64,000 nt of DNA from Sacculina carcini. Lineage: Eukaryota > Arthropoda > Thecostraca > Sacculinidae. The translations under genes were made by a program, and so were the position numbers. The stretch spans positions 6,998,501-7,062,500 of the forward strand of contig OU696588.1 in assembly GCA_916048095.2 (NCBI GenBank), read 5' to 3'. The notes under the pieces were generated by a model. It was not told the DNA's origin. It made no database searches and saw only the letters and a list, made by a program, of their open reading frames with translations. Below, in pieces: positions 1-64,000 of the stretch (position 1 is its first letter; every line of letters starts with the position of its first letter).

Positions 1-147
1 CACTGCACAGAATTTCAAGCTCGCAAATACAATACAAGACGATTAAGCCCACACATACTGAAACGAATCTCACTTCAGTGTTATAACCGTACCGCAAGTA
101 GATTTCGAAGTCCTATAATATAAGCATTTCAAAAACTTCATCCAAAT

Positions 148-351
148 TGTTACAACGGAGGTTCTCAGAATCTGGAAACGCAGGTTCTCAATCACAACCT
201 TTAATACACAATCACACAATATTCATACACTCGTAGTTTTCGTAATCACAACGTAAACAAAAACCCACTCTCTCAGCCGAAACTCCACAATACCATATGT
301 GCGCAACGTTTGTCGCCCAATATTTTATATGGAGTTGCCAGCTCCATAACA
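148..351 (-). repeat. G1 3' LTR
   Basis: This 204-bp terminal repeat matches 4804-5007 with only a few differences (for example ACGGAGG against ACGTAGG near the start). On the minus strand it runs TGTTATGG to TGTAACA. The purine tract AGGGAGAGG (352-360, minus strand) abuts its upstream edge and is the likely plus-strand primer. Confidence 0.95.
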
Positions 352-358
352 CCTCTCC

Positions 359-3300
359 CTATGATTGGAGGACGTAGTCTTCGCACGGCCAGTACCGACG
401 GCGTTGTCGAGTACGCTGCGACCGCCTCAGACTACCACCATCACTCGAACCCGCCGCAGTGCTTGCAGTACTCTCCTCCGCAACTGGCTCTGAAGTCGTG
501 GCCGTGTGTTCTGATGAATCACCAGAACTATCTGTTATGCACGTCTCGCCCGGCTCCGTATCGTGAGGCGAAACGTGACGTTGTCGCAACTGGTCAACGT
601 GTCGTCTCCAGTAAGGGCCTCTCGGTAGAACCGTCACGACGTAAGTACACGAACCTGTATTTTTCAGCACAACGGCTTGAACACACCGAGGATCCCGATC
701 GCGCCTAGGGCCACAGTACAGTGCATAGACGGGGTCTGCATTGTTTTACTGATGAGGATCTCCCGAAGAGCGCAGACGGACAGTTTTATTCTGCCTTTTC
801 AACAACGCAGTTTGTTGACGCTGAGCCGTGTGGACCGGAGAAGGCAGCAACGTGTCGACCAGCGTACGCATCTGGCGCCCATTGAGCAGTTCGCTGGGAG
901 AGTAGCCGCTTGTCGTGGGAGTGCGCCGAAACTGTATTAGGAATTCTTGAGCCAACAACGGCGGAAGCGTGGACTTGCGCATCGCACGTTTGAACGTTTG
1001 GATCAAGCGCTCTGCTGCCCCATTGGTGGATGGGTGGTAAGGGGCACCCGTAAGGTGAGTAACACCTCTCTCGTAACACCACCTTCCGAACTCCTCCCCC
1101 GTGAAGCACGTTGCGTTGTCGGACACAATAGTGTGTGGATAGCCGAAATGAGCAAAATCTTGCTCCAGTAGTTCTGTCGTAGTTTTGGTAGAAATCGACT
1201 GAGTTGGATGAATGCAGGGGTATTTGGTGTAGGCGTCCGTAACTACTAACCAGTTATGTCCGAGAAAATTTATATCATGGTCCACATGTAACCTGCTCCA
1301 TGGTTTTTCCGGAAGCATCCACGGATGGTTTGTGAGCTTTGTAGGTAAGTTACGATGTTCAGCGCAGGACTCACAACTGTGGCACTTCTCCTCGATGTCC
1401 CTGTCTTTATTCGGCCAGTAGACCGCTGTGCGCGCCAACTGTTTCATTCGCTGGGCACCGAAATGACCAATGTGTAATATTTGTAATACCGCTTTCCGTA
1501 GATCTCTTGGGATTACCACTCTGGAACCATACAGCAGCACTCCGTTCAAGACGGACAATGAATCAGCAATGTTACGATAGTACTTCACGTCCTCTGTATC
1601 TGAAGCAGCCGGGGGCCAACCTTCTCGACAAGACCGCATCACCGCAGCGATTGATGCCTCCTTTTCCGAAGATTTACGTAAGGTAGTGGCGTTTATCGTC
1701 TTGAGCTGTTGATCCAGAGTCTGTATCGTACATACGGTGTCAAAGTCGTTCTCCGTCTCGGCGGTATCGAAATCCGGATCAGACTCTGAAGGTAACCTAC
1801 TCAGTGCATCTGCATTACCGTGTTGTCTGGTGTTGCGGTACTCAATATCGTGTTGATGCTGGTTGAGTAGTAATGCCCACCTTGCCAGACGATTGGCTGC
1901 CAGTTTTGCGGTGGATTTTTCAGGCCCGAAAAGACTCAGCAGAGGTTGATGGTCTGTCACCAATATGAATCGTCGACCGTAGAGGTATTGGTGAAACTTG
2001 TGCAACGCAAATACGATAGCCAACGCCTCTTTCTGGATCTGACTGTAGCGCCTCTGGCAGTCTGTCAATACCTTGGATGCATGACGCACCGGACGTTCGG
2101 AACCGTCCGGATACCTGTGGAACAGTACGACACCCAGTCCCACTTACGATGCGTCACATGCGATGCCGACCGGAAGTGATATGTCAAATTGTGCCAGAGT
2201 GACGTCGGAAGCCAGTAGTTGTTTCAGTTTTCGAAACGCACTTTCTTTACCTTCTCCCCACGTCCACACACTGCTCTTTCTTGTCAACCGGTACAGCGGC
2301 TCCGCAATTGTCGCGAGATCGGGTATAAATTTTCTGTAGAATTCAACAGACCCGAGAAAAGACGAAAGACCATTTCGATCTTTTGGTGCTGGCATTTTCA
2401 GTGCTGCATCCGCTTTTGCACCCTTGCGTATACCGTTCTTTGTAAGAGTATACCCCAGATACTCAACGGTAGCAGCTGCAAATCGACACTTTTCCAGACG
2501 ACAACGTAAACCTTTGGACTGTAGTCGGTCAAAAAGACGGCGCAAATTTTGAACATGTTCCGTGGCATCCTTACCGCTCACCAGGATATCGTCAAGATAT
2601 GTTACCACTCCAGGTAAATCACAGGTAAGTTTGTTGATAATGGATTGAAAATAACCCGGGGCAGACGAATTTCCGAACGGGAGACGCTTTTGCAGTAATA
2701 CGCCTCGATGTGTACTCAGTGCCAGTCGCTTCTGGCTTTCTGGCGAGAGCGGAATTTGATTGTAAGCGTCTGCTAGGTCGTTTTTGGTGAAACCGTAATT
2801 TCCGCCCATTTTGCGCATCAAATCTTCGATGTCTGGAATCGGCTGTCTGTGAATCTCCAGCTGGTGGTTCACTGTGACTGAGTAATCGCCACACACTCGT
2901 AGCTTCGGTTTGTTGCCAGACTGTACTGGTTTCCGCACCGGTACCACCGGAGTACCATAATCACAAAAAGGAACAGGCTCCCAAGGGCCTCTTTATATGC
3001 CGATATCGTAGCAGTTCGACAAATCCTCTTGTACAGCAAATGGGACCGACCGTGGTCTGCACAAAACTGGTTGGGCACCATCTTTGAACTTCACTTCAAG
3101 TTGGAAATCAGTGAGACAACCCAGTTCGTCATTGAACAAGTCTGGAAACTGTTCACATAGTGTGTAGCATGACTTTTGTAGGTCGGAATCAATTGAATTG
3201 TCGGAGTGACTTCCATCGACCTTGTAAATGGACAATGGTTCGCCAGCATTCTCGCATGCCTGCTCAACCACTGAGTCCACAGATATCTGTAGTGCTGCAA

Positions 3301-4591
3301 TAGCGTCCCGACCCAGTAGGTTCAAGCTGGGTACGGACGTGACCACGAATGGGAGGCAGCAATGCATTGTAGAGCCATGCGCCTTGGTCTGCCCTTGAAA
3401 TTTTCCCAGAATTGGCAGGGGTTGCTCACTTGCTGACCTGTAGCCGGTTTGCACTTGTTCTAGTGCCGGCTTACCAAGTTTTGACCACACATTTTCGCAT
3501 ATGAAGTTGCCTCCGGCACCTGTATCTAGTTCCATAGTGCACGGTAGTCCATCAATTGTAACTGGCACCTCAAACTTTGGCAACTGTAGTTTTTCACGAG
3601 AAATTTGTAGCAGGTCATCAGTTGAAATTTTTCTGACTCCTGGTGGCTGCCGTGAAAAATTTAGCGATCGCTTTTTCTGTAAACATGCCGCTTCGAGATG
3701 ACCTTTCTTTTGGCAATACCTGCAAATGTCCTCTTTGTGAGCACACACGTTCGCCTTATGACTCGGTTTGGAGCATCTTGAACATACTGGTGTTTTCAGC
3801 TCGGGTGGTGTAGTAGAAGTGTTGGCATCCGAGCTGCCAGACGCTGTTGAAGCACGCGTGTCGTTTAACTTTTTACGGGACGTTTCTGGGCCCACACGAT
3901 TCACAGTTTTTGTGGTGTCGTACACGGTCTCCTTGGCTACTCTGGCCGCTTCTTCGACTTCCAAGGCAATTGTGATTGCTTTGGAGAAATTGAGCTCATC
4001 ATCCTGTACCTTGAAGAGAGCTTTGAGAAACGCCTCTCTGTTGACACTGCATATGAAACGAGTGCGCAGCGCCTCATCTTGTGCATCTTTGATCGCAGAA
4101 AAATCACATGTAACCGCGTCATGGCGAATACGCGCGGCTAGTTCTTGTATTGTTTCTCCCGGATTTCTTTGCATGTTCGACCAGAATCTGAATCGTTCCC
4201 GCATGACAAACTTTTTCAGGTTGAACTGATCCTCCATGAAAGCAGTGATCTCGCTCACCGTCAGCTCATTTATGTCTTTTGGAGGACTTTTCTGTCGAGC
4301 CAAATTGGACAGTAGCTTGTATGTGGACGGCGATTGATTGGTTAGAAAAACCTGCGCTTGCTTGCCTTCAGCAATGGCGTGTGAACCAAGAAATGTCTGA
4401 AATCTGGACCAATAGTCCGACCATAACTCCGCACTAGCGTCAAACGCCGCAAAATTAGGCACAGCCGCAGTATTACCAGCATTTTGTGAAACCCCTGATG
4501 TCAGCAGTGCTTGTGTAAGCAGTGTCATCTGTTGTTGCTGTTGTAACAGCTGCTCCTGCATCAACTTCAGTACCTCCTGTAGATCGGCCAT
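359..4591 (-). pseudogene. G1 gag-pol polyprotein with three in-frame stops
   Basis: One minus-strand frame runs from the ATG at 4591 to the stop at 359-361, with no frameshift but TAA stops at 2993-2995, 2144-2146 and 746-748. The Gag part starts with a Gln-rich coiled segment and has two zinc knuckles: CSRCSKPSHKANVC, then CRYCQKKGHLEAAC. The protease motif is LDTGAG. The RT shows YLDD, and RNase H has the TDHQPL and NADALSR blocks. The integrase has an HHCC zinc region, then Asp (LHVD), Asp (VSDN) and Glu (NGAAERL). The first stop lies between protease and RT, the second within RNase H just after the CDAS motif, and the third after the integrase core. Everything between stops is still clearly conserved, so the mutations are recent relative to insertion or were tolerated by trans-mobilisation. 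Confidence 0.92.
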
Positions 4592-4785
4592 CTCGCTATC
4601 GGTAATATTGCCTTTTACGTAAGTACAATATTTTAGTGAAATTGACAGAGCAGTAGTTGAAATGCACGTTGAAAAATTGCGTTGTATGTAGAAACACGCA
4701 AAAGTAAATGCAGAACCAACAAAACACGTCGAAAAACTTCAGAAACCAATCAGCAAATTTCCAGATTTTTCACACATCCAGAAAT

Positions 4786-4801
4786 CCTATCCTCGTCGCC
4801 A
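4786..4801 (-). other. G1 primer-binding site candidate
   Basis: Two bases inside the 5' LTR the minus strand reads TGGCGACGAGGATAGG. The leading TGG is what a tRNA 3' CCA would pair with. I could not assign the tRNA with certainty. Confidence 0.6.
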
Positions 4802-4803
4802 TT

Positions 4804-5007
4804 TGTTACAACGTAGGTTCTCAGAATCTGGAAACGCAGGTTCTCAATCACAACCTTTAATACACAATCACACAATATTCATACACTCGTAGTTTTCGTA
4901 ATCACAACGTAAACAAGAACCCACTCTCTCAGCCGAAACTCCACAATACCATATGTGCGCAACGTTTGTCGTCCAATATTTTATATGGAGTTGCCAGCTC
5001 CATAACA
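4804..5007 (-). repeat. G1 5' LTR
   Basis: Partner of 148-351 and should contain the G1 promoter. TSD CAAAT follows at 5008-5012. Confidence 0.95.
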
Positions 5008-5012
5008 CAAAT

Positions 5013-5622
5013 ATAATCTAGCTAGACGAAAATCGATACTCAAACATTAAACTGTGCAAACATTATTTGCTGTTCATTTGAAAATATATGGCCTTATTGG
5101 TATAACACATGGTATGCATAAATACGAATATATTTACATATTTTACTGAATCTATCCACTAAACCGAAAACTCTGACCGCATCAAAATGTTCAGGATGAC
5201 GATGTCCGGAATCATCCGTGTGAGGAACACAAAGTGGCTGCACAAATCACACTTGATACGAAATATGACAAATTCACACTTCACTCTAAACCACACTGAA
5301 GTGAAAATTACTAAACACGTCAATTATCGCCAAAAAAGCACGCGATAAAACACTAAACACATGAGAACACTGACCATGTGGGCTCGCTAACGTGCAACTG
5401 CATTGACTAACAGTTGAAGCAATGGCCAGTACACGTTGACGTGACGCTGACGTCATACTCTCGTGGAAGGGCCTGTATCTAGGTGGCGTTGGTTAGGTTA
5501 GGTTAGGAGTGACGTCATAGGGGGGGGGGGGGGTGACATCATAGGGGGCAAGGGGGGTTTGACGTCATATGTAACAAAGTGGTGAACCATAACTACTACA
5601 TGGTTTGATACACTGTCCAGCT
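5013..5622. other. Non-coding, intron-like sequence
   Basis: I see no exon here. It holds a short GGTTA triplet run (5491-5507), a G-run (5521-5533) and the CRE-like palindromes listed separately. It lies upstream of the phospho-lyase exon and is probably intron. Confidence 0.5.
5448..5567. promoter_or_regulatory. Cluster of CRE-like TGACGTCA palindromes
   Basis: Perfect TGACGTCA palindromes occur at 5448-5455, 5510-5517 and 5560-5567, with a one-mismatch copy TGACATCA at 5534-5541. This is the consensus of CREB/ATF bZIP sites. Flanks are partly shared (each is followed by ATA), so this may be a degenerate tandem repeat and not a selected enhancer. Confidence 0.3.
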
Positions 5623-5875
5623 CAGTGGTTGTAAAAATGTGGGGAATTTCTCACTGGTGGGAAATGGAAGAGCTGTCAAGTGGGAAGCCAAAGGTAGGAC
5701 AGAAGGGCAAATGTGTGTTTTTATCAATTCAAATTCAATTTTTTTCCCATGACCTCTTGGCATTTATATTGATGTAACAAATTGAATTTATTAAATTTAT
5801 CAGCGCTGTTGTGTAAAATAAAGAGATGGCTCATTAAGAAGTAGGGACTCGGAGAAAAAAGGTTCAGAAGCACTG
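5623..5875. mobile_element. Degraded hAT-like MITE
   Basis: The left end begins CAGTGGTTGT and the right end, read on the other strand, begins CAGTGCTTCTGAACC: imperfect inverted termini of the CAGTG-starting hAT type. The 8-bp flanks, GTCCAGCT and GACTAGCC, share 5 of 8 positions and could be a decayed TSD. No coding capacity. Confidence 0.4.
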
Positions 5876-5951
5876 GACTAGCCATCTATGTGTGTGTGTA
5901 CGATAGCTCGGGTCTATATACCTATCCGATCAATGGATGCTGGTTTATGTT

Positions 5952-6139
5952 TGGTGTTTGGTATGTATGTGCGTGTGTGTGTATGTTTGTGTGTGTGTGT
6001 GTGTGTGTATGTGTCCGCGCGCACTTTAGACACCTTGCTGAAAAGCACCATATAAATATAATACTCTACTGTACTGTACTGTACTGTACTGTGTGTGTGT
6101 GTGTGCGTGTTTGTGTATGTGTGTGTTTGTGTGTGTGCA
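5952..6139. repeat. GT microsatellite with short CTGTA repeat
   Basis: Two GT-rich tracts surround about four copies of TACTG (6065-6090). The second tract runs directly into the splice acceptor of the exon at 6141, serving as an unusual polypyrimidine-poor acceptor context. Confidence 0.9.
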
Positions 6140-6140
6140 G

Positions 6141-6388
6141 GTGATGTACGCACTTGTGGCATGTTCGCGGGCATTGACCTGGTGGAGGATCAGTCTACAC
6201 GCGCCCCTGCCACCGGCCTTGCTCAGACCATCATCTGTGAGCTGAAGAACCGGCGTATTTTGCTGTCGGCAGACGGACCGCATCGCAACGTTCTCAAGTT
6301 CAAGCCCCCGCTCGTCTTCTCCATTGAGGATTGTCGGCATCTGCTGGAAAATATCGACCAAGTTATGCAAATCTTCTCATCAACTGAA
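6141..6388 (+). CDS. Exon of ethanolamine-phosphate / phosphohydroxylysine phospho-lyase family protein
   Basis: This 248-bp exon is bounded by a GCAG acceptor (6137-6140) and a GTGAGT donor (6389-6394), entering in phase 1 and leaving in phase 0. It encodes about 83 residues with the C-terminal features of class-III PLP aminotransferase-fold phospho-lyases (AGXT2L1/AGXT2L2, now ETNPPL/PHYKPL): the blocks GIDLVED, RAPATG, LLSADGPHRNVLKFKPP and DQVMQIF. These enzymes use pyridoxal phosphate to remove phosphate and ammonia from phosphoethanolamine or phosphohydroxylysine. The PLP lysine would lie on an upstream exon outside the window. I cannot tell which of the two paralogues this is. It is the only convincing host protein exon here. 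Confidence 0.85.
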
Positions 6389-6539
6389 GTGAGTCTTAAT
6401 ACTACAATGTCTCCACCTTTCATTGCGCCCCACGTATGTGTATTTTTAGCATATCTATATATATAAAAGAGATCCTCTGTGTGTCTGTGTGTGTGTGTGT
6501 ATCTGTCCCACCCTCCTTGGTCCATTTTTTATCAGCTAC

Positions 6540-7480
6540 TACTCAACCACCGCTTGGTCTACCGGCTAACAATTTGTACCATCACGCTGGAAATTTTCTT
6601 TTCTACACTGTAAGTTAAATTTTTAATTTTAAAAATAAAACCAAAAAAAGTTATAGCGGTGAAACGACAAAATATACCCTGAAAAATTGCGAAAATTATT
6701 GTCAATATTCTGTCATCGGGATCTTCTAAACCAGAAATGGTACAGCAATAAAGATTATACCACTGTGTAGGAAATGTTCCGTTCTACAAAATAAGTCTAA
6801 ATTAATAGCCAAAAATCATTTTTAAAAGATGTAAAAATGGAAAAATTTATATCTACATTCCAAATTTTATTTAAACTCCAGGCGTCCGATTTTCTTTACT
6901 TTTTTCTCTATTTCTCAACAACTAATTATCACACATCTAAATAAATTATACCATTATGCTGGAAAATGTGTTTTATACAACACGGTATAGTTTTAATTTT
7001 CCAAAGTGTATTAAAAAAAGTTACGGCGGTGTAAAGTCAAAATGACAAAGTCAAAAAGGCAAAATTAGCACAAGAAAACGTGAATATTTTGGGCATTACT
7101 CCGCTATCTGTTTCTCATAAACCAGCAATGGTACAGCTATAAAAATTATACTATTGTGTAGAAAATTTTGTGTTCTACATGATAAGTTACAATTTATACC
7201 CACAAATGATACAAAAAAAGTGTAAAATTGGTAAAATTCTCAAATACATCCAAAATTACACTTGAACACCGGGCGACTAAAATTTATTCATTTTTCTACT
7301 ATCTATCTACTATCGCATTCTATTTCTCAGTAAATTTTTGTTACACATAAAAATAAATTATACCATCGTGCTGGAAATTTTTTTTCTACAATGCAGTATA
7401 ATTTTTAATTTTGAAGTGTATTGAATTTTAAGTGTATCTGAAGGAAGTTACCGCGGTGTAAAGTCAAAAGGACATATTGC
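6540..7480. repeat. Dimeric tandem repeat, period about 390 bp
   Basis: Two related half-units of about 190 bp alternate. Type A, marked by TACCAT..TGCTGGAAA, recurs with its GCTGG at 6586, 6958 and 7370. Type B, marked by CCAG.AATGGTACAG and GTGTAG, recurs at about 6765 and 7156. Both halves share an ATTATACCA core and a following TTCTACA box, suggesting an ancestral ~190-bp monomer duplicated into a higher-order dimer. No ORF. It lies in the presumed intron after the phospho-lyase exon. Confidence 0.65.
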
Positions 7481-7573
7481 GAATTTGACAGCTATTATGC
7501 GCACTTGCGATTACACAGGAATATACACCGATTAAATTTCACTGAAGCCCAATCACAATTAAGAATGCATCAT

Positions 7574-7947
7574 TGTATTTGAATGTAAGCACGAAAAATA
7601 AAAAAGAACAAGAAAGCACAATTCCACACGATCACACCGCAACACAATGCACTAAATACTACTCTCTCCACCGAACAACACTAAACCACCGCACACACAC
7701 CACACTCTCACTTCACCAGTAACGCACTGCCCAACGTGCACGAGCGACCGCTGACTCCGGGCGGATACCACCCGCGCATGCATGCACTCATAGCTCGCGC
7801 TTATGCAACGCAGCTACCTCCGCGCGCGCATACAACAACGTACACAAAATCACACTCCCACGTACGCACACAAATACACATGCACGCACACACAACTATA
7901 TATAGTACAAAATACAGCACCATGCAATACACAATGAACACAATACA
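7574..7947 (-). repeat. G2 3' LTR
   Basis: 374 bp, starting TGTATT and ending AATACA on the minus strand. A G-rich tract (CAGGGGG) a few bases upstream is the polypurine tract. Confidence 0.93.
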
Positions 7948-8616
7948 TATCCCCCTGATTGTAAGAATCACTATGCCCGATTAGAATTATACACAACATA
8001 ATCATTGAACCGCGCCGGACGCTGACTCTGTCGCTGTGGTCGCGTCTGCTGATGACCGCTACTCGCCGGACCAGTCTCGGCAGTCCTCTCACCATACACC
8101 ATGACGGCAGGCTCGCCGTCGTCCGCCACGTCACCGCTCGCCTCGACCAATGAGTTCGTACCGCCACCGTTCTCCGTCTCCGCCCGTGGTCTGACATCAC
8201 CCACTTGCCTGTTGATGCCATTGACGGCGACAACGAGGTCTGACACGACACTTGTGACGGTACCCCTGCGACCGACAGCATCACACCTATCTCCGCGCTG
8301 CCTGACCCAGACAGGATCGCCAACCTCATAATCGCAGCCACGAACAGATGTGCTGCGCTGTCGCGGGAGTTCATCACGCATTCGCACTCTGTATCGATAC
8401 ACACAATCAACAGGTCTGCGACCGGCGTCATCGCTTGGCGTCAAATTGTGCAGCATCACAGCCTCTCTCACACTGCACTGTTTTCTCGCAACAATGGTCT
8501 TCACTGTTCGATGCGATCTCCCCGTTATGCCGTTTCCTTCTGGGCGAAAAGCACACCGATATGGAATGTTCACACCCCAACGTTCCATCGCCCGCACAAA
8601 AGCCTGTCCACTAAAA

Positions 8617-8941
8617 CAGTGGTCCCCAACCCCCGGGCCGAGGACCGGTACCGGTCCGTGGGTCGTTTGGTGCCGGGCCGCACAGAAATAATAAATGACT
8701 TATATTGCTTCCGTTTTATTGATTTCGGAATCTGAACGATGTTGGAGGACGCTGTTGAAGCAAACGGGTAGAGTGAATTTGTGTTTATCATTAGCGTTAT
8801 ATTTAGAAAATACAACAGTTTTCATGCAGGTCATATCATGTTATTTTGTTGTATTTATGCGCCACACCTCAAAGGCCGGTCCCTGAAAACATTGTCTGAC
8901 ATTACACCGGTCCGTGGCGCAAAAAAGGTTGGGGACCGCTG
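8617..8941. mobile_element. Non-autonomous hAT element (MITE) inside G2 integrase
   Basis: The left end begins CAGTGGTCCCCAACC and the right end, on the opposite strand, begins CAGCGGTCCCCAACC. The 8-bp TSD CACTAAAA is perfect at 8609-8616 and 8942-8949. Inverted termini, 8-bp TSD and a GGACCGGTACCGGTCCG palindrome near the left end are hAT hallmarks. It has no coding capacity and is 325 bp long. Confidence 0.95.
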
Positions 8942-11173
8942 CACTAAAAGATGTGTCGTTGTCCAGAAGTATCTCATTTGGGGGTCCACGCTCACTAAAA
9001 ATGTCATCGAAAATGTCCGCCACTTCATCGCTGCTGCGAGTGCGAACCTTGCGCCAGAGAGAAAACCTCGAAAGACCACAATCGATGACAGACACATACA
9101 ACAAATCACGTACATGCACAAAATCTGCTGCCAGTCGGTGCCAGTTTTGATTCACGCTCAGATTCCCGTGTCTCCATTTCACTGAGGCCGGACAAATGGA
9201 ATTGCAGATGTCACACGACCTCACAACATCTGCGACTTCCCGCTTGCTCACGTAAAGTTTTTTCATCCGGCAAAAGTACCGCGTTTGGTGGATGCCCGGA
9301 TGTCCGGCGTCGTGGTGAATCTGCCTGATGCGAGAACGCACGTCAGTCGGTTCAGCACCTGCGGCACAAACTGTTTTGTCCTGTTTCAACCAGTGACCAG
9401 GCAAACGAGTCAGGCAATCTGCTTTATTCCTCTCAGACGCCACCTTCATTACTTCAACAGTCAAGTTGTACTCGTCCAACAATCCACCAATGATCTCTAG
9501 TCGGCGCCTGATCAACAACTCACTACAGGCAGCTGTCCTGACACGTTCTTTTGCCGTTAGCAGTCCTCTGAGCCATAAATGCACCGTGGATGAATCTGTG
9601 AAAACCGGAATTTTTCGAAATTTGAGCTTAATCGCCAGGCCAAGGCCCTTTATCACGGCCTCTAGCTCACTAAGGTTTATGTGGTGGCTGTCCCTTCTCA
9701 AACAGCAAGCATCTTCCACTGTCTCGCCATTTACCTCAATCAACGCACCAATGGCAATGTTGCTAGCGTCCACCCATACATTCGCCAAATCATCATCGAT
9801 CTTCCACACGCCTCTCACGGGATCGCTATGCTGCAGTTTCGACATCACCTCGTTCATATGACTATTGATTGCTGAGCCACAAATCGGTTCGTCCCAGCTG
9901 TTTGTCGCTTCGGATGCAAGTCGCTTGATGTACGAAGCGGCAACTCGCAACCAGCCACCGACAGGATAATGCGACACCAAAGTACTGCACAAAGAAAATA
10001 CGACTCGTCTCGTGAGCTGTTGCGGACACTCACCCACAGCATTGTCCCTCTTCCACATCAACTTGCCAGACTCTGATGAAAACACGTGTAAGCCGAGCAC
10101 ACGTGTTCCGTCAGAGAGCTTTTGAATCTCCTTCGATTCAAGACCGTACTTGGCAAAGTGCTCCATCACTGCTTCGGGTGACACAATGTTTCCATCAATG
10201 AGGACATCGTCAACATATGCCGATGTACCACGCCTTATCTGGTCGTATTGTGCCATCACCGAGTCAACCACCGTATGCATGATCATGGGCGCCTCACTCA
10301 ACCCAAATCCAAGCCTGGTCAAACAGTACAGCACACCATTGAACTTCACCGTCTGCAAAGGCCACAACGAACTGTCCACTGATATCTGCAGGTAGGCTTT
10401 CTTGAGGTCCATGATAAACACATTGTCTCCCTTCATCCGCCATTCCCTCAGCTTCTCATTGCATACGTCAGCATCTGCAGAACGAGTGTCAATGTGTTTA
10501 TTAAATTCTCGGAAATCAAGTACCGGTCTCACTTTGTTCTTGTTCTTTTGGGTCACTGCCATCAGAGAAATTAAACAGCGAGCAGGCCCATGTACACTCT
10601 CATCATAGGGAGTCAACCATTTGTTGCTGATCCACTCATTGATCTCTCTGTCAAATGCCTCCTTGGCGTGCTGCCTCACATGATATTGTGCAGTTTCGTT
10701 TGTCAAACGATGAGGCTCGTGGTCGTCAAGCCACTTCCACTTGCAAGTCCACATGTTTTTAACTGCATCAAACCGTGCCTCATGCCCAGGTTTTGACTCA
10801 ACAATATCACCAGCCGCAGCACAGTATGCGGCCTTGGCACTCACTTGAAAACGCACTCTACCGTCAGCACTTACACAAACACCCCCCAGCGCTGATATGG
10901 CGTTCATTCCCAGAATCGCATCATATCCCATCGGCCTGTGCTGCACAACAAGGGCCTTCACCACAACTGACTGTTCCTCGACACTCACACAACATTCACC
11001 AACACCCGAACAGTCAAAGCTCATGCCACCCAGAGTATTCACATGAGTCGTTACTGGTGTCCATGTCTTACAAACACCTCTCCACACAATACAGCGAGAA
11101 CAACCGGTATCAACAAGCACATAAGACTCACGTTGATCAATAAACACAGTGACTGAAGGAAGCGCCTCATTGC

Positions 11174-11875
11174 TCACTGAGGAGAGGGTGCTGGCGCTGA
11201 CGAGCCCTCTCCTTCCTCGTTTCCCTGACAGTCCTTCGCCATGTGACCCAATTTGGAACAATTATAACATCGTATCCGATATTTCCTTTTGGGGCAATCT
11301 CTACTCAAATGACCAGTCTGATTGCAAATATAGCATTTTCGAGGTGAAAGCGACCCGGCATTGGCGGCTAGATAGTTTGATGGGCTTTTTGTCGTTTGTA
11401 ACACCATGCGAGTTCTGCTCGTAATATCACTCAACGACAGAGACTCTGACACTGTGCTTGCACGAATACTGGTCGCCACGTGCTCGGGTAGGCCATTTAC
11501 AAATGCACATATCAGCATATTATCGGATACGCCACCGAATGAAACAGCGAGTTTTTTCAAATCTGCTAAATATACGTCAGGCGACTCACCTTCTTGCAGA
11601 CGACGACTGGTGAACAGAGCGTATGCACGGAATCTGTCCACTCCAAACGCCGACAACAAAGCGCTGCGAGTCCCTTTCGCACAACGGCGAAGTTCATCCG
11701 GCAGTTGGGACTTCACAACAAACGCGCCTTTTGAGAGACGTAGTGACACTACGCTCATCACATCGACGCCTTTGAGCTGACACATCATCTCCGTGCGAGT
11801 CCACCATTGCACAATGTCACTCTGACCATCAAATTCTGGTATCACGCGAGCGTCGAAACCACATGAAGACTCCAT
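11174..11875 (-). CDS. G2 Gag
   Basis: About 233 residues from the ATG at 11875, just 22 nt inside the LTR. It begins with a DARVIPEFDG ... VQWWTRTEMM block shared with G7 and G8, followed by a capsid-like helical region. Two CCHC knuckles close it: CYICNQTGHLSRDC and CYNCSKLGHMAKDC. It ends SSAPAPSPQ. Open upstream sequence before this ATG lies in the LTR and is not part of the protein. Intact in this copy. Confidence 0.9.
   Translation of the reverse strand: MESSCGFDARVIPEFDGQSDIVQWWTRTEMMCQLKGVDVMSVVSLRLSKGAFVVKSQLPDELRRCAKGTRSALLSAFGVDRFRAYALFTSRRLQEGESPDVYLADLKKLAVSFGGVSDNMLICAFVNGLPEHVATSIRASTVSESLSLSDITSRTRMVLQTTKSPSNYLAANAGSLSPRKCYICNQTGHLSRDCPKRKYRIRCYNCSKLGHMAKDCQGNEEGEGSSAPAPSPQ
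11180..11225 (-). promoter_or_regulatory. G2 -1 ribosomal frameshift signal
   Basis: On the minus strand the heptamer GGGAAAC (11219-11225) lies in gag phase as G-GGA-AAC, the canonical slippery form. After a 5-nt spacer, AGGAGAGGG (11205-11213) pairs perfectly with CCCTCTCCT (11180-11188) across a 16-nt loop. It sits in the gag/pol overlap, and pol is in the -1 frame. Confidence 0.75.
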
Positions 11876-11885
11876 TTTTCGGAAG

Positions 11886-11897
11886 GGCCGGTTAGCT
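11886..11897 (-). other. G2 primer-binding site complementary to tRNA-Ile nt 1-12
   Basis: Immediately after the LTR the minus strand reads AGCTAACCGGCC, the exact complement of GGCCGGTTAGCT, the first 12 nt of the common animal tRNA-Ile(AAU). There is no TGG, so pairing with a 3' CCA end is excluded. The match ends exactly at tRNA nt 1. Confidence 0.65.
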
Positions 11898-12271
11898 TGT
11901 ATTTGAATGTAAGCACGAAAAATAAAAAAGAACAAGAAAGCACAATTCCACACGATCACACCGCAACACAATGCACTAAATACTACTCTCTCCACCGAAC
12001 AACACTAAACCACCGCACACACACCACACTCTCACTTCACCAGTAAAGCACTGCCCAACGTGCACGAGCGAACCTTGACTCCGGGCGGATACCACCCGCG
12101 CATGCATGCCCTGATAGCTCGCGCTTATGCAACGCAGCTACCTCCGCGCGCGCATACAACAACGTACACAAAATCACACTCCCACGTACGCACACAAATA
12201 CACATGCACGCAAACACAATTATATATAGTACAAAATACAATACCATGCAATGCACAATATACATAATACA
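11898..12271 (-). repeat. G2 5' LTR
   Basis: 374 bp and the partner of 7574-7947. On the minus strand it ends at 11898, and the primer-binding site follows directly. Confidence 0.93.
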
Positions 12272-12276
12272 ATCAT

Positions 12277-12881
12277 ATTAGCTCCAAGCATGGATGGTAT
12301 GGTTTTATTGTGTACAATTTAATAAAAGATACACTATACTGAATAGAAAGGCTTTATTGTCCTCAATATTTACACATTAATTTTCCGCACGACGGGCGGG
12401 TAAAATGCTACTGGTAACAAAGTAAACTACTAAATTTTAATGTCTAATTTAATTGGTTTAATTTCAAGTTCCATACGCTCTAGTTGCATAAGGATATGGG
12501 TTGTAATAACATGCAATGCCAACTATATGCATATGCTGTTTTAGCCGAAGCATAAATCTGGAATTATAGAGATGACAGAAGGTTTCATTGTTTTGATAGC
12601 GTTACACTTCTGAATTACTACACACGAAGGACGGGTGTGAATTTGAGCAGTGTTGAGGGAGAAAACTTTGTCGATATTTTAAACCAGGAATTTACAAATT
12701 TGACTTTTTCTATTGGCCGTTTTTCCTCAATTTTATGTGTGTTTGTTTCATGTTTGAGTTCTGGATTATTCCGCACGACGGGCAGCTTTAAATATGAGGC
12801 GGGTTGTGGAAAAACATGTTTTTTAAATTGAAACGTAAATTTCACATTTAGTTATTATTACTATTATTTTATTAATTACAG
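12277..12881. other. Intron-like AT-rich DNA with scattered repeat motifs
   Basis: Holds copies of a GC-rich marker (CCGCACGACGGGC) at 12383-12400 and 12769-12785, plus a diverged one at 12621-12637, in AT-rich sequence. The same repeat resumes at 19277 after G3. No gene seen. Confidence 0.6.
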
Positions 12882-12998
12882 GCAAATCCATTAGCATGGG
12901 AAGAGTGCAAGCACTATTACCACCCTAAGGTGGCCCCATGTACCGGAAGCGCCCAAAAGATTCAAAGAGAAAGAGAGTTCGGAAAGAAAAAAGTCTAG
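12882..12998 (+). CDS. Putative terminal exon, protein not recognised
   Basis: An ATTACAG acceptor (AG at 12880-12881) precedes 38 open codons ending in TAG at 12996-12998. The peptide includes ANPLAWEECKHYYHPK, two cysteines 11 residues apart and a basic tail ending GKKKV. Codon content looks protein-like compared with the AT-rich surroundings, and AATAAA poly(A) signals begin at about 13020. The phospho-lyase exon at 6141 ends in phase 0 and this one can start in phase 0 on the same strand, so it could be the last exon of that gene after a 6.5-kb intron containing G2. It could equally belong to another gene or be chance. Confidence 0.4.
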   Translation, partial: ANPLAWEECKHYYHPKVAPCTGSAQKIQREREFGKKKV

Positions 12999-13099
12999 AA
13001 AGAGAGTTGGAAAGAAAATAATAAATAAATAACAATAAATAATAGACCATCATCCGATAACAATCCATAATGTCACTCCGCCCACGTTCCTCAATAAAT

Positions 13100-13297
13100 A
13101 ATAACAATCAACAATTAATATGTGATTCAGTAAATAACAACCATCAATAAATAAGAATAAATATTAATAAATAAGTAATAAATAACAATTAAGAACAATA
13201 AATATGATTCAATAAAAAAAACATCCAACAATAAATATAAATATGATTCAATAAGTAACAACAACACAAATAAATATGATTCAATAAACAACAACAC
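13100..13297. repeat. Minisatellite, left part
   Basis: Imperfect repeats of an AATAAATATGATTCAATAAA-type unit spaced by AACAACAAC. The array is split by G3 and continues at 19059-19160. Confidence 0.75.
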
Positions 13298-13719
13298 TGA
13301 TCAAATCGACATTCGCACGTAATTTTGTATTTACAGGACGAATGATATTATCTGAAACAGAATCAAAACATAACCAATCAAATACATAACATAACATGAC
13401 GTTTACCATAACCCGGTCATGTTATGGCAATGTAAACCATAACTCAATTCAGTTTACAACAAACCAGTATTGAATATGTGAAACATCCGTCTATAGTATA
13501 GACACAAAAATGCTAATCAGTAAAATAAACACATTTAACCTGATTGCAAAGCCTACACGAAACTTACACAAACGAAAGTGCACTTGGCAACGCAATGGCG
13601 GATAGTCAGTGAACGAATGCCGCCATGTTTCGTGACTTGTGGTTGCGACCTTGACCATCGTATAGTTTGCAGTGTCTCCGCTAGAGGCGCTGCCCGGTGA
13701 CCCTGACTGATATCTAACA
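13298..13719 (-). repeat. G3 3' LTR
   Basis: 422 bp, TGTTAGAT to TTTGATCA on the minus strand. The polypurine tract ACTGGGGGGA (13720-13729) abuts it. Confidence 0.96.
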
Positions 13720-13742
13720 TCCCCCCAGTTTCTGACTGGAAA

Positions 13743-16700
13743 CTACAGATCTGTCAGGTAGTCCTTCAGATACGCTGGTGGTCGCCGAGCTCTACGCGGA
13801 CGAGCCGGTGGCTGTGAAGCATCTGACGGATCGGCGTCTGTGAGACTTCTGCTTGGATGTGCTGTGTTCTCTACAGCGTAACGACTATCGGTCATAATAT
13901 CGGTGGTTTCGGGAGTGTTTCTCGGAATTACTGCATGGCGCGTGCTACCGGTTTGCTGCGAGTGTGCGTGCTTTGCCGGGGATGTTGAGTGCGGCGGTAG
14001 CGGTTTGGTACCTCCATGTGCCGCCGGTGTCGACGGCGGCGATGACGGTGGTGTAGACGGCGCCGGCGGAGGAGACGGTGGTGACGACGCTGAAGACGGT
14101 GCCGGCGGATGAGACGCTGGTGGCGACGGTGGCAGCGACGGAGGTGACGACGATGGCGGCGGCGGCATTGACGGTGCTGCCTTGGATGGTGTCGTTGGAG
14201 TCGATGGATGGGCGTCAAATCCTTTGATGTGTCGGAGAAACCGTCTATTGCGCAATGACAGTCGACCCGATCCGTCCACCTTGACTAGGTACTGGTCGTA
14301 CGGCTTTCCTTCGACGATGACGCCTGTTCTGTCCCAACGTTTTTCGTGGGCGCCGGTCTGGTTCTGCATCAGTACTCTGTTACCTGGTGTCAAGGGCTTC
14401 AATTGACGTACGTGGCAGTTTAATTGATCAATCTGTCTCAGAAAACGTAGCCGAAGGGCCGACTCTTGGCGTCTCCAGGCGTCCCGCCACACAGGATGTA
14501 CTGAACTGTTGTTGAATACATGTGTGTCGGGAGTGACAGGCAGGAGGTCTCTCAGTTGCCTGCCGAACACTATCTGAGACGGTGACATGCACGTCTCTGG
14601 ATCCGGAGTGTTTCGATATTGGAGTAGACCGGCCGCGACCGCCTCTGAATTCATGACGCCCTGAGCGTTTGTATGAGACGCTAAGAGGCGCTTCATGGAC
14701 TTGACGGTCACTTCGGCTCGTCCATTCGACTGGGGGTGGTATGCAGACGATAGGCGGTGTCTCACGCCCCATCGGGTCAGAAACGACTCTGTCTCCTGCG
14801 CCGTGAATTCCGGCCCGCCGTCAGTGCTTATTTCCTCGGCTACTCCAAACGACGAGAAGTACGAAACGAGAGTGCTGATCAAACCTTTCGCACCTGACTT
14901 GCTGATGACAAGGTGCGGCCAGCCGCTGAACCTGTCAACGACCACTAGATATCCAGTTCCACGTACGTCTGCAAAGTCAGCCGCTATGTGTTGAAACGGT
15001 CGAGTCGGTACATTCGGTAGAACAGGTGGCAACCGGGACTGTGAAGGTGCCATAGCCCAGCATGTGCGACATCTGGACCTAGTCAATTCAATATCTTTGC
15101 TGAGTCCTGGCCAGAAAACGATGTCGCGCGCTCGGCTGCTCATTCTGCTGGTGCCTTGATGAGCGGAGTGCAATGCACATAAAATGTCGCTTCTTAAAGC
15201 GTGGGGAACGACAATTCGGCTATTCATCATAAGAACGTCGTCAACTACGGAAAGATCGTCACGATACTGCCAAAATGGCTGCAAATCCTCTGGCACGGCG
15301 TCACGGGATGACGGGAACCCTCGCTCCACGAGTTTAATCAGCATCTGTAGATCCTTGTCCGATGCAGTGCATTCTCTAACCCTGGCCCATGTGACGGCCT
15401 CCAGCGAGTCGGTGGCAGATCGAGCTGCCGCAACAACACCGGACTCAAGATCATCGCCTGCATACCACTCAGCTGGGACACGTACCACAGCTAGGACACT
15501 GATGTCGTCATCCTCACCATCGCGAGCGCTGGGCTTCCGTGAAGTTGCATCTGCGGCAGGTATTGTACGTCCTGGTACGTGTACAATCTTATAACGCCAC
15601 ATTAGCGTCCGTTGTTTGAGACGAAAGAGGCGCGGGTTGGATATGTCGCCGAGAGCTCTATCACCGAGTACTTTGACGAGCGGTTTGTGATCTGTAGTGA
15701 TTACTAGATCACGACACCCCATGGAGAAAAACTTGGTGTCCTCAAGTGCCCACGCTACGGCTAAAGCTTCGCCCTCGATCGGAGCATAGCGTTTCTCTGC
15801 ATCGCGCAAGAACCGGGATCCAGCCGCCGTGATTTTCCACCCGTCGACGCAACACCCGGGCACTTGTGAATCGCATGAACAGTGCTTTTGGCGCAGCCAG
15901 TAGCCCACGCCAGTCTGGGACCAGTCAGGATTCAGGCACGTCAACTTGTTGGGATCGAAGATCTCCACTCCGTGCCGTATCTCATCAATGATTGACTGCT
16001 TGGATTTTTGAAAAGCGTCCTCAAGCTGCGGATTCCAGTAAAAGTTAACCTTCGGACTGAGGAGAGGCTTGAAAGGAGCCATAATGTTTGTGGTTCTTCC
16101 ATACTGAGACACCTGATTCACGAGGCCGAACCAGGCACGTACATCGGTTATGTTCACGGGTCTCGGAAAGCTCGCGATTGCGTCTAGGTATTTTGGCAAC
16201 GGCCGTACCTCGTGACTGGTGATTTCGAAACCGGCAAAATTCACTGTTGTGGACGAAAACTGGAACTTGGCAGGATTCAGTATAACTCCGTTGTGTCCCA
16301 CGTGGATAAGATAATCAATTACTCGCCACCAGTGATCTGTGATGCTGGAGTCCCATATCAACGTGTCGTCCACGCATTTGGTCTTACGTGGTACGTCGGC
16401 AATTATGGCATCGTAACGTTGCGTGTATGCGTCTTGCGACGCTAGAAAACCCATGGGCGCGCGTTTGTACCTGAAGCGACCTTGTTCGGTTAAAAACGTT
16501 GTCAAATGACGGTCCTCGGGCCGTATCTCTATGGAATGGAATCCATTCCATGCGTCCGTCACTGTTTTGATGGACATCGTTGGGACTGATCTCGCTTGTC
16601 TGACGGGAGGCACTGTGTAGTGCGTGTCTCTCTGGCTGTGCCGATTCAATGGTTGAAGGTCAACTGTTCGACGAGGGGAGCCATCTGACTTCGGAGTTAG

Positions 16701-18575
16701 CACCATGCTGTGCAACCATGTCACCGGCGTGTTTGCTGGTACTCGCTCTATAACTCCGAGGGCTACGTCTCTCTCCAGCTGCTCCGACACCTCCTCGCGC
16801 CAGTGGACCGGAACATTCGGTGGTCGTTTCGTCACCACGGGCCGTGCGTCGGGATCAACCTGAATCTCCATTGGGGGTCCTGTCATGGCCGGCAGAGGCT
16901 GGTGTGGACACGTGTTGAATGTCGACGATGCGAAGATTGCCAGTAACCAGTCCTTCATGGCATCAGCTGAACGCAGAGATGGAGCTATCGGAAGATGCGC
17001 TGGCCGTGGAGGTGGTGCAGATCGCTTTGGGCACCCACAAGGCGCCACGCCGGACTCAACGCGTGAACTAGTTACTTTCTGGCTTGCTGATGCGTCCGAT
17101 TTGGCTCCAATTTTGGGAAAGTCGTGTTCAATCACTCCGAGGCTTGTCAACGCTGCCCTGCTCAGGTAAAAGTGTTGAGTGGCATCTGTGACATGTACTG
17201 TGACGCGCACCTCGTGCAAACGACCACTTGAATCTGCACCAGACAATTTCAGGAATACGACACCGATGATATGTATCGCTTCTTCGTTTGCTGCCAGGAT
17301 GCGCTTCTGTACTCGATGAACATGGCGCTGCTGTAGACCCAGCTTGCGAAGCTGTGAGATGCCCATTAAACAAGTCTGAGCCCCAGAATCCGCCACAGCT
17401 ATCAGCTCTGCTTGCCGTGGTGGAGGAATGCGAAACTCTGCTCGTCTGTACGCCTCTCTGTCAACGCTGACGCTCACTGTCAACGTAGGATGCGGCATGA
17501 ACTCTTCTTTCTGCCCGTTGTGCGACGCCATGTGAGAGCTTTCATGTCCTTTGCCACTGAAGCGTTCCCTGTGGACTGTTGTTACCCGGTGCGTGCTATT
17601 ACCATTAAGCTCTGATGCTGCAGCGTGATGAAACAGTGCTTCAACATGATGGGCACGATTGCGCGAGTGTTGATTCTTCCAACAATCCAAACACGTCTGA
17701 AATTCACGCAACTTGCCGCGGACATTGCCGTATCGCTGTGTCAGCTTTCCACAGGTGCATCGCATTTTTATTTTAAGCTTGTCGTCATCCGATGGTTCTT
17801 CTTGGTCCTTCAGATGCCTGCTAGCGCTCTTGCGCGTTGATTTTTTATAGCTGCTCACGGCGATTTTGGAACTGTCCGTTGTCATCGCTCTGGCAGCAAT
17901 TTCTTTGCTGTCTATTAGCGCCACGATCTCAGCTAATGACAGACTGTCGACTGCTGTTGTTCCCAGTACCTCCTTCTTGATTTCCTCATCCGAAAGGCTG
18001 TTCAATAAAACCATTTTTACAATGTCCTCGGTATAATTGACATGAGTAGTTCCGGCACATCTTGGCTGACTACAGGACCCTACTTTAGTCCATTCACAAA
18101 CGTTGGCCAGTCCCCGCAGTCGTGCTACATATTGACGAACGTGTTCTCCTGCTGCCTGAGTAGACCGCAATAGTTTTGTTCTCCGTGCGCTCAACGCGAC
18201 GCTGACAACTGTGAGGCGCTTCATGGCAGCCAAAATTTCTTCTGCGGACCTGTAAGCGATATCAGGATCTTCTCTGACCAGAGCTGCCTCTATATCTGGT
18301 TCACAACACGCCAGCAGCTGTGCGGTGACTTGGTCAGATGATATTTCGGTCCCGCGAAGAAACATTGACCACCGGCGAGTGAATGATACCCAATCCTCTT
18401 CTTCGATGTCTTGCTGTAATGTTGGGCGACATATCTTGGGCGCTTTTTGCCGTGTACCGACCGCTTCATGGACGTTCTTTTGGTGTAGATTCATCAAAGA
18501 CACGCACGTGCTCAAGTCGTCGGCTCGTTTTACTTCCAAGCACCCCGCCGCTTCGCATTTCAACGATACAGCCAT
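13743..18575 (-). CDS. G3 Gag-Pol polyprotein
   Basis: The start chosen is the ATG at 18575 (MAVSLKCEAAG), 56 nt inside the LTR. The open frame extends upstream to 18605 only through a GTG. The Gag region has cysteine pairs (CTCG ... CLDC) in place of a classical CCHC knuckle. Protease is ADSGAQ near residue 400. RT shows VTDAWNGFHSIEI and CVDD in place of the usual YVDD/YIDD. RNase H shows DWSQTGVGYW, EGEALAVAW, TTDHKPL and ADATSR. Integrase has a CRTCW zinc half and the DDE triad in AADFADV, STDGGPEF and NGRAEV. A tail of about 80 residues very rich in Pro and Ser precedes a basic end. Product: capsid plus enzymes for cytoplasmic reverse transcription and nuclear integration. Confidence 0.95.
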   Translation of the reverse strand: MAVSLKCEAAGCLEVKRADDLSTCVSLMNLHQKNVHEAVGTRQKAPKICRPTLQQDIEEEDWVSFTRRWSMFLRGTEISSDQVTAQLLACCEPDIEAALVREDPDIAYRSAEEILAAMKRLTVVSVALSARRTKLLRSTQAAGEHVRQYVARLRGLANVCEWTKVGSCSQPRCAGTTHVNYTEDIVKMVLLNSLSDEEIKKEVLGTTAVDSLSLAEIVALIDSKEIAARAMTTDSSKIAVSSYKKSTRKSASRHLKDQEEPSDDDKLKIKMRCTCGKLTQRYGNVRGKLREFQTCLDCWKNQHSRNRAHHVEALFHHAAASELNGNSTHRVTTVHRERFSGKGHESSHMASHNGQKEEFMPHPTLTVSVSVDREAYRRAEFRIPPPRQAELIAVADSGAQTCLMGISQLRKLGLQQRHVHRVQKRILAANEEAIHIIGVVFLKLSGADSSGRLHEVRVTVHVTDATQHFYLSRAALTSLGVIEHDFPKIGAKSDASASQKVTSSRVESGVAPCGCPKRSAPPPRPAHLPIAPSLRSADAMKDWLLAIFASSTFNTCPHQPLPAMTGPPMEIQVDPDARPVVTKRPPNVPVHWREEVSEQLERDVALGVIERVPANTPVTWLHSMVLTPKSDGSPRRTVDLQPLNRHSQRDTHYTVPPVRQARSVPTMSIKTVTDAWNGFHSIEIRPEDRHLTTFLTEQGRFRYKRAPMGFLASQDAYTQRYDAIIADVPRKTKCVDDTLIWDSSITDHWWRVIDYLIHVGHNGVILNPAKFQFSSTTVNFAGFEITSHEVRPLPKYLDAIASFPRPVNITDVRAWFGLVNQVSQYGRTTNIMAPFKPLLSPKVNFYWNPQLEDAFQKSKQSIIDEIRHGVEIFDPNKLTCLNPDWSQTGVGYWLRQKHCSCDSQVPGCCVDGWKITAAGSRFLRDAEKRYAPIEGEALAVAWALEDTKFFSMGCRDLVITTDHKPLVKVLGDRALGDISNPRLFRLKQRTLMWRYKIVHVPGRTIPAADATSRKPSARDGEDDDISVLAVVRVPAEWYAGDDLESGVVAAARSATDSLEAVTWARVRECTASDKDLQMLIKLVERGFPSSRDAVPEDLQPFWQYRDDLSVVDDVLMMNSRIVVPHALRSDILCALHSAHQGTSRMSSRARDIVFWPGLSKDIELTRSRCRTCWAMAPSQSRLPPVLPNVPTRPFQHIAADFADVRGTGYLVVVDRFSGWPHLVISKSGAKGLISTLVSYFSSFGVAEEISTDGGPEFTAQETESFLTRWGVRHRLSSAYHPQSNGRAEVTVKSMKRLLASHTNAQGVMNSEAVAAGLLQYRNTPDPETCMSPSQIVFGRQLRDLLPVTPDTHVFNNSSVHPVWRDAWRRQESALRLRFLRQIDQLNCHVRQLKPLTPGNRVLMQNQTGAHEKRWDRTGVIVEGKPYDQYLVKVDGSGRLSLRNRRFLRHIKGFDAHPSTPTTPSKAAPSMPPPPSSSPPSLPPSPPASHPPAPSSASSPPSPPPAPSTPPSSPPSTPAAHGGTKPLPPHSTSPAKHAHSQQTGSTRHAVIPRNTPETTDIMTDSRYAVENTAHPSRSLTDADPSDASQPPARPRRARRPPAYLKDYLTDL

Positions 18576-18622
18576 GACAACTATCTTGAGAATTTCGATA
18601 CGCACTCAAGTTGCACTGACGT

Positions 18623-18631
18623 ATAATATCA
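18623..18631 (-). other. G3 primer-binding region without TGG; self-priming candidate
   Basis: After the LTR the minus strand reads TGATATTATACGTC, which cannot pair with a tRNA CCA end. Its first 9 nt (TGATATTAT) are perfectly complementary to ATAATATCA within the LTR (18677-18685 and 13343-13351), about 50 nt before the LTR end. This would suit Tf1/sushi-type self-priming if the transcript starts there; inference only. Confidence 0.35.
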
Positions 18632-19053
18632 TGATCAAATCGACATTCGCACGTAATTTTGTATTTACAGGACGAATGATATTATCTGAAACAGAATCAA
18701 AACATAACCAATCAAATACATAACATAACATGACGTTTACCATAACCCGGTCATGTTATGGCAATGTAAACCATAACTCAATTCAGTTTACAACAAACCA
18801 GTATTGAATATGTGAAACATCCGTCTATAGTATAGACACAAAAATGCTAATCAGTAAAATAAACACATTTAACCTGATTGCAAAGCCTACACGAAACTTA
18901 CACAAACGAAAGTGCACTTGGCAACGCAATGGCGGATAGTCAGTGAACGAATGCCGCCATGTTTCGTGACTTGTGGTTGCGACCTTGACCATCGTATAGT
19001 TTGCAGTGTCTCCGCTAGAGGCGCTGCCCGGTGACCCTGACTGATATCTAACA
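18632..19053 (-). repeat. G3 5' LTR
   Basis: Identical to 13298-13719. Followed by TSD AACAC and the interrupted minisatellite. Confidence 0.96.
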
Positions 19054-19058
19054 AACAC

Positions 19059-19160
19059 CAATAAATATGATTCAATAAACAACAACAATAAATATGATTC
19101 AATAAACAGCAACAACAATAAATATGATTCAATAAACAACAACAACAATAAATATGGTTC
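19059..19160. repeat. Minisatellite, right part
   Basis: About four copies of AATAAATATGATTCAATAAA plus CAACAAC spacers of 27-33 bp, continuous with 13100-13297 once G3 is removed. Confidence 0.85.
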
Positions 19161-19276
19161 AATCTTTTATCTTTTAAGTCTTTTATATTGGCTAAAACTT
19201 TCCTATGGGTTTGTTTTTCTTTTTCAATTTGCACTAATTTTTTATGAATTGAATATTAATTATATTTTATGAACTG

Positions 19277-21023
19277 TTCCGCACGACGGGCGGGCTTAAA
19301 TGTATCTATAAAGAGTGGGTTTAAATGATAGCGAGGTATATGCTATTTTGCTAGCAGTAAATATTCTAGCGATAAATGTAGAATAGCTCTTCAGCAAATG
19401 ATGTTGGAGAATTATGTGAACCTTTGAATATATTTTGCGATCTGATGATATATGTATTAGGAATAATACGTAGCAGAATATAGATTGCATAATATAATAT
19501 AGGCAGTAGTATCAAGGGCTGTAATATCGGTGTAATCCAAAAAATAACGACTGTATGAATATGATGCATTAGTGGAAGCATTAACCGGGAATTATGAGAT
19601 AATATTATGGAAAAAAATTCATTTATATACTAACAAAATTCATTGTTATTTTGTGTTTACATTTCGAAATTAATCCTGACGACGGGCGGGCTTAATTATG
19701 AGGCGGGTTGACTGAATAATATGTCTTCAATTATTAGAATAAGAATATGGAAATTCAGAACAGGAATTTTCTATTGGTTTAAATTCTACAATTTAGAGTT
19801 TTCTATTAGACTGGCTGTTTGCATTTAAATATGTATTACTTTTGTTTTATTAATTGTTCCGCACGACGGGTGGGTTTAAACATTCACTTTTACCGTGTGG
19901 AATGAATCCATATACAAAACTCACGAGCTTTACTTCAAGATCCAGACTCACTAATGTAAATGTGACTTAAATGGTGTATAATTTTATCGCATTATAGAAC
20001 AAATGTGAATTTAGCTGCCTTACAGTTTGGTTCCGATACTATATTGGCGGGTTGAGAGAAAAGTATTGGTGGGCCGCGTGTTTGGGACCCCTGGGGTAGA
20101 TAATCTCAGTCTTCTGATTACAAATTATGATCGAATCATTATATTTTGTGATCACACACTAATAAGTTAAATCACCTCAGACTAGGCTGAGTGCGGTCAA
20201 GATTGGATCGTTGGGCTGGGTTGGGTAGGATTGACTCAGGTTATATTGGGTTTTAATGATAGCGGAAAATATATAAATTTTAGCAGTAAATATTATAGCG
20301 GTAAATCTTAAATATTACTTAAGCAAATGATGTTGGGGAATGATGTTTAGTAATAAATATAGTTTGGGAACATTCTGATGAAAATATTTCATCATATTTA
20401 ATTGTTTGTTTCGTGTTTGTGTTCTGAATTATACACACGGCGGGCAGATTTATATATCAGGCGGGTTGAGGGATAATATTTGTCAAATTAAAAACAAAAA
20501 TATTGACATTTAGACTTTCCTATTGGTTAAGATATTTATAGCTTACATTTTTTGCTTTTCAATTTGTAATAATTATATTTTATGGATTTAATATGATTTT
20601 TTTTGTATGATTTGTTCCGCACGGCGGGCGGGTTTAAAAAAACTGTTTCCATTTTTTAGTTCTTTTTTTCAAATGGTTCATTTAAAAGAATGTATTTTTT
20701 TTAAATAAAAATGCTCCGCGAGCAGCAACTATAGACAATAGAACGTTCAATTTCCCCTGTAGAATTAATCCATACACAAACCAGACTTCAAGATCCAGAA
20801 CGGATCGTTTTAGAGTTCTGAATTATTCAGCACGATGGGCGGGTGTAAAAATGACTAAGGCGGACTGAGGGGAAATATTTTGTCGAATTTAAAATAATTA
20901 AACTTGGACTTTTCAATTGATTACAAATTTTATTAGTGTGCCCTTTTTCTTTTTTAATTTTCAATATTTTTTATGAATTAAACATGAATTTCATTTTAAG
21001 AATTGTTCCGCACAACGGGCGGG
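19277..21023. repeat. Degenerate dimeric repeat field, ~390 bp period
   Basis: A marker close to TTCCGCACGACGGGCGGG followed by TTAAA recurs at 19277, 19857, 20614 and 21005 (type A). A variant followed by a second GGCGGGTTGA box recurs at 19675, 20433 and 20826 (type B). B-to-A spacing is 179-182 bp each time. Between the markers lies AT-rich sequence with recurring TTTTCTATTGGTT and ATGAATT segments. No ORF. At 20072-20092 the text reads like a hAT terminus (reverse strand begins CAGGGGTCCCAAAC), so the field may derive from a non-autonomous hAT element. Confidence 0.6.
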
Positions 21024-21220
21024 CTTTAATGTTAGTTATATATAAACTAGGTATATATAAACATTGTTTGAGTTGGTCAGCACAGTTATGTTTTAGTCAG
21101 ACTATGATTGAAGTTGTAACATCATCAAACACTAACATTTCCGTATAACCAGCAGTGAGTCGATCAAACACACAATGACGGGATAATTTTAATTGAGCAT
21201 GTTGTTTCTGTGTCGCCCGT

Positions 21221-21227
21221 CATGCAG

Positions 21228-21259
<32 letters not shown>

Positions 21260-21302
21260 TATATATACATATATATATTTATATATATATATATACTGCA
21301 TG
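21221..21302. repeat. AT-rich perfect-arm palindrome
   Basis: CATGCAG followed by TA repeats is mirrored by TA repeats followed by CTGCATG, giving arms of more than 20 bp around a short CATATA-rich centre. It can fold into a cruciform or hairpin. It abuts the 3' side of the SINE below. Confidence 0.85.
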
Positions 21303-21445
21303 GTGGTCATACAATCCACGTCATGGCACTAAAAGGGTGGAAGATGTAAAGGAAGGGGCTAACCCGGGTGCCGGTGAATCCGAACCAGAGACCTTTCAGA
21401 CTCATAGCGGGTGCCATAACCGTTGGACACCCGCTCTGATTGTCT
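21303..21445 (-). mobile_element. tRNA-derived SINE
   Basis: On the minus strand the head contains a box A-like TGTCCAACGGTTATGGCA and, about 40 nt later, a box B-like GGTTCGGATTC, in tRNA-like order and spacing. It is followed by a non-tRNA body and the TA-rich palindrome as tail. These are internal RNA polymerase III promoter boxes. A free tRNA gene is unlikely because the arms do not close into a normal cloverleaf. TSD not found. Confidence 0.6.
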
Positions 21446-21460
21446 ATAATAAATGTTAAC

Positions 21461-23090
21461 CTAAGTTGAGTTGTTATATAAATGTGAACCTAAGTTATTT
21501 TCTTCGCCAGGCAATAAGTCTATTAGATTATCGTTGATTTTGGCAACGGTGCAATTTCTAGGTGCCAAAATGGCACGATTGGAGAGCCAATTGGTATCAG
21601 AGAAGCTCTGTACCAGGTTTGGAAACACTTTAGTGGTGAGCTCTGCAACTGAAGGAACTACTGTGCTGAAGTCGGACAAGTTCACATTTGCACGTCCTTC
21701 TGATCTGAGTCTTCCTTCGCCTAGTCCTGAAGAGTAGTTGCAAAGGCCTGTGATGACATGTCGCCGTACAACTGTGCTCGCATATTTGTTGTGAACCTGA
21801 ATACTTGGACATAAGTCCACAGTATTGATGATTTCAGGCATGCACTGATCTCATCGGCCCTTGTTCCTCTTGGAAGAACTGGTAGTGTTTGCCTGAAATC
21901 TCCAGCTAGGACTACCGTTACACCGCCCATCAAGCGTCTCGAACTGCGCAAGTTCTGCAAGGTTCTATTTACAGCCTCCAGTGCATTTTTGTGGGACATT
22001 GACGCCTCGTCCCAGATGATCAATGTACATCTTTTCAAAACTTCTGCCATGTCAGAATTCCTATTTATGTTGCATACACGTTCGTCTGTACCGTTTAGAT
22101 CGATGGAAATTTTAAATGCTGCATGAGCTGTTCGGCCTCCAGGCAGCAATGTCGCTGCTATCCCAGAGCTTGCTACTGCAAGAGCAATTTCCTTCCGTTG
22201 GGAACCTTTGCCAACAAAAGACTTGTCACAAATGTTTTTCCTGTGCCTCCTGGAGCGTCTATAAAATAAAGGCCACCTCGTCTTTGAATGACATCTTCTG
22301 TTATAGCGTCAAAAGCCACACACTGTTCAGGCTGGAGTGTGGGAGTGTTCTATTCAATGTACCCTGTCAACGTTGCAGTATTGTACGATGTTTCCCGCGG
22401 CACTTGTGTGGGCATGCTGGTGGCTATGTCTCGATGTGTTTCAGGTAGACCAAACGTACTAATGTCCTGTCCTCCCGTTGATGTTCTCAATGTCAATTAG
22501 TGCGCTGTTGTGCACTGCTTCATCGGACGGGACATCAAATCCGGACATTGTAATTTGAACCCGATGTCTGTAGTCCTCTGACAAGTCATCCTTGTATCTG
22601 TTCCACAGTGACAAGGGATCGCTGACTTGGCAGTTGTTGAAAATTACTGCAAACAATTTTCTCAGAGAAAACGGTGTGTGTGACAAGGACGCCTCAGACA
22701 TTGTTTGATCCCATTGGATGTCATCTTCGAGCAAGTTCAACCTCAAGCATGCATCCCTGAATGTTTCGCAAGTGTATCCGTCGATCGTTCTCAAATCAGA
22801 GAACGACGTCGGTCCTCTCAATTCGTGGAGAAGGAGCCTCAAAAAGAAACATTCCCTGTGATTGGGATGCACAGAGTAAACTCTGCCAATTGTAGTGTCA
22901 AACATCACCCCTTGGTGTCCGTCAACATTTACTCCTCTCTTTCGCCTTCGTCGTTTTCGCCGGTGAACATTGGCTGTTCACCGGCGTTTTCATCGTCTTC
23001 TGGCTCCAACATTGGCTGTTCGCCGGCGTCTTGATCGTCTTCTGGCTCCAACATTGGCTGTTCACAGGCTCCTTTGTTGATTCGGAGCAG
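21461..23090 (-). pseudogene. Helitron helicase (Pif1-like) fragment
   Basis: Reading the minus strand from 23090 down: an acidic repeat (GEQPMLEPEDD, about three times), then a Helitron N-terminal helicase block (NHRECFFLRLLLHE, RGPTSFSDLRT). A Walker A motif DAPGGTGKT follows at about 22215-22240, then LLPGGRTAHAAFKI, the Walker B-like IIWDEASM, and GDFRQTLPVLP. The C-terminal part has NCTVAKINDNLIDLLPGEE. These are Pif1-family signatures carried by Helitrons, whose helicase assists rolling-circle transposition. At least three frame changes separate the parts and the Rep/HUH domain is not seen, so it is a broken fragment. Confidence 0.88.
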
Positions 23091-23130
23091 ACTTATTGTT
23101 GTAAATAGACTTATTTTGTTGTAACAATGG

Positions 23131-23405
23131 ACTTAAATATTGAACTGGAAAAGTACTCACAAATAATGCACGATATTTGGAAGTTTTAAATATAATTCAG
23201 ACTATAAATATTGAACTGAAAGAATCCTCACAAATAATGCACGATATTTGGAAGTTTTCAATCTAATCCAGACTATAAATATTGAACTGGAAGAACCCTC
23301 ACAAATAATGCACGATATTTGGAAGTTTTCAATTTAATTCATACCTTAAATATTGAACTGGTAGAGCCCTCACAAATAATGGACGATATTAGGAAGTTTT
23401 CAATT
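23131..23405. repeat. 71-bp tandem repeat, four copies
   Basis: Units start near 23131, 23201, 23272 and 23342. Each contains AAATATTGAACTG, TCACAAATAATGCACGAT and TTTGGAAGTTTT. Behind it a short AATAGGCTCCTTTGTTGA motif recurs three times (about 23411-23480). Adjacent to the Helitron fragment and possibly part of it. Confidence 0.85.
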
Positions 23406-23480
23406 TTTTCAATAGGCTCCTTTGTCAGCAATTCAATTTTCAATAGGCTCCTTTGTTGAACAATAGACTCCTTTGTTGAC

Positions 23481-24353
23481 ACACGCTGTGTTAAATCTAT
23501 CAGTCGTCGGTGTAAATGATATGGTCTTGAATGAACGGTTATATCTTTTGAAATGTTGACACTACATATTTGAAAAATCGATCATCTTGTAGAAGACAAA
23601 ATTTCCAATCTGTGTATATAGATAACTGTAAATTCTGTCGATCAGTTTCTCTCAAACCCGTGGCATAAAATCACCAAAATGTGAAAAACTCGTTTGTGCA
23701 CACACACAGAATAACGTTTTTTTTATTATAGATATGTGCAGTTTGAAATGTTGGTCATTTGAGCATCCATATTGGTAGCTAGCAGTAATTTGCGGGCCCC
23801 CATAGTGAGTGATAATTCGCGTCACGAATGCTGCTCTGGGTCTTCATATATACATCTTATTCCAAAAACTTGGTTGATTCCGAAATTTCTTCCACTGAAA
23901 ACCCGCAATCGTCTTGGCTTTTGCTTCAGGAAGCGAATAACCAGGCTGTATAAATTTATTTTGGATGTTGATATTTTGATGTTCACGTGGGAATTATGTT
24001 GTGCTTTCCAGGACTCGCAGCTGGCACCGTGATTACTGGTCTATTTGACGATATGGCGGGGTTATGGCTCATTAGTAGCCGCGAAAAAATGAACACTGGA
24101 CAATGTACGATGTTAATTGTCTGGGTTTTATATTGTATACAATTATATTATGTAATAAAGTATATTGTAATACATTATACATTAGTAATTTGACTTTGTG
24201 ATTTGTTTTTGTATTTTTTTAATGGATTTTAGGCGAGTTTCTGATGAATTCAGTTGTTTTTATTTTAAAACTCCGTAACTTAGTCAAAGTATAATTTCTG
24301 CGTCCCTAATGGTTGCGCTTGTTTGTGAAATATTTAGTGATAAACACACACCG
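23481..24353. other. No gene seen
   Basis: AT-rich sequence without recognisable coding, repeat or RNA features. Confidence 0.5.
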
Positions 24354-24391
24354 ACAAACACACACACGCACACACACACACACACACACAG
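24354..24391. repeat. CA microsatellite
   Basis: Nearly pure CA run just upstream of the LINE-a ORF1 fragment. Confidence 0.9.
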
Positions 24392-24393
24392 TA

Positions 24394-24764
24394 TGAAGAA
24401 TATCAAGATTACCGGCATGGAAGAGCCCAAAGGTGAAACGATGGAGCAGACTACAGTGTTGGTTTCCAAGCTGATTGAGGATAAAATACAACTGCCCAAC
24501 GTGGACATCGACATGGCGGAAAGAGCCGGACCACACTAGAGTAAAGGTCACAGGCCCATCATTGTGCGGTTCAAAACACATCGGGACCGCACGACGGTAA
24601 TCTGGAATGGTGCGAAATTGAAAGGCTCGCAAATCTACATGAATGACGACCTGTGCCAAGCCTCACAGCAAATAAAAAATGGAAAAATACCGCTGATGAA
24701 AAAAGCGCATGAGGAATGCAAAATGGCTTATTTCCGACACACCCGGCTAATTATCAAGGATTGA
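24394..24764 (+). pseudogene. LINE-a ORF1 C-terminal fragment
   Basis: Two adjoining pieces, with a stop or frame change near 24537-24563, encode KNIKITGMEEPKGE ... RPIIVRFKTHRDRTTVIW ... KMAYFRHTRLIIKD. This is the RNA-binding C-terminal half typical of L1-type ORF1 proteins in many animal LINEs. The N-terminal coiled coil is lost to the CA repeat. Confidence 0.7.
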
Positions 24765-25094
24765 ACTCTAGAATTCGGCGGAAATAAACGTTCTGCTGTG
24801 GCCGGGCAGCTGCTGGTAGTCGTGGTACTGCTGTGACCGAGGCAGCTACTGGTGCTGCGGCCAGCCTATCGGGCGAGTGTGGTTTTCGGCAGACGACAGG
24901 GGGAGATTCATCCCGCGTGCTCAACCTCCGCAGTACGGACAAGAGTCGCATGGGAGCTCGCGAGACCAGGCAGTGAGGGTTCAGGAAATGGTTGAACGCA
25001 TGCAGATAAATCGTTCTTTAAGCTTATATATCTAATTATATATCACTAGACACCAATTTTGATGCTAATGACGCTGATAGCTCAGTTGAAAGCT

Positions 25095-25587
25095 ACCTGC
25101 AGGAAATAATCACTGATATAAATCATTCGGAATATGGATACATCGAGTATTTAGACATAACTGATAAAAACACCTTAATTGTAATGAATATAAATATTAG
25201 GTCACTTCCAAAAAATATGCAAACTATATCTGATTACACGTATGACATATGGCACAAACTTGACATAATCTGTTTCACTGAAGTATGATTGAGTGCACAT
25301 CTTGTCAATTTATATTGTGTTGAAAATTTCAAAGTGTATCAAAGTAACAGAAATACACACGGAAGCGGGGTTGTTCTCTATGCATCTGACATATGCCTCA
25401 AGTACGATTGATGAAATCGAAGTAGCTGAAACCTTTATGGAGTGTGTTGGCACTGAAACAGTTCTAAACAACCAAAAACATTTATTGTTGGCACTTTACA
25501 AACCCCCTAGCGGTAATTTCAATAGTTTTCTGGATACATTATCTGAAATCTTTCACCTGATACATGCACGGAAATTCACCAAGATTC
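25095..25587 (+). pseudogene. LINE-a ORF2 endonuclease fragment
   Basis: Fragments in two frames read LIVMNINIRSLPKN, DIICFTEV, GSGVVLYAS and LLALYKPPSGNFNSF: the N-terminal apurinic-like endonuclease of LINE ORF2. It has internal stops and is cut at 25587 by the G4 LTR. The 330 nt between ORF1 and this domain show no conserved coding. Confidence 0.75.
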
Positions 25588-26650
25588 TGTGGTGTATCAT
25601 GTTTTGCATTGTTTGTATGTTTGCGGATGTGTTAGTGTGTCCTGTCGTGTGTGTACGTTTCGCTCGTCTGTATGCGTGTCTGGTGTGTATGTATGTCAAG
25701 TGTATGTATGTGTGTAGTTAGTCTTGGGTCAGTGGTGTGTGTCCGGTGTGTATGTGTCTACTGAACTCGTATGTCTGTGTGTCGTGTCTGCCTTTGTCAC
25801 TGCGTGTGTTGTTGGATCACGTGTGTGCTTGACCAATTGTATGTCTGTATGCTTGTGTGTGACCTGTGGTATGACTTTATGTGTGACCTGAACACTGGGG
25901 TCAAATACAGTCCGTCCAAAGATCTCGCATTGTGAACAAAGGTAATTAGGTGGCTAACCAAACGCCACATTGGTGACCCCGACGTGATCGGTTGGTGAGT
26001 TCTTGTGCCTTGCATCATATTATATATATTTTTCTGCTATTTTCACTGGCTACATTTTTTCGTCAAAATGAATGACCGACCGATGGAGACAGGATTTGAA
26101 GAGCACGTAAATGCTGTGGCCATAAAGGCACCGCCGTTCATGGAGGGTGCTGTTGACGGTTGGTTTGTCGTTCTGGAGGCGCAGTTTCACTTGCGCAACA
26201 TCACAGCGGAAAGTACCAAATTTTTCTACGTGCTCTCATCACTTCCACCCAATGTTGTCAGCCGACTTCCGCCATCGACTCTTCAAGAACAGAATTTTTC
26301 GTCTCTCAAAGCAGAAGTCGTGCGGTTATATCAACGCACCAAGTCGGAACTCTTCGAGGAAATAATTGCCAAACAGCAATTCACCGGCCGTCCGTCAGTT
26401 AACATGGCTGAACTGCAGACAACGGCAGCAAAAGTGGGCGTCTCTGACGATCTCGTGCGCCACCAGTTCATAAAATCTCTGCCGCCGACCATTGGAGCTG
26501 TGCTGGCAGCTCAGCAAACAATGGCTTTGAAAGACATGGCTAAGCTGGCGGATGAACTCATGCCACTTCTCAGTGCCAATATTCCATGTTTCAATGGAGA
26601 AACATACAGACACAAGGACAGAAAACACACGCATGAAGCACATACACGTA
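25588..26650 (+). mobile_element. G4: 5' part of a CsRn1-like LTR retrotransposon
   Basis: A 382-bp LTR (25588-25969) starts TGTGGTG and ends GCCACA. One base later TGGTGACCCCGACGTG (25971-25986) is exactly complementary to the last 16 nt of animal tRNA-Trp, the primer of CsRn1/Kabuki-type gypsy elements. A gag start follows, then the element is lost in a CA microsatellite; no pol or 3' LTR is seen. Confidence 0.85.
26068..26640 (+). pseudogene. G4 Gag, truncated
   Basis: Starts MNDRPMETGFEEH with the CsRn1-type Gag pattern: FVVLEAQFHLRNI, TKFFYVLSSLPPNVVSRL, LKAEVVRLYQRTKSE and LVRHQFIKSLPPTIGAVL. About 180 residues are recognisable, then conservation ends and the frame runs into CA repeats. 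The zinc motif and pol are absent. Confidence 0.8.
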
Positions 26651-26653
26651 GAA

Positions 26654-26656
<3 letters not shown>

Positions 26657-26699
<43 letters not shown>
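26657..26699. repeat. CA microsatellite
   Basis: About 20 CA units terminating the recognisable part of G4. Confidence 0.95.
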
Positions 26700-26701
<2 letters not shown>

Positions 26702-26900
26702 TGGTGATTGAGTTGTGATCCCCGCCATTTCATTTCAATTTGTGATTGAGTTGTGATTGAGTGAGGACGTGTTTCGGTGCGACTGTGCTTCTGTGTTGAT
26801 TGTGTCGAGCTTTGATTCGAGTAACATATGAAATACGAGTATAGGACATTATGAACTTGCGTTACAAATGTGATGCCGCTTTTGACACGGCCAAAATGGT

Positions 26901-27149
26901 TGTGGTGCTACACAACTTCCGTCTCGCGCCACCTCCCGACCCTACCAGCTGTGTGTACGCCTGTATAGCTGTTGTCCGTGTGTCATGTTTGTCCGTGTCA
27001 TTGTGTATGTGTTGCAGGACCATATGTGCGTGAGCTTGTTTGTACATGTGTCCGATCATCCTGTCTTGTTATGTCTGTACTTGTAAATACAGTCGGTTTA
27101 AAGCACTCACGTTGTCAACTTGTGTCGCTCCGTGACGAGCCAAACGCCA
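26901..27149 (+). repeat. G5 5' LTR
   Basis: Starts TGTGGTGCTACACAAC and ends AACGCCACA. It matches 27613-27711 in its first 99 bp and 53944-54096 in the rest. Confidence 0.9.
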
Positions 27150-27612
27150 CACTGGTGCCCCGAGTGAGGCTGGTGTGATGCTAAGTGAAATTATTTCGAC
27201 TATTTGTTTGCGCCTCATCTGTTGCACTTCGCCTGCCTGCGCATCGCCAATCCGTCTGTGTCGCTGCCTTCTGTGTCTCGCTAAGAGCGAGGCACCATCA
27301 GTTGTTGGCCAGACGCACCAGCATCACACCATCCAGGACCAACTCCGTCCGGTGCCCTACTCCGTCGATTTTCTCCTACGGACGCCGGACGTAAAATCAC
27401 CGACGAGCAAATGTCTGCGCAGCAAAAAGACAAAACAAGAATATTGCCTCGTTCTCCTTGCTGGATGCAGTTTCTGCAATCACCTCCGAGTTCGACACCG
27501 ACTCTGCAGCACGCGGTCGACTCTATTGTTGCAAATTCACTTGACCTCGTGCTGCAGTGCAGTATGACACGCCAGCATATTGCGAAACACCGCCGCTGCT
27601 GGTGGGGAGCCG

Positions 27613-27711
27613 TGTGGTGCTACACAACTTCCATCTCGCGCCACCTCCCGACCCTACCAGCTGTGTGTATGCCTGTATATCTGCATGTCCGTGTGTCATG
27701 TTTGTCCGTGT
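27613..27711 (+). repeat. G5 3' LTR, first part
   Basis: Matches 26901 onward and stops at GTCCGTGT, exactly where LINE-b begins. The GTGT at its end is repeated at 53940-53943. Confidence 0.88.
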
Positions 27712-28026
27712 TTGTTTTTTCTTTGTTTGTTTGCATTTATTGTCATTCAACATCAAGTACACAAATAAAACACTACGAAAACAAAACAAATGACAAAGTC
27801 CGCCGAGCGTCGCTCCTTAGCAGACTTGATGTTAATTATATGGAATGAATATATTTGACATTTTGGATGGATAGTAATATAGCAAAATACACATATATAT
27901 GATAATATGCATGAGTACAAGGGTATACACTGATTATACTAACTCTCTCACACACATGCGCACACATACACCAACACACACACACACACACACACTAGCA
28001 TGCACATATACACACATCAATACACC

Positions 28027-28061
<35 letters not shown>

Positions 28062-28445
28062 CAACACACACATATACACACAAATACACCAACACTCACA
28101 CACACACACACACACACACACCAACATACGTATATAACACAAAAATACACGAACACACACACACACACACCTGGCAATACAATATACAAAAGTATCCAGG
28201 CTTTTTTACACAATTAACATGAGTAGGGAAAATTTACATTTTCTCACACACGCACTAAACTGCAAAGAAACACACACACACACACACACACTCACAAGAC
28301 AAGTGAAATACAAGCACACGCACATTCATACATATATACAGGCATACATACATCTCGACATGAACATATACATAATTGAACATGAAGAATCTATTCGGGC
28401 TATTCTCCCATATGAATTAACAATGGTCTAGTGACAATAGAAAAT
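27712..28445 (-). other. LINE-b 3' UTR with CA/GT microsatellites
   Basis: No coding. Long CA tracts lie at about 27971-28175 and 28270-28292. An AATAAA (minus strand) is followed by a (CAAA)-like tail at the 3' end. Confidence 0.7.
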
Positions 28446-29593
28446 TCAACAGGTCAAACATTTCTTGTGTTCATATATCAGCTCAATATCTATGGCGACA
28501 TTTTCAACATTGTGAGCGAACAAACGGTCACAGATTTGTGATGAAATGTTTTTTTCAATTTCCTTTTGACTTGTGATAGACTCATTGTATTGAGGTCGGT
28601 CTTCAGATGCGTCGGTAGGCTGTTCCATATTTGGAGACCTCTATAAAATATGTTGTTCATAAATATGGAAGTTCTATATTTTGGACAGTCAATATTTAGG
28701 TTGTTGTCTCTAATATTTGCGCTTCTCGAAACAAACTGGAACATAGGCGACTCAGAGTTTCTCATCTCAACATTTATGGCCAGCAAAACAAAATATTTGT
28801 GTATAGCGTTTAGATCCAATAGTTGATACTGCCTGTTCAAATGTCTGGTTGAGTCAAACTTCTTCAAACCGAAATGCATCGAAACAACTTGTTTTATATT
28901 ACTTCAAGCTTATGAATAAATGTGGGCCAAGTGCAAGCCCAGAGAGGAATACAGTAGATAAGATGCGGGTAACATAATGTGTAATATATGATTATAAGAT
29001 ATTTAATGGAGAGCAAATGTCTAATTTTGTACAGGATGCCACATAGCCTTGATAATTTCGTGTGTATGCTCTCAATGTTTGCGCTCCAATTTAGATTTTC
29101 GTCGATTATGACCCCCAGAAAACGTGTTTGGGACTCACACTTCAATTCATCTGCCTCGATATATATGGGTAATATGGTTGTGTAAAGATCTGTTTTGAAA
29201 ACTAATGTAAGTAGTCTTATTAACATTGAGTTTGAGCTTGTTCACCTTCCGCCAATGCATAACTAGCTTCATCTCTTCAACAAGAACTTCGTGTAGTCTC
29301 ACCTTATCAACATTTTCAAGGAGCAGCGCAGTGTCGTCCGCATACATGGTGTATTTGAATATTGTACTGCAATTGACTATGTCATTTATGTATATTTAAA
29401 AAAATAGAATTGGACCTAGGATGGACCCTTGAGGCACGCCAGCGACTATGGGCTTCATAGTGGAATATGCGCCATTGCAATATACACATTGTTGTCTCTG
29501 GGACAGGTAGCTCCGAAATAGGCACAATACATTACCTCTGATACCAATTCGTTCCAGTTTCGACAACAGAATTGTATGTTCAATTCTGTCAAA
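28446..29593 (-). pseudogene. LINE-b ORF2: RT core to C-terminus, degraded
   Basis: Minus-strand pieces in several frames: AFDRIEHTILLSKLERIG, GVPQGSILGPILF, YADDTALLLENV (catalytic YADD), TRFLGVIIDENLNW, RLCGILYKIRHLL and FYRGLQIWNSLPTHLK. This order is the RT palm and thumb plus the conserved C-terminal region of CR1/Jockey-type LINEs. Frameshifts near 29400, 29200 and 28890 break it. Confidence 0.85.
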
Positions 29594-29597
29594 CGCC

Positions 29598-29797
29598 TGT
29601 AGGGACGCCTACAGTAACGAGTAAGTAACACACACGAGCTGCAACGAACAACTGGTGTATTTACAGAAGCACAAAGTGTTGTTGTCTTTACACCTTCACA
29701 TTTGGCGCACACAAGGTCTAACAATAAAACAGAAGCAATATAACAATTGCATGATATTTAACTATTAAATAAATAGAAATAGCAGACGGCGGCCACA
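29598..29797 (-). repeat. G6 3' LTR
   Basis: 200 bp; the purine tract AAGGGGGC lies directly upstream on the minus strand. Confidence 0.93.
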
Positions 29798-29822
29798 GCC
29801 CCCTTCAGGTGCAAGTCACCCA

Positions 29823-32800
29823 TTACCGATAGCGTCTGGGGACGCGAACCAGTCGGGCGCGCCGTGACCACACAATTCTGTCTGGACACTGTGTGAGAGA
29901 TGGTTCAGCTGGAATGGGAGGTGTCTGAGTCGTTGAAGTGGCTGCTGGTGTTCCGTCCGGAAGAGCCGATGCCGAAGCAGGAGAGGGCGGGTCACTGTTC
30001 TCCGAGAATGCTGGTTTCAGCCGGTCAAGGGCGACGGTGTCTAGTCTTCCGTTGATGTCCAGGACAAAAGCTTTGTCACCCCGCTTGATTGCAGCATATG
30101 GACCACGGTAAGGTGGTGTCAAAGGCGGGCGTACAGCATCGACGCGGACAAATACGTGTGTCGCTATTTTCAGCGGCTGCGAGACAAATGGGCGTTCGGC
30201 GTCAGAACTCCGATGCCAGGATGTTGGTGTCGGTCGCAGCCTCGAGATGGCAGTTGCCAGTTTTCGAGCAGTCTCACAAGCCGGCGCTGGAGTCGTTTGA
30301 GAGAAGAACTAGCCCGGCAGACGTATTTTCTCTCCCAAGACAAGCTCTGCTGAAGACGAGTTGATGTCTGGTTTGTAAGAAGCTCGCATGCCCATCAGCA
30401 CAACAGGTAAAGCGATGAGCCAGTTTGTGGACATCTCCAGTGCAGCGGTGAGAGACGCCTTCAATTGACGATGTATCCGCTCCACCAATCCGTTCTGCTG
30501 AGGAGAATACGCGCATGTTGTTTTGTGAGCCACTCCCAGGATGGACCAGAACTCTGACCACAGATCAGATACGAACTGTCGTCTGCGATCTGATGTGATG
30601 CACAAGCACATGCCGAAACGTGAAGTCCATTCCAGCAGTGCATGTGCGCACGAAGCAGCCGATGCGTTCGTCATTGGCACAGCATCTGGGTAGCGTGTGT
30701 ACCTGTCGACGATAGTAAACAGGTAATGGTACCCGTTTGCTTCAGGAAGCGGACCGAGGATGTCAACGTGCAGCGCCTCAAATCGGCCGGACGGTGTGGC
30801 AGGACGACGCAGAGCCGAGCGCTGATGACGACCGACCTTGCACTGCTGACAAGGGACACAGTTCTTCGCCAAGGTTGAAACCTTTGATCCGATGTGTTTG
30901 AAAACAAAGCGCTCGGAAATCAAGCGACGTGTTGCTCGTGCACTAGGATGGTGCATGTTGTGAAATGAACAGAAGATATCGTGCTGGAGCGATTCAGGTA
31001 CAAGAGGACGATCAACACCATTAGACACGTCAACTAGCAGGCCACCCGGGACACCCTCGACCTCTCGACGTTCAATACAAAGCGACGGGGAGGCGGCGAG
31101 TTCAGAAACGTCCGCGGCACCTTGCTGCGCGATGGCGGTCCTTCTGATGTGCAGACCATGCTGAGCGACGACATCAAGCTGTGAGACCTGGTGTTCCGTG
31201 ACGGAGACCGGTGGTTGACTCAGGTAATCAGACACCGCGTTGTCTCGGCCGCTAATGTGTCTGATGTCGGTGGAGAATTAACTGATGAAAGCCAGTTGAC
31301 GCTGTACACGTGCCGAACGCTCGGACATGCTCGTGAACGCGTGCGTCAACGGCTTGTGATCCGTCCACAGCTGCAGTTCTGGACGACCTTCAAGCAAACG
31401 CTTCAAATGCCTGAAACGCTTCAAGACGCTGAAAATGGCAAACAGCTCCTTGTCTCCTGTGCACCATCTCAGCTGGGCACCGGCCAACACACGAGAATGG
31501 TATGCCAGAGGCACCCATCTGCCTTCCTGCAGCTGCAAAATGACTGCGCCGACGGCGTGGTCCGATGCGTCCGCGACGACTTTTGTGATGGCGTCGTGTC
31601 GAGGGTACGCAAGCTGGGATACGGCGGCCAGTGCAGACTTGGATTTCTCGAAGGCTGCTGTTTGGCGCGGACCCCAGGAAAACCCGCGCTTCGCGTTCGC
31701 CGTGTCATGAAGTGGCTGCAGAATCGACGCCAGATTAGGGATGAACCGATGAAAGAAGTTCATCATGCCCAGGTATTTTCTGCAATCCGCTGGATCTCGT
31801 GGTGGCGGCATGGACAGCAAATCCTCCACTTTGTCGGGAAGAGGTGCAATGCCACGGGCGGACACCTCCATGCCAACGAAGGGGACCTTGCTGACGCCAA
31901 AAACACACTTCTCCAGTTTAACAGCAAACCCAGCTTTGCTCAGACGGCGAAAAAGCTCCTGCAAGTCCCTGCGGTGAGTTGCAGCCTCGGGCGAGTAGAT
32001 GAGAATGTCGTCTAGGTAACAGTACACTCGCGGCATTCCCCTGAGAACCGTGTCCATCAACCTCTGAAACGTCTGTGCCGCGTTGCAGAGACCGAAGGGC
32101 ATGCGGGTGTACTGAAACAGCCCGAAGGGAGTGGTAATGGCTGTCTTATCTTGGTCGTCTTTATGCACAGGAACCTGAGCAAATGCTCTTGGCAGATCGA
32201 CTGTGCTGAAAATGGCGGCACCTGAGAGACGATCAGCGAAGGTCTGCATGTGCGGCACAGGATATCTGTCTGGGACAGTGATGGCGTTGAGGCGTTCGTA
32301 ACACTCAACCATTCTGAACGAAGCGCCACCATCCTTCTGGACCAGGTGGATTGGGCTCGACCATGAAGAAGATGATGGTACCAGGATGCCACGTTCCACT
32401 AGCTCATCCAGCTCCCGCTTGGCAGCCGCTAGCTTGGCCGGCATGAGACGTCGTGGTCTAGCAAACACCGGGTTGCCGCGAGTGATGATGCGGTGTTTCA
32501 CACCGGGTACGTATACCACAGGAAACCCTGTTGGCGGAACTGTGAGTTTCAAAAACTCGCTCGACCGTCGAACATCAGCAAACCCTTCGCCGTCCTGCTC
32601 TCGTCGCTGGACGGTGCTGACATGAATTATGACTGGATACCGGTCGGTGTGTTGAGCTGAACTGATGGTTGACAAAAAGGTGGCGCTGTCGATCAGCCGA
32701 TGTTTTGTCATATCGACCATGAGGCCGAATTCCCGCAAAAAGTCAGCACCGAGGATTGGAGTCGGAACTGCCGCCACAAAAAAACCAAACGAGTACACTC

Positions 32801-33800
32801 GGCCAAGACCTAAGTCTACATCCACACGGTGGTTTACCTTGTAGACAGATATGGAGGTACCATTGGCGGCGCGGAGTACCGGCTGACTCAATGCGGCTGA
32901 ACATCCCGAGGGGCCGGCAGTAGCGACACCTCCGACCCGCTGTCCACCAGATATCTACGGCCTGTGAGATCCGTAACAAATAAAAGACGGCACTTCTTAC
33001 GGCAGTCGTGGGCCGTCATTACCGCCGGCTGCCGCTGTCGTTTCCCGGCACGTCTGCGTGGAAAGTGCACGATCCCAGGCAACGACGCGCAGCGGGTCCA
33101 TATTTACGGTGTAGACGGCACCAGCGATTAACGAAGTCGTTCACAGATGGCTGGGCTGCTTGCGGTTGTCTTTGACGACTGGGACGCTGACGAGTGGACC
33201 TGGAGCTGACCTGTGGTAGCGGCAACAAGATGGTTCTCCGGCTCATCAGTCGCAGGAGCAGCAGCTTCACTGACCACCTGGGCCGTGAACACTGCAGAAG
33301 ACACAGCTGGCTGGTGAAAGGCGTCAGCGCGAAGAGCCGCTTTACGCAAGCTCATCGTGACCAGCCACTCGCGACAAAGAAGCCGGAGATCATTTGGCAC
33401 TCGGATGAGAAACATCCCACGAATTATTTCGTGATCTGTATCATTCGGATACAAAACCGCGAGGTCTCCGAAAAGCTCCGACGGTTTCCTCGAGCCAAGC
33501 TGTTGCGGCAGACTCAAGAAGCGCTGTAAGCGTTCCGCCGGAGTGAGCTGGAGACGCTGCTTTAGCCTTTCTTTCAGCTGATCGTAGCAGTCAGTGGCGA
33601 GGGGCACCTGAGTGGCCAGATCCATCACCATGCGAAAATGCGACGGAGGCAATTTGGTCTTTTCGGAACATGGTGGTTTGACACGTAAGACCACCGTCGG
33701 CCATGAGGTTGTCGCACATGGCGAGCCACACATCCACATTCTCGCAGTCAAAAACAGGTAATTCCACGCTTACCGCGTGTATGCTACCGGTGTTAGACAT
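29823..33800 (-). pseudogene. G6 gag-pol, frameshifted and with stops
   Basis: Gag begins MSNTGSIHAVSVELPVF at 33800 and continues with LKERLKQRLQLTP, LSLPQQLGSRKPSELFGDL and RGMFLIRVPNDLR in another frame. The zinc motif is WCRLHRKYGPAARRC, the CsRn1-type C-x2-H variant. Protease: LVDSGSEVSLLP. RT: WSSPIHLVQKDGG, TVDLPRAFAQVPV and YLDD. RNase H: VADASDHAVGAV and LWTDHKPLTHAF. Integrase: HHCC and Asp (HVDIL), Asp (TSDRR), Glu (NGLVERIH). The tail has a GPY-type block (YRGPYAAIKRGDK). In-frame stops lie at 31278-31280 and 30309-30311, plus several frameshifts before RT. Not functional. Confidence 0.9.
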
Positions 33801-33920
33801 CGTCAACGAAACAAAAACGATGAAAAAACACAGAACAATCAAAATGTTATTAAAAAAATATGTATCTACATGCAGACGATAGATATATCTATAAAAAAAA
33901 TTGGAGTCGGGGTCACCACT

Positions 33921-34120
33921 TGTAGGAACTCCTACAGTAAAGAGTAAGTAACACACACGAGCTGCAACGAACAACTGGTGTATTCACAGAAGCACAAAGT
34001 GTTGTTGTCTTTACACCTTCACATTTGGCGCACACAAGGTCTAACAATAAAACAGAAGCAATATAACAATTACATGATATTTAACTATTAAATAAATAGA
34101 AATGACAGACGGCGGCCACA
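33921..34120 (-). repeat. G6 5' LTR
   Basis: 200-bp partner of 29598-29797. Confidence 0.93.
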
Positions 34121-34155
34121 CGCCTTTGTCAGGTCCATGAAGACTCCCACAACTG
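34121..34155 (-). pseudogene. LINE-b RT piece between G6 and LINE-c
   Basis: About 30 nt encode VVGVFMDLTKA on the minus strand, bounded by the G6 TSD CGCC and the LINE-c TSD AACTG (34151-34155). Confidence 0.85.
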
Positions 34156-35626
34156 GTTAAAAATCTCTTTCTCAGCGGCCGATCCAATAAATTTTCTTGC
34201 CATTTCCTCTTCTATTATGTCACTGGTCCCGTATTTTCTTCATCTAATTAATTCTTCATTTCTCCACGGTAAATTTCTCTCTGACAAGCATGCCATTATC
34301 TATCCTGTCCTAAAAATAACCTCTCTTGATCCCTCTGATTGTAAAAGCTACCGCCCTATATCACTCTTGAGTTTCTCTTCCAAGCTTCTGGAATCTGCCA
34401 TCTTTTCTCAACTATCTCCTTTTATTTGTCATGCACTTGATCCTTTCCAATCTGGTTTCCGTCCTTTTCACTCAACTGAAACTGTCCTCATATCCCTCTC
34501 TCAAAACATCTTATCGCATTTCTCTTTTAAACAGTCTGTTCTTCTTGTACTCCTTGATTTGTCTTCTGCATTTGACCTAGTTGACCACACTATTCTTACT
34601 CATGATCTTTCCCACATTGGCTTATCTTCATCTGCCCTATCACTTCTCTGCTCTTACTTATCCAACCGGACCTTTGCCATAAATTTCAATTCCTCAACTT
34701 CTAGTTCTGCTTCTCTATTGTCTGGAGTTCCTCAGGGCTCCATCTTAGGTCCTTTACTTTTTAACCTCTATATGTCCTCTCTCTGTCCAGTTCTACGGAG
34801 CCACAGTGTTGCTTACCATATCTATGCCGACGACATCCAACTATGTATCCCCTGTCCTTTCTCTCATCCTTCTCTTCTTTCCAATATCCTACGTGATATT
34901 ACCTTATGGACCTCATCTCGACGCCTCCTTCTCAATACTTCTAAATCTGAGTTCTTAATTCTTCACCCTCCTCGTATCACTCCTCCTTTACTTCCTCTGC
35001 CTCTCTCCACTACTGTACGTAACCTCGGCACTATTTTTGATTCCAATCTTTGTTTTACCAATAACGTCATTTCCACTGCTCGAACCTGCTACCTTATTCT
35101 GCGTTCTCTTTACCCTATCCGCTCTTGTTTGGACCAACCTTCGGCTATCAAATTTGTTCACTCTCTTATTTTTCCCGTCTTGACTACTGCAGCTCACTCC
35201 ACCTCAACTTACCTCGGTCTTCTTTGAAAATCCTTCAGCGCATCATCAATCAATCCTGTCGTTTCGTACTCCACCCCACTCGCTGTCGCCACACTTCCTC
35301 CTTCCTGTTCCAATTTCACTGGCTCCCCATCATTCCACGTATCCACTTTCGCCTATGCTGTCTTGTATACAAACTACTACGTGTCTATAAATCTCCAGCT
35401 TACTTAGCTGATCTTCTTGATCCTTCCATCAATCAATCGTCCCGTATTCCACTTCCTTTGTTCTGTCCTCGCGCCTTGAATGAATCTCCTTGGTCAGCTA
35501 AATCTTTCTCGTTCTATGCTCCTCGACTATACAACTCACTTCCTGTCTCTATTACTTCATCCCCTTCTCTTCGCCAATTTTCTTCTTCTCTCCGCAAATA
35601 TCTATTCTCTATTTCTTTTGACACTG

Positions 35627-36023
35627 TGTGAGTTGTGAGTTGTTGGCGTTAGCTATGTATGTTATGTGTGTGTCTGTGAATCTTGAGTGATGCATGTGAG
35701 AGGAGCGCACGCTGCATATGCACGTGCGTTCGTTGAGTTTTGACGAGACGCTGAGTTTGCAGCGCGCGGCGGAGCGTGAGACCATCCTTGCACTTGTTTG
35801 TATGTTCGGGTGTTGGCTGTATCGAATGTCGTCTTATAGTGTGAATGGGGATTGCGTCAGTGAGCTGACAGAGTGTGTCGTGTGTGGTGGTGTTAGAGAG
35901 CGAGTTGCGCGTGTGTGCATTGTGTTTGATATTTCTGCGTTGTTGCTTGGTGTTCTTCGTTTCTTCATTGTTTATCAGCTTTAATACATTCTGGAATAGT
36001 TTCGTTCGGCTTCACCTTTTACA
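35627..36023 (+). repeat. G7 5' LTR
   Basis: 397 bp, TGTGAGTTG to CTTTTACA. Confidence 0.95.
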
Positions 36024-36035
36024 AGCTAACCGGCC
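36024..36035 (+). other. G7 primer-binding site complementary to tRNA-Ile nt 1-12
   Basis: AGCTAACCGGCC directly follows the LTR, identical to the G2 site. The two elements diverge at the very next base (AAATTTG against CTTCCG), which marks the functional 12-nt limit. Confidence 0.65.
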
Positions 36036-36054
36036 AAATTTGTGAATTGAAGAA

Positions 36055-36777
36055 ATGGAGTCGGCTTCGTTCGACGCCCGGTTAATACCGGAGTTTGATG
36101 GAAGTAGTGATGTGGTGGAGTGGTGGACGAGGACCGAGATGATGTGCAGCTTGAAAAGTGTCGACATCATGAGTGTTGCTCCTCTGAGACTGTCGAAGGG
36201 AGCCTTTGTTGTGTGGTCACAGCTGCCTGATGAAAAGAGAAAATCAGCCGAGAAAACTCGCAGAGCTCTCTACGATGCTTTCGGCTTGAACAAGCACGCA
36301 GCCTACGAGCAGTTCAAAAATCGGCGATTGCTCCCCGGCGAATCACCGGATGTGTTCGTCGCAGACCTGAGGAGGCTGGCCCAGGCGTTCGGGAATGGGT
36401 CGGATTCGCTGCTCGAGTGCGCATTTGTCAGTGGACTCCCTGAGGATGTTGCTGCGAGCATACGGGCAAGTGCTACTTCGGAGAACTTGACCATCAATGA
36501 CATCGTTGTGAGAACGCGGATGGTTCTGCAGACGAAGGATAATGTGACGTGTCTTGCGGCGAAATCGGCGGAACAGCAGGCGGTGCTTCGACGTGCTCCA
36601 GTGTCGTCTACGAGGTGTTTCGTGTGCAAAGAGACGGGTCACTGGAGGAGATCCTGTCCAAAGAGAATGTCCGGCACGAAGTGTTTTCGATGTGCCAAGA
36701 TGGGACACATCGCCAGATACTGTCCGGAAAACTCCGAAGGAAAAGGTTCATCGGCGCCGGTACTTTCTCCGCAATGA
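36055..36777 (+). CDS. G7 Gag
   Basis: 240 residues from the ATG 31 nt after the LTR. It shares the DARLIPEFDGSSDVVEWW block with G2. Two CCHC knuckles: CFVCKETGHWRRSC and CFRCAKMGHIARYC. Ends SSAPVLSPQ. Open and apparently intact, overlapping pol by about 230 nt. Confidence 0.9.
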   Translation: MESASFDARLIPEFDGSSDVVEWWTRTEMMCSLKSVDIMSVAPLRLSKGAFVVWSQLPDEKRKSAEKTRRALYDAFGLNKHAAYEQFKNRRLLPGESPDVFVADLRRLAQAFGNGSDSLLECAFVSGLPEDVAASIRASATSENLTINDIVVRTRMVLQTKDNVTCLAAKSAEQQAVLRRAPVSSTRCFVCKETGHWRRSCPKRMSGTKCFRCAKMGHIARYCPENSEGKGSSAPVLSPQ

Positions 36778-39325
36778 ACAACGAGGCGCTGCCCACTGCG
36801 AACGTGTCGATTGACGGGCACATGTGTGATGTTTTAGTGGACACGGGATGTTCGAGGTGTATAGTAGCCAGGTCTGTGTGTAAATCGTGGACACCTGAGA
36901 GGATGATGGTGAATGTGTTGGGTGGTGCGAGTTTCGTGTGCTCAGGTGTGGCGCAGTGTTGTGTGACGATTGGAGGTCGCTCGGTCACAGTGGAAGTGTT
37001 GGTGACTGAACAAAGGCCCATGAACTTCAGCGCTATTCTCGGCATGAACGTGATATCTGCTCTAGGAGGAGTGAGTGTCGATGCTGACAGCAAAGTGTCG
37101 TTTGGAGTGCTACCGTCACAGTCGTGCTGCGCAGCTGAACCTGATCTTCAGGTGTGTAAACTGGGTCACAGAGTTGATTTTGACCGGAGCATGGGCAGGT
37201 GGAAATGCAAGTGGAGGTGGGTGAATGAAGAGGAGCCCCAAACGTTTCATAATAAAACACCGCAATATCGTGTGCCAGAGGGGGCTCTCGAGGCATTTGA
37301 GAGTGAGCTGGATTTGTGGGTCAGGAACAAGTGGCTTGTTCCTTATGATGAGAGCGTGCATGGTCACCCGCGCTGTCTGCTCCCACTCATGGCCGTCGTG
37401 CAGCGAAACAAAGGAAAGGTCAGGCCCGTCCTGGATTTCAGGGAGCTCAAAAAGTACGTGGACAACTTCACGGCGGACGCGGACGTGTGCCATGAGAAAT
37501 AGAGAAGTTGAATCAGGGAGCGCGTGTATTGGGATTGTTCGTGTACAAGAATGGCAATGTGTTGCGGTGGAAGAGGGACAACGACATCGGAGAGTGCCCT
37601 GAGGTGCTGACTCGACGCACTGTGTTTTCTTTATGCAGCAGACTTGTGTCGCATTACCCTGTTGCTGGATGGTTGCGGGTGGCGGCCTCTTTTGTCAAAC
37701 GACTGGCGACAAAATTCACTACAGGGTGGGACGATCCGGTGTCTGATGACGGTCTGCGTGGTATAGTCATGTCGTTGCTGTCACGCGTTGAAAAATGTGA
37801 CCCTGTTCGAGGTGTCTGGCAAATTGAAGGCGACTCGGCAAATGTGTGGGTGGACGCCAGCAGCATCGCCTTGGGTGTTGTGGTGGACATCAATGGCGAG
37901 ACTTTGGAGGATGCATGTTGGCTCAGGAACGATTCTCAGCACATCAACATCAGCGAGTTAGATTCAGTGGTGAAAGGTCTGGGATTGGCGGTGAGTCTGA
38001 AGTTGAGGAACATCGACCTATTCAGTGACTCAGCCACTGTGTTTTCGTGGATGAATGGTCTGCTGTCTGCGAGAGAGCTAATGAAGACTGTTGCGTCTGG
38101 TGAACTATTGATAAGGCGGCGGCTGGAAATGGTGAGAGAGATCATTTCCGAATACGGTCTGACGGTTCGTGTACACAAGGTGGAGTCTTCAAAAAACAAA
38201 GCCGATGTTCTCACCCGTGTCCCTGGATCCTGGCTGAGGGTGGGACAATCGACCTGTGCAGTTGGAGTTGTGGGTGATGTCCTCGCTGCAGTCAAGGAAA
38301 TCCACCATTCGACTGGGCATCCTGGTGTACATCGAACCAGATATTTCTGTAGGCGGAAGAAATTGTTCGTGTCTAATCGTCAGGTGGCGGAGGTCGTGAG
38401 GTCATGCGACATCTGCAATTCGGTATGTCCAGCGCCGTCGAAGTGGAAGAAGGGTGAGCTGAGTGTCAGCAAAGTGTGGAGTAGACTGTCTGCTGACTTT
38501 ACTCATTGTGGTTCTTCGCTCTATCTTTCCCTGATCGATTGTGGACCTTCACGCTATACCGTGTGGAAGAAGCTTCGTTCCAGGAGCAGCCAAGAAGTTA
38601 CTGAAGTTTTCAACGAGGTGTTCAGTGAACGTGGTCCACCTACCGAATTGCTTCTGGACAATGATACGTCATTTCGAGGTGAAGTTTTCCTGGAGGCCAT
38701 GAGGAAGTGGCACGTAACGCTACGCTACAGATGTGCATACCGACCTGGAGGATGTGGCATAGTCGAGCGTTGTCACAGGACCGTCAAAACCATTGCGGCC
38801 CGAAAGCGGTGTTCTATTCTCGAGGCAGTCATGCTGTACAACTTGTCGCCGACGAAGTCGAACGGAGCAAATCGGCGGCCTGTGGATCTGTTGTATCGCT
38901 ACGCCGTGAGGATGTCGGATGAGGAGCCTGCACGGCGTGAAACAGCTACTATCACCAGCAAATTCAAAGCGGGCGATCGCGTTTGGGTTCGGCGGCCGGG
39001 GGAGCGGTGCGACGCGGTGAGCGACGAAGGCGTTGTTTCCAGGGTTGTGTCTGACCTTGTGGTCGAGGTGAATGGAATGAACCGGCATGTCAGTGATGTG
39101 AGACCACGTGAGACGGGGGAGAGCGAGCGCCGGCCACCACAGGAGGAGGAAGCCGAAGATGAGGAGCCCCCAATGGAGGTCTATGGAGAAGTGGCGTCTT
39201 CAAGAGGACAGGAAGCGTCACCTGGAGAGAATGGTTGGAGGCCGAGAAGACAGGTGCGCATGCCGTCGAGATTTGGCGACTACGAGGTGTACGCGGATGA
39301 CGATGGTGATTCATCGATTGAGTGA
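36549..39325 (+). pseudogene. G7 pol with RT core deletion
   Basis: The first part (to 37502) has protease VLVDTGCSRCIVA and RT up to PVLDFRELKKYVDNF ... DVCHEK, then TAG. The second part starts at RVLGLFVYKNG (37520) and continues through RNase H (VWVDASSIALGVVV, ISELDSV, FSDSATV, NKADVLTR) and integrase (GHPGVHRTRYF, CDICNS, Asp in SADFTH, Asp in LLDND, Glu in GIVERCH) to a GDRVWVRRPGERCD module. Compared with G2, about 109 residues are missing between the two parts, including the motif A Asp and YVDD. GAGAA microhomology flanks the junction near 37495-37506. Confidence 0.92.
36726..36760 (+). promoter_or_regulatory. G7 decayed -1 frameshift site
   Basis: GGAAAAC (36726-36732) stands where G2 and G8 have GGGAAAC; the third G has become A. 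Downstream, GGAAAAG and CTTTCTCC can still form a weaker stem around a TCATCGGCGCCGG loop. Confidence 0.5.
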
Positions 39326-39345
39326 TTATGAAGATCAAGGGGGGA

Positions 39346-39742
39346 TGTGAGTTGTGATTTGTTGGCGTTAGCTATGTATGTTATGTGTGTGTCTGTGAAT
39401 CTTGAGTGATGCATGTGAGAGGAGCGCCCGCTGCATATGCACGTGCGTTCGTTGAGTTTTGACGAGACGCTGAGTTTGCAGCGCGCGGCGGAGCGTGAGA
39501 CCATCCTTGCACTTGTTTGTATGTTCGGGTGTTGGCTGTATCGAATGTCGTCTTATAGTGTGAATGGGGATTGCGTCAGTGAGCTGACAGAGTGTGTCGT
39601 GTGTGGTGGTGTTAGAGAGCGAGTTGCGCGTGTGTGCATTGTGTTTGATATTTCTGCGTTGTTGCTTGGTGTTCTTCGTTTCTTCATTGTTTATCAGCTT
39701 TAATACATTCTGGAATAGTTTCGTTCGGCTTCACCTTTTACA
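39346..39742 (+). repeat. G7 3' LTR
   Basis: 397 bp; the purine tract AAGGGGGGA ends at 39345. Confidence 0.95.
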
Positions 39743-39782
39743 CACTGTTTCCCACTCTCTCACTCCTTATGCCTCGGTCTGA

Positions 39783-40086
39783 CTCTACATGTCTGTGGTG
39801 CTGTATTGTGTCTATTGTTGTTCCATTGTATTGTTGTACTCATGCTTATATTGTTCTTATTTTCTATTGATTTTGTCATGTGAAGTCGCTTGTGCATATC
39901 CACTCTTTTATTAATTTTTCTCTTGTTTAAGTATGTTTGTTTGCTATGGGTTTCTTATTCTACTCTATGTGAATATTCTCTTTCTGATTCTCACTTTGTA
40001 CTTGTGTATGTAGTAGTCTTGTTTTTGTCATTTTCGCGCTTGTGACCACGGGCGCTATAACAAATACATCGTTGATTGATTGATTG
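39783..40086 (+). other. LINE-c 3' UTR and (TTGA)n tail
   Basis: T-rich non-coding sequence ending GCTATAACAAATACATCG and four TTGA units, a tail type used by CR1/L2-like LINEs. Confidence 0.75.
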
Positions 40087-40091
40087 AACTG

Positions 40092-40968
40092 AGTGTTTCT
40101 TCTCCAAGCATGAATACACAGTATGAATGAAATTCATTATGGCTGTTTGTGTAGACCGCTTCTCTCGGAAACCATATTGGTTATCAGTAAGTATGTGATT
40201 GCTTTCCAAATAGCTCTTTAATCGTCTCGAAATCGCTCTTTCTTCAATTTAACTGAATACAGGCAAAATCGATATTGGGCGATAAATGTTTATATCAGCA
40301 TCATTTCCTTTTTTAATATTGGTATGACTTTAGCCGTTTTCAACTGACGAGGAAATACCCCGTTTTTGATAATCAAATTGACGATATGAGTCAGAGGATG
40401 TGCAATTATGTGAGCTACACGCTACAATTACAATTATCAAATATTAATAATTATATACAACTACAATTATGTGAGCTTAACACATTGGGCGAGATATCAT
40501 CATAACCCGTACTTTTGGTATTAAGCTGTCTCAAATATCCATAGATCTCAGGGCAACTGACGGGTGCGAGGAACATATAAAATGAAGGAGAGATGTTCAT
40601 GTACCATAGATGCTCTACGAGATGCTCTATAGATACTCGTACATTATTATCCTGGTAGCTATCTGCTGCTACACTCACAAAATGTTCGTTGAATTTTTCG
40701 GGGATATTCAGACAATCGGGTTCCAGTTTTATTGTAGAGTTTTTGATCCACGTTCTACCAACAATTGAATTGACTATTTTCCAGTGTGTTTTGGTATCTC
40801 CTTAACTATCCTCCAGCTGATTTTTGAAGTAGTCACTACTAGCAGTTCTCAATTTTGATGTCAGCTGATTTCGAAATTTCTTATATGCTTTCTCATAAGT
40901 AATGGGCCATTTTCGAGCCAAACGCTCTAACCTGTACTTTTCCTTTATATTCTTCTTCAGTTCATGTG
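40092..40968 (-). pseudogene. LINE-b ORF2: linker and first RT blocks, degraded
   Basis: Minus-strand pieces: ITHELKKNIKEKYRLERLAR, KFRNQLTSKLRTASSDYFKN, SVAADSYQDNN, TKSTGYDDISPNVL and DNQYGFREKRSTQTAI. This is the segment between endonuclease and RT plus RT blocks 1-2 of a CR1/Jockey-like LINE. It ends KKHSV, which continues VGVFMDLTKA on the far side of LINE-c. Stops and frameshifts are frequent. Confidence 0.83.
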
Positions 40969-41407
40969 TTATTGTGAGCGGAAGATAGGCAGTACACGGT
41001 AGAGTTGAATGTGTCATATTTCAGTGTGAGAGGAGAGGCGCTAGTTGGTTGTGCGTCCATGAGTGTATGTCTGTCTGTTGTATTAGCACGAGGGGTTCGT
41101 GCCTAGAGGCGTCGAGGCGCGTATGTCTGTATGTGGAGTATACAGGGAGTCGCGAGGGGTGTTCGTTCGTGCGTGGTCGTTGTTGTGCGTAGTGCTTGAG
41201 TCTGCGATGTCTGATTGTATTGTGAAGGTGTCAGTAGAGTAGTCTGTGTGTGAGAAGTGTACGTTCGTGTCAGGAAGAAATTACTACTGGTTAGTGCTTC
41301 AACTCATTTATCTATTTCTACTGTTTGCTTTGCTATTATCAATATATCACTTGTGTTTGGGCCTGCGTCTTGATTATCCAACAGTTATATGAGGACTTTT
41401 GTTTGAT
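40951..41407 (+). repeat. 457-bp duplication, left copy
   Basis: Contains 23 bp of LINE-b, the solo LTR and about 20 bp more LINE-b. Repeated at 46223-46680 with about one substitution and one indel. Confidence 0.9.
40974..41383 (+). repeat. Solo LTR inside LINE-b
   Basis: 410 bp beginning TGTGAGCGGAAG and ending TTATCCAACA, flanked by TSD GTTAT (40969-40973 and 41384-41388). Removing it joins the LINE linker as SPH|ITHELKKN. It has no internal region, so it is a solo LTR left by recombination; orientation is assumed plus. A second copy lies at 46246-46656. Confidence 0.8.
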
Positions 41408-41414
41408 GTTATGA

Positions 41415-41837
41415 TGTTGTGTTGTGTATTGTGTTTGTATTGTGAGAGAGATAGCGCGAGTAAGTGAGTGAGTGTGTGTGTGTGTGTGTGTGTATGCGTG
41501 TGTGCTCTTGTCGTAGTTAGTATAGCTAACAGTGTGTATTGTTTGTGTGATTCGCGCTCGCTTCGTTTAGTTCACTAGATGTGCGTGAATGTGTATGTAC
41601 ATGTGTGTGTGTGTGTGCATGTGTGTGTGTGTGTAGGGGAGTGAATTTGATATGCGTAGAGGACGGTGGTTGTGTGTGAGCGGTGGGTAACAGCGTTGCG
41701 TGGTAGCTGGGTGATATAGTGATCGTGTGGTGTGATTGTGATTGTGGTGTGTGATAGAGTGATCGTGGTGTGTGCGATAGTGTTGCGTGGTTGTGTGCGT
41801 TCGTATATTTCTACATACATTTTTTTTCAATATTACA
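41415..41837 (+). repeat. G8 5' LTR
   Basis: TGTTGTGTTG to AATATTACA, with GT tracts at 41469-41493 and 41601-41634. Confidence 0.93.
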
Positions 41838-41849
41838 AGCTATTTCGGC
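41838..41849 (+). other. G8 primer-binding site complementary to tRNA-Phe nt 1-12
   Basis: AGCTATTTCGGC directly after the LTR is the exact complement of GCCGAAATAGCT, the first 12 nt of animal tRNA-Phe. The gag ATG follows 6 nt later, so there is no room for a conventional site. Confidence 0.7.
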
Positions 41850-41855
41850 TACAAT

Positions 41856-42647
41856 ATGGCATCCAGTGAACATAAATGTGAAGTATCGGTGCCAAACAAA
41901 GCGAGTGAGGACCGTGTGTTGCTGCCAGCCGGCCCATTTGACGCGAGGTGCATCGCAGAATATGATGGCACATCAGACATCGTAGAGTGGTTTACCAGAG
42001 CTGATGCAGTGTGCCAGTTACAAAGAGTTCCTCTGGTCTCAGTCATACCACTCCGACTGACAGGTGGTGCGTTCAGCGTGTGGTCAGAACTGCCTGCAGA
42101 TAGTCGGCTTTCTTTGGAGTCAGTGCGAGCTGCGTTATATTCTGCATTTGCTCTAGACCAGCACGCAGCCTACGAACAGTTTGCTGCAAGACGGCTACAC
42201 ATGGGCGAGTCTGTAGATGTGTTTTTGTCTGACCTTCGTTGTCTCGCTAGTCTTTTTGGGGGAGTTCCCGATCGAGTTTTGATGTGTGCGTTTGTGGCTG
42301 GACTACCAGATGCTGTGCGACAGATAATTCGCGCGGGCTCTCGAGCTGATAATTTGGGTATGCAGGATGTGCTAGTGAGATCTCGCGCCATTCTCAGCGA
42401 TCGCGCTATGACAACAGCTTTTGGTGGAGCAGGCTCAGCGTCTAGTCAACCAGAAGATGATGCTACGAAGATACCTACGGCAAAGACTTCTTTGTCAAGG
42501 CGAATTGATGATTCGCAGCGGACACATCGACTGGATCGTAGATGTTGGAATTGTGGGAGAATCGGTCACCTTGCATTTGCTTGCCGCCAATCGGGAAACG
42601 CCGGCGGGAGGTGGTCATCAGCGCCAGCACCATCTCCCAAGAAATGA
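41856..42647 (+). CDS. G8 Gag
   Basis: 263 residues from the ATG 18 nt after the LTR (MASSEHKCEVSVPNK). Block DARCIAEYDGTSDIVEWF is shared with G2 and G7, followed by a capsid-like helical region and one CCHC knuckle, CWNCGRIGHLAFAC, where G2 and G7 have two. Ends SSAPAPSPKK. Upstream open codons belong to the LTR. Confidence 0.92.
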   Translation: MASSEHKCEVSVPNKASEDRVLLPAGPFDARCIAEYDGTSDIVEWFTRADAVCQLQRVPLVSVIPLRLTGGAFSVWSELPADSRLSLESVRAALYSAFALDQHAAYEQFAARRLHMGESVDVFLSDLRCLASLFGGVPDRVLMCAFVAGLPDAVRQIIRAGSRADNLGMQDVLVRSRAILSDRAMTTAFGGAGSASSQPEDDATKIPTAKTSLSRRIDDSQRTHRLDRRCWNCGRIGHLAFACRQSGNAGGRWSSAPAPSPKK

Positions 42648-45637
42648 GCGCGCGCATTGATTCCCTGCCAATTGTTGAGCTTCTTGTTGGTGGTCGCCTG
42701 TGTAGAGTGCTTGTTGACACAGGGTGTACTGATACGATCGTGCATGTATCGTGTGTTAATAAATGGCGTCGACAGCAGGTTAGTGTTGCTACATTGGGTG
42801 GCACATCTATGTTATGTATTGGTATTGGAAGTGTGGATATTGGAGTACGGAACAAAAGTTATGTCGAAGTGAATGTTTTAGTGGTGAATGAGCATCCACT
42901 CGGAGTTGACGTCATACTAGGTATGACAGGTATTGTGGCACTTGGTGGAGTGAATGTGACGTCTCCGAAGTGTGTGAGATTCGGCTGTGAGGATTCCAGT
43001 AGTGTTATCGCGGCGTCAACACGGCGTCATAGCCGTGTTTCGGATATTGACACGCCGGATTTCACCGTGCGGTATGACGATGACAGAAAGAGATGGACAG
43101 TAGTCTGGAAATGGACCGATGGTTCCGGACCTCCATGTCTGAAAAACACGACACCTCAGTACGGTGTAAAGGCCAGTATTCGGCATGAATACGATTCAGA
43201 ATTGAGCAACTGGATCAAGCGTGGATGGCTGGTAAGACATGATGAGCGTGTTCATGGAAAGCCCCGCGGTCTTGTGCCATTGATGGCCGTACATCAAAAG
43301 AACAAGGCTAAAGTCCGTCCAGTTCTCGATTATCGTGAACTGAACGACCATATCACAGCTTATACTGCCGATGCTGATGTATGCGCGGACCAGCTTCGAC
43401 GGTGGCGTCGTCATGGCAATAACCTGGCCATAGTGGACTTGAAAAGTGCGTACCTGCAGATTCACGTTGATGAGCGTCTGTGGTGTTACCAAACCGTTGT
43501 GATTTCTGGGCAGCGATATTGTCTCACCAGGCTGGGCTTTGGGATAAACATTGCACCATTAGTCATGAAGAATGTTGTGCAAGCTATACTCGCTGTTGAC
43601 CCTGCTCTTAACGCGGCTGTGTTGCCATATGTCGACGACCTTTTGGTCAATGAAGATAAGATGAGCGCTGAGAACGTGATCAAGCACTTCGGCGACTTTG
43701 GTTTAGAATGTAAGGCACCTGAGCGTGTTTCAGACGGGGCCAAATTGTTGGGATTGCAAGTGCAGCAAACTGGCAATGAATTGCAGTGGAAACGAAGCGC
43801 AAGTATCGACAACATTCCTGCGAGAATCACAAGACGCACAGTTTTTTCCTGGTGCGGTCGTTTGGTGGCTCACTTGCCTGTTTGTGGCTGGCTGCGCCCA
43901 GCGGTCGCATGGCTGAAGCGCAGAGCAAACGAGCTTTCAAAGTCGTGGGATGACGTCATTGAAGATGCTTCACTTGTCGCGCAGTTGGAGGAAATTAAAA
44001 GTAAGGTTTTGAGCAGTGATCCCGCGCATGGGACCTGGTGCGTTGCGGGTGAATGTGCACAAGTCTGGACTGACGCAAGCTCTCTTGCCGTTGGTGTGGT
44101 TATAGCCATGGGAGACGGGAGTGTTGTGGAGGATGCGAGCTGGCTCCGGAGAGATCCTGCTGCGCACATAAACATGGCCGAGCTTGACGCTGCCATACGC
44201 GGACTCAATCTGGCTGTTGCTTGGGGCTTCCGTATAGTGGAACTGTACACAGATTCTGTGATTGTGCACCGCTGGTTAGTTGACGCACTGAGCGGTCGAA
44301 ATCGTCTCAAGACGAAAGCTCAGAGCGAAATGCTAATCCGGCGAAGAATAGACCTTGTGCGTGAATTGGTCGGCGAATACAAATTGACGCTGCATGTTTT
44401 GGTTGTGAGATCTGGTGAGAATCGTGCCGACACACTCACTAGAGTACCTGAAAAGTGGCTCCGAGAACAGCGATCAACATGTGCCGCTGCTGCGATGGAA
44501 AGTCGTAATTTACCCGACATTAATGCTGCCATTTTGGATACACATGAGAGCGCAGGCCACCCAGGCATTCGGCGGACTCTGTTTTTTGCAAGACGTAAGT
44601 GCGGGAGTGGAATCAGCAGAAAACAAGTGCAGGAAGTTGTGTCTCATTGTGATGTGTGCAACTCTGTTGATCCTGCTCCGGCTAGGTGGCGTCATGGCAG
44701 GCTGGATGTCGAACAGGCGTGGTACAGGTTGGCGATTGATATCACCCATCATTCACATACGTCATATCTATCGATAATTGACTGTGGTCCGTCGCGTTTT
44801 GCGATTTGGAGAGCGTTGCGTTGGGCCGACGCTGCAACTGTCGTGCACCATCTTGAGGAGATCTTCTATGAACGTGGCGCTCCAAGTGAGATACTGGCCG
44901 ACAATGACACTATCTTCCGTGGGAGATCACTGCAGGCTCTGTGTGCTAAATGGAACGTCCATCTTCGTTTTCGTGCGGCATATTCGCCACATGGAAACGG
45001 CATCATCGAGCGGAACCATCGCTCTGTCAAAGTGATTTGTGCACGTCGGCAATGTACCGTAGCGGAGGCTGTGCACCTGTACAACATCACTCCTCGCGAT
45101 GATAAGGCGGTGACATCAGCTCCATTTGCCGGTGTTTACAAATATAAGTGCCGAGATCTTGTGACCACGCGCGATCTTCGTTGCAAACGACAAAGCAACA
45201 TCGATTTAACCGGCAACGTGCGTGGCGGGTCCAAGTTCGGAGTTGGTGATTTGGTGTGGACTCGCAGGAGAGGAACCAGATGTACTGACGTGTCGCAGCC
45301 TGGTGTCATCACCGATATTGTATCTGATTGTGTTGTTGATGTGAACGGAATGCCTCGTCATGTGAAAGACATCCGTCAACGCGGTCATCAACCGCCACTC
45401 GGTGAGTCTGATGAACCACCGATACTGGTCGGAGATGCAACCCAGCCAGCGCGTGCATCTACACCAGTGTCTTCAGGGGACGGTGACATTGGAACTGATG
45501 AGTTGTCAGGAGCTGTACCATCAGGCGGCTCAGAAGTAACGCCAGTTGGTGAGACCCAAGCAGTGACGACGCAGTTGAGAAGGAGTGAACGGGTGCGACG
45601 TGCTCCCGCTCGTTATTGCTGCGAGAATAGGTCGTGA
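42542..45637 (+). CDS. G8 Pol (protease, RT, RNase H, integrase)
   Basis: Open for 1,031 codons; translation should enter by -1 frameshift at 42593-42599. Protease VLVDTGCTDTIV. RT: VRPVLDYRELND, VDLKSAYLQIHV and YVDDLLV. RNase H: VWTDASSLAVGVV, NMAELDAAI, LYTDSVI and NRADTLTR, with the unusual HINMAEL spacing of this clan. Integrase: AGHPGIRRTLFF and CDVCNS zinc ligands, then Asp (IDITHH), Asp (LADNDT) and Glu (GIIERNH). The C-terminal module VWTRRRGTRCTD ... VNGMPRHVKDIRQR is shared with G2, G7 and G10. Cuts DNA and inserts the element after cDNA synthesis in Gag particles. Confidence 0.95.
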   Translation: MLELWENRSPCICLPPIGKRRREVVISASTISQEMSARIDSLPIVELLVGGRLCRVLVDTGCTDTIVHVSCVNKWRRQQVSVATLGGTSMLCIGIGSVDIGVRNKSYVEVNVLVVNEHPLGVDVILGMTGIVALGGVNVTSPKCVRFGCEDSSSVIAASTRRHSRVSDIDTPDFTVRYDDDRKRWTVVWKWTDGSGPPCLKNTTPQYGVKASIRHEYDSELSNWIKRGWLVRHDERVHGKPRGLVPLMAVHQKNKAKVRPVLDYRELNDHITAYTADADVCADQLRRWRRHGNNLAIVDLKSAYLQIHVDERLWCYQTVVISGQRYCLTRLGFGINIAPLVMKNVVQAILAVDPALNAAVLPYVDDLLVNEDKMSAENVIKHFGDFGLECKAPERVSDGAKLLGLQVQQTGNELQWKRSASIDNIPARITRRTVFSWCGRLVAHLPVCGWLRPAVAWLKRRANELSKSWDDVIEDASLVAQLEEIKSKVLSSDPAHGTWCVAGECAQVWTDASSLAVGVVIAMGDGSVVEDASWLRRDPAAHINMAELDAAIRGLNLAVAWGFRIVELYTDSVIVHRWLVDALSGRNRLKTKAQSEMLIRRRIDLVRELVGEYKLTLHVLVVRSGENRADTLTRVPEKWLREQRSTCAAAAMESRNLPDINAAILDTHESAGHPGIRRTLFFARRKCGSGISRKQVQEVVSHCDVCNSVDPAPARWRHGRLDVEQAWYRLAIDITHHSHTSYLSIIDCGPSRFAIWRALRWADAATVVHHLEEIFYERGAPSEILADNDTIFRGRSLQALCAKWNVHLRFRAAYSPHGNGIIERNHRSVKVICARRQCTVAEAVHLYNITPRDDKAVTSAPFAGVYKYKCRDLVTTRDLRCKRQSNIDLTGNVRGGSKFGVGDLVWTRRRGTRCTDVSQPGVITDIVSDCVVDVNGMPRHVKDIRQRGHQPPLGESDEPPILVGDATQPARASTPVSSGDGDIGTDELSGAVPSGGSEVTPVGETQAVTTQLRRSERVRRAPARYCCENRS
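42593..42638 (+). promoter_or_regulatory. G8 -1 ribosomal frameshift signal
   Basis: GGGAAAC (42593-42599) in gag phase as G-GGA-AAC. After a 6-nt spacer GGGAGGTGG (42606-42614) pairs with CCATCTCCC (42630-42638) with one G-U pair and a 15-nt loop. The loop (CATCAGCGCCAGCA) is nearly that of G2, while the stem differs on both arms. Confidence 0.78.
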
Positions 45638-45795
45638 TTTTGTGTGGTGTTGTGTATTGTGTACTGTTGTTGCCTTTATTAAGTTTTGTCTGCGTTTAGC
45701 TGGGCCATCGTTGGTCGTGAAATGTTTTGCCAGGATTTTGCTTCGCATTTTTTATTTTAATTGTTTGTATTTGTTTCTTTGGAAACAGGCGGAGG

Positions 45796-46222
45796 TGTTG
45801 TGTTGTGTATTGTGTTTGTATTGTGAGAGAGGTAGCGCGAGTAAGTGAGTGAGTGTGTGTGTGTGTGTGTGTATGCGTGTGTGCTCTTGTCGTAGTTAGT
45901 ATAGCTAACAGTGTGTATTGTTTGTGTGATTCGCGCTCGCTTCGTTTAGTTCACTAGATGTGCGTGAATGTGTATGTGCATGTGTGTGTGTGTGTGTGTG
46001 TGCATGTGTGTGTGTGTGTAGGGGAGTGAATTTGATATGCGTAGAGGACGGTGGTTGTGTGTGAGCGGTGGGTAACAGCGTTGCGTGGTAGCTGGGTGAT
46101 ATAGTGATCGTGTGGTGTGATTGTGATTGTGGTGTGTGATAGAGTGATCGTGGTGTGTGCGATAGTGTTGCGTGGTTGTGTGCGTTCGTATATTTCTACA
46201 TACATTTTTTTTCAATATTACA
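45796..46222 (+). repeat. G8 3' LTR
   Basis: 427 bp; purine-rich GGAAACAGGCGGAGG directly precedes it. Confidence 0.93.
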
Positions 46223-46680
46223 TTCTTCTTCAGTTCATGTGTTATTGTGAGCGGAAGATAGGCAGTACACGGTAGAGTTGAATGTGTCATATTTCAGTGT
46301 GAGAGGAGAGGCGCTAGTTGGTTGTGCGTCCATGAGTGTATGTCTGTCTGTTGTATTAGCACGAGGGGTTCGTGCCTAGAGGCGTCGAGGCGCGTATGTC
46401 TGTATGTGGAGTATACAGGGAGTCGCGAGGGGTGTTCGTTCGTGCGTGGTCGTTGTTGTGCGTAGTGCTTGAGTCTGCGATGTCTGATTGTATTGTGAAG
46501 GTGTCAGTGGAGTAGTCTGTGTGTGAGAAGTGTACGTTCGTGTCAGGAAGAAATTACTACTGGTTAGTGCTTCAACTCATTTATCTATTTCTACTGTTTG
46601 CTTTGCTATTATCAATATATCACTTGTGTTTGGGCCTGCGTCTTGATTATCCAACAGTTATATGAGGACTTTTGTTTGAT
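46223..46680 (+). repeat. 457-bp duplication, right copy (includes second solo-LTR copy at 46246-46656)
   Basis: Begins exactly at the end of the G8 3' LTR and ends GTTTGAT, then continues into LINE-b. Together with 40951-41407 it brackets G8 instead of a short TSD. Confidence 0.9.
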
Positions 46681-46683
46681 TTT

Positions 46684-47265
46684 TGTTTAAGGATAACATC
46701 TTAAACCTGGAAATCATTCTTGAATCAATTAATCATTAAAATCAATCAATCAATCAATCATTCCATGGACTCAGCCGACAAATCCTCGTTGATGTATATG
46801 CCAGAAACTTTTAATTTTCTGGCGTACCTTAGAATGTTGTCTCGATCACTGGTCTTTTCCAGTCGCATAACAATTGTTGGCGGCTTGTTGCGCGCTCCAC
46901 CTTGACCACCCACACGACGTGCATGATCGATGGGTGAGCTCGGCAGATCCAGTTTTCCAGAGAAATATTTTTCTGTGACGATAACAGTGTTCTCCCAATT
47001 TCGTTCGAAGATTCACTCACACCTTTTATTCGTAGATGTTTCCTGCGGCCGAAATCCTCCGCACTTCTTATCTTGTTTTCGCAGGTCTCAATTTTCTTAG
47101 TCTTCTCCTTATCGGTTTTGCAGAGTTCCTCGACCATTTTTTTCAAGTCCTTTATTTCGCCATGGGCGAAATCTAAACTTTTTTCCAGATCGTGAGTTGT
47201 TGCTTCGGCGCTTTGGATCCTCGCGTTTTGCTGTTCAGCAAACATTTGGAGACCCGCTTTGAAAG
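46684..47265 (-). pseudogene. LINE-b ORF1, middle and C-terminal parts
   Basis: A coiled coil (FAEQQNARIQSAEATTHDLE, KDLKKMVEELCKTDKEKTKK), then RKHLRIKGVSESSNE and, in another frame, PPTIVMRLEKTSDRDNIL and KVSGIYINEDLSAESME. This is an L1-type ORF1 layout: trimerisation coil, then RNA-binding domains. After ESME the usual C-terminal stretch seen in LINE-a is missing, replaced by TCAA/TTGA repeats (46738-46763). About 70 nt later the ORF2 linker begins, so the endonuclease is deleted. Confidence 0.78.
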
Positions 47266-47269
47266 CTCT

Positions 47270-48053
47270 TGTGGCGTATTTTGTATTGATTGTCGTTGTA
47301 TTATTTTAGTTTATGCGTTGCATGTTTATGTTGTGCGTATTAAGCGTGCCTTATGTGTGTGTGCGTGTGTTTGCGTTATATGCGTTGCTTGTTTGTTTCA
47401 TTGCATAAATTCATTTCATTTTATAAATGTACACACTTTGCAATATGTTTTTATGTATGTTCGCACCGTGCACACCAACGGATGTGTTATTTTCGTCGCC
47501 TATTTGCGCCGTGTGTTTACGTCGCCGTCTGGCTATGTCGTGTATGTGTCGCGCTGTATATCCGCGCCGCCTGTGTACTTGTGTCTCTCTGTCTGAGCCG
47601 CTTGTGTGCGCTGCCCATTCTCCACGCAAGCCGGCGGAAGTGCTACTATGTGTTCACACCACCCACGACGATGGTAGTCCAGCTATTTCCCGCGACAATT
47701 CACACGACTGTTTTGCTCAGACGTCGCACGGCACGTACCAGACGGTCACGTGACCGGTGTCCTACATGGAGTGAAGGGATTCCGGCTGGTGCTACAGGTG
47801 TTGGACAAGTCAGTCGAGAATAGTGCGTGCTGTCATACAGTGCTAGAGTGTTCGCTCGCTTCATTGTGTGCCCGCTACTTATTCGTACTCCCCGCGTATT
47901 CGTGTTCAGCCGCTGCGGGTATCGTATCTTATTGTATTGTTTCGTAATTGTAATTATGTATTAATGTTATGTCAATGTGTGAATGTAATATATAGTTGAT
48001 TTACTAATTGTTTTCTATGCATGTTTAACCGTACTTAACAAGTGTAGTTAACA
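47270..48053 (+). repeat. G9 5' LTR
   Basis: Starts TGTGGCGTA, ends GTAGTTAACA. Lacks a segment present after GCGTA in the 3' LTR. Confidence 0.93.
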
Positions 48054-48055
48054 AG

Positions 48056-48069
48056 TGGTGACCCCGACG
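48056..48069 (+). other. G9 primer-binding site (tRNA-Trp type)
   Basis: TGGTGACCCCGACG begins 2 nt after the LTR, complementary to the tRNA-Trp 3' end. Confidence 0.85.
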
Positions 48070-48263
48070 TTATAGAATTGTATTATATGCGGACACCGTG
48101 TTTAACAAGTGGTGACCTCGCTAACAACTAACCATTAACAGTGGTTGTAGTAACAGCTACTTCACGCATTAACCATTTTTACAGGTTTTACAGGTACACT
48201 AGCATCTTACATCATGAGTCTTGATCTTCGATCTCGATCTTGGTCTTGATTTTTGCGCGTCTT

Positions 48264-48561
48264 GCCTTGTATCGCGTATTGCCTTGTGTTGCGTCTTGGC
48301 TTATCTTGCGCGTAGTGCCTTGTGTTGCGTCTTGGCTTATCTTGCGCGTATTGCCTTGTGTTGCGTCTTGGCTTATCTTGCGCGTATTGCCTTGTGTTGC
48401 GTCTTGGCTTATCTTGCGCGTATTGCCTTGTGTTGCGTCTTGGCTGATCTCGCGCGTATTGCCTTGTGTTGCGTCTTGGCTTATCTTGCGCGTATTGCCT
48501 TGTGTTGCGTCTTGGCTTATCTTGCGCGCATTGCCTTGTGTTGCGTCTTGGCTTATCTTGC
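48264..48561. repeat. 36-bp minisatellite in the G9 leader, about eight copies
   Basis: Unit TTGCGCGTATTGCCTTGTGT plus TGCGTCTTGGCTTATC. Because 36 is divisible by 3 and the unit lacks stops in several frames, it gives open frames on both strands (for example a QDKPRRNTRQYA repeat on the minus strand) that I do not regard as genes. It lies in the 730-nt leader between the primer site and gag. Confidence 0.92.
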
Positions 48562-48781
48562 ACGTCTTGGCCTACATCGCGTCTTGGCTTACATCGTGTA
48601 TTGGCTTATCTTGCATCTTGGTTTGTATTGAATCTTGTATTATATATCTTGTATAATCTTGTATTATACCGTGCGTTCTTGCATTCGAGCGTACTACTTA
48701 CTATCGAACGGCATATCGTTTTGGTACACATCTGCGCTTAACCTACTGCGTTTTTTCGATTCTGGTTGAATTAGCCTGGAG

Positions 48782-49768
48782 ATGGACAGTCAGTCTAAAT
48801 CTTCAAAGAAGCACGCCAGCAAAGGCGACAATCAGTCAGCCAGCGACACTCAGTCTACCAGCCAAGTCATATCTACCAGCGAATCTGCCGCCGCTCGTCA
48901 GTCTACAGGTGACAAACAAACCCAGCAGACATCCGTTATGGGCCCGCCTCCTGCTTTTGTAGAAGAACACCCTCACATATGGGTTATTCAGCTGGATCTG
49001 TATTTCGCCAGGGCTCAAATAACAGACGACATGCTTCGTTTTCAAACTGCAGCGTCTCTTCTGCCTCCCCATCATGTGATGGAATTTATCGACATGATTC
49101 GACAGCCGCCAGCCGATGCTTACACGCAGCTTTGTCAGGCTCTGCAGGCTCGCTCAGGCAAGACGACTGAACAAAAACTACTCTCAGTGCTGGAATCACA
49201 AGAGCTCGGAGACCGTCGTCCCAGCCAGTATCTACGGCACCTCCAAGAATTGACACGGCCGTATGTCAAAGACGCTGAGTCACCTTTGCTGAGACAAATA
49301 TTTTTGAAGGGCATGCCTGAGGACGTAATGCCTTTCTTGCAGTTTTTTCCCGACGACGCTCTGCTTGACACACTGGCAGGTACGGCAGATATAATTATTT
49401 CTGCCATACCACGCGCCAAGGCAGCAATAACCAGGGTACAGTGTTCTGAAGCCGCCGCTGATACTACCTGCACTCAAGCTCAGCAAAACATGGAAGAGCT
49501 AAACACAATCAAACAGCAGCTGAATGAAATTCATCGAATACTCAGCAGATTGTCAACCGAACAGCGAACGTCGCGTAGTCGCGCAAATTCTTCAGAGCGG
49601 CAATCACGCACCCAACATACCAAATCTCTGCGAAAATATGCCGCATCCGGAGAACAGACAACAGGTGAGCACAGTGCACCACCAGACAAGAAATACTGCT
49701 GGTATCACTGGAAATTCGGTGATAAAGCTCACACCTGTGTGAAACCCTGTTCGTTTCATTTAAACTGA
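48782..49768 (+). CDS. G9 Gag
   Basis: 328 residues (MDSQSKSSKKHASKG), intact. CsRn1-type capsid pattern: HIWVIQLDLYFARAQI, MLRFQTAASLLPPHHVMEF, LLSVLESQELGDRRPSQYL and LLRQIFLKGMPEDVM. Ends with the C-x2-H zinc variant CWYHWKFGDKAHTC and HLN, stopping TGA at 49766-49768 directly after a slippery heptamer. Confidence 0.92.
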   Translation: MDSQSKSSKKHASKGDNQSASDTQSTSQVISTSESAAARQSTGDKQTQQTSVMGPPPAFVEEHPHIWVIQLDLYFARAQITDDMLRFQTAASLLPPHHVMEFIDMIRQPPADAYTQLCQALQARSGKTTEQKLLSVLESQELGDRRPSQYLRHLQELTRPYVKDAESPLLRQIFLKGMPEDVMPFLQFFPDDALLDTLAGTADIIISAIPRAKAAITRVQCSEAAADTTCTQAQQNMEELNTIKQQLNEIHRILSRLSTEQRTSRSRANSSERQSRTQHTKSLRKYAASGEQTTGEHSAPPDKKYCWYHWKFGDKAHTCVKPCSFHLN

Positions 49769-49801
49769 ACGGAGGGCGTGAAAGATCGCCTATTTCACCC
49801 C
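49759..49801 (+). promoter_or_regulatory. G9 -1 frameshift signal at the gag stop
   Basis: TTTAAAC (49759-49765) in gag phase as T-TTA-AAC, immediately followed by the TGA stop. Eight nt downstream GGG-C-GTGAAA (49774-49783) pairs with TTTCAC-CCC (49793-49801), with one bulged C and a 9-nt loop. Pol continues in the -1 frame. Confidence 0.75.
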
Positions 49802-52800
49802 TCACATCATCCATTCAAGGCGACAATTCTTTACCATTTTATATCCGCGATCCAACAACAGGCTGCAATTTTCTAATCGACACTGGCGCTCAATATAGTT
49901 TATTGCCCGCCAAATGCAGACTGGTGCGTAGCTCCACTGCTTCACAGCCAGTGAAATCTCCCTTGGTGCTACAAGCTGTGAATTAGTCTCACATCAACAC
50001 CTACGAAAGTTTTTCTACCTGCGTGTCTTTAGGTCTCAGACGCAATTTTCACTGGACCTTTATAATTGCCGATATTGACACAGCCATCATTGGTATCGAC
50101 TTCCTCTCTCACCACAATATCAACGTTATCCCACGTGAACGTCAAATTGTGGACGGCGAAACCGGTTTGAAAGCCACAGGCATAACTCGCCGGAAATCGC
50201 TCAATATTTCAGTATGCGCTCCTCAGCACGACAAAGTATGTAGATTTACTGTCAAAGTACCCTGGGTTGTTGTCTCCAATGGTATTTACTAGTACATCTA
50301 ATCATGGCGTTTTTCATCGCATTCAAATACGAGGAAAGCCTGTTTTTTGCCACCCGCGAAAGCTTGATGAGGCCAGGCTCAAGATAGCCAAAGATGAGTT
50401 CCAACGCATGCTCGATCAAGGTATAATACGCCCTAGTCAGAGTCCGTACGCGTCTGCCCTACACTTGGTGCCAAAAGCGCGAGATGGCGAATGGAGGCCA
50501 TGCGGAGACTTCAGAGCTCTCAATAATATCACAGTACCCGATAGATATCCAATTCTCTATTTACAAGATTTTACAGCAGCTCTGCACGGAACCAACATAT
50601 TCACCAAAATAGATCTGGTGAAAGCAATCTTTCAAGTGCCTGTATATCCACAAGATATTTCAAAGACTGCCATTTGTACACCCTTTGGATCCTTTGAAAT
50701 GCTGTGAATGCTTTTTGGCTTGAGTAAAAGCGCGCAAACCATGCAGCGTCTGCTGGATACAATTATTCGAGGACTTGATTTCGTATTCGTCTACATTGAC
50801 GATTTTTTGGTTGCTAGCAAATCAGAAACTGAGCATTTGAGACATTTAGATATAGTTTTTGATCGGTTCCATGCACATGATATTATGATTAATATCGAGA
50901 AATGTGTTTTTGGCAAGCGCGAAATAACCTTTTTAGTTCACATAATCACCGAACGCGGCATCTCACCGCATGACGGTGCAACGAAGGCTATCACCGAATA
51001 CCTACGTCCTGTTTCGCACCAACAATTGCGCAGGTATTTAGGCATGGTGAATTTTTATCATCGTTTCTTGCCGAACGCCGCGACTCTTCTCGCGCCCCTC
51101 CATCGTTTGCTGACAAATAACGCCAAGCGCTCCAAGGTGCCTGTCGTGTGGACAGATGAGACAGAGCAAGCATTTGATGAGAGTAAAGCCGCTCTCAGCT
51201 CAGCTACTATCCTTTGCCATCAGAACGATTCAGCTCAACTTGGGTTATTCACTGACGCCAGCAATTCAAGTATAGGTGCTGTACTACAACAACTGAGTGA
51301 CGGTGTCTGGCAGCCATTGGCCTTTTGGTCTAAGCAACTCAACTCCGCTCAAACAATGTATAGTGCTTTTGGTCGCTAGGTACTTGCTGTTTACTTATCG
51401 GTGCGTCATTTTCGTCCATACTTGGATGGTCGTGAATTTATCATCTTCACCGACCACAAACCTATTGTGCACGATATTAGAGCACCCACATTCACCCACC
51501 ACTTCACCCATCATTCACCACGTGAGCAGCGTCATTTGGATTTTATCCTGCAATTTACTTCAGATGTGCGTCACATCAGTGGTAAAGACAATGTTGTCTC
51601 AGACGCTCTGTCTAGAATATTTTCTTGCAGTGATCTACCAAGTGTTAATATCAGAGAAATGGCAGAATCACAGCAGGCCCAGTCCGATTTAATCGATTCA
51701 GCGGGTAGCTTAAAGTTGCAGTGGATTGAATTTCCCGCCATTTCCGACCGCAAACTCCTGTGTGACACGTCCTTAGACAAGTCACGCCCCTTTATGCCTG
51801 AAGCGATGCGTAGGCGTGTTTTCCAGTCACTTCACAACATGTCCCACCCGGGTCGAACCGCCACGCTCAAGCTTATAGCTGAACGGTTTGTTTTCTAGTT
51901 GGACACGCACGTCGCTAGTTGGACACGCACTTGTTTACAGTGTCAACAATTGAAGGTCTCATGACACAATTCGTCACCTGCTGCCCAGTTTCAACTACCA
52001 TCACGGAGATATAGTAGATATATATATAGATATAGTAGGTCCGCTACCGTACTCGCAAAATTGCCAGTATATTCTGACAATTGTTGATCGGTTTACTAGA
52101 TGGCCTGAGGCATGTCCGATACCTGATGTATCAGCTGAAACTATTGCTCGATATTTCGTATCCACGTGGATATCCCGTTTCGGTGTGCCAGCTACTATAG
52201 TGTCTGACAGGGGTAGTCAATTAACTTCAAACTTGTGGCGAGAAATTAATAATCGTTTAGGGGCTCATATCCGTTTCACTACTGCTTACCATCCTGCGGC
52301 AAACGGAATGGTCGAGAGACTGCACCGACAATTGAAAAGCGCTTTACGAGGGTGCATAAATTGTGTTGACAGATTATCAATTGTTATATTAGGTATCAGA
52401 ACCTGTATTAAAGAACCACTCAATTGTTCCTGTGCTGAACTTGTTTACGGTACCAAACTTCATCTTCCTAGTTAATTTTTCGACACAAATACTAACAAAA
52501 CCAGCGCGTGTGAGTTTGCAAGACAGCTCTCTCAGCATTTCAGGTCCGTGAGACCACAGCAGCCGAGACCTGTCGATAAAGCAGTCTTCAAGCTGCCTGC
52601 GCTGGATTGGGCCGAATTCGTGTTTGTGCGGCACGACGGTCATCGCCGTCCATTGCAGCCGGTGTACGACGGGCCGTACAAGGTGCTCAACAGAACACCG
52701 AAGACGTACACCATTGAACGCAATGGCTCAGATGTCGTCAACATTGACCGACTCCGACCAGCCTTCATTGACAACAATATACAGCCAACGCCGGAGACAG

Positions 52801-52949
52801 ATAGCACATTGTTGGCGGTTCCAGTGCCACAACAACATGCTGGTACACGTCCAGCAGAACAACAATTATCCGGTGACACAGCAACGCCACAACATATTCA
52901 TTCTCGATCAGGCCGACGCATCAGGCCACCTGTTCGTTTCTCGCCCTGA
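49764..52949 (+). pseudogene. G9 pol, multiple stops and frameshifts
   Basis: Protease LIDTGAQYSLLP, then TAG (49983-49985). RT after a frame change near 50280: ASALHLVPKARDGEWRPCGD, FTKIDLVKAIFQVPV and YIDDFLVASK, with TGA at 50705-50707. RNase H: LFTDASNSSIGAVL, TAG at 51377-51379, then FTDHKPIVHD. Integrase zinc region to 51898, then disrupted (an 18-bp TTGGACACGCAC duplication and a TATA expansion near 52010-52030). Later blocks: TIVSDRGSQL (Asp) and NGMVERLHRQLK (Glu), and a C-terminal VYDGPYKVLNR GPY module. Confidence 0.92.
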
Positions 52950-52966
52950 TCTGAGGAGGGGGCTCC

Positions 52967-53814
52967 TGTGGCGTACACACTTGTTCACACACACATGTTT
53001 CTTTTCATATTGTTTTTATTTTGTAATGATTGTCGTTGTATTATTTTATTTTATGCGTTACGTGTTTATGTTGTGCGTATTAAGCGTGCGTTATGTGTGT
53101 GTGTGCGTGCGTTTGCGTTATATGCGATGCGTGTTTGTTTCATTGCATAAATTCATTTCATTGAATAAATTCACACACTTTGCAATATGTTTTTATGTAT
53201 GTTTGCACCGTGCACAACACCGGATGTGTTATTTTCGTCGCCTATTTGCGCCGTGTGTTTACGTCGCCGTCTGGCTATGTCATCAAAGTCTGGCTATGTC
53301 GTGTATGTGTCGCGCTGTATATCCGCGCCGCCTGTGTGCTTGTGTCTGTCTGTCTGAGCCGCCTGTGTGCGCTGCCCATTCTCCACGCAAGCCGGAGGAA
53401 GTGCTACTATGTGTTCACACCACCCACGACGATGGTAGTCCAGCTATTTCCCGCGACAATTCACACGACTGTTTTACTCAGACGTCGCACGGCACGTCCC
53501 AGACGGTCACGTGACCGGTGTCCTACATGGAGTGAAGGGATTCCGGCCGATGCTACAGGTGTTGGACAAGTCAGTCGAGAATAGTGCGTGCTTTCACACA
53601 GTGCTAGAGTGTTCGCTCGCTTCATTGTGTTCCCGCTACTTATTCGTACTCCCCGCGTATTCGTGTTCAGCCGCTGCGGGTATCGTATCTTATTGTATTG
53701 TTTCGTAATTGTAATTATGTATTAATGTTATGTCAATGTGTTAATATAATATATAGCTGATTTACTAATTGTTTTCTATGGATGTTTAACTGTACTTAAC
53801 AAGTGTAGTTAACA
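52967..53814 (+). repeat. G9 3' LTR
   Basis: 848 bp, preceded by the purine tract GAGGAGGGGGCTCC. Confidence 0.93.
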
Positions 53815-53818
53815 CTCT

Positions 53819-53939
53819 CTCTTGTGTCTCCAACAGGAGCTTCACAGCGCGTTCGTCCATACTAATGTTCAAGGTCAATATCAAAACAACACAGGAGCAG
53901 ACAAGCTTCGAACACCACTGTCAATACAAGAATGTGTAT
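53819..53939 (-). pseudogene. LINE-b 5' end and ORF1 start
   Basis: The minus strand gives a ~70-nt 5' UTR, then ATG at about 53869 and MDERAVKLLLETQE, which runs into G9. On the far side the coil continues in a frame one base off. This is the start of LINE-b ORF1. Confidence 0.65.
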
Positions 53940-53943
53940 GTGT

Positions 53944-54096
53944 CATTGTGTATGTGTTGCAGGACCATGTGTGCGTGAGCCTGTTTGTACGTGTGTCCAA
54001 TCATCCTGTCCTGTTATGTGTGTACTTGTAAATACAGTCCGTCCAAAACACTCACTTTGTCAACTTGTGTCGCTCCGTGGCGAGCCAAACGCCACA
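53944..54096 (+). repeat. G5 3' LTR, second part
   Basis: Resumes at CATTGTGTATGTGTTGC, the point where 27613-27711 breaks off, and ends AACGCCACA followed by TSD TGGT. Confidence 0.88.
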
Positions 54097-54100
54097 TGGT

Positions 54101-54806
54101 CAAATGACCAGGCGTGTTTGCGCTGCTTCAAGAGATTTCGCAGTTGTATCGGAATTGGTCTTCTATGCGTGTTGCGTTTCAGCACATATCGCACGGGGCA
54201 ATATACATTTAGTATGTCCATAAATATCTCGACGAATTTATCGTATTTTTCCTCAACATTCGTTGAGGCGTAAACGTGTGTCCAGTTGGCGTTTCTCATG
54301 ATTGAGTGAATTGCGTATACGTCGACATTTTTGAGATTTCGTTTTAACTCGCCTTCGTTTCGTTCTCTTCTTGTTCGTAAATTGAAATCGAATTCGATTA
54401 TCGTCCTTTTTGAGGTGTTCCGTATTCGCAAGTCTCTACGCTGGTGTTTTTGAGAGAGTCAGGCGCGTTGGTGGCTACAACGTCGATCAGAGTGTTGGCC
54501 GGCCGATATGTAGGTTTGTGTCTGTTGCATATGGTAAAGTTGTATGTCTAGAGCATTGTTGATAGCTTTTGTCCAGATGAATTGTTCGTTTGGCTAAGAA
54601 TACAGCAATTAAAATCTCCTCCAATAATGATAGGCATTACTGGGTTAATCGACATAATATGTTGTAGTTGACTTTCGAAGTCGTCAAAGTCTAAGTTTAA
54701 CTGGGATATCAAATAATTAGGCGGTCTATATACACTAGCTATTATGATATTGCACGTATTCAAGATTAATTTCAGCCATAGAATTTCCAAGTCACTATTG
54801 GGTTCG

Positions 54807-54876
<70 letters not shown>

Positions 54877-55012
54877 TGTATGTGTGTGAGGGGGTGTTTT
54901 GTGTGTGATTGTGTGTGAGTGTGTGTGTGTGGATGGTGAGACTATATATATACACATATATATGTATCTTTTGCATAGTAATTTTGCACTGAAAAGCCTT
55001 TTTGTTTGACAA
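54101..55012 (-). pseudogene. LINE-d ORF2: endonuclease and linker, split by G5
   Basis: Minus-strand LKLILNTCNIIIASVYRPPN and MPIIIGGDFNCCIL are endonuclease blocks. Downstream frames encode RNTSKRTIIEFDFN, EEKYDKFVEIFMDILN and IQLRNLLKQRKHAWSFDH of the linker, ending at the TGGT TSD. The other flank of G5 (26700-26896) is the presumed continuation but is too degraded to confirm by protein. A GT microsatellite (54811-54872) expands inside it. Confidence 0.75.
54811..54940. repeat. GT microsatellite
   Basis: About 30 GT units followed by a looser GT-rich tract. Confidence 0.95.
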
Positions 55013-55089
55013 AAGGAGTGCAATAAACGTGTAGCAGGCGCGTCATTTTTGACCCACCTAAACTAATTGTGTATATTCTATATAACTAT

Positions 55090-55436
55090 GATCTTGTACT
55101 TGTATTTTATCAATTCCTTAAATTGTATCATGTTATGTTAATTGTGTTTGTCATATTGTATTATGTTGTGCTATTGTATAATGTGGTTGTTAAATTGGAT
55201 TGTTAGTGACACAATACACATCCGTTCTGCCCGGTGCACGTAGCTTGTTTTCTGAGGCCGTTTGCCTGTGTTTTTACTGTTGTGGGCGAAAACACACTCA
55301 CCCTCGTTCACACGAGCGCACCCTCACACCCACTCACACACACCCACACACACACCGTGACCTCCACGCAACCTTGACCACACAACACACGCATGCGCAC
55401 AGTAAGTTGCACACAAGCACACAACACTCAACTACA
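55090..55436 (-). repeat. G10 3' LTR (inner end clear, outer end unresolved)
   Basis: On the minus strand the purine tract ATGGGGAGG is followed by TGTAGTTGAGTG at 55436, the expected LTR start. The clan LTRs end TACA, and several TGTA candidates on the plus strand lie between 55090 and 55180, so the outer end is not fixed. No second LTR is in the window. Confidence 0.55.
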
Positions 55437-55485
55437 CCTCCCCATGATATTCTATCACAAAACATTAAACACCGCGCACATAACA

Positions 55486-56475
55486 TCACTCAGCACACTC
55501 GCAATAACGGGCCGGCGGTTGTCGATCTCGCGTGCTGCGACGCAGCCCCTCAACCGGGCCTGCAGTGCCTGCGTCTGCAGGAGGCTGGGCAGCTGGATCA
55601 CTGACAACGGCCTGGCTTGCATGCTCTGCCTGTCCGCCGTCATCACTACCTGGCAGGTGCGTCACAATCAGTAGTGGCCCAGTAGCATCGTCCTCATCGA
55701 TGCCGACGTCTACGTTGTCGCTGCCACCAGAGCAGTAGCGCGGCCGAACGTCGCGTACGTGACGAGGCATCCCGTTCACATTCACCGCTTGCTCAGATAC
55801 AACGCCAGTGACGCGGCCAGGTCGCGACTGCTCCGTGCAACGCGTGCCTCGCTGTCGCACCCACACTCTGTCGCCAGCGCGATACGGCCCCCCTCCGCTT
55901 TGCTGCCGCCAGTCAGAGTTGTTGTCGCTACCGACGGCTGCAGACTCAGCTGCACGCACACAGTCTCTCACCGGGTATATGTAGACGACGGCAGCAGGCG
56001 CAGGTGACGAATCACGCGGCGTCACGTTATAAAGGTGCACGGCTTCAGCAATGCTGCACTGCTTCCGCGCCGCCAGCACCTTTATCGTCCGGTGATTGCG
56101 CTCAACAATTGCATTGCCGCTCGGCGCGTGTGCGGCCCGAAAGCGCAGGCCAACGTTCCAGCTGGCAGCAAAAGCGGCGAAGCAGCGGCTGCGGAATATG
56201 GTGTCATTGTCGCACAGTAGTTCGACGCAACCACCGCGCTCGTAAAACACCTGCTGCAGCTGCTCGACGACAGAGGCTGCATCCGGCCTGCGTAATGGCC
56301 GCCACACGCTGAAACGCGACGGGCCGCAGTCTACCACAGACAGGTTGTGCTGGTGGCCGTGATGAGTCACGTCAACTGCGAGGCGCGACCAGTTTGGCAG
56401 CGTCCAGTTCCGCCATGTTTATATGGCCGCAGTCAGTTTCCTTGCGCAGCCAACTAGCATCTTCTACATTCGTGT
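55486..56475 (-). pseudogene. G10: RNase H scrap fused to integrase, G2/G7/G8 clan
   Basis: From 56475 the minus strand encodes EDASWLRKETDCGHINMAEL, the clan RNase H block, then about 20 nt later jumps out of frame into integrase at WSRLAVDVTHHG, so RNase H end and integrase zinc finger are deleted. The integrase core has Asp (LAVDVTHH), Asp (LLCDNDT) and Glu (AIVERNH), then the C-terminal VWVRQRGTRCTE ... VNGMPRHVRDVRPR module and a stop at 55486. GC-rich codon use differs from its neighbours. Upstream gag, protease and RT are lost or lie beyond LINE-e. Confidence 0.88.
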
Positions 56476-56594
56476 GTGAACCGTGGTTGTGGTCGGACGT
56501 GCTTATGCGACCTTAGTTTCAGTGTAACAACGCGCCCAGTAATATTCCAGTGTAGTGAGCAACAGTAGTGTGTTTATAAATTGACCTTGAGCTC

Positions 56595-57458
56595 ATGATC
56601 ATGAGTTCGAGCGAGGATTGTGACGAACGCTCGAGTGAAACAGCTAGTGCTGCGAACAAGCAACTCATGCTGACGGCAATGAAAAGCATAGTTGCGGTGT
56701 CAAGCAAAACAAGTGCAAAAAAGCGAAAAAGGAGCAAAAAATCACCACAGCAACCGTCAAAGCAAGCTGAGTTGACTGTCGACGGAGACACCGGAAAGCT
56801 CGAAAACCTGATCCGATCATCCACCCAACTGATAGTAGAAAAATTCGAAACAAAATTTGACTACATGGTGCGGCGAATGGAAATGCTGGAAAGCGAGCTG
56901 CACGATAAAGATGAAAAAATAGCTGAATTAGAGCGACAGTTACGGACAAGCCAGGAAGAAAACTCGGCTCTAAAAAGAAGTACAGAACAACTCGAATATC
57001 GAGCAAATGCTTCAACGCTGATATTGACATCCGAACAGTTCGGAGATCGACAGCCCGCTGAAACATACCAACAACTCGAGGAAACGATTATAGACAGCTT
57101 AAAGGAATCACTACCGGAAATTGTTCTGAAAAAGGAAGATTTCAAGGAAGTCAAAAGATTGTACGGAAAAAATAAAGTTCTTTGCGAGTTCACCCGAGTG
57201 GGAACAAAGAAGATGATATATGAAATGCGTTTCATACAAGCCCAGCGAGGAGCGAGTCGACCGCGAATCTACATGAACGAACTGCTCACACAACGAAACC
57301 GACAGATCTTCAACAACCTTCTGCAGTTGAGAAGAGAAAAACGACTGTACACTGTGTTCACCAGAAACGGAGTCGCATACTGCAAAGTTACGAAAGATTC
57401 AAACGCGGTGAGAATCCCCGAGGAAAGTAAGTTGACCGAGCTTATTGCGAGCATATAA
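56595..57458 (+). CDS. LINE-e ORF1 protein
   Basis: 287 residues (MIMSSSEDCDERS; a second Met is two codons on). A basic KKRKRSKKSPQQ stretch near residue 43 may be a nuclear signal. A long coiled coil (MEMLESELHDKDEKIAELER ... RTSQEENSALKRSTEQLEYR, about residues 94-135) fits trimerisation. The C-terminal part (EFTRVGTKKMIYEMRFIQA, RIYMNELLTQRNRQIFNNLL) resembles the RNA-binding region of L1-type ORF1 proteins. Expected to coat LINE RNA. Confidence 0.82.
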   Translation: MIMSSSEDCDERSSETASAANKQLMLTAMKSIVAVSSKTSAKKRKRSKKSPQQPSKQAELTVDGDTGKLENLIRSSTQLIVEKFETKFDYMVRRMEMLESELHDKDEKIAELERQLRTSQEENSALKRSTEQLEYRANASTLILTSEQFGDRQPAETYQQLEETIIDSLKESLPEIVLKKEDFKEVKRLYGKNKVLCEFTRVGTKKMIYEMRFIQAQRGASRPRIYMNELLTQRNRQIFNNLLQLRREKRLYTVFTRNGVAYCKVTKDSNAVRIPEESKLTELIASI

Positions 57459-58173
57459 ACACAGATAACGATAGAAAGTTCTGCATTTAGCAGCATAATA
57501 TAATCCTTGAGTAATAATATAGCATAAACCGTCCAATGCACCGACTAAGATTGCATAGCTGAACATTCGTTGACAGTACAGGCATCGTATACTCCTGGAC
57601 ATATAAGTTGCAAAATGTAACTGCAGCAAGGCATAGAATTGGAGAAATACGCAGATTCGCAACACATCCATAGTCATATAATATTAAAGAAAGTGACGGT
57701 TGGTATCTAGTTGTTCACTACAATACTCCTCAATGTACAAGTGATAGACAGTCGGGCGCGATGTTTTTGCTGATACCACGCACGAACTAGCCATAACCAT
57801 TCTTAACTACACTTATACACTACATATACTTCCTGACACACGCACTTACATGACACTATACACGAACACCAACACACACCTGTACATCGACAACACAAGC
57901 GCACCCAGACACCTCAAGCAGATCATTACACGTCGAAAACTGGAGCACATGGGCATACCCAAGACACCTTACAAACGAAGGTACACTCAGGCACCTCACA
58001 CACACAGAAAAAATCTGAAATCTGGCACACATGGTTACGCACAAATACCTGGAGGCGAAATTTTTCATTCGAACTGTAATTTTTCCCCGTTATCAATCTA
58101 CAATATCGGCACCCTTAGCGCAGTTTAAAAAGTTTTGTTCGGCAAAGTTTATTGTTGAAATAGTCAAAAAGAA
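57459..58173 (+). other. LINE-e inter-ORF spacer
   Basis: 715 nt without a conserved ORF; unusually long for an L1-type spacer. CA-rich near 57830-58010. Confidence 0.6.
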
Positions 58174-61100
58174 ATGATCAGGTCCAACAGCAGCACGTTA
58201 AATATTATGTCAATGAACTGTAGAGGACTGGGCGAAGTAAAGAAAAGACGAGATGTTATCAATTATTTGAAGACAAAAAAAGACAACAACGTAGTATTTT
58301 TACAAGATACCCATATGACAAAGGAAAAGATACCGTTGTTCAACTCAATATGGAATGGAAGCTGTTACCATTCGATTAGTGAGAAGTTCCCCAACAGTAG
58401 AGGCGTTGTCATCTGCTTAAACAAAAACTTTTCTCATACGCAGCTGGAATGCGAGACTTCCAGCACAGGCAATTTTGTATACGTGAAAATATTAGTCGAT
58501 AAAGAGTCGTACGCCCTGATCAATATTTACGGCCCAAACGAAGATTCACCTACGTTTTTCCAAACAATAGACGAACTGTGCAAATGTTCACATGCTGATC
58601 ATATAATCATTGCCGGTGATTTTAATTTCACGATGAACCAGTCCAAAGATACTCTGCACTACAAAAAAGAACACAACTTGAAAGCGAAATACGTATTCAA
58701 GCAAACCGCAAATAATCACGGCCTGATTGATATTTGGAGAAACTTGCATGAAGACGAAAATGTGTATACATGGTTCAAAAAAACACCGTTAAAATGTAGC
58801 CGACTTGATATGTTTTTTATTAGCGACCACTTAGCAAACAGAGTGGAAAGTTGTGAAATCGTTCCGGGCTATAGAACTGATCATTCAATGGTAAAACTTA
58901 AAATAGCAACGTACGTAAACAGAGGGCCCGGTTTATGGAAATTCAATGACTCACTCTTAGACGATGACGAATACGTGAAGAGAATAAATGCTTGCATTAT
59001 AGAGACAATTAATATGTACAACACACAAAAAAGAGTGTTAGAATTGAAGCAGCTGGACGTGGACAACTTGAGAGTTAACATTAGTATGGAGCTGCTGTAT
59101 GAAACCTTACTGCTAATGATTCGCGGGGAAACAATCAGTTACAGCTCTCACAGAAAAAGAATCCTGAAACTAGAGTTGGCCAAACTGGAAGATGATATAA
59201 ATGATCAACAGGCAAAATTCAACGTTTCAAAAAGTCCACAGGATTTTGCTCGAGTAGAAGAGGCAAAACAAAGACTGGAGCTGAAACGTGAAAAAATTGT
59301 ACAGGGGCTGATAATCAGATCAAAGTGTAACTGGCATGAACAAGGTGAAAAAAGCACAAAGTATATTTTAACATTAGAAAAAAGAAACGCCATCAGAAAG
59401 TCAATAACATATTTGCATCACGAAGGGGAAAAAGTAAGTGAACAAGCTTTAATATTGAAATTGATGGGCGACAAAATAAAGTTAACATACAAAGCAGCGG
59501 CGACAACACCAATAGATCCACGAGATATGCAAGCTTTACGAAAGATCACAAGGGAGCAAGCAGTTCGCTTAGAACAACAAATTACACTCGAAGAACTCAA
59601 AGCCACAATGTCAAGAATGAAAAGCGGTAAATCACCAGGACCAAATGGTTTTACGATAGGTTTCTTTAAAAAATTCTGGTACCCAATCGGCCATATCTTA
59701 CTTAAAGCGTTCAAAGAAACACAGTTAAGAGGTGAATTAATACGATCACATAATGAGGCATCAATAACCATGATTCCTAAGAGTGGTACCACGGGCCACC
59801 AGATTAAAGATTGGCGTCCAATATCCTTATTGAACGTAGACTTCAAGATTTTATCAAGGACGATTGCCGAAAGGATCAAACAAGTAATTCCAGGGTTGAT
59901 CAGTCAAACACAAACTGCATATATCCGAGGGAGAAACATCGCTGAAAACTCCAGATTGGTATTTGACCTCATCCACCATTGTCACAAAAACCAAATTGCG
60001 GCCGTAATCCTGGCAGCGGATTTCCAATCGGCATTTGATACAGTATCGTGGACGTATATGGAAAATATTCTAGAAACACATAACTTTGGGCCTTTGTTTA
60101 GAAGTCTTATCAATTTGTTATATTTCAACAAGCGAAATTATTCCAGGATAGGCATGAACGGATATATAGGTGAAAAAATATTCCTAGAACGCGGAATTAG
60201 ACAAGGTGATCCTATATCTGGCTATTTGTTCAACCTCGCAGTAGAATTAATTGCTGTCAGGCTTGCAAAAGCAAGTGACGTCCGAGGAATCCAAATACAC
60301 GATCAAGTTGAAATAAAAATATCACAATATGCTGACGATACTGTTCTATTTCTCGAAGGTGACGCCCAAAATATTGAAAATGCAACCAACGAACTGGTGA
60401 AATTTGCAGAGATGTCTGGACTCAAACTGAATCAAGCAAAAACCAAGCTGCTTGCCCTTGGTGGTTGTGCTCCAGTTACCCCAGCCGTAAGCAACAATTG
60501 GGTAGAAGAGCTGAAAATACTAGGAATACACTACACCGCGGACAATACGAGAATAAGAGAAAACTACACGAGAGTCATGAAAAGTGCAGAGTTAGAGCTG
60601 GCGCTGTGGTGCAAGAGAAATTTGACGCCAATAGGAAGAATAACGATAATAAAAGCACTTATCATATCCAAATTTGTGCATTTGTTCAGTTCCATTCCAA
60701 GTTTAAGCAAGAATCAACTGAAAAATTTGTCAAGTATTCTGTTCAAATTTGTATGGAACAATAAGACAGATAAAATTAAGCGTAAACAACTTATTCAGAA
60801 ATACAGCGAAGACGGATTATGTATGATCGACATCGTAGCTTTCATGCGCAGCATAAAGGCTCGATGGATAAGTAAACTGGCGAACGAAACAGACGGACTC
60901 TGGACTAGCTTAGCTAGGCTAAGCATTCCAGACGTCGGCGATTTAGTGAATTACGGAACACAAAAATTGAAAAAAATTGAAAGCAAAATAACAAACGAGT
61001 TTTGGAAGGACGTTCTAATAGCCTGGCGATATTTTATCGAAAACTCCAATCAGGAAGACAGCACCATCATCTGTGAAAGTTTATGGTACTCCGATTATAC

Positions 61101-61974
61101 GAAATATAAAAGCAGTAAAATTCACAAATGGGATAACGCAGGAATTCGCTTTATAGGCGATATAATAAACACAGAAGAAGCAAGAGTTTTAACGCTTGAG
61201 GAAATGCAGAATAAATTCAATATAAAAATTGATTCTCTCAATTACACTGGCCTTCTAAAAGGAATTGATAAAATAGAATCTGTACTGCAGCATTCGAGTC
61301 ATTACATTCAACCCAACATTCCCTATCGAGGGTGGATGATAAGAAATACGACAAAATTCAATCGATTTGCATATAAAAACATGATTTCATATAAAACGAA
61401 TAATTCACAAGTGGAATTGGGGAGAACGAAAAGAAAATGGATAGAAGATATTGGCCACTACAGAGCAGGAAGTATAAACACCATTGAATCAGTGACAAAT
61501 TCCACACACTTGCAATACTTCAACTACAAAATCACTCAAAGAATCATCCACACAAACAAAACCGCATATTTGATCGGCATGACAAAATCACACACATGCA
61601 CGTTCTGCAAAACACACACAGAAACGATATTGCACCTTTTCTGGAGCTGCCACGTCACAAGAAAATTTATACAAGAAATGAACACACACGTATTGGAGCC
61701 ACTAGGTTTCCAAGTGAAAAACGAGAAAAAATGGTTTTTCCCGGTTGAAAGGAACTTAGAAACATTGATAATTACTGTCGCGAAAAGATGCATATATACT
61801 TCACGTTATATCGACGCGAAGCCGCATATAAAAGCACTAATAGTGTCAATTATGAACGAATACGAAATTGGTCAGACATGCCGCAAACAACTACCCGATA
61901 GAGCCAAGCATGAAATGTGGAGGATATGGGAGCAGAAACAGAACGAGATAACGTGTCACTTCAATATGTCGTAA
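58174..61974 (+). CDS. LINE-e ORF2: endonuclease and reverse transcriptase
   Basis: 1,266 residues, uninterrupted. N-terminal apurinic-type endonuclease: MSMNCRGLGEVKKR, FLQDTHMTKEK, NIYGPNED, AGDFNFTMNQ (about residue 148), SRLDMFFIS and RTDHSMV. The RT follows: SGKSPGPNGFTIGFFKKFW, DWRPISLLNVDFKILS, ADFQSAFDTVSW (motif A), RQGDPISGYLFNLAVE and SQYADDTVLFLEGD (catalytic YADD at about residue 719). The C-terminus has CTFCKTHTETILHLFWSC (about residue 1141), the zinc-like motif of L1/Tx1 ORF2. It nicks target DNA and reverse-transcribes LINE RNA in place. Confidence 0.95.
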   Translation: MIRSNSSTLNIMSMNCRGLGEVKKRRDVINYLKTKKDNNVVFLQDTHMTKEKIPLFNSIWNGSCYHSISEKFPNSRGVVICLNKNFSHTQLECETSSTGNFVYVKILVDKESYALINIYGPNEDSPTFFQTIDELCKCSHADHIIIAGDFNFTMNQSKDTLHYKKEHNLKAKYVFKQTANNHGLIDIWRNLHEDENVYTWFKKTPLKCSRLDMFFISDHLANRVESCEIVPGYRTDHSMVKLKIATYVNRGPGLWKFNDSLLDDDEYVKRINACIIETINMYNTQKRVLELKQLDVDNLRVNISMELLYETLLLMIRGETISYSSHRKRILKLELAKLEDDINDQQAKFNVSKSPQDFARVEEAKQRLELKREKIVQGLIIRSKCNWHEQGEKSTKYILTLEKRNAIRKSITYLHHEGEKVSEQALILKLMGDKIKLTYKAAATTPIDPRDMQALRKITREQAVRLEQQITLEELKATMSRMKSGKSPGPNGFTIGFFKKFWYPIGHILLKAFKETQLRGELIRSHNEASITMIPKSGTTGHQIKDWRPISLLNVDFKILSRTIAERIKQVIPGLISQTQTAYIRGRNIAENSRLVFDLIHHCHKNQIAAVILAADFQSAFDTVSWTYMENILETHNFGPLFRSLINLLYFNKRNYSRIGMNGYIGEKIFLERGIRQGDPISGYLFNLAVELIAVRLAKASDVRGIQIHDQVEIKISQYADDTVLFLEGDAQNIENATNELVKFAEMSGLKLNQAKTKLLALGGCAPVTPAVSNNWVEELKILGIHYTADNTRIRENYTRVMKSAELELALWCKRNLTPIGRITIIKALIISKFVHLFSSIPSLSKNQLKNLSSILFKFVWNNKTDKIKRKQLIQKYSEDGLCMIDIVAFMRSIKARWISKLANETDGLWTSLARLSIPDVGDLVNYGTQKLKKIESKITNEFWKDVLIAWRYFIENSNQEDSTIICESLWYSDYTKYKSSKIHKWDNAGIRFIGDIINTEEARVLTLEEMQNKFNIKIDSLNYTGLLKGIDKIESVLQHSSHYIQPNIPYRGWMIRNTTKFNRFAYKNMISYKTNNSQVELGRTKRKWIEDIGHYRAGSINTIESVTNSTHLQYFNYKITQRIIHTNKTAYLIGMTKSHTCTFCKTHTETILHLFWSCHVTRKFIQEMNTHVLEPLGFQVKNEKKWFFPVERNLETLIITVAKRCIYTSRYIDAKPHIKALIVSIMNEYEIGQTCRKQLPDRAKHEMWRIWEQKQNEITCHFNMS

Positions 61975-61988
61975 TAGTGGCGAGTCTT

Positions 61989-62116
61989 TGTGGTAATATG
62001 GTCCTGTGTCTTAGTCCATACTTAGTAGTGCCCCCTAGCGTGGGATTATGTAACCAGGATGGACAGGGCGTTGAATACACAGTTGGTGCTCGTTGTCTCT
62101 TGTGTGTGTTTATTAC
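61989..62116 (+). repeat. G11 5' LTR
   Basis: 128 bp, one of the shortest LTRs here. Its partner is outside the window, so the left edge rests on the TG start and the end on the adjacent primer site. Confidence 0.7.
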
Positions 62117-62132
62117 ATGGCGCAGCCGACAG
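62117..62132 (+). other. G11 primer-binding site
   Basis: TGGCGCAGCCGACAGG, starting with TGG as for a tRNA 3' CCA end. It resembles the complement of tRNA-Ser-type 3' ends; not resolved further. Confidence 0.65.
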
Positions 62133-62233
62133 GATGTGAAGGTCAGTGTTAGAAATTTCCCTTTCAGTTAAAGACAATCTGGAGGTGTAAATACTGACTC
62201 AGTGAATATTGTCATTCCGAAATTGGACTAACA

Positions 62234-64000
62234 ATGGAAAAACAGATTGAAAAACTACTTGAGGTAGTTTCAATGCAAATGCAAGCGAGTTCTGAACGAG
62301 AAGCCCGTCAAACTCAAATAATGACGAGTTTAATGGAGCAAATGATGAGAACCGAAACAAGAAATTCGTCTCAACATACAGTCGATGAGTCACGTACCAC
62401 ACCGAAATTGCCTTCATCCAATATTCCGGTTCCTATATTGCATAGCGGAGCATCGTTGCGTGAATTCGAATCATGGAGGCATAAAGTAGCAGGTTACGTG
62501 ACTTTATCTAATATCAACTTGTTATCCCCGAAAGAGCAACAAGCTATTCTTTTGTCAATGCTGGATGAGGATTGGGTGCGAATTTCAAGGTTCAATATCA
62601 TTTTCCAAGAGGATGACACACTTGACGATTGCATTTCGAAAATAAGAGAGCACATTCGAGATACTAGAAACGTGATTGTAGACCGCAGGGAATTCTTTTC
62701 TCGCAATCAACAGGACGGCGAATCATTCGACGAGTTTTTATGTGCAGTCCAAGAAATCGCCGCATATTGCGAATTTTGCGACAAATGCGAAGACAACCGA
62801 CTTCGAGATAAAATTGTGATGGGCATCCGTGATGAAGATGCGTTACAAAGAATGTTTCAAGAGAAAAAGTTGACTTTGCATGGTGCTTTAAATATTTGCC
62901 GTGCAAACGAGAGCGCCCGAATAAGCTCCCAAGAATTGAAGGCGAACGAAAATGAGGTACATGCAAGTGTGTGCAAAACACAGACACAACAGGAAGGCAA
63001 TGGGCGTGCGACTAATTGTAATCGCTGTGGTCGCCGACATGGGAATTCAGAATGTCGTGCATTGAAACAAAGGTGCCACAACTGTGACCAGATCGGTCAT
63101 TTTGCCCGAGTATGCAAGAAGCGGAAATGCAAACCTTCGTATCAACGCGAACGAGCGGAACACAAGGATGAAAACGTACACCTCATTATTACTGACGTAA
63201 ATGTTCAAGCAGTTGAACGTCACAAGATCAGGAAACTACCGTTGACAGAAGTGAGCGCGTTAACCCGCTCGGGTGAAACTGGAAGAATATGTCTAGCGAC
63301 GGACACTGGAAGTGATGTGACAATCATCAACAGGCAAGTGACCAGCCTACTGAACATTGACCACAACAATCTTCTCCCCGCCAATGTGAAGCTTTTTGCA
63401 GCAAATGGGAAAAGACTCACTTGCGTGGGAACTTGCCCACTTGAACTAAAACTGGGCTCAGCAGCATGCAGTACAACGGCATACGTTGTCCCCAGCATTT
63501 CCAACGCACTTTTATCATGGGTGGACGCTATTGATTTAAGAATTTTACACAAGTCGTTTCCGAAACAACTGGAAGCAAGCGACACTTGCGATCAACAAAC
63601 AAACGAGGTGTCAAAGACAAGTTGCGAGTATAGTGCCACAGATGTGTTTCGACTCAGAGCTAGCAACAACACCCGTGCTTGTTCTGGTGGATGGCAATAT
63701 CATCGCTCGAGGCCTCGGTGGAATCTGAACCGAGAGCCAACTGATGAGGAAATAAACAGCCACACCACAGAGATGATAAAATGCTTCCCTCGTGTGTTTT
63801 CAGAAAGTGGAGTTTTGCGAAGCATGGAAGGTGACCCAATGAGGATCATTGTGAAAGAAGATGCCACACCAGTGAGCATTACCGCCCCTCGGTCCGTTCC
63901 GATTTGTTACCGTGACAGCTTGAAAACTCAGCTGGACAAGTTGATTGAGGAAGATGTCATTGAACCTGTCAGCCATCCAACGGCATGGTGTCATCCGATT
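62234..64000 (+). CDS. G11 Gag-Pol, 5' part
   Basis: Open for 589 codons to the window edge, starting MEKQIEKLLEVVSMQ. Gag has a coiled N-terminus, then LREFESWRHKVAGYV, FDEFLCAVQEIAAYC and two zinc knuckles: CNRCGRRHGNSEC and CHNCDQIGHFARVC. Protease: LATDTGSDVTII. Then the pre-RT segment CFPRVFSESGVLRSMEGD and APRSVPICYRDSLKTQLD ... EEDVIEPVSHPTAWCHPI, where RT begins. Gag and pol are in one frame, as in Mag-like and K02A2.6-like gypsy elements. No defects seen. Confidence 0.9.
   Translation, partial: MEKQIEKLLEVVSMQMQASSEREARQTQIMTSLMEQMMRTETRNSSQHTVDESRTTPKLPSSNIPVPILHSGASLREFESWRHKVAGYVTLSNINLLSPKEQQAILLSMLDEDWVRISRFNIIFQEDDTLDDCISKIREHIRDTRNVIVDRREFFSRNQQDGESFDEFLCAVQEIAAYCEFCDKCEDNRLRDKIVMGIRDEDALQRMFQEKKLTLHGALNICRANESARISSQELKANENEVHASVCKTQTQQEGNGRATNCNRCGRRHGNSECRALKQRCHNCDQIGHFARVCKKRKCKPSYQRERAEHKDENVHLIITDVNVQAVERHKIRKLPLTEVSALTRSGETGRICLATDTGSDVTIINRQVTSLLNIDHNNLLPANVKLFAANGKRLTCVGTCPLELKLGSAACSTTAYVVPSISNALLSWVDAIDLRILHKSFPKQLEASDTCDQQTNEVSKTSCEYSATDVFRLRASNNTRACSGGWQYHRSRPRWNLNREPTDEEINSHTTEMIKCFPRVFSESGVLRSMEGDPMRIIVKEDATPVSITAPRSVPICYRDSLKTQLDKLIEEDVIEPVSHPTAWCHPI

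Follow-up and report, generated by a model that had tools for sequence, protein, structure and literature searches.

The window analysed here, a 64,000-nt stretch of DNA from Sacculina carcini, contains at positions 41415-46222 an LTR retrotransposon, G8, with the following layout.

41415..41837, plus strand: 5' LTR (TGTTGTG...ATATTACA), a direct repeat of 45796-46222, 97.7% identical
41838..41849, plus strand: putative primer-binding site of G8, AGCTATTTCGGC, complement of tRNA-Phe nt 1-12
41856..42647, plus strand: gag-like frame of 263 aa with one CCHC zinc knuckle, its ATG 18 nt from the LTR
42542..45637, plus strand: pol frame, overlapping gag in a different frame
45781..45795, plus strand: purine-rich stretch directly before the 3' LTR, a putative plus-strand primer as read from the sequence
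45796..46222, plus strand: 3' LTR, direct repeat of the 5' LTR

The LTRs measure 423 bp (5') and 427 bp (3'). Domain matches in pol comprise a protease-like domain, RT, DUF7047, RVT_3 RNase H, H2C2 and an integrase core, with the protease and integrase-core matches slightly below the Pfam cut-off and DUF7047 lying between RT and RNase H. The order protease-RT-RNase H-integrase, together with a gag carrying a CCHC motif, is of the Ty3/gypsy type. LTR termini in the clade to which G8 belongs read TGT...ACA, and G8 too has TG...CA ends. A 5-bp target duplication is absent at G8 itself; about 460 bp of flanking DNA is doubled around the element in direct orientation (40950-41410 and 46223-46683, 99.4-99.6% identical), whether through an exceptionally long duplication or through rearrangement at a later stage. 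Elsewhere in the window, positions 47277-48053 and 53017-53814 form an 800-bp direct repeat (93.5% identical) to which no identity was assigned.

The 5' LTR of G8 ends in ...CAATATTACA, and AGCTATTTCGGC adjoins it without a gap at 41838-41849. Human tRNA-Phe-GAA begins GCCGAAATAGCTCAG according to PMC11706605, and AGCTATTTCGGC is the exact reverse complement of its nt 1-12, as the first-pass annotation of this DNA had claimed for animal tRNA-Phe. The same annotation had noted that pairing is bounded by tRNA nt 1 and, at the opposite end, by the LTR; in a comparison of the 60 nt around the site with human tRNA-Phe, the longest complementarity consists of precisely these 12 nt, counted from tRNA nt 1. 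It was also right that the gag ATG (41856) leaves no room for an ordinary site: TGG is absent from the 18 nt between the LTR and gag, which rules out canonical priming from a tRNA 3' end for G8. A reading of the site as a sense copy of the 3' acceptor strand was likewise rejected, for while both strand readings of tRNA-Phe are equal over 7 nt of the site, 5 nt (AGCTA) fit the 5'-strand reading only. Mammalian tRNA-Ile has a G-U pair in its acceptor stem, a second point for the 5'-strand reading.

Across the window and the loci L031-L052 (~263 kb, most of these loci having been fetched around G8 matches), AGCTATTTCGGC was seen 15 times, preceded by ACA in 13 cases and by AAA and TCA once each, at the same LTR end. 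Shuffled 12-mers gave a mean of 0.02 matches each in the same ~263 kb, and the site in G8 is therefore not a product of chance. The 12-mer was exact at 27 of 30 G8-like loci and altered at the other three, a choice of loci biased by the presence of the site in the query.

A more informative comparison comes from two sister elements in the window, E36 and E12, whose relevant features are as follows.

35627..36023, plus strand: E36 5' LTR (TGTGAG...TTTTACA), target duplication CACTG
36024..36035, plus strand: E36 putative primer-binding site, AGCTAACCGGCC, complement of tRNA-Ile nt 1-12
39346..39742, plus strand: E36 3' LTR, from the repeat alignment
11898..12274, minus strand: E12 5' LTR, target duplication ATGAT
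11886..11897, minus strand: E12 putative primer-binding site, AGCTAACCGGCC, complement of tRNA-Ile nt 1-12
7574..7951, minus strand: E12 3' LTR, the aligned repeat being 1 base longer, into the target duplication

Compared with G8 over the pol piece that spans RT to RNase H, E12 has 47.9% identity (401 aa); E36 has 47.3% across 243 aa and, in addition, 64% across 50 aa. In both elements the LTR is followed directly by AGCTAACCGGCC, the complement of GGCCGGTTAGCT, which is tRNA-Ile nt 1-12 and stands at the start of mammalian tRNA-Ile in PMC5087684, on a tRNA-Ile primer. The Phe and Ile sites differ at 5 of 12 positions, every one of them opposite the acceptor stem, and the ACA end of the LTR and the AGCTA stretch are unchanged across the switch. 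This coordinated exchange of one tRNA for another is the strongest independent test of the primer-site reading, and it supports the view that the 12 nt serve as a putative binding site for tRNA.

The first-pass annotation had proposed comparing the 12 nt after the LTR among relatives of G8 with the tRNA set. An exact Phe or Ile site was found in five of six resolved lineages (G8, L031, L047/L051, E36 and E12), the L031 element being 53.5% and the L047/L051 element 42% identical to the pol piece of G8, both with an exact Phe site. The correspondence did not hold in the sixth, the L045/L052 element (53% over 181 aa; L045:7687-7969 with L052), in which the site AGTTATTTCGCA has three mismatches to the Phe string, owing either to decay of one copy or to another donor tRNA. 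A partial pol match with 36% identity at L046:1029-1340 falls outside the six. Target duplications of 5 bp, read by eye from the alignments, flank E36 (CACTG), E12 (ATGAT), L031 (CCTAG) and L045/L052 (AAATA), and fix the LTR end of these four elements at ...ACA, so that the site begins without a spacer. At its other end, the letter that follows the 12 nt differs at once among three Phe-type lineages (T, A and C). The L047/L051 element has a 1.5-kb repeat with the shared end CCGACA, the search having been bounded by the pol match, so that the length of this repeat need not be that of the LTR. Beside this element, L051:1-980 and L051:4121-5100 form a direct repeat of 99.5% identity, perhaps a tandem pair of elements.

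Lack of a TGG site raises the question of self-priming, in which the site pairs with the folded-back 5' end of the transcript it lies on. This mode has been proposed for some TGG-less elements (PMC5006619 and PMC4600332), and Tf1 and Tj1 resemble the G8 clade in using no tRNA 3'-end site, as stated in PMC4600332. The primer-binding site of Tf1/Tj1, however, pairs with the element's own transcript, and no good partner of this kind was found in four elements of the G8 clade: inside G8, E36, E12 and L031, the best complement of the site fits at 8-9 of 12 positions, with a longest run of 6-7 nt. The complementarity search thus contradicts Tf1-type self-priming in these four elements, and we regard it as scarcely credible for the clade. 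The common mode of priming is also present in this genome, since two other elements of the window, E4 and E33, have TGG one or two bases past the LTR (ATGGCGACGAGG; AGTGGTGACCCCG). These carry LTRs and Ty3/gypsy-type RNase H and integrase domains, their RNase H being RT_RNaseH; scanning of four of their frames gave no DUF7047 match. A further Ty3/gypsy-type element, E18 (18632-19053, minus strand), has LTRs that are 100% identical and followed by TGATATTATACGTCAGTG, with neither TGG nor a Phe or Ile site.

Genome-wide, the pattern TACAAGCTAWYYSGSC, which consists of TACA followed by either site and allows 32 strings, has 1682 matches (839+843), which are not independent given that the copies are related; the reversed control gave 0+0, and ~3.7 are expected from base composition. 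Among 100 matches listed, 82 carry the Phe string, 14 the Ile string and 4 other strings (a tally transcribed by hand), the last being AATCGGCC, AATTGGCC, ATTTGGGC and ATTCCGGC, which look like decayed Phe and Ile sites. These counts bear on the notion that the resemblance to tRNA is coincidental, or that the 12 nt are a conserved signal of the element unrelated to priming. Such a signal could be suspected in the AGCTA common to both site types, with its palindromic AGCT, but two discrete strings, each complementary to a tRNA nt 1-12, make up 96 of the 100 matches listed where 32 strings were allowed, and we judge this explanation very improbable. A second pattern, TACAAGCTAVNNNGGC (TACAAGCTA[not T]NNNGGC), was designed to reveal further tRNA types; it has 15 matches genome-wide (control 2, 22 expected), 11 of them departing from the Phe string by one base. 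For comparison, tRNA 5' ends were read at 18 of 51 listed places, and none of the 15 corresponds to a different 5' end from this set. Only three of these 5' ends have a shape that TACAAGCTAVNNNGGC can match, so sites for other tRNAs may exist.

The two donor tRNAs are unequally represented in the assembly. The first 15 nt of tRNA-Ile, GGCCGGTTAGCTCAG, over which alone the host genes were matched, occur at 10 genomic places (reversed control 0; 0.3 expected), five of which lie within ~16 kb of one contig. The start of tRNA-Phe, GCCGAAATAGCTCAG, was found at no place in the S. carcini assembly, nor were there matches to two longer tRNA-Phe patterns or to a 35-place degenerate tRNA-Phe pattern with at most one mismatch. 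Human tRNA-Phe used as a DNA query of the assembly recovered only two 3' pieces, covering nt 38-72 (94%) and nt 38-67 (100%), with 5' flanks unrelated to tRNA (cf. L071, L072). Both pieces start at nt 38, which we take to be the usual border of tRNA introns. Neither the window nor L001-L051 yielded a tRNA with ARAGORN. The assembly may lack tRNA-Phe genes, or the host tRNA-Phe may differ; the Phe half of the argument consequently rests on the tRNA-Phe of other animals for the 5' start GCCGAAATAGCT, whereas the Ile half, for which tRNA 5' ends are present in the genome, is independent of this gap.

Internally deleted copies of G8 provide possible traces of the copying process. In one, L033, pol follows straight on the final base of the 12-nt site. 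Another, L034 (3740-3790), reads AGCTATTTCCCGGGTTTCGGCATGAATACG, with native pol running from TTCGGCATG and ~7 extra letters, CCCGGGT, between the primer site and pol. Across its junction, 15 nt match tRNA-Phe nt 59-73 in the sense orientation, 7 of them being native pol; no other run of at least 13 nt to tRNA-Phe occurs in L031-L052 (~199 kb, both strands). We dropped the description of L034 as a 15-nt tRNA insert, because TTCGGCA belongs to native pol and only ~CCCGGGT is extra. The junction is consistent with a template jump by way of a tRNA-Phe positioned at the site, although it is one case that was noticed post hoc.

The L034 junction enters into two alternative accounts of how the tRNA sequence is used. 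A full-length tRNA might merely be anchored by its 5' strand, with synthesis starting from some other 3' end such as a nick in the genomic RNA or another RNA. A whole tRNA retains its 3' end, as L034 may show, and Ty1 and Ty3 do make bipartite contacts with tRNA (PMC5371799). Yet in the four duplication-bearing elements the LTR stops exactly where the site begins, the place at which the 3' end of the primer must pair, and no good complementary partner was found inside four elements; anchoring of this kind is in our estimation quite improbable. Alternatively, the primer could be a small RNA of the same sequence that is not cut on the element RNA, that is, a pre-existing 5' tRNA fragment, a precursor after trimming, or an RNA transcribed from a tRNA-like repeat. 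Fragments of tRNA 5' ends are common small RNAs, and a host tRNA-Phe gene was not found by the patterns applied to the assembly, two points in favour of such a source. Against it, the limit of the site coincides with nt 1 of the mature tRNA in the case of both Phe and Ile, the match in L034 to the 3' end of tRNA-Phe suggests a whole tRNA-Phe near the site, and the absence of GCCGAAATAGCTCAG genome-wide means that no tRNA-Phe-like repeat with that start was seen. We consider a separate small RNA unlikely, if somewhat less so than the anchored tRNA.

We suggest instead that elements of the G8 clade, which are Ty3/gypsy-like, quite probably prime minus-strand DNA from a 12-nt 5' fragment of tRNA-Phe or tRNA-Ile that ends at U12. 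The primer-binding site would pair with tRNA nt 1-12, comprising the 5' strand of the acceptor stem, U8-A9 and the first three bases of the D-stem; the tRNA would be cut between U12 and C13, before or after pairing, leaving a 12-nt RNA with a 3'-OH (GCCGAAAUAGCU or GGCCGGUUAGCU) that reverse transcriptase could extend into U5. The position of the cut follows from the LTR edge, which marks the start of the minus strand: the base opposite the first A of the site is U12, which should therefore be the 3' end of the primer, and the cut would fall within the D-stem, separating nt 12 from nt 13. Plus-strand strong-stop DNA would then copy the 12 nt off the primer and run off at tRNA nt 1, so that the primer-binding site would be rewritten from tRNA in every round. 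Run-off and rewriting would together account for the sharp 12-nt limit of the site, its invariance and its switch to another tRNA. A primer ending at U12 had already been put forward in the first-pass annotation, and it gains support from the tRNA-Ile switch and from the LTR edges fixed by target duplications, the use of the fragment being what we infer from them. The two cognate 12-bp duplexes have predicted energies of -18.7 and -23.1 kcal/mol, as against -10.9 and -11.9 for the crossed pairs. Both donor tRNAs have A9 in place of a methylatable G9, and the stretch should therefore be copyable. We know of no nuclease that cuts tRNA at 12/13, and the enzyme proposed here could be of either origin, host or element. 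The internal tRNA cut of Ty5 is made by RNase P, as reported in PMC5371799.

The nearest parallels are found among elements primed by tRNA fragments. Initiator Met tRNA serves Drosophila copia after a cut at nt 39, close to the anticodon; the primer is the 5' part of the tRNA, an internal part of which pairs with a primer-binding site that abuts the LTR. Yeast Ty5 is itself a Ty1/copia element. PMC5371799 describes the copia primer as a half-tRNA and the priming of Ty5 as starting from an internal 3' end in the anticodon loop. What the G8 clade would share with copia is a primer consisting of a tRNA part made by an internal cut, and with Ty5 a start from the internal 3' end of a cut tRNA. As in both, the primer-binding site adjoins the LTR and is complementary to a part of the tRNA other than its 3' end. 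However, the tRNA is not an initiator Met tRNA cut near the anticodon, of which Ty5 uses the anticodon stem-loop: the sites of the G8 clade correspond to nt 1-12 of two elongator tRNAs, Phe or Ile, the whole 12 nt including nt 1 being paired and the cut probably falling at U12, and the domain order is that of Ty3/gypsy. The 12-nt 5'-end site thus suggests an extension of known tRNA-fragment priming, with a cut site used by no element known to us.

Other elements with unusual sites resemble the G8 clade in part. Many dictyostelid Skipper elements are likewise without a TGG site, but there a polypyrimidine stretch replaces TGG and no primer is known, according to PMC5006619. A Culex element has an atypical tRNA-related sequence right after the 5' LTR, for which its authors invoke insertion of a tRNA dimer (PMC3286476); it is set beside G8 by description only. 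Identity with Troyka is ruled out, as that group has CG...CG ends and 3-bp target duplications (PMC12440569), whereas the G8 clade has TG...CA ends and 5-bp duplications. In the open-access literature searched, we recognised no description of a 12-nt 5' tRNA priming site, and PMC11673190 and PMC9040795 gave no hit for tRNA, primer or primer-binding-site terms.

A protein search with G8 pol returned 556 homologues, and the hosts named among the 120 listed are the barnacle Amphibalanus amphitrite, the crab Portunus trituberculatus and the whipworms Trichuris suis and Trichuris muris. Scans of viral contigs and of prokaryote contigs with the RT piece revealed no relative, and an origin of the DNA from another species was rejected on these grounds. 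We are inclined to see in these elements a widespread animal clade with its own mode of 12-nt 5'-fragment priming, involving a D-arm cut at 12/13, Phe and Ile donors and a run-off primer-binding site, a view we hold with somewhat less assurance than the mechanism itself, the relatives in other animals being known from proteins alone.

LTR elements are commonly annotated through complements of tRNA 3' ends, and a clade that pairs with 5' ends would for this reason pass as lacking a primer site. If the proposed mechanism is true, it provides a further place at which reverse transcription can start, predicts that tRNA is cut precisely at U12/C13, and explains why gag starts as little as 15-31 nt after the LTR in elements of the G8 clade. 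The presence of Phe and Ile sites at ~1700 matching junctions in one genome amounts to a natural experiment on the change of tRNA. Priming from a 12-nt 5' fragment would then constitute a third kind of tRNA priming, beside that from the 3' end and that from a cut at the anticodon, and would imply a nuclease acting at 12/13, be it the host's or the element's.
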